Source: Thermoanaerobaculia bacterium
Lineage (GTDB): Bacteria > Acidobacteriota > Thermoanaerobaculia > Gp7-AA8
Direction of reading: 5' to 3'
Assembly: GCA_017883235.1 (NCBI GenBank)
Contig: JADGNY010000073.1
Location: 1-35,077 of the forward strand
Length of the DNA stretch: 35,077 nucleotides
The position numbers were made by a program, and so were the translations under genes. This document shows, piece by piece, positions 1 through 35,077 of this stretch. A model generated the notes under the pieces. The model was not told the DNA's origin, searched no databases, and was given only the letters and a program-made list of their open reading frames with translations. Numbering within the stretch: the stretch's first letter is position 1; the number at the start of each line of letters is the position of its first letter.

Positions 1-1
1 G

Positions 2-718
2 ATGATCTACGGAGACGGCGACGGAAAGCTCTTCAACCGCTTCACCATCGACCGCGCCGTGATCGGGCACGAGCTGACGCACGGGGTCACCCAGTACACG
101 GCCGCTCTCGAGTATCACGACCAGAGCGGTGCTCTCAACGAGCACATCTCCGATGTCATGGGAATAATGGTCAAGCAGTACGCCCTCGGCCAGACGGCGT
201 TGCAATCCGACTGGCTGATCGGCCGCGGTCTCCTCGGCCCGAACGTGCGGGGCAACGCCATCCGCTCGATGAAGGCCCCGGGCACCGCCTACGACGATCC
301 GTTGCTCGGGAAAGATCCGCAGCCGGCCCACATGCGCGGCTACGTGACCGGTTCCGACGACGACGGCGGGGTGCACATCAACTCGGGGATCCCGAACCGT
401 GCCTTCTACCTCGCGGCGGTGGCGCTGGGCGGCTTCACCTGGGTGGTTGTGGGACGCATCTGGTACCGCGTGCTGACGGAGAAGCTGTTTCCAACGGCGC
501 AGTTCACGGACTTCGCCCTGGCCACCGTGGCCATGGCCGGCGAGCTGTACGGCATCGGCGGGCAGGTGCAGACGACGATCGCGGAAGCGTGGTCGGCCGT
601 CGGCCTCCCTGTTCCGCCGAGGGTGAGCAAACGTGCCGCGATCAAACCGCCCCGCCCCGCGGAGCGGCCGGTGCGCCGGCTCCGGCGCGGCGAATGGCGC
701 GAGCGCAAGGCTGCATGA
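2..718 (+). CDS. M4 family (thermolysin/protealysin-like) metalloprotease, C-terminal part
   Basis: The reading frame is open at the left edge, so the N-terminal part and propeptide lie outside the window. The visible 238 residues carry the zinc-binding HELTH motif (residues 23-27), the third zinc ligand Glu47 in GALNEHISD, and the catalytic His125 in GGVHINSG. These are the diagnostic motifs of peptidase family M4 in the expected order and spacing. M4 enzymes are secreted neutral endopeptidases using one zinc and several calcium ions. The last about 35 residues form a Pro/Arg-rich basic tail beyond the usual M4 fold, which is odd. A hairpin follows the stop. No emfourin-like inhibitor gene is recognisable next door. 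Family assignment is firm; whether this member is exported cannot be judged without the N-terminus. Confidence 0.93.
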   Translation: MIYGDGDGKLFNRFTIDRAVIGHELTHGVTQYTAALEYHDQSGALNEHISDVMGIMVKQYALGQTALQSDWLIGRGLLGPNVRGNAIRSMKAPGTAYDDPLLGKDPQPAHMRGYVTGSDDDGGVHINSGIPNRAFYLAAVALGGFTWVVVGRIWYRVLTEKLFPTAQFTDFALATVAMAGELYGIGGQVQTTIAEAWSAVGLPVPPRVSKRAAIKPPRPAERPVRRLRRGEWRERKAA

Positions 719-743
719 CTGAGTAGTTGACCTGTCAACCGAC

Positions 744-770
744 GCGCGGGCGTTCCGATCACGCCCGCGC
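744..770. terminator. GC-rich hairpin after the M4 protease
   Basis: A perfect 10-bp stem (744-753 with 761-770) has a 7-nt loop and lies 26 nt after the protease stop. There is no T-tract, so it is a possible terminator or mRNA-stabilising hairpin rather than a classical intrinsic terminator. A smaller palindrome (GTTGAC-CT-GTCAAC, 726-739) lies just before it. Confidence 0.45.
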
Positions 771-776
771 AATGTG

Positions 777-798
777 GCACAGACACTCTTGTCTGTGC
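777..798. repeat. Dispersed palindromic repeat (GCACAGACA arms), copy 1
   Basis: Arms GCACAGACA and TGTCTGTGC are separated by CTCT. The same palindrome recurs at 22573-22596 and, inverted, at 22651-22674. Here it sits just upstream of the ribosome-binding site of the following small gene. Three near-identical copies in one window indicate a genome-wide REP-like family. Confidence 0.75.
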
Positions 799-813
799 TG
801 GAAAGGAAAAACC

Positions 814-1188
814 ATGAGCACTGGACAGCAACACGAGAACAAAACACCCGATCTCTCCTTCGAGAGCATCGACGACCAGATCAACGACTACGTGAACCTG
901 TTTCTCGACGAGTTCGAGTCGCTGGACACGTTCGGAGAGGGAGCCGTGGCCACGCCGCAGACGGCGGCCGACCGCGCCCAGCGTCTGATGACGACGTACG
1001 CCGGAGTCCGTCCGATCCTGCTGGCGCTGGCGGCGGTGCCGCTGGTCCCGGAGACCTGGCGCGCCGCGATCAGCGTCTTCGTGGCCTCGCTGGACGGCGT
1101 GACCGCCAGCTTCAAGGCCGGCAAGGACCTCGCCGTCGGCAACGGCGGATCCACAGTCGAAATGGAGCCCAAGCTCCCGGTCGGCTGA
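814..1188 (+). CDS. Small protein of unknown function, paralogue A
   Basis: The product is 124 aa with no signal peptide. The start was chosen because GAAAGGA lies 7 nt upstream of ATG 814; the open frame extends further but has no better site. The N-terminal third is acidic (SFESIDDQIND..., residues 14-45). A hydrophobic central stretch (RPILLALAAVPLVP) is followed by a possible amphipathic helix and a short C-terminal EPKLPVG tail. It is clearly homologous to the next gene, sharing SFESIDD/TFESIDD, RPILLA and the LPV ending. I do not recognise a named family. A cytoplasmic or membrane-peripheral protein is the most one can say. Confidence 0.75.
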   Translation: MSTGQQHENKTPDLSFESIDDQINDYVNLFLDEFESLDTFGEGAVATPQTAADRAQRLMTTYAGVRPILLALAAVPLVPETWRAAISVFVASLDGVTASFKAGKDLAVGNGGSTVEMEPKLPVG

Positions 1189-1197
1189 TGCAGTAGC

Positions 1198-1226
1198 GCC
1201 GGGGCCCGCGGGACGCGGGCCCCGGC
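1198..1226. terminator. Perfect 13-bp GC hairpin between paralogues
   Basis: The stem 1198-1210 / 1214-1226 is perfectly paired around a GGA loop, 9 nt after the stop of paralogue A. A near-identical hairpin follows paralogue B (1583-1610), so gene plus hairpin was duplicated as a unit. There is no strong T-run. Confidence 0.6.
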
Positions 1227-1257
1227 ATTTACCTCAACGAAAACGAAAGGAACCATC

Positions 1258-1551
1258 ATGAAAACGATCGACAACGAGGAAGTCACTTTCGAGAGCATCG
1301 ACGACCACTTCTACAAATTCGACGGGGCAGAGGTGAAACTGAATCCGGAGCTGGAGTTCGTCAACCGCGCCGAGCTTCTCACCACCGCCTTCACCCTCGC
1401 CCGCCCGATCCTCCTGGCGATGATCGCCACCCCGCTGATCCCGGAGCGGTGGCAGGAGGCCGTCGATACGCTCGTGTCCGCGCTGGATGGCGTAGCCGCG
1501 GATGCGAAGGATTCAGCGGGGGAGTGGGAGGGGGAGTTGCCGGTTTGCTGA
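1258..1551 (+). CDS. Small protein of unknown function, paralogue B
   Basis: The product is 97 aa. GAAAGGAACC precedes ATG 1258 at good spacing. It shares with paralogue A the N-terminal TFESIDD motif, the central ARPILLAMIATPLIPERWQ segment, a helix containing SALDGV, and the ending GELPVC. It is shorter, lacking part of the linker. The central segment is hydrophobic but too short and proline-broken to be a convincing transmembrane helix. The family is unrecognised. Tandem copies with shared hairpins suggest recent local expansion. Confidence 0.75.
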   Translation: MKTIDNEEVTFESIDDHFYKFDGAEVKLNPELEFVNRAELLTTAFTLARPILLAMIATPLIPERWQEAVDTLVSALDGVAADAKDSAGEWEGELPVC

Positions 1552-1582
1552 GGGTCACATGCGGCAATGACCGAGCGGTAGT

Positions 1583-1610
1583 GCCGGGGCCCGCGAAAGC
1601 GGGCTCCGGC
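1583..1610. terminator. GC hairpin with GAAA loop after paralogue B
   Basis: A 12-bp stem (1583-1594 / 1599-1610, one G-T pair) is closed by a GAAA tetraloop and followed by CTTTCG. It closely matches the hairpin after paralogue A. Confidence 0.6.
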
Positions 1611-1645
1611 CTTTCGTCGCGACTACACGTCGCCCACTTCTGCGG

Positions 1646-1890
1646 ACTATCGATGACCACATTGACCGATTCGACTGGCCTGACGAGCTGTCGCTTATCT
1701 TCCAACCATCCGACCGCGAGCACCTCGAAGCGCATTTACGCTGTCCCGCCCGGTCCTCATGGCGATGATCGCCACACCGCTCATCCACGAAAAGTGCCAG
1801 GCGACCATCGATCCACTTGTGGTGGCGATGGATGGGTGGTGGGTGGCGGAGGGCGGGAGGTGTATAGAAGGGGAGTTGCCGGATTGCTGA
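1646..1890 (+). pseudogene. Broken third copy of the small-protein family
   Basis: In one frame 1646-1731 reads TIDDHIDRFDWPDELS..., matching the SIDDHFYKFD start of paralogue B. From 1732 the next frame reads AFTLSRPVLMAMIATPLIHEK and ends GELPDC before TGA 1888-1890, nearly identical to the C-terminus of paralogue B. A frameshift near 1731 and the absence of an in-frame ATG show that it is decayed. This explains the otherwise empty stretch between the hairpin and the RT gene. Confidence 0.8.
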
Positions 1891-2109
1891 GGTGCGTACG
1901 GACGTCCTCGAAACCGCGGTGGAATCCGGAGCACGAGATCCGAGCGTGCCAGAGCGGGTCCGACGCCAGCGACAGTAGACAAGGCACTGTCATCGATCCA
2001 GCGCTGCATCTTCATCAGCGGCTCCCATGCCGGAGAAAATCCGCTTGGTCAGCACTTATCGGTCTATGATTGACACCTCACAGCCGCGACGGTTGTGTGC
2101 CGCAAGCGT

Positions 2110-3678
2110 ATGAACCAAGAGATTGATGGCGTGGAGCTAGATCTTGACATGGCAGCACTTCGTCTGAAAAGCGACTTGCGTGACGATTGGTTTCCCGATC
2201 CCGTTCGATACGCGGACCTATTAACAACCGAATCCGTATCGAGACAATTCAAGGACGGATATGCTCCCCAATCCGCGCTCGAAGTCAATGTCCCCAAAAG
2301 CGGCTTCACACTCAGGTATTCGCTCGAACAATGTATCTCGGATCGTATCGCATATCAGGCGATCGTAGACACCCTCGACCATCTCGACGGCGCGCTCGCT
2401 CCGCAAGTCTACGGATATCGTGTCAGACGTGGTCGCGGGGCTCAGATGTTTCTGCCGAAGGTACAGCTGTGGCTCGACTTCAATAGCGAAGTTCGCGTGC
2501 GTGCCCGGGATTGCTCTGGGGTCTTGCTCGCAACTGACGTTCAAAACTTTTTCGAGGGCATTAGGCATGCGGAGCTACTTGCAGACATTGAGAGACTTGG
2601 CAAGGTTACGCTCGCGCAGCGACGACTTCTACAACGCATGCTAAGCGCGTGGTCCAGGTACGACGGTTTTGCGCTACCTCAGAACAGAGACGCATCGTCA
2701 TTCCTGGCGAACATCTACCTACAGCAAACCGACGCTGACATGTTGGACAAAGGCTACGAGTACTTCCGATATATGGATGACATTCGAGTTGTCTGCAAAG
2801 ATCGCTTCGCTGCCCGTCGAGCGCTCTTCGACCTTATCGGGAGTCTGCGGCATCGGCACCTAAATGTGAACGCGAGCAAGACCATGATTTTCGATTCCGG
2901 GGACACGGACAAACTTGATCAATTTGTCCCTACGCCCGACCTTGATGTCGAACGGTTTGACGCGGCCGCACGTACGCGGCTCGGCTCTGATCCGCAATCG
3001 ATTGAGCTCCTGAAGGCGAAGACCGAGCGGCTTGTCGCGTCAGGAGCCTTCGGTGAGCGATCGTTCCGCGCCTGTCTAAGCCGCCTGCGACGCGTCGCGA
3101 ATAGCTTCGATGGACAAGGCCTTGACTATTCGGCTGTGACAGACGGTCTAGTCGCGGCCATCGTAGACTACCCATGGCTCACTGACGAGATGGCCGCGTT
3201 TCTTCGCCATGGAAACGTTTCAACCCGTCACGTTGAACCTCTCTCGATGATAGTTGTCGATCCAGATACCTATATCTACTCCTGGCAGAGCTATCACGTA
3301 TGGATTCTTCTCGCCGCGCTCGGAATCCACAGCCGTGAGTTGCGGCTGTCTGCGCAGTTGCAAGCCGGAAGTGCAAACGAACCCGCTCGCGCAGCGGGTG
3401 CTCTTACCTACCTAGGGGCGTGTGGCAGCGATGAAGACCGTATTCGCGTAGCACGAGAAATCAGTCAAATGCCGGAACACCGACTAATAAGGCGAGCGGC
3501 CGTTCTCGCGACGCAAGAACTAGACGGTTTCTATGTCGATCGATACCTCTCGAACCTTAGACCCGATGAAGTACGCCTCCGTGAATACGTACGCGGGCAA
3601 CCGAAGCCGATGTATGTGGCTGACGAACCGCGCCGTCGACTTTCGCACCTCAACGTTGACCTCCCAGATGAATACTGA
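2110..3678 (+). CDS. Reverse transcriptase of unknown-group (UG)/defence type
   Basis: The product is 522 aa. The RT palm motifs are complete: VPKSGFTLRYSL (61-72, RT1/2 region), motif A ATDVQNFFEGI with Asp143, PQNRDASSFLA (190-200, motif B), YMDD (221-224) with both catalytic Asp, and NVNASKT (motif D). There is no group II intron maturase or endonuclease domain and no retron-style short architecture. Residues about 290-522 are helical and HEAT-like (for example AGALTYLGACGSDEDRIRVAREI), as in Abi/UG RTs that act in phage defence. ATG 2110 is preferred; a GTG at 2095 is possible and no strong Shine-Dalgarno is seen. The last 11 nt overlap the polymerase gene, so the two are co-translated. 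Base composition is visibly less GC-rich than the flanks, suggesting transfer. The exact UG class cannot be assigned by eye. Confidence 0.9.
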   Translation: MNQEIDGVELDLDMAALRLKSDLRDDWFPDPVRYADLLTTESVSRQFKDGYAPQSALEVNVPKSGFTLRYSLEQCISDRIAYQAIVDTLDHLDGALAPQVYGYRVRRGRGAQMFLPKVQLWLDFNSEVRVRARDCSGVLLATDVQNFFEGIRHAELLADIERLGKVTLAQRRLLQRMLSAWSRYDGFALPQNRDASSFLANIYLQQTDADMLDKGYEYFRYMDDIRVVCKDRFAARRALFDLIGSLRHRHLNVNASKTMIFDSGDTDKLDQFVPTPDLDVERFDAAARTRLGSDPQSIELLKAKTERLVASGAFGERSFRACLSRLRRVANSFDGQGLDYSAVTDGLVAAIVDYPWLTDEMAAFLRHGNVSTRHVEPLSMIVVDPDTYIYSWQSYHVWILLAALGIHSRELRLSAQLQAGSANEPARAAGALTYLGACGSDEDRIRVAREISQMPEHRLIRRAAVLATQELDGFYVDRYLSNLRPDEVRLREYVRGQPKPMYVADEPRRRLSHLNVDLPDEY

Positions 3679-5317
3679 AGAAGCTCGATATCTCGCATAC
3701 ATCTATACCCCGTACGAACAGAACCCTCGCCTACGTGTGTTCTTAGGCGATGGCGATTCTGACCTAGCGGAGCTTCCGTTACGGGCGATAAGTCGTGCCA
3801 AAGGTACCTTGGTCTCTTACGAACTACCGACGCTCGCACCATTCTTCGGCGATGAGCAACTCGCGCTGCCGCCACAGATTATAGATCTCACCGAGGCGGC
3901 CCGACTGATTCGCGGCCGCCCAGCTTCATCGCCGGATCACTGTGCGATCTGGAATTTGCTGCGACGGGAGACGCAGCATGGAGCTGCCGCGATACAGCTA
4001 CAGAGTTTGATTTTTCGTCATTGCGGTAGGGAGGACGAGGGCGGTTATGATGTTGTTCCACTAATGGTCGAGTTCCTTCGAGGTGTTCGCGAATTATGGC
4101 TACGAACGCGGGACCAACTCGAAACGAGCGGTGAGTTGGGACGTTTCGAGGCCGTGGAGCAACCGGTAGGTATAGTGCTTCTCAATGCGCAGAAGCGTGG
4201 TATTCGCTTCGATCGCTTCGAGGTGAATCGGCGTCTCGGCGAGCTAGGAACAGCGATGGCGCGGTCAGCTGCGGCCCTTCGAGCGAACTGGAACGTACGA
4301 AGGGCAACCGACTCGTCCCAGCTAGTCCAGGCGCTCGGGTATGACAAACGCGTCCGAGTCGACGAAGTGCTACGCCAACCGGCTCTGGCAATAGCCATTC
4401 GAGCGCGGTTGGACGCCGCGCTCGACTTGCTACCGAAAGATCACGCGCTGGCTGGCGAAATCAAACGGTTCCGAGCATCGTCGCATGATAAGTCTATTCT
4501 GCTCAACATGTCAGCTAGGGTAGCTGATCGTGTTCACCCGCCTTTCACGGTGATGGGCACCGTTACAGGCCGCGCTCTCGCTCGCACGCCGGCGCTGCAG
4601 TATCTGAGCCGGTCGACACGGTCAGTTCTTTGTGCAGACGAAGGAAAACAACTGCTCTACCCGGACTTCTCGCAATTCGAGCCCGGGATTCTGGCAGAAG
4701 ACAGCGGCGACGAGAGGCTGCGACAAGACTTCAATACCGATGACCTGTACGTAACACTGTCGCAAAGGGTGTTCGGAGCGACTGACCGTCGCAAAGAGGC
4801 GAAGCTAGTCTTTCTATCGTTTTGCTATGGGATGAGCGCGGCTCGGGCTGCGGAACTGATCGCACCTGATCCTGGAGCTACCTCGGATGTCGAAAGCCTG
4901 ATCGCAACATTCTTCGAGGAATACTCACGGTTAGAAGCCTGGCGTCGAGGCATTTATGCGCAACTCGAACGTGACGGGCGTATCGGATCTCGTTATGGTA
5001 ATTATCGTTATCGAGTCCGGGTTGAGGGGAGTCTCAACTCCTCCGAGCGCCGGTGGAGTATGAGCCAGAGGATCCAGGGCACGGCATCGCTAATTCTGAA
5101 GCGAGCTATGCTAAGAGTTGACAGCGCAGGCATTGCCGAGTTATTGCTACCAATGCATGACGCAGCGCTGTACCAAGTCGATGCCACGACCGCGGAAGAG
5201 GCAAAGGCCAGAATCGAACGAGAGTTTGTATCAGCGTTTGTTGACGAATGTCCGCATCTGAAGCCACGAGTCAAATTCGAAGAGTTTGCTGGTGCCGCGA
5301 CGCCTTCATCAGCCTAG
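3668..5317 (+). CDS. Family A (PolA-like) DNA polymerase paired with the RT
   Basis: The product is 549 aa, shorter than Pol I. The polymerase motifs are in order: TGRALARTPALQYLS (300-314, cf. TGRLSS.PNLQNIP), motif A DFSQFEPGILA (Asp333, Glu338 kept, usual Arg replaced), O-helix RRKEAKLVFLSFCYG (374-388; Arg, Lys379, Tyr387-Gly388 kept), RIQGTASLILKRAM (468-481), and motif C PMHDAALYQV (His497, Asp498; the usual HDE Glu is Ala499). Both metal-binding Asp are therefore present. The first about 160 residues weakly resemble a degenerate DnaQ-type exonuclease fold without a DxE motif. There is no 5' nuclease domain. ATG 3668 overlaps the RT stop by 11 nt. The open frame extends upstream to 3533 inside the RT, but the overlap start is more plausible. 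Its role is probably to act with the RT, for example in second-strand or templated synthesis (inference). Confidence 0.88.
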   Translation: MNTEEARYLAYIYTPYEQNPRLRVFLGDGDSDLAELPLRAISRAKGTLVSYELPTLAPFFGDEQLALPPQIIDLTEAARLIRGRPASSPDHCAIWNLLRRETQHGAAAIQLQSLIFRHCGREDEGGYDVVPLMVEFLRGVRELWLRTRDQLETSGELGRFEAVEQPVGIVLLNAQKRGIRFDRFEVNRRLGELGTAMARSAAALRANWNVRRATDSSQLVQALGYDKRVRVDEVLRQPALAIAIRARLDAALDLLPKDHALAGEIKRFRASSHDKSILLNMSARVADRVHPPFTVMGTVTGRALARTPALQYLSRSTRSVLCADEGKQLLYPDFSQFEPGILAEDSGDERLRQDFNTDDLYVTLSQRVFGATDRRKEAKLVFLSFCYGMSAARAAELIAPDPGATSDVESLIATFFEEYSRLEAWRRGIYAQLERDGRIGSRYGNYRYRVRVEGSLNSSERRWSMSQRIQGTASLILKRAMLRVDSAGIAELLLPMHDAALYQVDATTAEEAKARIEREFVSAFVDECPHLKPRVKFEEFAGAATPSSA

Positions 5318-6132
5318 GGGCGACCCTGCAGTTGCCAGAGCGCGTTCAGGCGGGAGCGTTTTAGCCGGTAGATGGAATCCGGGATCAACGGGCCACAAGA
5401 GCGAGCGTTCTGATAGTCATAAAGTGCGCCCAGCCGCCGCGCAAGTTCGTCAGAGGCCCGCATCGAGGAGACGAGCAGTACCGCGTACTTTGATCGCTCG
5501 TAGAGCTGGTAATATGCGTGTGTCAGCTTCACAAGACCGGCTGAAAAAACTGTCATCAAAACTGCCGTCACGACACGTGCGACCGTTAGGCGCGACTGTG
5601 TCGATACGACCGTGATCGTAGCGATTATGAGGAAGCTGACACTGACACAAACGAGGCACGCCACGGCAAGGGCAAGCCATTTGAACGTGATCAAAGCGAG
5701 CTGCTGCGTCCACCAGGCTGATTCTTTCAAGTTGTCAAAGGCGCGTGCAGTGCCCGGTGGTTCCTGGCTTGCGAAGCGTTTGGGCGTTGTTTTCGATGGC
5801 TGTTCGAACTTCTCAGGAACCGTCGCGAGGATGTCGGCCAAGGAAGTCCTGTCGGCCTCCCACCCGAAGCCATCGCTCATTTCAATCATTCTCAGGATGC
5901 GATCCGCGCGGCCCTTGACGATGTCGGAGCGAAGAGTACAAATCTCGGGAGCAAATGCGAGCGGAGCGATGATGAATGGAACGGCCAATGCGAAATCTGG
6001 GAAGATGGCTAGCAATCCAACGCCCGCTGTGGCGAAGCGACTTGTGACTCCTGCGGCGAACCAACGCTTCGCTGACGTGAAGAGCCGATCGTCTAACTGA
6101 GCGAGATTAGGAGCGGCGTATGCCTCTGTCAT
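5314..6132 (-). CDS. Four-transmembrane-helix protein, putative defence effector
   Basis: The product is 272 aa. Hydrophobic pairs at about 33-63 and 148-206 give four membrane segments in a 2+2 arrangement. Between them is a soluble block with GFGWEADRTSLADIL and NLKESAWWTQQL. After the last helix is a charged C-terminal region ending ...RLKRSRLNALWQ. I recognise this pattern from a widespread family of uncharacterised four-helix membrane proteins and cannot supply a family name. The S-4TM/SLATT pore-forming effectors of nucleotide- and RT-linked conflict systems are a possible but unproven relation. It is convergent with the polymerase gene, and both stop codons share CTAG 5314-5317. ATG 6132 has no clear Shine-Dalgarno. 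Composition matches the RT-Pol block. Confidence 0.7.
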   Translation of the reverse strand: MTEAYAAPNLAQLDDRLFTSAKRWFAAGVTSRFATAGVGLLAIFPDFALAVPFIIAPLAFAPEICTLRSDIVKGRADRILRMIEMSDGFGWEADRTSLADILATVPEKFEQPSKTTPKRFASQEPPGTARAFDNLKESAWWTQQLALITFKWLALAVACLVCVSVSFLIIATITVVSTQSRLTVARVVTAVLMTVFSAGLVKLTHAYYQLYERSKYAVLLVSSMRASDELARRLGALYDYQNARSCGPLIPDSIYRLKRSRLNALWQLQGRP

Positions 6133-6223
6133 CGTACATTTGTACCACAAAAATAGCGTAATACCGTGACAGCAGGAAGCAGAGTATCCAATGACGGATT
6201 CGCAGTTTCGCATGCGCCGAGAG

Positions 6224-6435
6224 CTACTGCGGCCACCGAAGCGCGGCGGTGAAGCCCGGTATCGCTGTGGCCAGGTACTCCGAGTGCGCGGAGACGACAT
6301 CCAGCAGCTCGCGGGCGAGGACGGCGTCGACGGACTTGCCGTCGCGGTCGGCGAGGCGTTCCATGGCCAGGATCTCGAGGCGGGGGATGCGCACTTCCAG
6401 GTCGGCCAGGCAGAGGAGCTCGGGGATGGCGTCGG
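6224..6435. repeat. 212-bp direct repeat, left copy
   Basis: It aligns base for base with 7885-8096 at constant offset 1661, about 96% identical by my count. The pair encloses 6436-7884. Confidence 0.9.
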
Positions 6436-6649
6436 GACCGCAAGCGGTACCGTCGCGACTAGGTTCGAGGGCCGAGGAAGTGCTGTAGCTGCGAATCACA
6501 GCGATCGCGCTGCTCGATACCGCGTGCTGCGTGTTCGGGCTGTTTGTTGGGAGATCGTACGAGTCCACGTTGCGATCGACGACACGCGCCTGCTCGAACT
6601 GATGGTAGTCGGTCAGGTAGGTGTGGCGGTGCATGACGATTGAAACCAT
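6224..6649 (-). pseudogene. Truncated or chimeric second copy of the 7885-8274 gene
   Basis: The last about 70 codons (6224-6435) repeat the C-terminal part of the minus-strand gene at 7885-8274 with about nine mismatches in 212 bp. Shared text includes LADLEVRIPRLEILA and the ending AALRWPQ. Upstream of codon PDAIPEL the sequence is unrelated. The frame continues for about 70 codons to an ATG near 6649, giving a chimeric ORF of unclear reality. Most likely it is a 5'-truncated duplicate. It marks the left border of the two-gene membrane cassette. Confidence 0.7.
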
Positions 6650-6696
6650 CCGAAAATGGAAGCTGGCCACAGGTAAGCTATGATGGCAGTATCTGA
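6436..6696. other. Intergenic stretch between duplicate and membrane cassette
   Basis: Apart from the dubious N-terminal half of the chimeric ORF on the minus strand, I see no recognisable gene, hairpin or promoter. The sequence is of mixed composition and leads directly into the 6697 gene. Confidence 0.4.
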
Positions 6697-7152
6697 ATGA
6701 TCGATCGAACTGCGGAGCGCTCCAAGCGTGCGAGTGGAGAACGGACTGGGCAGGCGGAGTTGCAGCTCCGGGAGTTGGAGGCAAATTTTCGCTTCAAGAT
6801 CCGGGTTGTCGATGGCGCCTTCAGCTTTCTGCGCACCGCCGCCCGGTGCAGTGCTTGGGTAGTTGCCCTCTACGTTACCGGGCTCGGGCTCGCGCCATTC
6901 GCCGGCAAGAATACGGCTGTGGTCGCTCTGGTTAGGAGCATGATTGAGTTCCGCGCTGACCGGTACATACTAGGTATAGTTTCGGCTCTAACCGGCGGTT
7001 GCTGGTGGCGGGAGCGCCGCAAAAGACTTAGATTGATCCAAGAGTGGGGACCGTACATCAAAGAGTTGGAGGAGAAGGTGACGCCGGACCGCTCATCAAG
7101 CGGGCTACAGATCAACGGACGACCAACAAAAGAGGACGCAGATGCACTTTGA
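6697..7152 (+). CDS. Two-TM membrane protein of unknown function (cassette gene 1)
   Basis: The product is 151 aa. A charged, probably coiled N-terminus (1-48) is followed by hydrophobic segments at about 50-70 and 89-104, then CWWRERRKRLRLIQ and a helical, charged tail (EELEEK-like). The topology, two helices close together flanked by basic residues and a cytoplasmic coiled coil, is of the SLATT-like kind, but no family can be claimed. ATG 6697 lacks a strong Shine-Dalgarno. Its stop overlaps the next gene by 11 nt, so the two are translationally coupled. Composition is less GC-rich than the chromosome. Confidence 0.65.
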   Translation: MIDRTAERSKRASGERTGQAELQLRELEANFRFKIRVVDGAFSFLRTAARCSAWVVALYVTGLGLAPFAGKNTAVVALVRSMIEFRADRYILGIVSALTGGCWWRERRKRLRLIQEWGPYIKELEEKVTPDRSSSGLQINGRPTKEDADAL

Positions 7153-7741
7153 TCCAGTTGTCAGCGCAAACGGTGCTTGGGTCGGCCTGTCGTTCCTGAC
7201 ACTAGTTTTGGTGTTTCAGTACATCTACCTGCCAACGCTGGTTGATGGTTTTCGGGACCGCCTGTTCGGCATCCGGCGCGAGCTATTACTCCTCGTTGCT
7301 CAGGAGCGATTGCCCGCAAACGATCCTGCATACGTCGCGTTGCGCCACACCATCAACGGATTCGTGCGGTACGCGGAGCGTGTCACGTTCCTTCGCGGCG
7401 TCTTCATCCCGACGCTAGTGATGTTGATCAGCTCTAAGCGCGAACGCAAAATAGTGGCTAGGCTGGGAGTGCCAGATCACACGCTCACAAAAACATCAGA
7501 CCCCAATGTTAAGGAAAAGCTACGCGAACTCGAATACCGCGCGCAAAAGGCTACGGCGCTGCACGTTCTTGCCTCGTCACCGATAGCATGGATCGCTGCG
7601 GCGGTCCTCGTTCTGCCGCTTTTGGTGTTAGTCGCGGCTCTAGCTGGCAGCATTACTGCCGCCAAAGCCAGTCAGCGAAAGATCGTCGAACGAGTGTCCG
7701 ACCGGGCCGCATGCGAGGTCGAACTTCTCTGCAACGCTTGA
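7142..7741 (+). CDS. Membrane protein of unknown function (cassette gene 2)
   Basis: The product is 199 aa. A first TM segment at about 12-33 is followed by a conserved-looking FRDRLFGIRRELLLL block and ALRHTINGFVRYAERVTF, a hydrophobic stretch at about 84-95, a Lys/Glu-rich middle, and a second strong TM at about 147-172. I recall similar uncharacterised proteins with FRxRLFxxRDEL motifs in many bacteria but no function. It overlaps the preceding gene by 11 nt and surely works with it. The pair is bracketed by the 212-bp duplication. A defence or stress role is a guess from context only. Confidence 0.68.
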   Translation: MHFDPVVSANGAWVGLSFLTLVLVFQYIYLPTLVDGFRDRLFGIRRELLLLVAQERLPANDPAYVALRHTINGFVRYAERVTFLRGVFIPTLVMLISSKRERKIVARLGVPDHTLTKTSDPNVKEKLRELEYRAQKATALHVLASSPIAWIAAAVLVLPLLVLVAALAGSITAAKASQRKIVERVSDRAACEVELLCNA

Positions 7742-7884
7742 CGACGCCATCGGTCAGTGGGTGTCGGCCCATTCGCCAGTGCGAAGTGATTCGCGCGATT
7801 CGATGAGCGCAACGAGGTCCGACATCTCTCGGCACCTCTCGAAGATCGAGAATCGCCCCTCTGGTTCTCATACGCCGTGCAGTC

Positions 7885-8096
7885 CTACTGCGGCCACCGA
7901 AGCGCGGCGGTGAAGCCCGGGATCGCCGTGGCCAGGTAGTCCGAGTGCGCGGACACGACATCCAGCAGCTCTCGCGCGAGGACGACGTCGACGGACTTGC
8001 CGTCGCGGTCGGCGAGGCGTTCCAGGGCCAGGATCTCGAGGCGGGGGATGCGCACTTCCAGGTCGGCCAGGCGGAGGAGCTCGGGGATGGCGTCGG
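7885..8096. repeat. 212-bp direct repeat, right copy
   Basis: This is the right-hand partner of 6224-6435 and forms the 3' end of the 7885-8274 gene. It ends close to the heptamer-repeat insertion inside that gene. Confidence 0.9.
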
Positions 8097-8274
8097 CGAG
8101 GCCGGCGCACCAGAAACCAGAAATCAGAAACCAGAAACCAGAAAGGGCGCTTGTGCCTTTGATGTTTTGCGGGTCCGGCAGCGGCATGCAGAGGATCTCG
8201 GCGGCGTCGCGGATGGAGTAGGTGTCCTTCGACTCCAGGAAGAGGCGGCGGATGTGCGTGGCGGCGTCGGTCAT
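7885..8274 (-). CDS. Small protein, possible HTH, with in-frame repeat insertion
   Basis: The product is 129 aa. ATG 8274 was chosen because AGGAGA lies about 9-10 nt upstream; the open frame extends further without a site. The N-terminus (TDAATHIRRLFLESKDTYSIRD) followed by AAEIL resembles a winged or MerR-like helix-turn-helix entry, which is weak. Residues about 42-58 (GTSALSGFWFLISGFWC) are encoded by a run of ACCAGAA heptamers and look like an insertion separating MPLP from DAIPELLRLADLEV. The C-terminal half is the duplicated portion. No function is recognised. Confidence 0.6.
   Translation of the reverse strand: MTDAATHIRRLFLESKDTYSIRDAAEILCMPLPDPQNIKGTSALSGFWFLISGFWCAGLADAIPELLRLADLEVRIPRLEILALERLADRDGKSVDVVLARELLDVVSAHSDYLATAIPGFTAALRWPQ
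8109..8143. repeat. Five tandem ACCAGAA heptamers
   Basis: Four exact copies and one ATCAGAA variant form 35 bp inside a coding frame. A heptamer run can slip and change the frame, so phase variation is conceivable. It may equally be a small dispersed-repeat insertion. Confidence 0.85.
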
Positions 8275-8309
8275 GGCATGATTCTCCTGCGGGAACGGGT
8301 GAGGCACCG

Positions 8310-8587
8310 TCATCGGGCATTCGTCTTGAGCCACTCAGATATCGTGTAGCAATAGTCCACATATGTGAGTCGACGTGCGTTCAGGTGTGTCACAGCGGCG
8401 ACCGCCGGAAGGTTGCGCTTAAAGCGACGATATCTCGCCGTAATGTATTCCGCGCCGGGAATGTCGAGAAGCCCCGATTCGATGCGGAGCCAGTTGCGAA
8501 CGACTTCGCTGGCTCGCGTCGGGCTATCGTTATGTTCGGACAATTGATAAATACGTTTTGCTCATAGACTCGCCGGGAAACGCCCAT
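8310..8587 (-). pseudogene. Internally deleted FINCP-type (defence-like) protein gene
   Basis: The upstream frame (8587 to about 8540) begins MGVSRRVYEQNVFINCPN, typical of a family starting NVFINCPFDxxY. The neighbouring frame (8543-8310) encodes NDSPTRASEVVRNWLR then YRRFKRNLPAV and LTYVDYCYTISEWL, which I recognise as the C-terminus of that family (VRNWLR...LPALC...LTFNDY...EWL). The middle (over 100 residues in intact members) is missing and the frame is shifted at the junction. Intact proteins are about 180-200 aa and often lie in accessory, defence-rich regions; function unknown to me. Confidence 0.6.
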
Positions 8588-8588
8588 T

Positions 8589-8912
8589 CTAAAGCGCTTT
8601 GCCGGGTTTTGCGCCGACTAGAGCAGACGGGGTTGACGTCGTCCTGACCGCCAGACGGATCAGCGGCACGCCGACTTCGCTGCGGCCGAACGGGGAGAGA
8701 TAGTTTCGTGAGATCTTCGTTACCACGAAGCGTTTCCTGCTCGCGGAACGCCGTTTCGGCGACACGGCTGGCTTTTGCTTTCCAGCAGCACGTTTCCGGG
8801 GTACGTTAGCCTTGATTGACGCGGCTTCCGAGCCGCTCTTTCGCGGTTTTCGCGTGGGAGTCATCGTGCGCCGTGCCGCCGTTGCGTCCGCACTGGTCTT
8901 TTTCCCTGCCAT
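8589..8912 (-). CDS. Small basic (Lys/Arg-rich) protein
   Basis: The product is 107 aa. ATG 8912 is chosen because GGAGAGG lies about 12 nt upstream. Residues 1-65 are dominated by Lys, Arg, Ala, Ser and Thr (KKTSADATAARR, TPTRKPRKSGS, RKRAAGKQKP), like a disordered histone H1-type nucleic-acid-binding tail. Residues 66-107 (FVVTKISRNYLSPFGRSEVG...) look folded but are unrecognised. The stop lies 2 nt from the start codon of the pseudogene downstream. A second Lys/Ala-rich protein is encoded 0.75 kb away. Confidence 0.55.
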   Translation of the reverse strand: MAGKKTSADATAARRTMTPTRKPRKSGSEAASIKANVPRKRAAGKQKPAVSPKRRSASRKRFVVTKISRNYLSPFGRSEVGVPLIRLAVRTTSTPSALVGAKPGKAL

Positions 8913-9074
8913 CGCAAAAGTATACCTCTCCAAGCGTGGAACCGCTAACGCACTGCCGGTGTCGTCCTGGTTGCGACAAAACGAACGGTCGGACCTTCGG
9001 TTCGCATGCTGCATCGATGCCGAGGGAGGCCAGCGTCACACGGTGTCCAGTTGGTCGTGGCCGAGAATCTTTTG

Positions 9075-9133
9075 AACCACAGAGGCACAGAGGACACAGA
9101 GACAACCTCTGTGATCTCTGTGTCTCTGTGGTT
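9075..9133. repeat. CACAGAG-type imperfect inverted repeat
   Basis: AACCACAGAG at the left edge mirrors CTCTGTGGTT at the right. The interior is built of CACAGAG/CTCTGTG words, able to form a long imperfect hairpin. A related, decayed copy lies at 9544-9587. Such elements are dispersed in several soil phyla (general knowledge). Confidence 0.75.
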
Positions 9134-9264
9134 ATATTGATTTTGAGGAACCGCCGCCCATACGTTTCCTGCACTGCCGCCGCCCATCCGGCACCACATC
9201 TGGCATCGATGTTGCCCTGACGAGGCTCCAACACCCCAACGACTTCTTCGAAAGGAACCCGCCC

Positions 9265-9543
9265 ATGACCTTCACGTTACCGGGGCTCATCCTCTTCATC
9301 ATCATCGCGGCCATCTGCGGCGCCATAGGCAAGGCCATCGCCGGCGGGGTTCGGGGAGGTCTTATCGTTTCGATTGCCCTCGGTTTCATCGGAGCCGTCC
9401 TCGGGCCGTGGGTGGCGCACAAACTGAAGCTGCCGGAGCCCTTCATGGTTCAGATCAGCGGACATCCCTTTCCGATCCTCTGGTCGATCATCGGCGCCGC
9501 CCTCTTCGTAGCGATCCTCCACCTGTTTTCCCGTCGGAGGTGA
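9265..9543 (+). CDS. GlsB/YeaQ/YmgE-family small membrane protein
   Basis: The product is 92 aa. Three hydrophobic segments (about 5-24, 34-52, 68-88) have glycine-rich packing: IIAAICGAIGKAIAGG, GFIGAVLGPWVA and IIGAALFVAILHLF. This matches the 'transglycosylase-associated'/GlsB family of inner-membrane proteins linked to general stress and membrane integrity. Biochemical function is not settled. GAAAGGAACC precedes ATG 9265 with good spacing. It is monocistronic, lying between two CACAGAG-type repeats with a hairpin downstream. Confidence 0.8.
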   Translation: MTFTLPGLILFIIIAAICGAIGKAIAGGVRGGLIVSIALGFIGAVLGPWVAHKLKLPEPFMVQISGHPFPILWSIIGAALFVAILHLFSRRR

Positions 9544-9587
9544 CGAGACACCGAGGACACCGAGACGACCTCTGTGTCTGTGTAGTG
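9544..9587. repeat. Decayed CACAGAG/ACACCGAG repeat
   Basis: GAGACACCGAGGACACCGAG followed by CTCTGTGTCTGTG is a degenerate version of the 9075-9133 element, directly after the glsB-like stop. Confidence 0.6.
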
Positions 9588-9622
9588 ACCAGCCAGGCAT
9601 CGGCCGCGGTGGAAGCCCTGGA

Positions 9623-9647
9623 GTTGCCGGAGACACGCTCCGGCAAC
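9623..9647. terminator. Bidirectional hairpin between convergent genes
   Basis: A perfect 10-bp stem (9623-9632 / 9638-9647) with a 5-nt loop sits between the convergent GlsB-like and Lys/Ala-rich genes. A short T-run (CCCGTTTC) follows on the plus strand. It probably terminates both. Confidence 0.6.
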
Positions 9648-9655
9648 CCGTTTCA

Positions 9656-9955
9656 TCAGATCTTCTTCGCGGCCTTCTTCAGCGAGCGCGCGCTGGAGTT
9701 GAGCGCGTCCTTGGCCATCGAGCGGGCCTGTTTCATCCCTTTTTCAACCTGCTTCCCGACGGCTTTGCGCGCCTGCTTCACCGCCGGCTCGGCGGCTTTC
9801 TTGAACGCCTTGATCTTCGGGGCCGCGGCCTTCTTCAGGGCCTTGATCTTCGGAGCGGCGGCCTTCCCGGCGGCCTCATAGGCTTCGACGCTCTTCTTCG
9901 CAACGGTCTTGGCGACGTTCTTCGCCGCCTTCTGGATGTCTTTCTTCTGGACCAT
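9656..9955 (-). CDS. Lys/Ala-rich helical protein (histone H1/apolipoprotein-like)
   Basis: The product is 99 aa. A strong GGAGG lies 7 nt upstream of ATG 9955. The sequence is nearly all Ala, Lys, Val and Glu, with a tandem motif AAAPKIKALKK / AAAPKIKAFKK (about 32-55) and KAAKNVAKTVAKK at the start. It should form long amphipathic or basic helices, so DNA compaction or membrane association are both plausible. No conserved domain is recognised. The low complexity makes homology unreliable. Confidence 0.7.
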   Translation of the reverse strand: MVQKKDIQKAAKNVAKTVAKKSVEAYEAAGKAAAPKIKALKKAAAPKIKAFKKAAEPAVKQARKAVGKQVEKGMKQARSMAKDALNSSARSLKKAAKKI

Positions 9956-10027
9956 GTAAAAGCCTCCTTCGTTGATGGACATCTACCTTAGCACGCGATA
10001 TGCGGGTGACGTTCCAGGAACTGATCG

Positions 10028-10186
10028 CTACTTCGCTCCCGCGACCGGCGGTGGCGCGCCGTGAATCTGATCGAGCTGCCCGCGAAATTCGCGCGCCCAT
10101 GCTCCGAACGCGTTCTCCACATCACCCCATCGGCGATAGGAGCCCAGCCCGCTCAGGAAGGTGAGTGCTGCACAGAATTTGATCAT
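10028..10186 (-). CDS. 52-aa small protein overlapping the DUF885 gene
   Basis: ATG 10186-10184 overlaps the DUF885 stop in an ATGA (4-nt overlap), with GGAG about 8 nt upstream, so it is translationally coupled. The product starts MIKFCAALTFLSGLGSYRRW, a short hydrophobic N-terminus, followed by an amphipathic helix (VENAFGAWAREFRGQLDQI) and a Pro-rich end. No family is recognised. Coupling to a secreted hydrolase suggests an accessory role (inference). It is short enough to be missed by annotation. Confidence 0.55.
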   Translation of the reverse strand: MIKFCAALTFLSGLGSYRRWGDVENAFGAWAREFRGQLDQIHGAPPPVAGAK

Positions 10187-11940
10187 CGCGCGCTCCTTTG
10201 TGAATCGATCCAGCGATCGACGTTGGCTTCCAGGACGCTGAGCGGCACGGCGCCGCTGCCGAGGACGACGTCGTGAAACTCGCGGACATCGAAACGGGTG
10301 CCGAGCGCTCCCTCGGCGCGTTTGCGGAGCTCTTTGATCTTCAGCTCCCCGAGCTTGTACGCCAGCGCCTGGCCCGGCCACGAAATGTAGCGGTCGACCT
10401 CGGTCTCGACTTCGTGAAGAGGAAGAGCGGTACGGCTGGCCAGATAATCGATCGCCTGCTGCCGCGTCCAGCCCATCGAATGGATGCCGGTGTCGACCAC
10501 CAGCCGGCAGGCGCGCCACATCTCGTAGGTCAGGCGTCCGAAGTTCGAGTAGGGGTCCATGTAGATCCCCGCCTCGATGCCGAGCCACTCGCAGTAAAGC
10601 CCCCACCCTTCGCCGAACGCGGAGTTGTACGAGTAGCGGCGGAAATTCGGCAGATCGCCGAGCTCCCGCGCCAGCGAGATCTGGAGATGATGGCCGGGAA
10701 CCGCTTCGTGCAGCGTCAGCGCCTCGAGGTTGTAGAGCGGACGGCTCTCCAGCATGTAGGTGTTGACCCAGTAGATGCCCGGCTGTGTGCTTCCCTGCGC
10801 TGGACTGACGTAACGGCCGCTGGTGTACTTCGGGGCGATGTCCGCCGGAACCGGCTCGACGGTGTAGGGAAGCCGCGGCAGCGTTTTGAAGAGCGACGGC
10901 AACTTCCCGTCGATCCTCTTGGCGATGCGCGAGGCACGGGACAGAAGCTCCTCCGGTGTCTTCGCGTAGAAACGCGGATCGGTGCGCAGGAAGACGAGAA
11001 ATGCCGGGAAGTCCCCCTGGAACCCGGTCTCCTTGATTACCGCGTTCATCTCCGCCGAGATCCGGTCGACTTCGCTGAGCCCGATCTTGTGGATCTCCTC
11101 GGGGGTGAGATTGAGCGTGGTGAACTCGCGAATCTTGAACGCGTAGTAGGCGCGGCCGTCGGGCAGCTCGGAAGCAGCAATCGTTGAGCGCGCTTTCGGC
11201 AGGTATTCATTGCGGAAGAAGTCGAGGAACTCGCGGTAGCCGACGACCGCTCCCTCCATCACCGCGGCCCGTCCCTCCTGCCGCAATCGCTCCTGCTCCG
11301 ATTGCGGAACGGAGGAAGGGAACTTCGCGAACGGAGCCCAGAACACGCTCTTCGTTGGATCGTCGACGATGTGCGCGGTGATGGTCGAGTCGTAGCCGTC
11401 GAGCGTGGCGCGCGGAATGGTCATGCCGCGCTTGATGCCGATCCGCATCAGCGCGATCTCTTCACGAACATAGCGCGGCCAGGCCTTGAGCCGGCTGATG
11501 TAGTTCTCGTAATCCTTGACCGTGGCCAGCGGAACGTCCTTCGGCAATCGCGAAAAGCCGGAGTGGAATCCCGAGTCGGCATTGAACGGAACCTGGTAGT
11601 CGCCGAGCTCGAACGATGTGGCCGAATCCTCGAGGCGCTGCTTGAAGATGTCGTAGTTCACGATCTCCGCGACCGGCAGCTTCGATCGATCGATGCCCGC
11701 CAGCTCCGCCAGCGTCGCCTTCGTCTGCGCGTGCCGCCGCTCGAGGTCGGCAAGAGTCACTGATGGCAGCCGGTCGTCGTACTCATGCCTTCCGACCGAC
11801 GTGGCGAACAACGGATTTTCCCTGAGCTGCGTTTCCCACGTTCGATCGAACAGCGCGTGAAGACGAGCGACCTCATCGGACGCGTAGGCGGATACAGCGA
11901 GCAGAGAAACGGCGACGAGGAGCGAAAGTCGTAGTTTCAT
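10183..11940 (-). CDS. Secreted DUF885-family hydrolase (putative metallopeptidase)
   Basis: The product is 585 aa with a clear Sec signal (MKLRLSLLVAVSLLAVSAYA, cleavage near 20). It carries the DUF885 hallmark HEAVPGHHLQ (411-420), followed by the conserved EGWGLYCEWLG (about 450) and YISWPGQALAYKLGELKI near the C-terminus, the usual DUF885 order and length. HExxxHH-type residues imply a zinc-dependent peptidase, but no biochemical activity is generally established. The start follows the signal peptide. The gene overlaps a 52-aa gene downstream. Periplasmic or lipid-anchored location is expected; there is no lipobox Cys. Confidence 0.88.
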   Translation of the reverse strand: MKLRLSLLVAVSLLAVSAYASDEVARLHALFDRTWETQLRENPLFATSVGRHEYDDRLPSVTLADLERRHAQTKATLAELAGIDRSKLPVAEIVNYDIFKQRLEDSATSFELGDYQVPFNADSGFHSGFSRLPKDVPLATVKDYENYISRLKAWPRYVREEIALMRIGIKRGMTIPRATLDGYDSTITAHIVDDPTKSVFWAPFAKFPSSVPQSEQERLRQEGRAAVMEGAVVGYREFLDFFRNEYLPKARSTIAASELPDGRAYYAFKIREFTTLNLTPEEIHKIGLSEVDRISAEMNAVIKETGFQGDFPAFLVFLRTDPRFYAKTPEELLSRASRIAKRIDGKLPSLFKTLPRLPYTVEPVPADIAPKYTSGRYVSPAQGSTQPGIYWVNTYMLESRPLYNLEALTLHEAVPGHHLQISLARELGDLPNFRRYSYNSAFGEGWGLYCEWLGIEAGIYMDPYSNFGRLTYEMWRACRLVVDTGIHSMGWTRQQAIDYLASRTALPLHEVETEVDRYISWPGQALAYKLGELKIKELRKRAEGALGTRFDVREFHDVVLGSGAVPLSVLEANVDRWIDSQRSAR

Positions 11941-12025
11941 TTCGGGGAAGCTTACCGCGTGCCGCGAAGAAGGCGCGCGTTGGTGACGTATTCAGGAAGC
12001 CGGATCTGGCTTCCAAATCGCATTC

Positions 12026-12265
12026 TCAGCGGAGTGCCTCGAAGTCGCGATCCGTCAGGACACTCTCCTCGGGTGTGGCCAGGAGGACGCCGGTGCCGAG
12101 TAGCCTCTCCCATGGCTTGGCTTCAGTCGCTCGCACCGGCGTTGCCGGGAGCAATCGGGCGACGATTTCGCCGTCACGAACGATCTCCACGGTCTCACCA
12201 TCACGTTCGAGATCGCGAATGATCTCTACGCATCGGGCCTTAAGTTCGGTGATGGAGACAGTCAT
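12026..12265 (-). CDS. Orphan Phd/YefM-type antitoxin
   Basis: The product is 79 aa. The N-terminus MTVSITELKARCVEIIRDLE, then GETVEIVRDGEIVARLLP, is the classical prevent-host-death fold that binds its own operator and a toxin. The C-terminal LLGTGVLLATPEESVLTDRDF is the toxin-binding type of tail. No PIN or other toxin gene follows: the next gene downstream on this strand is the DUF885 hydrolase. It is either an orphan or a solitary regulator. A weak AAGGG lies upstream of ATG 12265. Confidence 0.82.
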   Translation of the reverse strand: MTVSITELKARCVEIIRDLERDGETVEIVRDGEIVARLLPATPVRATEAKPWERLLGTGVLLATPEESVLTDRDFEALR

Positions 12266-12333
12266 TTGAAACCCTTATCGACAATACACCAGGGCGAAGA
12301 GTAGCATTCCGAGCATCATCGATCACCTCTCGT

Positions 12334-12576
12334 ATGGCAAAGCTGAGGAAGAACCTGTCGCTCGATCCCGAAGCCGTCGCCAGGGGCGAGCGGTACTGCA
12401 AGCTGCACGAAACGAACCTTTCGCAGCTCGTCAACCGCTTTCTCTCGAGCCTGCCCCTGAACGATAACCCGAGGACTCGTCTCACTCCCGCGGTTAGCCG
12501 TTTGATTGGCTTGGTATCCGACCAGAACGCGCTAGAGCACTACCGCCAGCATCTGGTCGAGAAGTACGGCCGTTGA
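12334..12576 (+). CDS. DUF6364-like ribbon-helix-helix antitoxin, partner missing
   Basis: The product is 80 aa. KLRKNLSLDPEAVARGERYCKLHETNLSQLVNRFL has the strand-helix-helix pattern of small RHH antitoxins that precede PIN toxins; the DUF6364 assignment is from memory. The C-terminal part (LEHYRQHLVEKYGR) would normally run into a toxin gene. Instead, immediately after the stop codon lies a TonB-receptor fragment in the same frame, so the toxin has been lost or replaced. No clear Shine-Dalgarno before ATG 12334. Confidence 0.65.
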   Translation: MAKLRKNLSLDPEAVARGERYCKLHETNLSQLVNRFLSSLPLNDNPRTRLTPAVSRLIGLVSDQNALEHYRQHLVEKYGR

Positions 12577-12792
12577 TCATCCACGTTCAATCCCAAGCTG
12601 CCGGCGTACGACATCGTCAACCTGCGCTTCGGCGTGCTGGTCAACAAGTGGGATACGGCGCTCTTCGTCAACAACCTCACGAACGAGACGGCGTTTCTGG
12701 CACTGGATCAGGAGCGCGGAACGCGCGCGCGCGTCGGCTACCTGACCAACCAGCCTCGTACCATCGGCATCAGTACGCGAGTGAATTTCTAA
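12577..12792 (+). pseudogene. C-terminal fragment of a TonB-dependent receptor
   Basis: There is no start codon. The frame reads FNPKLPAYDIVNLRFGVLV, VNNLTNETAFLALDQERG, GYLTNQPRTIGI and ends STRVNF-stop. Beta-strand alternation, the NLTNE(T/K) motif, QPRTIGI and the terminal Phe are typical of the last strands of TonB-dependent outer-membrane receptors. It starts abruptly at the antitoxin stop codon, so about 90% of the gene is missing. Confidence 0.8.
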
Positions 12793-12804
12793 AGGGAGAT
12801 CGAT

Positions 12805-13055
12805 ATCTCCGATAACGGGGTTACCCGGCGGACGTTTCTGGAATGCGTCGGGGCGGCTGCTGTTGCCAGCCGCCTCGACGCACAGGCTCTCTCCGGCAAG
12901 TCTCGGCCGCGCATCGCTGTGATCGGCAGCGGCGCGTTCGGCGGCTGGACGGCGCTCCACCTGGCCGGCCTCGGCACGCAGGTTGCGCTGATCGATTCGT
13001 GGGGAGCGGGAAATCCGCGCTCCAGTTCGGGCGGCGAAACCCGCGTCATCCGCGT
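12805..13055 (+). pseudogene. N-terminal fragment of a Tat-exported FAD oxidoreductase (DAO family)
   Basis: After a good Shine-Dalgarno (AAAGGGAG) the frame reads [13 protein letters not shown] then [10 protein letters not shown], a twin-arginine signal. It continues with the dinucleotide-binding [21 protein letters not shown], then LIDSWGAGN and [11 protein letters not shown], as in sarcosine/amino-acid oxidase-like DAO proteins. The expected start codon is ATC, and the sequence breaks off at the end of the fabF-like gene. It would normally be a 400-aa enzyme. Order and spacing suggest it followed the TonB receptor in one operon. Confidence 0.78.
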
Positions 13056-14290
13056 CATATCGCCTTCGCGATCAGCACCGCGTTCGTTCCTCCGAACGCG
13101 AACGAGTTCGACATCACGCAGCGAATGTTCTGATCGGGCCGTCCGATGCCCGGGACGTAGTCGAGGTCACAGTCCGGATCGGGAACATCGAGATGGGCGG
13201 TAGGGGGGATGGCCTGGTGCTTCATCGCCAGCAACGCGATGGCGAATTCGAGCGCGCCCGCGCCGCCCAGCAGATGGCCGTGCATCGACTTCGTTGAGGT
13301 GACGGGGACGTTGTAGGCGCGGTCGCCGAAGACCTTCTTGATTGCCCGCGTCTCCGTCACATCGTTCAACACGGTGGCGGTTCCGTGGGCGTTCACGTAG
13401 TCGATCTCGCCGGGGGTGATGCCGGCGTCCTCGAGCGCCAGCGTGATGGTCAGAGCCTGTCCATCGACCGAGGGTTTGGTGATGTGCTGGTAATCATTGC
13501 TGGAGCCATAGCCGGCGATCTCGGCGTAGATGCGGGCGCCCCGGCGGATCGCTGCCTCCCGCTCCTCGAGCGTGATCATGGCCGCCCCTTCGCCGAGGAC
13601 CAGTCCCGTGCGGCTTTTCGAAAACGGGCGGCATGATGCGGATGGATCGGAGGCCGGAATCGCCAGGATATGCATCGCCTCCCACGACTTGAAGAATCCG
13701 AAGGTCAGTGGCGCCTCCGCCCCCCCGGCGATCATGACGTCGGCGTAGCCGTGACGGATCTGGCGGAACGCTTCTCCAATGGATACCGACGACGACGCGC
13801 AGGCGCAGGAGTAGGTGAGGTCCGGCCCTCCAAGACCGTGCTGGATGGCCACATGGCCGGCGGAGGCATTGTTCATCACCTTCAGCACCGTCAGCGGTTT
13901 CACGCGGTCGGGATCGCGCAGCAGCAATTGGGTGAACGTTTCCTCGAGCGCGTTCGATGCTCCCATGCCCGTGCCGACCGACACGCCGGCGCGGTTCCTG
14001 TTTTCAGCCGTGAATTCAATGCCCGCGTCCTTCACCGCCATCGCCGCCGCGGCGATCGTGAACTGGCTGACGCGGTCGAGGTGATCGGTCCTCTGCTGCG
14101 GAAGATAGTGGGCGGGATCAAAGTCAACGCTCGCGCCGATGCTCGTGTGCGGCCCTTTCGGTCCTTGTGCGATGACCTCGCGGACTCCTGAGCGGCCCTC
14201 CATCAGTTTGGAGAACATCGTGTCGGGATCGTTCCCGAGCGGGGAGATCACGCCAAGTCCGGTGACGACGACCCGTCTGTGTTCTGACAT
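13055..14290 (-). CDS. fabF: Beta-ketoacyl-ACP synthase II (FabF-type)
   Basis: The product is 411 aa, the normal KAS II length. [19 protein letters not shown] is the family's start, so ATG 14290 is used though the open frame runs to 14446. The catalytic Cys164 (YSCACASSS, one extra Cys nearby), His in NAHGTAT and His in [14 protein letters not shown] form the C-H-H triad for decarboxylative Claisen condensation of malonyl-ACP in cytoplasmic fatty acid or polyketide synthesis. There is no acpP, fabG or fabD next door, so it may be a secondary ketosynthase rather than the housekeeping FabF. Its stop abuts the oxidoreductase fragment. No strong Shine-Dalgarno. Confidence 0.9.
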
Positions 14291-14364
14291 CAAGCGGATT
14301 TTGACATGGTCGCGGGGTTCGCGGTTGCGCGGTCTCGCGGTGGGCGCAACGCAGCAACCCGCTG

Positions 14365-14391
14365 AGCCGGAGCGCTCGACGCACTCCGGCT
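14365..14391 (-). terminator. Hairpin downstream of the 14401-14994 gene
   Basis: AGCCGGAG (14365-14372) pairs with CTCCGGCT (14384-14391), 10 nt after the stop of the minus-strand gene. The following plus-side bases, read on the minus strand, give no T-tract. Confidence 0.45.
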
Positions 14392-14400
14392 TCAGAAAAG

Positions 14401-14994
14401 CTAGTACTGAACGCGCGCTGCATCGAACGTGTCGCGGTTCTCCCACGAGCCGTTCACGCTGATGTGATCGCCAGCCCGGGTTCGCCAGACATTCACCGAG
14501 TGCTTCGTGTCCATGGTGCGGACGTCGACTTTCACCGGCACGCCGGAGGCGTCATCGCGGATGGTCACGAAGTTCAGCCGGCGATTGACGCTCATGACCG
14601 TTCCGCTCAACCATCCGTTGGAGCCGAACGGCACTCCCCGGTACGTCGGATCGCTTGTGTAGGTAGGCTCCCCGGGGAAGGCGATGAAGTCCGCGTTCAC
14701 CGTATCGCCATTCACGACGCCGCCGATGCGGACGACGGCACCGATGCGGATGTCGCGGTCGCGAATCGTCGCCATCGGGACGAAATACGCGTAGCTGCCG
14801 TGGTTGAGAACGACCTTGTACTGATCGCCCTCGCGGCTCATGGCGGTGATCTCACCCTGCGTAGAGATGCGATCAGCCCGGTAGTGATACTCAGTATTCT
14901 GTGGTTGAGGCGCCGCGAACGCCGCGGAGCTCAGCAGCAATGCCAGACCACTGGCCGCCGCCAGCGGCGCAAACGAATTTTTGATGCTCTTCAT
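14401..14994 (-). CDS. Secreted protein with two OB-like beta domains, paralogue 1
   Basis: The product is 197 aa. ATG 14994 follows GGAGG at 5 nt. A Sec signal (KSIKNSFAPLAAASG, LALLLSSAAFAA) precedes two beta-rich segments: ISTQGEITAMSREGDQY and LSGTVMSVNRRLNFVTIRDD...VKVDVRTM...AGDHISVNGSW, DTFDAARVQ. The pattern GTV.S......V...VDVR...GD..SV.G....TF.A..V is shared with the protein at 19493-20122. DUF5666-like periplasmic OB-fold proteins are the nearest thing I know; function unknown. It is divergent from the efflux operon. Confidence 0.75.
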   Translation of the reverse strand: MKSIKNSFAPLAAASGLALLLSSAAFAAPQPQNTEYHYRADRISTQGEITAMSREGDQYKVVLNHGSYAYFVPMATIRDRDIRIGAVVRIGGVVNGDTVNADFIAFPGEPTYTSDPTYRGVPFGSNGWLSGTVMSVNRRLNFVTIRDDASGVPVKVDVRTMDTKHSVNVWRTRAGDHISVNGSWENRDTFDAARVQY

Positions 14995-15223
14995 AGAGTC
15001 CTCCTTATGGATAACGTCTGACTTCACCGAATACCAATGGCAAGTACGCTGCCAATCGCAGGCTTGAAGGCGTGCTGATCCGGTCTCATTTGATCGAAAA
15101 GAACGAATCATCGACCGGGCGTCGTGAAGGTTTCAAGGCTGCATGCTGGTTCACCGACGGAAGAATTCGTTCCACCGACGCGTGAGCGCGTCTCCATCTC
15201 GCCTGACTCTATAATCCCGCGCG

Positions 15224-16345
15224 ATGAAAAAGCGGATGTTTGTCATGCTCGCTATCGTGATCGCCTTTATCGCGGTCATCGGCCTGGTCAAGTACCTGCA
15301 GATCAAGAAGGCCATCGCGCAGGGATCTTCGTATCGGCCGCCTCCCGAGGCGGTGACGACGATCGTGGCGACGTCGGAGGAATGGAGCGCCACGCTGCAG
15401 GCCATCGGGACCGTGGCGGCGGTGAATGGCGTCACCATCAGCGCCGACCTTCCCGGCGTCGTCGGCCAGATCCGCATCGACTCCGGGCGGCCGGTACGCA
15501 AGGGAGACGTGCTCGTGATGCTTGATGCCAGGCAGGAGCGGGCCCAGCTCGCCTCGGCCGAGGCACAGTTGAATCTCGATCGGGTCAACCTGGAGCGGCA
15601 GAAAGGCATGCTGGCGGCGCAGATCATCCCGCAGGCGATGTATGACACCGCGGCGGCACAGTTCAAACAGTCCGACGCGAAAGTGGCCGAGCTCCGGGCG
15701 ACTATCGAGCGCAAGATCATTCGCGCTCCCTTCGACGGGGTGCTCGGCATCCGTCAGATCAACCTCGGGCAATACCTCGCCGGCGGTGCGCCGGTCGTTT
15801 CGCTGCAGTCGCTGCGCCCGGCCTACGTGAACTTCAGCGTACCGCAGCAGGAGATCGGGCATCTCGTCATCGGCTCGCCCATCCAGGCGACGGCCGACAA
15901 CGGCACGATCGAGGCAGGCAAAGTCACGGCGTTCGAAGGCGTCATCGAAGAAGCGACGCGCAACGGCAAGGTGCAGGCCTCCTTCCCCAACAGCGACGGA
16001 AAGCTCCATCCCGGCATGTTTGTCGAGGCGCGTTTCGCCCACGGCGCGCCGACGATGGCCGTCACCCTTCCTGTCTCCTCGGTCAGCTATGCGCCGTTCG
16101 GCAATTCCGTCTTCATCGTCGAGGACGTAAAGGGACCGGACGGCAAGACGTTCCGCGGCGTACGCCAGCAATTCGTGAAGCTCGGCGACACGCGCGGCGA
16201 TCAGGTGGCCGTGCTCACCGGCGTGAAGCCCGGCGAAGAAGTGGTGACCTCGGGCGTATTCAAGCTGCGGCCGGGTGCGGCCGTGGTGGTGAACAACGCC
16301 GTACAGCCGGGCAACAGCGCCAAGCCCCGGCCGGAAGACAGCTAA
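15224..16345 (+). CDS. RND efflux periplasmic adaptor (membrane fusion protein)
   Basis: The product is 373 aa. An N-terminal membrane anchor (FVMLAIVIAFIAVIGLV, 6-22) is followed by the lipoyl half-motif (PGVVGQIRIDSGRPVRKGDVL), a coiled-coil hairpin (RAQLASAEAQLNLDRVNLERQ), the second lipoyl half (IRAPFDGVLGIRQINLGQYL), a beta-barrel, and the membrane-proximal domain (GVKPGEEVVTSGVFKL). This is the full architecture of MexE/AcrA-type adaptors that link an inner-membrane RND pump to an outer-membrane channel. Its TAA overlaps the ATG of the permease (TAATG). No TolC-like gene is nearby, so the channel must be encoded elsewhere. Confidence 0.95.
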   Translation: MKKRMFVMLAIVIAFIAVIGLVKYLQIKKAIAQGSSYRPPPEAVTTIVATSEEWSATLQAIGTVAAVNGVTISADLPGVVGQIRIDSGRPVRKGDVLVMLDARQERAQLASAEAQLNLDRVNLERQKGMLAAQIIPQAMYDTAAAQFKQSDAKVAELRATIERKIIRAPFDGVLGIRQINLGQYLAGGAPVVSLQSLRPAYVNFSVPQQEIGHLVIGSPIQATADNGTIEAGKVTAFEGVIEEATRNGKVQASFPNSDGKLHPGMFVEARFAHGAPTMAVTLPVSSVSYAPFGNSVFIVEDVKGPDGKTFRGVRQQFVKLGDTRGDQVAVLTGVKPGEEVVTSGVFKLRPGAAVVVNNAVQPGNSAKPRPEDS

Positions 16346-19300
16346 TGAAAATCACCGATCTCTTCGTCCGCCGGCCCGTGCTGGCGATGGTGGTCAATCT
16401 GGTGATCCTCATCGCCGGCCTGCAGGCCATCCGCTCGCTCACCGTCCGGCAGTTCCCGCGCAGCGATATGGCCAACGTCGTGGTGTCTACCGCCTACGTC
16501 GGCGCGAATGCCGATCTGGTGCGCGGATTCATCACCGCCCCACTCGAGCGCGTCATCGCCGGCGCTGACGGCATCGACTTCCTCGAGTCGTCCAGCGCCC
16601 AGGGCGTCAGCACCATCACCGTCCACCTCAAGCTCAACTACGACACCAACGCCGCGCTCACGCAGATCCAATCGAAAGTTGCGCAAGTCCGCAATCAGCT
16701 TCCACCCGAAGCCGAGGCACCGATCATCGATCTGCAGACGAGCGACAGCCAGTTTGCCGCCGCCTACCTCGGCTTCTCCTCGAAAGATCTCGATCAGAAC
16801 CAGATCACCGACTACCTCACGCGCGTCGTGCAGCCGAAGCTGAGCGCCATCAGCGGGGTGCAGCGCGCGGATATCTTCGGCGACCGTACCTTTGCCATGC
16901 GCGTCTGGCTGAAGCCGGACAAGATGGCCGCCCTCGGCATTTCCCCGTCGATGGCGCACGACGCGCTGGCGGCCAACAACTATCTCTCCGCTCTCGGCCG
17001 CACCAAGGGATCGATGACCTCGGTCAACCTGGTGGCCAACACGAGTCTCCAGACCGTCGACGAGTTCAAACAACTCGTGGTGAAGGAGCAGAACGGAACC
17101 GTCGTCCGCCTCGGCGACATCGCCGACGTCGTTCTCGGCGCGGAAACGTACGACCAGGAAGTCAGCTTCAACGGCGAGACCGCCGTCTTCATCGGCATCT
17201 TCGTGCTCCCCACCGCCAACACGCTCGACGTGATGAAAGACGTGCGCGAGGCCATGCCCGAGATCCAGGCGCAGTTGCCGGCCGGGATGAAAGGCGGCGT
17301 GCCCTACGACTCATCGGCCTACATCCAGAACGCCATCGACGAGGTGCTCAAGACCCTGACCGAGACGCTGGTCATCGTCGTCCTGGTCATCTTCCTGTTC
17401 CTCGGATCGGTGCGCGGCGTGATCATCCCTGTCGTCGCCGTCCCGATCTCCCTCATCGGCGCTGTCCTGTTGATGCTGGTCTTCGGTTTCACCATCAACC
17501 TGCTCACGCTGCTGGCCATCGTGCTCTCGGTAGGACTGGTCGTCGACGATGCCATCGTCATGGTGGAGAACATCGAGCGCCATCTGCACATGGGCAAGAC
17601 GCCCATCCAGGCGGCCACCGACGCCGCGCGCGAGCTGGTGGCGCCGATCATCGCCATGACCATCACCCTGGCCGCGGTCTACACGCCCGTGGCCTTGCAG
17701 GGCGGCCTGACCGGCTCTCTCTTCCGCGAGTTTGCCTTCACGCTCGCCGGCGCGGTGATCATCTCCGGCTTCGTGGCCCTGACGCTCTCGCCGATGATGG
17801 GATCGAAGCTTCTGCGCGCCGGTGACACGGAGCGCGGTTTCGCCGGATGGATCAATGCCCGCTTCGACCGCCTTCGCGACCGTTACACGCGATCACTGGC
17901 CGGAACGCTCAACTACCGTCCCGTCGTGCTGACGCTGTGGGTGATCGTGGTCGCGCTGATCTTTCCGTTCTACATGTTCTCGCAGAAGGAACTGGCGCCA
18001 GCCGAGGATCAGAGTTTCATCTTCGGGATCATTCAGGCGGCGGCGAACTCGACGATCGAACAGACCAAGCTTTTCGCCACGCAGATCGACAAGGTCTTCC
18101 GCTCGTTCCCCGAGACCCAGTCCACGTTCGAGGTCATCTTCCCGACGGGCGGGTTCAGCGGCGTGGTCGCCAAGCCCTACAACGAGCGAAAGAAAAGCAC
18201 GGCCGATCTGGTCGTCGAAGCCTCGGCGGCCGTGTCGAAGATCCCCGGCATCCGCGCCATCGAGCTCGTCCCTCCGTCTCTGCCTGGCAATCAGGGTCTC
18301 CCGGTCGATTTCGCCATCGTCTCCACCGCCGAGCCGGCGCAGCTTGCCGAATTCGCGAACCAGCTCGTGGGGAAGGCGTTCACCAGCGGGAAGTTCATGT
18401 TCGCCGACACCGATTTGAAGTTCGATCAGCCGCAGGCCCGCGTGGTGTTCGACCGCGACAAACTTCGATCCCAGGGCGTCGACCTGACGCAGGCCGGACG
18501 CGATCTCTCCGTCCTCCTCGGCGGTAACTACGTCAACCGGTTCAGCATCCAGGGCCGCAGCTACAAAGTCATTCCGCAGGTGAAGCGCAGCGAGCGCCTC
18601 ACGCCGGAACAGCTCACGCAGATGTACATCACCGGCGGGAACGGCACCCTGGTTCCGCTGTCGACGTTCGCCACGCTGCAGACCTCGACCGAGCCGCGCG
18701 AGCTGAAGCGCTTCCAGCAGCTCAACGCCGTGCGCATCCAGGGGGCGATCCCGCCCGGCGTCTCGCTCGACTCCGCGCTCACCTATCTGGAGGATGAAGC
18801 GAAGAAGATCCTTCCGCGCGGATACACCATCGACTACGCCGGTGAGTCGCGGCAACTGCGCACCGAGGGGACGAAGTTCCTCGGCGTCTTCGTGCTCTCG
18901 GCGATCCTGATCTACCTCGTGCTGGCGGCGCAGTTCGAGAGCTTCCGCGATCCGTTCATCATCCTGGCCGGCTCCGTGCCACTGGCACTTTCCGGCTCGC
19001 TGCTCTTCTCATTCCTCGGTTTGACCTCGATCAATATCTACAGCCAGGTCGGTTTGATCACGCTGGTCGGGCTGGTATCGAGGAACGGCATCCTCATCGT
19101 TCAATTCGCGAATCACCTGCAGCAGACCGGCAAGGACAAGCTCAGCGCGGTCATCGAAGCCGCGGGCACGCGGCTCCGCCCGATCCTGATGACGACTGCC
19201 GCCACCGTCATGGGACATCTCCCGCTGGTCTTCGCACGCGGTCCCGGCGCCGGCGCCCGCAACAGCATCGGCATCATGCTGGTGACCGGAATGATCATCG

Positions 19301-19422
19301 GCACCTGCTTCACCCTCTTCGTCGTCCCGTCGATCTATGTCCTGGTGGCGCGGTCGCACAAGCGTCTCGAGCAGCCTCAAGAGGATGCCGCGGCCACCCT
19401 GGAGCCGGCGACCGCAGGGTGA
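16345..19422 (+). CDS. RND efflux permease (HAE1 family)
   Basis: The product is 1025 aa, standard length. It opens MKITDLFVRRPVLAMVVNLV. It has the porter repeats, TM4 GLVVDDAIVMVENIERH with the paired proton-relay Asp, FREFAFTLAGAVIISGFVAL, and the second-half TM10 GLVSRNGILIVQFAN, where the position of the usual relay Lys is Arg. It pumps drugs or other amphiphiles out using the proton gradient, as a trimer in the inner membrane. It is translationally coupled to the adaptor. The Lys-to-Arg difference is within what MexF/Mdt-like pumps could tolerate but is worth noting. Substrate cannot be predicted. Confidence 0.95.
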   Translation: MKITDLFVRRPVLAMVVNLVILIAGLQAIRSLTVRQFPRSDMANVVVSTAYVGANADLVRGFITAPLERVIAGADGIDFLESSSAQGVSTITVHLKLNYDTNAALTQIQSKVAQVRNQLPPEAEAPIIDLQTSDSQFAAAYLGFSSKDLDQNQITDYLTRVVQPKLSAISGVQRADIFGDRTFAMRVWLKPDKMAALGISPSMAHDALAANNYLSALGRTKGSMTSVNLVANTSLQTVDEFKQLVVKEQNGTVVRLGDIADVVLGAETYDQEVSFNGETAVFIGIFVLPTANTLDVMKDVREAMPEIQAQLPAGMKGGVPYDSSAYIQNAIDEVLKTLTETLVIVVLVIFLFLGSVRGVIIPVVAVPISLIGAVLLMLVFGFTINLLTLLAIVLSVGLVVDDAIVMVENIERHLHMGKTPIQAATDAARELVAPIIAMTITLAAVYTPVALQGGLTGSLFREFAFTLAGAVIISGFVALTLSPMMGSKLLRAGDTERGFAGWINARFDRLRDRYTRSLAGTLNYRPVVLTLWVIVVALIFPFYMFSQKELAPAEDQSFIFGIIQAAANSTIEQTKLFATQIDKVFRSFPETQSTFEVIFPTGGFSGVVAKPYNERKKSTADLVVEASAAVSKIPGIRAIELVPPSLPGNQGLPVDFAIVSTAEPAQLAEFANQLVGKAFTSGKFMFADTDLKFDQPQARVVFDRDKLRSQGVDLTQAGRDLSVLLGGNYVNRFSIQGRSYKVIPQVKRSERLTPEQLTQMYITGGNGTLVPLSTFATLQTSTEPRELKRFQQLNAVRIQGAIPPGVSLDSALTYLEDEAKKILPRGYTIDYAGESRQLRTEGTKFLGVFVLSAILIYLVLAAQFESFRDPFIILAGSVPLALSGSLLFSFLGLTSINIYSQVGLITLVGLVSRNGILIVQFANHLQQTGKDKLSAVIEAAGTRLRPILMTTAATVMGHLPLVFARGPGAGARNSIGIMLVTGMIIGTCFTLFVVPSIYVLVARSHKRLEQPQEDAAATLEPATAG

Positions 19423-19492
19423 GAATGAGCAGATCCAATGTGGCCCCGCGTTTGCGATACAGAAGTCAGCACCAAGAAAAGGAGCCACATCT

Positions 19493-20122
19493 ATGTTCAA
19501 GACAAACGTTTTCGCACGAAACATCGCTTTGGCAGGAGCGGTCACGCTTCTGCTTGCATCATCCGCATTTGCCCAGAGTGACAACTACGGGAGGGGTGAG
19601 CGTTCCGCCGACCGCGACTTCACCAATCGCGTCGTGGAAGGGACGATCTTATCCGCCGAGCAGACTCGTTTTGGCGAGCACATTCGCTTGACGAGCGACA
19701 TGGATCTGGTCGTTCCCAACTCGGTCCTGGCAACCACTCAGGGACGGCGTTATCAGATCTCCCTGCTGCAGCCCGGTGACGTCGTCCGCATGACTGTTTC
19801 CAGCCGCGAAAGCGACGGCCGTGACACGCGCGTCCGCTCGTTCGAGCTACTGCGCTCTGGCAACGGCAATCGTGACAACGATGGATACAACAACGAGCGC
19901 AACCTGAACGGTACGGTCGTCTCGTTCGACCGGCGTGGGCGTGTCATGGTGCTGCAGACAGACAGCAGCCGTACGATCAACGTCGACGTCCGATCCTACG
20001 ACGGCCGCCGTTTCCGCCGCGGGGACCGCGTCAGCGTCTCCGGCCGGATGGACCGCGACCGCGGCACATTCGTCGCCGCCGGTGTTCGGATCGTTGACCG
20101 CGATAACCGCGACAACCGCTAG
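19493..20122 (+). CDS. Secreted protein with OB-like domains, paralogue 2
   Basis: The product is 209 aa. GGAG lies about 9 nt upstream of ATG 19493. A Sec signal (NIALAGAVTLLLASSAFAQ) precedes an Arg/Asp/Asn-rich protein containing FTNRVVEGTILSAEQTRFGEH and LNGTVVSFDRRGRVMVLQTD...NVDVRSY...GDRVSVSGRM...GTFVAAGVRI. The second half aligns with paralogue 1 at 14401-14994. It lies 70 nt after the RND permease and may be read from the same transcript; an intrinsic terminator follows. A cell-envelope role is inferred. Confidence 0.75.
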   Translation: MFKTNVFARNIALAGAVTLLLASSAFAQSDNYGRGERSADRDFTNRVVEGTILSAEQTRFGEHIRLTSDMDLVVPNSVLATTQGRRYQISLLQPGDVVRMTVSSRESDGRDTRVRSFELLRSGNGNRDNDGYNNERNLNGTVVSFDRRGRVMVLQTDSSRTINVDVRSYDGRRFRRGDRVSVSGRMDRDRGTFVAAGVRIVDRDNRDNR

Positions 20123-20154
20123 GACCACATCGTAAACAGTTTCAACCATGGAGA

Positions 20155-20191
20155 AACGCTGGAAGGCATCCACCTTCCGGCGTTTTTCTTT
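20155..20191 (+). terminator. Intrinsic terminator
   Basis: A 12-bp stem (20155-20166 / 20173-20184, one G-T pair) with a 6-nt loop is followed by TTTTTCTTT. It ends the efflux/secreted-protein transcript and is the clearest Rho-independent terminator in the window. Confidence 0.9.
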
Positions 20192-20322
20192 GGCACCCGT
20201 CGATTGCCGGGCAGGATTCACGACCATTTGTGATGCGGCGCGCATTTGCTTCACGGAGCGGCGGGTACGATGGCGGCGGTTTGTCTGCATTCACCGGCGA
20301 TCTGCCGAAACGAGGATCTCAT

Positions 20323-21789
20323 TTGAGTTCTGTATCGTCGTCGAACGTCATTCCTTCCGTCGCAAATCCTGCAAAATCTCTCCGCATCGGGGTCCTCGGT
20401 GCCATCGGCACCATGGACCCGCGCGATTCCGGAGACACCATCACCGGTCTGATCCTCGGCCAGATTTTCGAGACGGCCTACGCCATGACCGCTTCCGGAA
20501 GCCTGGAGCCGGCTCTTTTCTCTGAATCCCTTCGAAAGGATCGGGATGGGCCGCAGCCGGTCTATTCGGCCCCGGTAACTCCCGGCATCGTGTTCTCCGA
20601 CGGGACCGAGCTCACCGCGGAGCTCGCGGCGAGCTCGCTGGCAAAAGCGGGGGCGTTGCGTGGACGCGCCACGGTCTCTTCCCGCGACGGCCGGGTCATC
20701 TTCACGATGAGCAGCCCCAGTCCGCGCTTCGAGAATGTTCTCAGCCAGTGGAACACCGGTATCGTCCTCGATCGCCAGGGAGTGTTCTTCGGTACCGGCC
20801 CGTATCGCCTGGCGCCGGGCACCACCATGCAAACGATCAAGGATTCCGGAGCGGCGCGCCTGGAACGCAATCACAGGTACCGCGGAAACGCGGTCAGCGA
20901 CGAGCTCCTGTTCGTCATTTATCCCACCGAGGCCGATGGAACGCCGAAGAAGCTGATCGATGCGGCCAAGCAAGGTGAGATCGATCTCACCCTGAACCTG
21001 TCGGTGAATGACGTCGTGCGGCACGGCCTCTCCGGCTTTCAGCCGATGATGCAGCCGGGAAACTCGACCGGGATCCTCTTCTTCAACAACGAGAGGCAGA
21101 TCTTTCGCGACGCCAGCCTCCGGCGCGCCATCCAGCACGCCATCGATCCGATCCCCATCGCCGAGATCTCCTACGAGAAAAACCACTTCGCCTTTCTGGC
21201 TGGTGATCTCATCCCTCCGCTCATGGGCAAGGCCGGCGGCTCGACGGAGGTGCGTGACCGCGAGCTGCTGCGCAGGCATCCCGCCAAACCGGCCAGCCTC
21301 ACGCTGATCGTCCCCTGGATTCCCCGCCCTTATCTGCCGAAGCCGATTCCGGTGGCGCAGGAGATCGCCCGGCAGCTCGGCGCGTATGGCATCCAGGTGA
21401 AACTGCTGGAGACGAAGAGCAGCGAGCACTACCACCGCTCCCTGGCCGTCGGCGACTACGACATGAGCATCGGAGGATGGGTTGCCGACAACCCCGACCC
21501 CGCCGAGTTCTACCAGTCGTTGCTCTCCTCCGCCCAGGTCTCGACGGGCAGTCAATACCTCACCAACCAGGCCCGCTGGAAAAGCGCGGAGACGGATGCC
21601 GCGCTCGCCGCCTACCGCCTCGATCCTTCCCCCGCAAACCGCAAAATGATCTCGGCCATGATCGAGCGCGAGGCCATTCTCATCCCGCTGATCTATGGCG
21701 CATCGACGGCAATCCGCAGCCGCAAGGTAAAGAATTTTCCGATCACCCCGTCCGGCCATGTGGCTTTTGCGGATGTTGGGATGTTTTGA
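20323..21789 (+). CDS. Family 5 extracellular solute-binding-like protein without signal peptide
   Basis: The product is about 488 aa from TTG 20323, which has GAGG 6 nt upstream; the open frame continues to 20230 but its extra residues are not signal-like. Features of SBP family 5 (oligopeptide/nickel type) are present: SLRIGVLGAIGTMDPRDSGDTITGLI, PGIVFSDGTELTAELAASSL, GTGPYRLAPG, IFRDASLRRAIQHAIDP, DYDMSIGGWVADNPDPAEFY. The usual lipobox or Sec signal is absent and no ABC permease or ATPase genes adjoin. It may be a cytoplasmic sensor-type member or have lost its signal. Isolated by a terminator upstream and repeats downstream. Confidence 0.8.
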   Translation: MSSVSSSNVIPSVANPAKSLRIGVLGAIGTMDPRDSGDTITGLILGQIFETAYAMTASGSLEPALFSESLRKDRDGPQPVYSAPVTPGIVFSDGTELTAELAASSLAKAGALRGRATVSSRDGRVIFTMSSPSPRFENVLSQWNTGIVLDRQGVFFGTGPYRLAPGTTMQTIKDSGAARLERNHRYRGNAVSDELLFVIYPTEADGTPKKLIDAAKQGEIDLTLNLSVNDVVRHGLSGFQPMMQPGNSTGILFFNNERQIFRDASLRRAIQHAIDPIPIAEISYEKNHFAFLAGDLIPPLMGKAGGSTEVRDRELLRRHPAKPASLTLIVPWIPRPYLPKPIPVAQEIARQLGAYGIQVKLLETKSSEHYHRSLAVGDYDMSIGGWVADNPDPAEFYQSLLSSAQVSTGSQYLTNQARWKSAETDAALAAYRLDPSPANRKMISAMIEREAILIPLIYGASTAIRSRKVKNFPITPSGHVAFADVGMF

Positions 21790-21840
21790 TTGAGCTGATG
21801 TCAGCCCACGCCACCCATCGAGCAGTACTGCATTGAACCA

Positions 21841-22000
21841 CTTGCCACTCTGTTTCGTCGCCACTCTGACTCGTCGCCACTCTGACTCGCCGCCACTCTG
21901 ACTCGCCGCCACTCTGACTCGTCGCCACTCTGACTCGTCGCCACTCTGACTCGTCGCCACTCTGACTCGTCGCCACTCTGACTCGTCGCAACTCTGTCCC
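21841..22000. repeat. 16-bp tandem repeat, ten units
   Basis: Eight clean units of GTCGCCACTCTGACTC (21857-21984, with T/C variation at position 2) are flanked by a degenerate unit on each side. A 16-bp period shifts the frame, so ORFs across it give repetitive low-complexity peptides and are not genes. It lies 50 nt after the solute-binding gene. Confidence 0.95.
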
Positions 22001-22010
22001 GGTCAGAACC

Positions 22011-22066
22011 CCTTCTCCCCCCGCGGGTTTTTGCGGGGGGAGAAGGTGCCGAAGGCGGATGAGGGG
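22011..22066. repeat. REP-like hairpin element, copy 1
   Basis: A 14-bp perfect stem CCTTCTCCCCCCGC / GCGGGGGGAGAAGG with an 8-nt loop is followed by a tail containing GGCGGATGAGGGG. The same stem-plus-tail occurs inverted at 22167-22226 and at 34936-35000. Confidence 0.85.
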
Positions 22067-22166
22067 GGCGTGCTCGCGGAATGTGCGATCTATGGTCCGA
22101 GATCGATTGAAGGCGTCGCATAGAGTTGCCATTCAGCTCGCGCGCGCGAATGACGGACGCGTAAAG

Positions 22167-22226
22167 CGCCCCCTCATCCGCCTGTCGGCACCTTCTCCCC
22201 CAGCCGAAAAGCGCTGGGGGAGAAGG
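22167..22226. repeat. REP-like hairpin element, copy 2 (inverted)
   Basis: Tail CCCCTCATCCGCC is followed by stem CCTTCTCCCCCAGC / GCTGGGGGAGAAGG. It is a mirror of copy 1, so the two flank a 100-bp spacer. It directly abuts the truncated S41-like fragment. Confidence 0.85.
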
Positions 22227-22228
22227 GC

Positions 22229-22531
22229 CACCTCTTCGTTCTGATCGGCCCGCAAACGTTCTCCGCCGCCATGGCCAACGCCGCTCATTTCCGCCAGATG
22301 ACCGAGGCCACGCTGGCCGGAAGAACGATCGGCGAGAACCCGAACAGCTACCAGGAGCCGCGCGAATTCACGCTCCCCCATTCAAAGCTCACCGTCCGCT
22401 ATTCGACGAAGCTCTACGAGTTCAACAGAGGTGGCGAAAACGCGATCCACGCCGACCACGAGATTGTCGTCACGTGGGAGGAGTACAAGGCGGGGAGGGA
22501 TCCGGTGATGGAGTGGGTGGTGGGGCGGTGA
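22229..22531 (+). pseudogene. C-terminal fragment of an S41-like peptidase
   Basis: The frame is open from the REP stem onward: HLFVLIGPQTFSAAMANAAHFRQ, then ATLAGRTIGENPNSYQEP, FTLPHSKLTVRYSTKLYEF, ending DPVMEWVVGR. The (I/L)GPxTFSAAMxN segment carries the Ser in the position of the S41 (tail-specific/C-terminal processing) nucleophile. Downstream text matches the ends of S41-like proteins. The first several hundred residues are missing; the break coincides exactly with the REP hairpin, so it is a remnant. Confidence 0.72.
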
Positions 22532-22572
22532 GGACCTGCGAGAGCCTGCCGTCGCAAGCCGAGGACCGATGT

Positions 22573-22596
22573 GGCACAGACACTCTTGTCTGTGCC
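22573..22596. repeat. Dispersed palindrome, copy 2
   Basis: GGCACAGACA arms around CTCT, as at 777-798, extended by one G/C pair. Confidence 0.8.
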
Positions 22597-22650
22597 CCGG
22601 CCGGAGCCGCCCGTCCCTGAGGGCTTGCGATCTTGAGTGTGGCGAGACCC

Positions 22651-22674
22651 GGCACAGACAAGAGTGTCTGTGCC
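22651..22674. repeat. Dispersed palindrome, copy 3 (inverted)
   Basis: This is the exact reverse complement of copy 2, 54 nt away. Copies 2 and 3 form a BIME-like inverted pair. Confidence 0.8.
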
Positions 22675-22691
22675 CTCGAGACCGGGAGGCC

Positions 22692-22845
22692 GTTAACCCG
22701 CATTTCTCACAGTCTTTTTGAAGTACTTGCGACTCCCTTCGTCGAGAGTCCTTCTCCCCCAGCTGAAAAGCGCTGGGGGAGAAGGCTCTCGACGAGTAAC
22801 AGGGTGGCGACGATTCCGGTGAGAGTGTGAGAAATGCGGGTTAAC
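22692..22845. mobile_element. 154-bp MITE-like element with 19-bp terminal inverted repeats
   Basis: The left end GTTAACCCGCATTTCTCAC and the right end GTGAGAAATGCGGGTTAAC are perfect inverted repeats of 19 bp. Inside are CGTCGAGAG / CTCTCGACG and a central 14-bp REP-type stem CCTTCTCCCCCAGC / GCTGGGGGAGAAGG. The left inner arm is diverged. There is no coding capacity. A half copy lies at 34777-34868. No target-site duplication was convincingly identified. Confidence 0.75.
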
Positions 22846-22970
22846 AGCCTCCCTGGAGATCGGACGTTACGATGCCGCGATAGCGGCTCAAGAGGGTAGA
22901 CAGGGGTGTGAGCGCTGTTTGCGAGCACCCCTGGTCTGCGTTGTCTTTTGAAAGCGTGCCGCGTTCGCAG

Positions 22971-23165
22971 AAAGCCGGCGAGGTGCAGATGGCCGATCAT
23001 GAGGCATCGCTCAAGAGCGACGGGTGGACGATCATTCGCGATCACGGCGAGCTGGAAGCGAAGAAGCGCGCCGGCGCGACTACCGTGTGGTACCAGTCGT
23101 TCCCGAACTCGCCGAAGGTGACCCTCCTCGAGGAGGCGCCGCCGCCGCGCGTGATCACGCTGACG
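22971..23165 (+). pseudogene. Fragment duplicated from the OmpA-family gene
   Basis: This stretch encodes KAGEVQMADHEASLKSDG, WTIIRDHGELEAKKRAGATT and VWYQSFPNS, nearly identical in DNA and protein to 24806-25000 inside the intact gene downstream. It has neither signal peptide nor C-terminal domain and then runs into the 3' end of the convergent FG-GAP gene. It is a partial duplicate, not a gene. Confidence 0.85.
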
Positions 23166-23197
23166 CCCAACGCCAGCCCGCATCCCATGACGATCGA

Positions 23198-24451
23198 TCA
23201 GTGCCTGACGGCGTGTCGCCGCGGCGGAACAGTTTCCACCGGTGTGACGAAGACGAATGCTGATCCAACGCTCTGGTTGTCAATTGGGGCGCCAGCAATA
23301 ATCGTTTTGCCGTCACCGGCGAGGGCCAGCGAAAAGCCCATCTGTTGCCCGTCCGAAACGGTGTTGCTCTGCAGCTTATGGTTTTGCTGTGTCCAGACTC
23401 CTCCGCTTTTGGTCCAGACCCACAACGATCCGCCGTTTACATTGTCCGTGGGGCCTCCAACAACGGCGATATTGCCGTCGGCAGAAATGCCGACGGACGA
23501 GCCTTGCTCGGCCTTCCCGAAGGCATTCGAGCCGACCAACTTGGCGCCCTGTTGAGTCCAGACTCCTCCGCTTCTGGTCCAGACCCAAGCTGCTCCAACC
23601 CTGTTGTTGTCAGCAAACCCGCCGACGATCGCTGTGTTTCCGTCAGCCGAGAGGGACACCGCACCACCTTGTCCGGCAAATTCGGTGGCATCAGAGCCGA
23701 CTAGTTTGTTTCCCTGCTGTGTCCAGATTCCTCCGCTCCTCGTCCAGACCCATGCAGCGCCGCCACCGCCATCATGATATCCTCCGACGATGGCCGTGTT
23801 GCCATCCGCGGAAAGAGAAACGGAGCTACCTTGACCAGAGCTCCCGATAGACCCTGATCCGACGAGTTTAGCCCCCTGCTGTGTCCAGACTCCTCCGGTC
23901 CTCGACCAGATCCATGCAGCGCCAATGTTCCCGTTGTCATTGACCCCTCCTGCGATCGCCGTGTTGCCGTCTGCTGATAGAGCCACAGACCAACCTTGAA
24001 CGGACGTAATCCCAATAGAGCCGGCGCCGGCTAGCTTAGGTCCCTGCTGCGTCCAGATCACTCCGTTCCTGGTCCAGACCAATACCGCTCCCTTGGCGCC
24101 GTCGTCGTAAGGCACTCCTACCAAGGCGGTGTTGCCATCGGCAGAAATCGCGACTGCGAAGCCCTGCCCTCCTCCTGCAGAGCCGACCAGCTTGGTTCCC
24201 TGCTGGGTCCAGAATCCTCCGTTCCGAGTCCAGATCCATGCGGATCCACTCGTGCCGTCCTGTGGCCCTCCGACGATCGCCGTATTGCCGTCGGAGGAGA
24301 TTGCAACGGAGTCACCTTGTTCCGGTTGACCTATGTAGTCTGCGCCAACAAGTTTCGCCCCCTGCTGCGCGAACTGCGCGAGGGCGGAGTGAAAAGGAAG
24401 CAACGTGGCGTAGACGAGGACGATCAGCGCAAAGCGATAGCGCGTGTTCAT
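23198..24451 (-). CDS. Secreted FG-GAP-type seven-bladed beta-propeller protein
   Basis: The product is 417 aa. The Sec signal (FALIVLVYATLLPFHSALAQ) is followed by seven repeats of about 53 residues, each with W.QQG.KLVGS....G...QG.SV..SADGNTA(I/L)VG and then GAAWVWTR..G. The count of QQG/QQN-KL starts is exactly seven, enough for a closed propeller with velcro closure. Such FG-GAP/integrin-alpha-like proteins are exported and usually bind ligands or surfaces. The C-terminal tail PPRRHAVRH is odd. No sorting domain is seen. High internal DNA identity implies recent repeat amplification. Confidence 0.85.
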   Translation of the reverse strand: MNTRYRFALIVLVYATLLPFHSALAQFAQQGAKLVGADYIGQPEQGDSVAISSDGNTAIVGGPQDGTSGSAWIWTRNGGFWTQQGTKLVGSAGGGQGFAVAISADGNTALVGVPYDDGAKGAVLVWTRNGVIWTQQGPKLAGAGSIGITSVQGWSVALSADGNTAIAGGVNDNGNIGAAWIWSRTGGVWTQQGAKLVGSGSIGSSGQGSSVSLSADGNTAIVGGYHDGGGGAAWVWTRSGGIWTQQGNKLVGSDATEFAGQGGAVSLSADGNTAIVGGFADNNRVGAAWVWTRSGGVWTQQGAKLVGSNAFGKAEQGSSVGISADGNIAVVGGPTDNVNGGSLWVWTKSGGVWTQQNHKLQSNTVSDGQQMGFSLALAGDGKTIIAGAPIDNQSVGSAFVFVTPVETVPPRRHAVRH

Positions 24452-24579
24452 GAGGGCTCTCTCTCTCGGATGGGATGCTGCATTCTACATTGCCACATGT
24501 TTATTTTGGAAAGCAGAGAGCTTTTCGCAACGGGGAGCCTCTCAACTAAGATCGTGCATCACAACCGGAGGTTCGAGGC

Positions 24580-25755
24580 ATGCGTACGTGGCTCTTCATC
24601 GCGTTGCTCACCGCTCCCGCCCTTTTCGCGGCCGATCTTCCTCCCGGCTTCAGGATCACTCCCGGTTACGAAGAAGTTCCGTCGTATCACGTGTACGTTC
24701 AATTCGACACTCACACGATCGAAGACCTCGGCACGGGTGGGAGGCTTCAGGGGAAGAAGCTCGAAGGCCGCGTATGGGTCATGAACATCCAACCGGCGGG
24801 CTCGAAGAAAGCCGGCGAGGCGCAGATGGCCGATCACGAGGCATCGCTCAAGAGCGACGGTTGGACGATCATTCGCGATCACGGCGAGCTGGAAGCGAAG
24901 AAGCGCGTCGGCGCGACTACGGTGTGGTACCAGTCGTTCCCGAACTCGTCGATGGTGGCGATCCTGGAGGAGGCGCCGCCGCCGCGCGTGCTCACGCTGG
25001 CGCCGCCGAAGAACGCGCCGGAAACGCTCGCGGACAATGGCGATTACCCGTACGCCACGCCGTTTCCGGGAGGGTCGCTTCAGAGAACGGAACATGCGCC
25101 GCACTCCCTGGAGGTAAAACCGAAGAACGCGAACCAGCCGCTCATCTTTCACGTCGCGGAAACGAAGTGGTACGCCATCCCCAAAGACGTCTCACCGTAC
25201 GAATTCGTGACGGCTTACGACCGCGCGCTGGAAAAGAGTGGATGGAGCGTCGAGCGGGATGGAATCGGAAGCGACGGCATCGTCTGGGCGCACTACGCGA
25301 AGAATGGCCGGGACCTGTGGCTCTTCACGCGGGCTCAGGGCGGACAGCAATCGATCAATGTGGCCGACGTAGGCGCCGATAGCGCGGCGGCCAAACTGAA
25401 GCAGGAACTGGCCGCGTCGGGTCACGTCTCGCTCTACGGAATCTATTTCGACACCGACTCGGCCACGCCGAAGCCCGAGTCGGAGACGACGCTTCAGCAC
25501 GTACTCCAGGTGCTGACAGGCGACGCGTCGTTGCGCCTCGAGGTTCAGGGACACACCGACGACAGCGGTTCGCCGGAGCACAACGCAAAGCTTTCAGGGG
25601 ATCGCGCCGCCAGCGTCAAGGATTGGCTGACCGCACACGGGATCGCATCTTCGCGGCTGACGAGCAAGGGCTACGGCGCGACGAAGCCTGTCGCTGACAA
25701 TCACACTCCGGAAGGGAAAGCGAAGAACCGCCGCGTCGACCTCGCTCGAATCTAG
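24580..25755 (+). CDS. OmpA-family outer-membrane/peptidoglycan-binding protein
   Basis: The product is 391 aa. A signal peptide (MRTWLFIALLTAPALFAA) precedes an uncharacterised domain with two repeats of the type DGWTIIRDHGELEAKK and SGWSVERDGIGSDGIVWAHYAKNGRDLWLF. The C-terminal OmpA domain (about 278-391) shows YGIYFDTDSATPKPES, LRLEVQGHTDDSGSPEHN, LSGDRAASVKDWLTAHGI and RLTSKGYGATKPVADN...KNRRVDL, the peptidoglycan-binding signature. It anchors an envelope protein to the cell wall. Parts of it occur as fragments at 22971-23165 and 26532-26572. A GCCGGC-type repeat overlaps its stop. Confidence 0.92.
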   Translation: MRTWLFIALLTAPALFAADLPPGFRITPGYEEVPSYHVYVQFDTHTIEDLGTGGRLQGKKLEGRVWVMNIQPAGSKKAGEAQMADHEASLKSDGWTIIRDHGELEAKKRVGATTVWYQSFPNSSMVAILEEAPPPRVLTLAPPKNAPETLADNGDYPYATPFPGGSLQRTEHAPHSLEVKPKNANQPLIFHVAETKWYAIPKDVSPYEFVTAYDRALEKSGWSVERDGIGSDGIVWAHYAKNGRDLWLFTRAQGGQQSINVADVGADSAAAKLKQELAASGHVSLYGIYFDTDSATPKPESETTLQHVLQVLTGDASLRLEVQGHTDDSGSPEHNAKLSGDRAASVKDWLTAHGIASSRLTSKGYGATKPVADNHTPEGKAKNRRVDLARI

Positions 25756-25836
25756 GCCGGCACGGCCGGCTGCGCTGGTTGCCCAAGGCTCGGCCACCAT
25801 CTTTGTTTTCATCGTTCTGCCGCGCAGACTCCTAGG
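25753..25836. repeat. GCCGGC-type repeat cassette, copy 1
   Basis: It begins AGGCCGGCACGGCCGGC, continues with TGGTTGCCCAAGGCTC, and ends CCGCGCAGACTCCTAGG. Copy 2 at 28917-28999 shares both blocks at similar spacing, with a variable middle. Confidence 0.8.
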
Positions 25837-25930
25837 TCTCGTCATCTCCTCCGCGTCCCGGCGACAACTTGCCGTTCCGGAAAGATGTTCACCATTATTG
25901 GTGAGATTCCGACGTCATCGATGACGTCCT

Positions 25931-26188
25931 TTGACCTCAACCGAGCGTTTCGTCAACCTCAACCGAGCGTTCGTTAACCTCAAGCGAGCGGTCCTCGACC
26001 TCAACCGAGCCTTCGTTCGACCTCAACCGAGCGGTCGTTGAACCTCAACTGAGCCTTCGTTGACCTCGACCGAGCGGTCGTTCAACCTCAAGCGAGCCTT
26101 CGTTGACCTCAACCGAGCGGTCGTTCAACCTCAACCGAGCCTTCGTTAACCTCAACCGAGCGGTCGTTCGACCTCAACCGAGCCTTCG
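25931..26188. repeat. 20-22-bp tandem repeat, twelve units in alternating dimers
   Basis: The core is ACCTCAACCGAGC, joined alternately by CTTCGTT and GGTCGTT, giving a higher-order period near 43 bp over six dimers. Unit lengths of 20, 21 and 22 bp shift the frame, so a long coding repeat is unlikely. A short part reads as heptads (LNRAFVN, LKRAVLD) but soon stops. Not CRISPR: there are no unique spacers. Confidence 0.92.
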
Positions 26189-26195
26189 GCGACGT

Positions 26196-26531
26196 CATCG
26201 GATGGGACGTTGAACCTCGGGGAACCCACGAATGTCAGCCCTTCAGACTTAAGCGCCGTGCCGCCAGGATTTGCTTAACCCACGTTTCTTCAACCGCTTA
26301 CGTAGATTCACGACGAAGCGTCCCGATGCCGCATCCGCGAACATCGAAGGCCAGGTGATTGAAAACGCGCCACTTAACGTTCTTCGCAACCTCGACGAGA
26401 ACACCCGTACCGGAACTGGCGAGGGGCTGTAATGCATTTGAACAAATGCACTTACCGTTTCGTGCGTCCGCACAGCCGAAAAACGAAGGCCTGACCCCTA
26501 GCGGCTTTCCTGGCCCTAGCGGCTTTCCCAA
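26196..26531. other. Non-coding stretch with small repeats
   Basis: No convincing gene was found. A minus-strand 74-codon frame (26249-26473) is unrecognised and lacks support. A hairpin GCATTT-GAAC-AAATGC sits at about 26434-26449, and CCCTAGCGGCTTTCC occurs twice in tandem at about 26496-26528. Confidence 0.5.
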
Positions 26532-26572
26532 CGGCTGACGAGCAAAGGGCTACGGTGCCACGAAGCCTGTCG
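26532..26572 (+). pseudogene. Short OmpA-gene remnant
   Basis: GGCTGACGAGCAAAGGGCTA and following bases through AAGCCTGTCG match 25656-25694 of the intact OmpA gene (RLTSKGYGATKPV), with an extra A breaking the frame. This is the second fragment of that gene. Confidence 0.75.
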
Positions 26573-26573
26573 A

Positions 26574-26939
26574 TTCGCCAAGGATCAGTACGACTATCAG
26601 CAGCAACTCGTTCTTCTGCAGTCGCGCCGCGATACCCTGCAAAAGCAACTGCTCACGCTCGGTTCCACACCGGAATCCGAGGGCTTCTTTACTGACATTC
26701 TCACGGACGACGACGGCGCCATAGCGCTGCACCGCTTCCAAGTCGTCATTTGGACGATCGTGCTCGGCGTCACGTTCCTTGCCTCGGTTGTGCACGACCT
26801 GTCCATGCCCGACTTCAACACGAACTTGCTCGCCCTCATGGGCATCAGTTCGGTGACGTACCTCGGTTTCAAATTCCCCGAAAAGAACCCAGCGGCAACA
26901 ACACCTCCCGCGGGACCGGGGAGTCCCCCTGGCACATGA
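26574..26939 (+). pseudogene. C-terminal fragment of a membrane protein
   Basis: The frame ends at TGA 26937-26939 and lacks any plausible start. It reads DQYDYQQQLVLLQSRRDTLQ (coiled coil), GFFTDILTDDDGAIALHRFQ, then two membrane segments (VVIWTIVLGVTFLASVV and LLALMGISSVTYLGF) and a Pro-rich tail. I recognise the GFFxDILTDxxGxxxHRFQ...MPxFxxxLLxLMGISS pattern as the conserved C-terminus of a widespread uncharacterised membrane protein family. The N-terminal portion is gone, replaced by the OmpA remnant. Confidence 0.65.
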
Positions 26940-27049
26940 TCGGTCAAGAACCGCGCCCGGATCAGAACCCCGGCCCGGATGTGATCCCCGTTACGCACCA
27001 CGGCTCCCGAGCAACCTAATGTTCTGGAGTGGTTCAACGGAGATCTCCC

Positions 27050-28906
27050 TTGGCGTCCTCGCTCAGATTCTCGCTCCTTCTCGTGTTCGCGATCGCCGCA
27101 CCGATCTTCGCGATTTCCTACGTGGTGCCGGCGGATCGCTTCGAGGTCGAGCGATCGGGCGCGATCGTCGTCGGTCACGCGCTGCGCTCGCATGTTGAGA
27201 GCTCGCCGCGGTTCGGGATCGAGACCGTAACGGATGTCATCCTCGAAGAAACCATCAAGGGAAGCGTCCGTGGGCTCATTCAAATCCACGAGCCTGGCGG
27301 GGTGCTGGGCGATCAGGCGTACGTGATCCCGGGAGTGCCGGCCTTCGCCGAGGGCGATCGGATATTGCTCTTCCTCCACCAGCGTGAGAACGGCGAGTAC
27401 AGCGTCAACGACCTCCAACTCGGATCGTTTCATTTCGCGAAAGATGTCGTCGGGCGGGATCTGGTGATTCGCAACGAGTCCGAGCTGGAAGGTTGGGACC
27501 TCGACGGCACTCCGCACCAGGAGCCGCACCGCTCGGCGGAGAAATTCATCAACTACATTCGCGGCATCGTCCGCGGTGAGGACGTCGTCGAGGACTATGT
27601 CGTATCGACTCTACCTCTGGCCGGTGTGCAGGAAACGGTGATGGCGAGGATGGATACTCTCCATCCGATCAGCGACGCGGCGTTTACGGCAGCCTCCTAT
27701 ACGGTCGACCTCTCCGGCGGTCTCGGGGCGCGATGGAACGTCTTCCCGGGCAACGTGAACTGGAACCAGGGGAACTCGGAGAGCGGCGCTTTGGGAAATG
27801 GCACGTCGCAGATCAGCACCGCCTTCGGCTCCTGGAACGGCGGCGGCGCCCACTATGTCCTGGCGACCGCGAATGCTAACCCGAAGGGAATCCTCGACGG
27901 AGCGGACGGCGTGAACAACATCGTTTTCGAGAAGAACCTCACCTCGATCGGCGCACAGGCGTTCGTCTGTGGAGTGGGTGGCGTTCTCGGGGCGGGCGGC
28001 ATCACCTCCGCTTTCTTCGGTGGGGGCACCCATGTCTTCCACGGTGAAACGTTCGGTACCACCGTAGAGGTCGACGTCAGCATGAACCAGGGTCTCGGCG
28101 CCTGCTCTCTGGCTCAAGTTCCTCCCGGCGAGTTCAACACCACGGTCACGCACGAAGTTGGCCACACTCTCGGGTTCCGTCACTCGGATCAGAACCGTAC
28201 CCAAAACGCCCTCTGCTCGAGCGACCCGAGCCTCGACTGCAGCAACTCGGCGATCATGGATCACCTCGTCTTGGGAGGGCTCAATGGCCAACTTCAGCCG
28301 TGGGACAGCAGCGCCGTCAGCAGTGTTTACGGCAACGGCCCGGCATGCACGCCGCCTTCGATCAGTCAGCAGCCGGGCGGCTCGACGATCACCAGCGGCA
28401 ATTCCGCGCTCTTCTCGGTGACCGCAACGGGTACTCCCGCGCTTACCTACCAGTGGTTCGTCGGTTCGACCGGCAATGCCTCTGCTCCAGTCAACGGCGG
28501 TACCGGCACGACGATCACCGTCAGTCCCGCGGTCACGACTTCCTACTGGGTCCGTGTCACAGGCCAGTGCCTGCCTGTCGCCGACAGCGGCACCGCCACC
28601 GTAACCGTGATCGCCCCGTGCTCGGTACCGCAGATCGTCGCTCAGCCGAGGAATCAGACGGCTTTCACTGGGACCACCGTCTCACTGACTGTCGGCGTGA
28701 TCGGCACGACTCCTACGATCACCTGGTTCCAGGGAGCGAAGGGCACTACATCGACTCCCATCGGCTCGGGACAGACGATCACCAGTCCTGTGCTGACGCA
28801 GACGACGCAGTTCTGGGCTCGCATCACCAATCCCTGCGGCTCGGTGGATAGCGATGCCGCCACGATCACGGCGCAGCTCGCCCGTCACCGCGCGGCGCGC
28901 CACTGA
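27050..28906 (+). CDS. Secreted metzincin-type metalloprotease with Ig-like repeats
   Basis: The product is about 618 aa. TTG 27050 is favoured because GGAGAT lies 5 nt upstream and the signal peptide (SLRFSLLLVFAIAAPIFA) follows at once; a GTG at 27029 is the alternative. The zinc motif HEVGHTLGFRH (368-378) and the Met-turn SAIMDHLV (about 403) define a metzincin, matrixin-like. Two C-terminal domains of about 85 residues each (QPGGSTITSGNSALFSVTATG...TYQWF; QPRNQTAFTGTTVSLTV...ITWFQG) are Ig-like. It is an exported protease that probably binds surfaces. A Cys-containing insert near the active site may hold a disulfide. Confidence 0.85.
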   Translation: MASSLRFSLLLVFAIAAPIFAISYVVPADRFEVERSGAIVVGHALRSHVESSPRFGIETVTDVILEETIKGSVRGLIQIHEPGGVLGDQAYVIPGVPAFAEGDRILLFLHQRENGEYSVNDLQLGSFHFAKDVVGRDLVIRNESELEGWDLDGTPHQEPHRSAEKFINYIRGIVRGEDVVEDYVVSTLPLAGVQETVMARMDTLHPISDAAFTAASYTVDLSGGLGARWNVFPGNVNWNQGNSESGALGNGTSQISTAFGSWNGGGAHYVLATANANPKGILDGADGVNNIVFEKNLTSIGAQAFVCGVGGVLGAGGITSAFFGGGTHVFHGETFGTTVEVDVSMNQGLGACSLAQVPPGEFNTTVTHEVGHTLGFRHSDQNRTQNALCSSDPSLDCSNSAIMDHLVLGGLNGQLQPWDSSAVSSVYGNGPACTPPSISQQPGGSTITSGNSALFSVTATGTPALTYQWFVGSTGNASAPVNGGTGTTITVSPAVTTSYWVRVTGQCLPVADSGTATVTVIAPCSVPQIVAQPRNQTAFTGTTVSLTVGVIGTTPTITWFQGAKGTTSTPIGSGQTITSPVLTQTTQFWARITNPCGSVDSDAATITAQLARHRAARH

Positions 28907-28916
28907 TGTTTGCTCC

Positions 28917-28999
28917 AGGCCGGCACGGCCGGCAGCGTTGGTTGCCCAAGGCTCCCCAGCAGTGGCGCAAGAACGTTTCTACCGCGCAGGCTCCTAGGA
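28917..28999. repeat. GCCGGC-type repeat cassette, copy 2
   Basis: Same blocks as 25753-25836, beginning AGGCCGGCACGGCCGGC and ending CCGCGCAGGCTCCTAGG. It too lies directly downstream of a secreted-protein gene in the same orientation. Confidence 0.8.
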
Positions 29000-29106
29000 G
29001 AGGGGCCAACGGTGCGCTGTGACGAATCTCTGGCGATGGAGCGTCGAAGCCACTAACATCGCCATCTCTTCGATCCGAGTGACATTTCGAGCGACATGAG
29101 GTGATG

Positions 29107-30870
29107 ATGAAATCGCACGTTCTCCCTGGTTTGACTCTTCTCGTCTGCGCCATTGCATTCCCCGCGTTTGCCCAACAATCGACGGAACAGCCGCGCAATC
29201 CGCAACGCAGATCGGCGCAGACGCCGCCATCGACACCAGCCGCTCCCGCGGCCGCCGAGCCCGAGGCGGCGCCGCGCGCGCGGCAGCCGGAACCGGAGCG
29301 GCAGCAACCGGCGCGAACCGAATCGGAGCGCCCGGAGCCGGCCCAGCAAGGCGGCCCCGGCGCGGCGACCAACACCACCTTCCACTTCGATATGAAAGAA
29401 AGCGCGCCGAACGTGACCCACCACGAGGTCACCGTGAACGGCCATGCGATTCGGTACACGGCCACGGCCGGCCGTCTGCCCATCAAGAATGGCGAGGGAA
29501 CCACGGAAGCACTCATGTTCTACGTCGCCTATACGGTCGACGGAAGCGAGGCGGCGAAGCGTCCTCTGACCTTTGCCTACAACGGCGGACCGGGATCGGC
29601 GTCCCTCTGGCTGCACATCGGAGCGCTCGGCCCGCGTACCGTCGTGATGCAGCCCGATGGCGCCATGCCGCAGCCGCCATTCCGCCTTCACGACAATCCG
29701 TACACGCCACTCGATCGGACCGACATCGTCATGGTTGACGCCATCGGGACGGGTTGGAGCCGGCCGGCCGATGCCGCCGCTGCCCGCAAGTATGAGAACC
29801 CCGAGGGCGACATCGAGGCCTTCGGCGAATTCATTCGCATGTACATCACGCGGAACGAGCGCTGGAGCTCGCCGCTCTACCTGTTCGGCGAAAGCTACGG
29901 AACCACGCGCTCCGCGGGGATCGCCGGGTATCTCGCCGGCCGCGGCATCGTCTTCAACGGAATCGGCCTGCTCTCGATGGCCCTCAACTTCCAGACCCTT
30001 TCGGCATCGCCCACGAATGACACGGCCTATCCGTGGAACGTTCCGACGTACATGGCCATCGCCTACTACCATCACAAGCTCTCCGCCGACCTCCAGAAGG
30101 CGATGGACGGCTGTCAAGGCAATCCGGACGCCCCGTGTGCGCCGCTGCAGCAGGCCGAGCAATGGGCCATCACGGACTACTCTGCTGCACTCTCCCGAGG
30201 CGATTCGATGACCGCCCCGGAGCGGCAGGCCATCGTCGACCGGCTGTCGCAATACACCGGACTTCCCGCGCAGGTCATCGACGAGTTCAACCTGCGGATC
30301 GACGTCGGCACGTTCGACCACTACCTGCTGCTCGATCAACGGTTGCGCGTAGGCCGGCTCGATGGCCGGTACAAGCTTCCCGAGCCCGGTTTCCCGGGCG
30401 GGCGAGGCCCCGGCTCATTCAGCGATCCGGCATCGACCGCCACCACCGGCCCGTTCACCATGGCCTTCAACAACTACGTGCGCACGGAGCTCGACTACAA
30501 GACCGATACGCCCTACTACACCTCGGCGCAGCAGTCGGGGATGTTTATGTGGAGGTCGTCCGGTACCACCAATGCGCCCGGCGGCCCACAGGGTTTCCAG
30601 GAGGAGATCACTCCGTTGCGCGCGGCCATCGTCGGCAACCCCTTCTTGAAAATCCTGGTGATGGAGGGCTACTACGATCTGGCCACCCCCTACTACCAGG
30701 CCGAATACACGATGCACGAGCTGATGCTGCCGCCCGCCTTTCGAGCGAACATCAGCTACGAGCGCTACTGGTCGGGGCACATGGTCTATCTCGAGCAGAA
30801 ATCACACGCCAAACTGCAGAAGGATTGGGAGACGTTTCTCAATCAGACGCAGGGGCATAGAGCGAGGTAA
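29107..30870 (+). CDS. Secreted serine carboxypeptidase-like protein (S10 family)
   Basis: The product is about 587 aa. Of the consecutive ATGs at 29104 and 29107, the second sits better after GAGG. The signal (SHVLPGLTLLVCAIAFPAFAQ) is followed by a Pro/Ala/Glu/Arg linker (to about 80), then the alpha/beta-hydrolase core: FAYNGGPGSASLWLHIG (oxyanion region), nucleophile in LFGESYGTTRSAG, Asp in MEGYYDLATPYYQ, and His in WSGHMVYLEQ. This is the S10 triad order. Released C-terminal residues are the usual substrate class; the true specificity is unknown. Its TAA overlaps or abuts the next start, so the two form an operon. Confidence 0.9.
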   Translation: MKSHVLPGLTLLVCAIAFPAFAQQSTEQPRNPQRRSAQTPPSTPAAPAAAEPEAAPRARQPEPERQQPARTESERPEPAQQGGPGAATNTTFHFDMKESAPNVTHHEVTVNGHAIRYTATAGRLPIKNGEGTTEALMFYVAYTVDGSEAAKRPLTFAYNGGPGSASLWLHIGALGPRTVVMQPDGAMPQPPFRLHDNPYTPLDRTDIVMVDAIGTGWSRPADAAAARKYENPEGDIEAFGEFIRMYITRNERWSSPLYLFGESYGTTRSAGIAGYLAGRGIVFNGIGLLSMALNFQTLSASPTNDTAYPWNVPTYMAIAYYHHKLSADLQKAMDGCQGNPDAPCAPLQQAEQWAITDYSAALSRGDSMTAPERQAIVDRLSQYTGLPAQVIDEFNLRIDVGTFDHYLLLDQRLRVGRLDGRYKLPEPGFPGGRGPGSFSDPASTATTGPFTMAFNNYVRTELDYKTDTPYYTSAQQSGMFMWRSSGTTNAPGGPQGFQEEITPLRAAIVGNPFLKILVMEGYYDLATPYYQAEYTMHELMLPPAFRANISYERYWSGHMVYLEQKSHAKLQKDWETFLNQTQGHRAR

Positions 30871-30872
30871 TG

Positions 30873-33581
30873 ATGAGAACGATATGGGTTAGCGGAATCG
30901 TCTGGGCGTGCCTTGCTTCTGGGGCGATGGCGCAGGAACTGCCGCGCCTGCGCACTGACACGACGCCGTTCCCCGCGGTCCCGTCGACGGTCTTCTCCCT
31001 CTCGGGCGACCAGAACGGCCACACCACGCCGGTCGCCCAGTACCGCGCCTATCAGAATCCCGGAGATACCTTCCGCGTCGTCTGTCCGGAGCCCTGCCCG
31101 GTCGACCCGAACACGCTTTATGCCTTTTACTCGGGCTTCAAACAGGCGAAAGATCAGCTCATTCAGTTCATGGGAGTCGACTCTCTCCCCAGCCTGCAGC
31201 CGTTCGACATGCACATCGCCAACGACACCTGGTGTGGGAACTATGCGGCCGGTCTCACCGGCGACGCCGGTCAGTACCCTACTTCCAGCGGGCGAACGGG
31301 TTCCTTCGGCTGTTTCTGGTATGCGAACCGCAACAACTTTTTCGAGCCCTTCCAGCCGCAGTACGTCAGCACGGTTCCCTACCATCTACTGTCAGTCCAC
31401 GAGTACACCCATACGATCTTCTACGGCCGCCATTTCTATTCGTATGAGGACATGGCAAAGGTGGCCTCGTTCTATGTAAGCGGCAACGGCGGCGCGCCAC
31501 CGATCACCGACCCGTGCACGATGAGCCTTGATAAGGTGAGCCAGGGCAAACTTCCCTGGGCCCTTTGCCAATTGAACGGGTTCACCTATGCGAAGCTCCC
31601 CGCCGCAATGCAGGGACTGGCGGCCGCTTCACTGGCCGGACACGATATCGTCTTCTTGAATACGGTCTCGGTCTACGGCTTCCGCAAGGTCCTCAACGAC
31701 GTGCTGGGAAGCAACACCGCGGACGCCTTCATGGCCGCGAAGATCTTACCCAACGAAGTGGCCGACGACGGCACGCTGCCTTCCGCGGGAGGGCGGCTCT
31801 CCCTGATGGGCGGCTGGATGTCGCTGCAGGTCCCGGCCGGGGCGGTGGCGGGCAACGTCGGGGTTCATATCGAGGAGATCTACACCGCGCCCAATTTCGC
31901 GACGCTCGACTTCTCCACAATTTACAATTTCACGCCGGGGCCGGTCGCGCTCCAGCAGCCGGTTCAGTTAACCGTCAAGTACGATCCGTCAATCGTCCGC
32001 GCCGGTGTTTTTGAGAGCACGCTGAAGCTTTACCAGATGTCGGGTGGGACATGGCAACTCGTGCCCGGGAGCCGCGTCGACGTGACCCAAATGACGGTCA
32101 GTGCTCCCGTCAGCAGCCTCGGAACGTTCGGCGTGTTCGGGTCGACCTCGAACCCCTCATCCGATCCGGCTCAGATCATCCCGGTCGTCGGCTCGGCCCA
32201 GGGAGCGGTGGGATCGAGTTTCAAGACCGCCCTGCAGATTCACAATCGGACCACCTCCCCGATCTCAGGCAAGGTCATCTTCCATCCGCAGGGGGTATCG
32301 GGGTCCGACGCCGATCCATCCATCAGCTATTCACTTTCCTCCTGGGCCTCGAAGTCATACGCGGATCTGCTCCCCGCGTTCGCTCAGTCGGGGTTGGGAA
32401 GTCTCGATGTCGTCCCCGCCTCCGGGGCGGCGCCGGAGTTTTCGACGCATGTGTTCAACGATGCCGGGGCTGCCGGAACATCGGGACTAACCGAGGAAGC
32501 GGTCAAAACGGCGGCAGCGCTCGTGCCAGGCGATCATGCGGTGCTGCTCACGCCCCCGAGCTTCGTCACGCAGCGTTTCAACATCGGCATCCGGACCCTC
32601 TCGCAGGGAGCCGCGCTCAACGTGAATGTGCGCAATAGCGCGGGATCTGTGATCCGGACCCTGACGAAATCGTATCCGGCAAACTATTTCGAGCAGAGGG
32701 CCTCGAGTGATTTCCTTCCGGGGCTTACTCTGGCGGGCAACGAGAGCATCGAGCTCGTCGTGACCTCGGGCTCGATCGTCGTGTACGGCGCCCCGACCGA
32801 CAACATTACGAACGATCCCAGCGTTCAAATCGCCAGGAGCACGGCTCTCGCCGGCGGTGCCACCGGGGACACGATCTACGTGCCCGTCGTTGGCTCCACG
32901 CAGGGGGGGCAGGGCTCCTTCTTCAAGACGGCGGCGCAGATTCACAATCCCGGCAGCTCTCCGATCAGCGGCAGGTTCGTCTTCCATCGCGCCGGGGTGA
33001 CAGGAAACGCCGGCGATCCTTCACTTGCGTATTCGCTTCAGCCGGGCGAGACGAAGTCGTACCCCGATCTCCCGGCGGCGATGGGCCAGAGCGGCCTGGG
33101 CAGCCTCGACGTCGTCTCCACCTCCGGTCCACCTCCGCTCACCGTCTCGCGCGTGTTCAACGACGCCGGAACGTTGGGAACCTCCGGCCTGACCGAGGAA
33201 GCCGCCGGCTTCGCCGGCTCCCTGCAGGCCGGCGACTACGCAATCCTCCTGGTGCCGCCGGATCTGATCCAGCAGAGGATGAACGTCGGCATTCGCACCC
33301 TCGGGCGCGGCGCGGTCCTGACCGTGGCCGTGACGAATGCTGCCGGCATCTACACGAAGCCCGCGTTCGTCAAGAGCTACGCGGCCACATGGTTCGAACA
33401 GGTGAGTGCCGCCGACTTCCTTGGCGGCCTGACCCTTTCCGGGGGCGAGACCATCCAGATCTACGTCGAGTCGGGCAACGCCATCCTCTACGGCGCCGGC
33501 ACGGACAACAAGACCAACGACCCAAGCGTTCAGTTCGCGAGACGGCTTCCGTACTTTGATCCGCCGGCGAACGGAAATTAG
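30873..33581 (+). CDS. Large secreted HExxH protein with two copies of an unknown domain
   Basis: The product is 902 aa; ATG 30873 is preferred over 30870 for spacing from GAGG. The signal is TIWVSGIVWACLASGAMAQ. The N-terminal domain has HEYTH (176-180) in LLSVHEYTHTIFYGR, a probable zinc site with several Cys (CPEPC, CG, CFW). A beta linker (PAGAVAGNVGVHI) follows. Then two tandem domains of about 225-235 aa begin at about 435 (IPVVGSAQGAVGSSFKTALQIHN) and about 668 (VPVVGSTQGGQGSFFKTAAQIHN). Each contains SGLGSLDVV, VFNDAG..GTSGLTEE and ends TND PSVQ(I/F)AR. These look like an uncharacterised extracellular beta-sandwich module. The peptidase role is tentative. Coupled to the S10 gene. Confidence 0.75.
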   Translation: MRTIWVSGIVWACLASGAMAQELPRLRTDTTPFPAVPSTVFSLSGDQNGHTTPVAQYRAYQNPGDTFRVVCPEPCPVDPNTLYAFYSGFKQAKDQLIQFMGVDSLPSLQPFDMHIANDTWCGNYAAGLTGDAGQYPTSSGRTGSFGCFWYANRNNFFEPFQPQYVSTVPYHLLSVHEYTHTIFYGRHFYSYEDMAKVASFYVSGNGGAPPITDPCTMSLDKVSQGKLPWALCQLNGFTYAKLPAAMQGLAAASLAGHDIVFLNTVSVYGFRKVLNDVLGSNTADAFMAAKILPNEVADDGTLPSAGGRLSLMGGWMSLQVPAGAVAGNVGVHIEEIYTAPNFATLDFSTIYNFTPGPVALQQPVQLTVKYDPSIVRAGVFESTLKLYQMSGGTWQLVPGSRVDVTQMTVSAPVSSLGTFGVFGSTSNPSSDPAQIIPVVGSAQGAVGSSFKTALQIHNRTTSPISGKVIFHPQGVSGSDADPSISYSLSSWASKSYADLLPAFAQSGLGSLDVVPASGAAPEFSTHVFNDAGAAGTSGLTEEAVKTAAALVPGDHAVLLTPPSFVTQRFNIGIRTLSQGAALNVNVRNSAGSVIRTLTKSYPANYFEQRASSDFLPGLTLAGNESIELVVTSGSIVVYGAPTDNITNDPSVQIARSTALAGGATGDTIYVPVVGSTQGGQGSFFKTAAQIHNPGSSPISGRFVFHRAGVTGNAGDPSLAYSLQPGETKSYPDLPAAMGQSGLGSLDVVSTSGPPPLTVSRVFNDAGTLGTSGLTEEAAGFAGSLQAGDYAILLVPPDLIQQRMNVGIRTLGRGAVLTVAVTNAAGIYTKPAFVKSYAATWFEQVSAADFLGGLTLSGGETIQIYVESGNAILYGAGTDNKTNDPSVQFARRLPYFDPPANGN

Positions 33582-33594
33582 CGAGGATGCTCCT

Positions 33595-34572
33595 ATGAAC
33601 ATCAGACGATTCATTACGGCTGCATTCATCGTCGCGCTCCTTCCGCTCTGTGCAGCCGCGCAGCAGCAGGTTGCTTCGCCAGCGCCCGCGCCGACGGTGT
33701 CATTCTTCGTTCTCAAGCCGCTGGGTCACAACGTCTGGTCCGCGGTGGCCGTCCCCGGAAGCGGTGCAGGCAGCAACTCCGGTTTCGTCGTCGGTGACGA
33801 CGGGGTACTTGTGGTCGACAGCTTCCAGAAAGCGGACGCAGCCCGGGCCTTGCTGGCGGAGATCCATAAGATCACGCCGCTGCCTGTGAAATACGTCGTC
33901 AATACCCACTATCACATCGATCACGTCAGCGGGAATGGTGTATACGCCGAAGCCGGCGCCGTCATCGTCGCGCAAAGAAACGTTCGCGATTGGATACACA
34001 CCGAGAATCTGAAGTTCTATGGCGCCAACATCACCCCCGCGCAGAAGGCTTCCGTGGAAGGGCTGACTGGGCCGCAGGCGGCGTACGACGGTTCTCTCGA
34101 CCTCTACCTCGGTGCGCGGCGGATTTCCGTACGTTACTTCCCCGGTCATACCGGCGGCGATTCCGTTGTGTTCATTGAAGACGCAAACGTCGTCTTCTGC
34201 GGCGATCTGTTCTGGCGCCATACCCTGCCGAACCTGATCGATGCCAGCACGGCGGACTGGATTGCTACACTCACCACGCTCACGAAGACGCACCCTGGCG
34301 CCGCATTCGTCTCCGGACACGGCGACGCCGGCACGTCCGACGACGTCGACGCCTTCCGCGGCTATCTGACGGACTTGCGACGATTGGTCGCCGAGGGCCG
34401 CACCGCGGGAAAGAGCGGAGATGCTCTCGTGGATGAGCTGACTCCGAAGCTGAAAGAGACCTATGGCCAGTGGAGCGCCTTTAATGTTTTCGTGAAGCGC
34501 AACATCACCGACACCGATGCCGAGCTCGCGGGAACGAAGAAGATACCTCGCCCAGCAGCATCATCGAACTGA
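33595..34572 (+). CDS. Secreted metallo-beta-lactamase-fold hydrolase
   Basis: The product is 325 aa. ATG 33595 has GAGG 8 nt upstream and begins a signal peptide (FITAAFIVALLPLCAAAQ). Zinc ligands are THYHIDH (104-110), His/Asp in FPGHTGGDSVV and FCGDLFWR, and His in SGHGDAG. This is a complete MBL motif set of the glyoxalase II/quinoprotein-relay-like type rather than a classical B1 beta-lactamase. It hydrolyses an ester, thioester or lactam in the periplasm; substrate unknown. It lies 13 nt after the large secreted protein and is probably the third gene of the S10 operon. Confidence 0.9.
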   Translation: MNIRRFITAAFIVALLPLCAAAQQQVASPAPAPTVSFFVLKPLGHNVWSAVAVPGSGAGSNSGFVVGDDGVLVVDSFQKADAARALLAEIHKITPLPVKYVVNTHYHIDHVSGNGVYAEAGAVIVAQRNVRDWIHTENLKFYGANITPAQKASVEGLTGPQAAYDGSLDLYLGARRISVRYFPGHTGGDSVVFIEDANVVFCGDLFWRHTLPNLIDASTADWIATLTTLTKTHPGAAFVSGHGDAGTSDDVDAFRGYLTDLRRLVAEGRTAGKSGDALVDELTPKLKETYGQWSAFNVFVKRNITDTDAELAGTKKIPRPAASSN

Positions 34573-34776
34573 CGGTTGTGTTTTTCGCGAGGATGTAGGC
34601 TCCCAATCCGCGTCCGGATTCGTGGCCCGTACCCGATGCCCAGATGCGGGCCACCTGATCATCGACGCCAGGACGGCCAGACCTTCGATCTTCGTTGTCA
34701 TCGGCGGTATTCCAAAGCTGTTGGCAGAGTTCCAGAGTCGTCTCTCGCTCATTGAGGCGAGCTTCCAGATGCGACC
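34573..34776. other. Unassigned stretch after the MBL gene
   Basis: Short frames on both strands (plus 34517-34780, minus 34505-34786) are not recognisable, overlap each other, and lack ribosome-binding sites. It may be the remnant of a gene. I see no terminator. Confidence 0.4.
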
Positions 34777-34868
34777 CTAACCGCATTTCTCACACACTCA
34801 CTGGAATCGTCGGCGCCCTGTTACTCGTCGAGAGCCCTTCTCCCCCGCGGGTTTTTGCGGGGGAGGGT
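34777..34868. repeat. Half copy of the MITE-like element
   Basis: CTAACCGCATTTCTCACAC, then TGTTACTCGTCGAGAGC and a CCTTCTCCCCC / GGGGGAGGG hairpin match the right half (reverse complement) of the 22692-22845 element. The other terminal repeat is missing. Confidence 0.75.
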
Positions 34869-34935
34869 CCGACGGCCTGCGGCCGACCGCCGTGCACGAA
34901 GATAGCTCGTGAACCTCCTTCCAAGATTCAATACT

Positions 34936-35000
34936 CTCTAATCGAGAGCCCTTCTCCCCCCGCGGTTTCTTGCGGGGGGAAGGTGCCGATAGGCGGATGA
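34936..35000. repeat. REP-like hairpin element, copy near right edge
   Basis: CGAGAGCCCTTCTCCCCCC, a short loop, GGGGGGAAGGTGCCG and tail AGGCGGATGAG match the 22011-22066 family. The sequence from here to 35077 holds no recognisable gene. Confidence 0.8.
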
Positions 35001-35077
35001 GACTTCACCTGCCGCGGCTCTACGGCCCGCGGCAGACCACCGAGGACGAAGATACCCGCCGCCCGACCCGGCCCGTC

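Follow-up and report, generated by a model that had tools for sequence, protein, structure and literature searches.

IS1380-family elements are described as having inverted repeats of 16 to 21 bp and duplicating 4 or 5 bp of their target (PMC4133298, in the part that treats this family), and their transposases form the outgroup in the piggyBac trees shown in PMC10813416. The same account gives piggyBac ends as starting with CCC and the piggyBac duplication as TTAA, rarely CTAA or TTAG. Bacterial MITEs are defined, in the relevant sections of PMC4133298 and PMC3733652, as small, multicopy, noncoding elements with inverted ends, a target duplication, and a strong fold. For the IS4 family, the sections of PMC2266710 on its transposition report a target duplication of about 10 bp, CA at the end of the element, cut-and-paste movement, and an insertion specificity of IS231A. 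Within the portions of the literature on IS1380 and MITEs that were accessible, we found no description of the element reported here.

The element lies in a window of 35,077 nucleotides, the whole stretch of DNA that was analyzed, which makes up contig C114; the genome, of 6.92 Mb, is assembled in 246 contigs. A sequence-only reading had described a 154-bp nested palindrome with perfect 19-bp termini, and direct reading bore this out: 22692-22710 reads GTTAACCCGCATTTCTCAC, and 22827-22845 is the exact reverse complement of it. A repeat search of the window gave inverted arms at 22684-22715 and 22822-22853 that are 94% complementary, and the symmetry of this copy continues past the 19-bp ends into the flank. 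Folding of positions 22680-22860 with RNA parameters gave -123.5 kcal/mol, compared to a mean of -60.9 (sd 4.5) for 200 shuffles, none of which was as stable (z -13.8). An Rfam search below the gathering threshold matched microRNA models alone, which we read as chance matches to a hairpin.

The palindrome is placed between a plus-strand ORF ending at 22531 and a minus-strand gene at 23198-24451 that has an FG-GAP_2 match. This position between converging genes and the very stable fold would both suit a palindrome retained for terminating transcription or stabilizing mRNA, with mobility belonging to its history. However, the upstream ORF had no Pfam match and could be only part of a gene, and a MITE would be expected to show a nested inverted design in any case. 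We regard such a role as very improbable. Nearby, a 208-bp segment of an OmpA-type gene is duplicated with 92% identity (22960-23167 and 24797-25004), and the copy at 22960-23167 resembles a gene fragment.

We conclude that the palindrome is a genuine multicopy, noncoding MITE of IS1380 type, with a hairpin at its core, and that its proper extent is 144 bp (Table 1). The terminal repeat taken earlier to be 19 bp is actually the 14-bp sequence CCCGCATTTCTCAC, and the adjoining TTAA is the target duplication; the 19-bp end was rejected, as it is the sum of the 14-bp end, the 4-bp duplication, and one flanking base. The symmetry is longer in the window copy because of the duplication and of a flank that forms an inverted repeat of its own (GGGAGGC / GCCTCCC), and an empty site would form a short palindrome around TTAA. 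Such a site was sought in the congeners G001 and G002, where no syntenic intergene was found.

Table 1. Features of the MITE, its surroundings, and its relatives in the window
Feature	Position	Strand	Basis
Flanking inverted repeat, left part, GGGAGGC	22684-22691	.	direct reading and repeat search
Target-site duplication TTAA, left copy	22693-22696	.	reading and paired copies
MITE proper, with IS1380-type ends and without coding capacity	22697-22840	.	ends, 4-bp flanks, relatives
Left terminal inverted repeat CCCGCATTTCTCAC	22697-22710	+	genome copies; equal ends flank PF13701 transposases
Half arm B (AGTCT...CTTGCGACTCCCTTCGTCGAGAGT), of the type seen on one side of related copies	22711-22749	+	element sequences
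Core hairpin CCTTCTCCCCC-loop-GGGGGAGAAGG, a palindrome also repeated on its own	22750-22785	.	repeat families D11, D13
Half arm A (CTCTCGACGAGTAACAGGGTGGCGACGATTCCGGTGAGAGT), of the type on the other side of copies	22786-22826	+	element sequences
Right terminal inverted repeat GTGAGAAATGCGGG	22827-22840	-	reading, genome copies
Target-site duplication TTAA, right copy	22841-22844	.	reading and paired copies
Flanking inverted repeat, right part, GCCTCCC	22846-22853	.	direct reading and repeat search
Composite repeat lacking MITE ends (hairpin - CGGATGAGGGGG ... CCCCTCATCCGCC - hairpin)	22010-22228	.	pairs I2, I7; G002 copies
One-ended relative, made up of CTAA, CCGCATTTCTCAC, inverted arm A, and hairpin	34777-34868	.	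reading and repeat search
Second core hairpin adjoining the one-ended relative, as in the ~300-bp form	34949-34980	.	family D11

These boundaries, with ends CCCGCATTTCTCAC and the duplication TTAA, follow from the YTAR flanks of paired copies and from a survey of ends in the source genome. A BLAST search with the 154 bp, in which 40 of 157 candidates were scored, gave near-full-length relatives with identities of 92, 92, 85, and 86%, along with many partial matches. The end GTGAGAAATGCGGGTTA, allowing up to 2 mismatches, was found at 42 + 44 = 86 places in the genome versus 0 + 2 for the reversed pattern. When inward-facing ends were paired, 31 two-ended elements were obtained, 11 of them with identical 4-bp flanks that were YTAR in every case; the 20 others had no identical flanks, one (C198) being at a contig start. 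YTAR directly follows 67 of the 100 distinct ends in the source genome, and CTAG, TTAG, and CTAA are each commoner than TTAA. Conservation of the ends in other copies, on which the sequence-only reading had staked its claim, is thus seen at 86 end places and in 31 two-ended elements, and its description of a nonautonomous, MITE-like frame holds for many copies with conserved ends, YTAR duplications, and no gene.

The element sequences have a nested order, from the YTAR duplication through the 14-bp ends and the half arms, of two kinds (A and B), to the hairpin CCTTCTCCCCC..GGGGGAGAAGG, and the 144 bp consist of hairpin arms throughout, without coding capacity and in many copies. A diverged version of half arm A is present in G002, and one copy (C174_13370) has two A arms. 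There is one hairpin in the window form and two in a form of about 300 bp, where they surround a CGGATGAGGGGG...CCCCTCATCCGCC spacer (CTCATCCGCC); the 144-bp window form appears to be a one-hairpin derivative of the longer one. The one-ended copy reported near the window end was recovered as well, positions 22757-22839 and 34781-34863 being 83% complementary over 83 nt. Its end, CCGCATTTCTCAC, is short of one tip C, and the copy resembles a remnant of the ~300-bp form, since it starts with CTAA + CCGCATTTCTCAC and is followed by another core hairpin (34949-34980). One ~300-bp-type MITE (L023 / L008, C44:52045-52625) has an extra insert between direct repeats of GGGTTCTGACCGGG, and this insert holds an ORF fragment resembling a transposase N terminus.

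The earlier proposal to look for a transposase paired with the ends of the palindrome led to the IS1380 family, whose transposases (PF13701) were found between matching 14-bp ends. In other genomes, from many phyla, the IS-type end TARCCCGCATTTCTCACCG was matched in at least 120 stretches. Among the 120 loci listed, 5 have an IS1380-type ORF, and at 3, from three bacterial lineages, both ends and identical duplications surround it, in Lichenifustis (L145; duplication CTAG, PF13701 E 2e-150), KSB1 (L149; TTAG, 2e-102), and Phycisphaerales (L182; CTAA, 1e-152). Their PF13701 scores were 343 to 508 bits; the right end of L145 has 2 mismatches, and the L149 transposase is split across two overlapping ORFs. 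The 120 loci also hold 53 short two-ended elements, 28 of them with identical 4-bp flanks, which were YTAR in 27.

One IS end starts four contigs of the source genome (C137, C76, C83, and C68) and the other end is found in three (C60, C177, and C194), and these ends share CCCGCATTTCTCAC. Beside the first, the tail of an ORF (ARITVTARKIW...) aligns with the C terminus of PF13701, at positions 400-432 of the 435 in the model (E 1.4e-4). No intact IS with these ends was found in the source assembly, from which the IS body is absent, the ends lying at contig breaks. By eye, the MITE and the source-genome IS had no subterminal resemblance beyond the 14-bp end. The sole assembled full PF13701 gene of the source genome, on C119, was rejected as the partner because its ends, CCGTAGAACCTCAG, differ; this second IS1380-family IS (L088, C119:9724-10995) is located beside ATTCAAC tandem repeats. 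Matches to the IS end in G015, G025, and G028 (L089-L091) were set aside as chance, the ORFs there being unrelated.

The terminal inverted repeats of the MITE are identical to those of an IS1380-family IS, and a 4-bp YTAR duplication is found in 11 of the 31 MITE copies and in the three two-ended IS1380 elements. An IS1380-family transposase would be expected to cut and paste the MITE in trans via the 14-bp ends CCCGCATTTCTCAC, and insertion at YTAR would duplicate those 4 bp; a hairpin repeat with an independent existence may have come to be nested inside the MITE. We consider it highly probable that the MITE is moved in trans by an IS1380 transposase with insertion at YTAR. As a further step, the junctions of its other copies may have been targets of a second element, X, and carry its excision scars.

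The sequence-only reading had assigned the center to a REP-family hairpin. That the core is a repeated hairpin was upheld, for copies outside MITEs are found in the window (22011-22046 and 22191-22226) and widely in G002, and the composite repeat at 22010-22228 also fills the ~300-bp MITEs. Strict REP/RAYT membership was not upheld. The source genome has 9 Y1_Tnp (PF01797) matches, and these, together with the wide repetition of the hairpin without MITE ends, could point to a REP/BIME-type element, in which a RAYT (Y1) transposase moves the hairpin itself and the outer inverted ends play no real part. However, CCTTCTCCCCC was absent within ~1.5 kb of the Y1 genes at the 6 loci fetched and inspected of the 9, and the outer ends are conserved far above the reversed-pattern control and are flanked by 4-bp duplications, the mark of a DDE-type element. 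Moreover, three of the 31 copies (C56_76473, C46_16632, and C210_15353) keep the ends but have no core hairpin. By reading alone, the stem foot of the hairpin is CGTCGAGAG / CTCTCGACG, set beside the GTAG/CGTC tag criterion for REPs. A REP/BIME origin thus seems quite improbable, and we retain the IS1380-type MITE as the mobile unit.

Several other repeats were observed in the window. Directly ahead of the composite hairpin repeat, a 16-bp tandem repeat, GCCACTCTGACTCGTC, runs through about 9 copies (21844-21985), and CCCGGTCAGAACCC adjoins the hairpin at 22010. The palindrome GGCACAGACACTCTTGTCTGTGCC is repeated and inverted at 772-798, 22569-22596, and 22651-22674, and it also fills the core of the two-ended MITE C2_8015 and that of L377. 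An array of 21- to 22-bp repeats (CCTCAACCGAGCGKTCGTT) occupies 25933-26190.

Many MITE ends are followed at once by tandem repeats of the tip, the duplication, and a few adjoining bases, as in GGGCTAACGC A GGGCTAACGC T GGGCTAACGC. Under a strict rule, the 10-mer was defined as 3 tip, 4 duplication, and 3 flank bases, and a second copy had to match at 9 or more of 10 positions after a gap of 0 to 2. For the strict count, an end could have no more than 2 mismatches and no N, needed an outer flank of 34 nt or longer, and was counted once if duplicated, which left 100 of the 117 end places found at up to 3 mismatches in the source genome. Tandems were present at 14 of these 100 ends, at 6 of 49 in the congener G002, and at 1 of 16 in G009, and were absent from the relative G005 (0/27), G006 (0/5), and the loci of other genomes (0/202). 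A looser rule gave 18 of 100 in the source genome versus 2.0 in permuted controls, 6 of 49 in G002 versus 0.73, and 1 of 202 in other genomes versus 0.58; for the source-genome set, the permuted controls gave 2.0 per 100 with 7 of 8 positions matching and 0.33 with 8 of 8. In G009, one MITE end (L338) is followed by a tandem array of AGGAGGCC.

The commonest frame, a tip of 3 with a gap of 1, accounts for 11 of the 14 source-genome tandems. A one-base gap was seen in 16 tandems, and the base was A or T in 14 of them (binomial p 4e-5 at 37% A+T), the source-genome loci having 63% G+C. Exact maximal 10-mers at a distance of 11 numbered 5 in 798 kb of the source genome; two had the tip-YTAR form, and both of these adjoin MITE ends, one of which is degenerate. 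Replication slippage at the foot of the big hairpin, which would involve no second transposon, is known to make short tandem copies, and these elements are strong hairpins. However, slippage does not predict the A/T-rich extra base, the peak of the frame at 3+4+3 with gap 1 coincides with the frame of the X insertions described below, and no tandem was found at the 202 MITE/IS ends from GTDB. Other hairpin feet at the same loci gave 6 tandem matches in 95, all at periods 8 or 14, and none of the 95 was at periods 9 to 12. Slippage is therefore unlikely to be the source.

The order of events can also be read from these junctions. Given the YTAR preference of the MITE, arrays of 10-mers containing YTAR could have existed first and attracted insertion, but the tip variants of the MITE (AGG, CGG, and GGA) reappear in the repeats adjoining the same element. 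In addition, four copies (C16, C174, C210_15353, and C44_52045) have identical duplications and one-sided tandems, the opposite flank being without the tip triplet. Both observations indicate that the tandems arose after insertion of the MITE, and we regard preexisting arrays as extremely improbable. A fill-in model, with a 10-nt staggered break centered on the duplication and no second transposon, was dropped because X was found in the same frame.

Element X is a second MITE, with ends CAATGGCCTGAACTTAAG, a 10-bp duplication, and copies of 153 to 316 bp without a transposase. It was found at L005, where a 316-bp copy (ends CAATGGCCTGAACTTA...) lies between two copies of GGCTTAACCC, the 3+4+3 ten-mer of a MITE end; among inserts between exact 10-mers, this pair at 326 bp proved to be X, and another pair, at 1167 bp, was flagged (L033). 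Counted outward from the MITE end, an X end begins after 7 nt (8 in one case and 6 in another) at 4 further source-genome ends among the 100 and at 5 of 27 G005 ends, and no X end was in place at the MITE ends of G002, G009, G006, or other genomes. One further X in G005 (L093) is 6 nt from a degenerate MITE end. The duplications of X matched at 10 of 10 positions in L005, 9 in L316, 8 in L317 (by eye), 8 in L391, and 6 in L383. The G005 copies, of 153 to 154 bp, have duplications of 8 to 9 of 10 or degraded ones, and in several X copies the duplications are degraded or offset. A target duplication of about 10 bp is thus found in X, as in an IS4-type MITE. A transposase with DDE and YREK motifs, as expected between X ends in an IS4-type element, was not found; a scan of viral contigs gave 2 chance-like matches, neither with a partner end.

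In unbiased samples, X is not confined to MITE ends, at which 1 of 2 clear X ends lay in 798 kb of the source genome and 0 of 7 in 395 kb of G005. The flanks of X in these samples are often CTAGCCC, suggesting that the MITE junction imitates the preferred target of X. In the IS4 family, IS231A has a preference for GGG(N)5CCC and for Tn4430 ends.

On this sequence evidence, the tandem copies may be read as scars of X excision sealed by end joining. The GGG-YTAR-nnn junction of other MITE copies, though not of the window copy, would be a preferred 10-bp target at which X inserts with a 10-bp duplication and from which it would leave by flush cut-and-paste excision. End joining would then add usually one untemplated A or T and seal the break, giving duplication-N-duplication in two or three tandem copies. 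Ku (PF02735) matches numbered 2 each in G000, G001, and G002 and 3 in G009, and no Ku was found in G005, which is 97% complete. Sealing by end joining is suggested because Ku is present in the source genome, and G005, without Ku, has X and no scars. The contrast in scars between Ku-bearing genomes (21/165) and G005 (0/27) is weak (Fisher p 0.049). The ratio of scars to X in place was 14:4 in the source genome versus 0:5 in G005 (p 0.004), a comparison of two genomes that is confounded by history.

We lean slightly toward the view that IS1380-type junctions are hot spots for an IS4-like MITE whose excision is sealed by nonhomologous end joining in a Ku-bearing lineage. We likewise find it somewhat favored that the record left is a set of tandem 10-bp duplications with one untemplated A or T, sometimes two rounds deep. 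The usual view is that donor sites of bacterial transposons disappear or are restored through recombination; these junctions, if so formed, would preserve a natural bacterial record of both transposon excision and end joining. MITE ends would then allow past X excisions to be counted and break closure to be seen, and the fate of donor sites in Ku-bearing bacteria could be tested from sequence and by a plasmid assay. Novelty lies more in the scar reading than in the identity of the MITE. That identity links a previously anonymous palindrome to one defined family of transposases and makes MITEs with CCCGCATTTCTCAC annotatable, this short end being common to many phyla; on either strand it occurred in none of the papers searched, where the matches were shorter unrelated strings.

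Compared with the IS1380 family, the MITE has the 14-bp ends of PF13701-bearing elements and an equal 4-bp duplication, but it has no gene, is filled with hairpin repeats, and has subterminal DNA unlike that of the source-genome IS. It fits bacterial MITEs such as Correia/NEMIS, TIMEs, and others in size, copies, ends, duplication, and fold, and differs from them in its IS1380-type ends and in the second, independent hairpin repeat in its middle. REP and BIME palindromes are likewise repeated and intergenic and also occur in inverted pairs, whereas the core hairpin has no assigned GTAG tag and no adjoining RAYT in the loci checked. X resembles the IS4 family (IS231 group) in its duplication of about 10 bp, its CA end, and its proposed cut-and-paste movement, although its copies are only 153 to 316 bp without a transposase and it is assigned by ends and duplication alone. 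Finally, piggyBac is eukaryotic, whereas the window MITE family uses YTAR in general.
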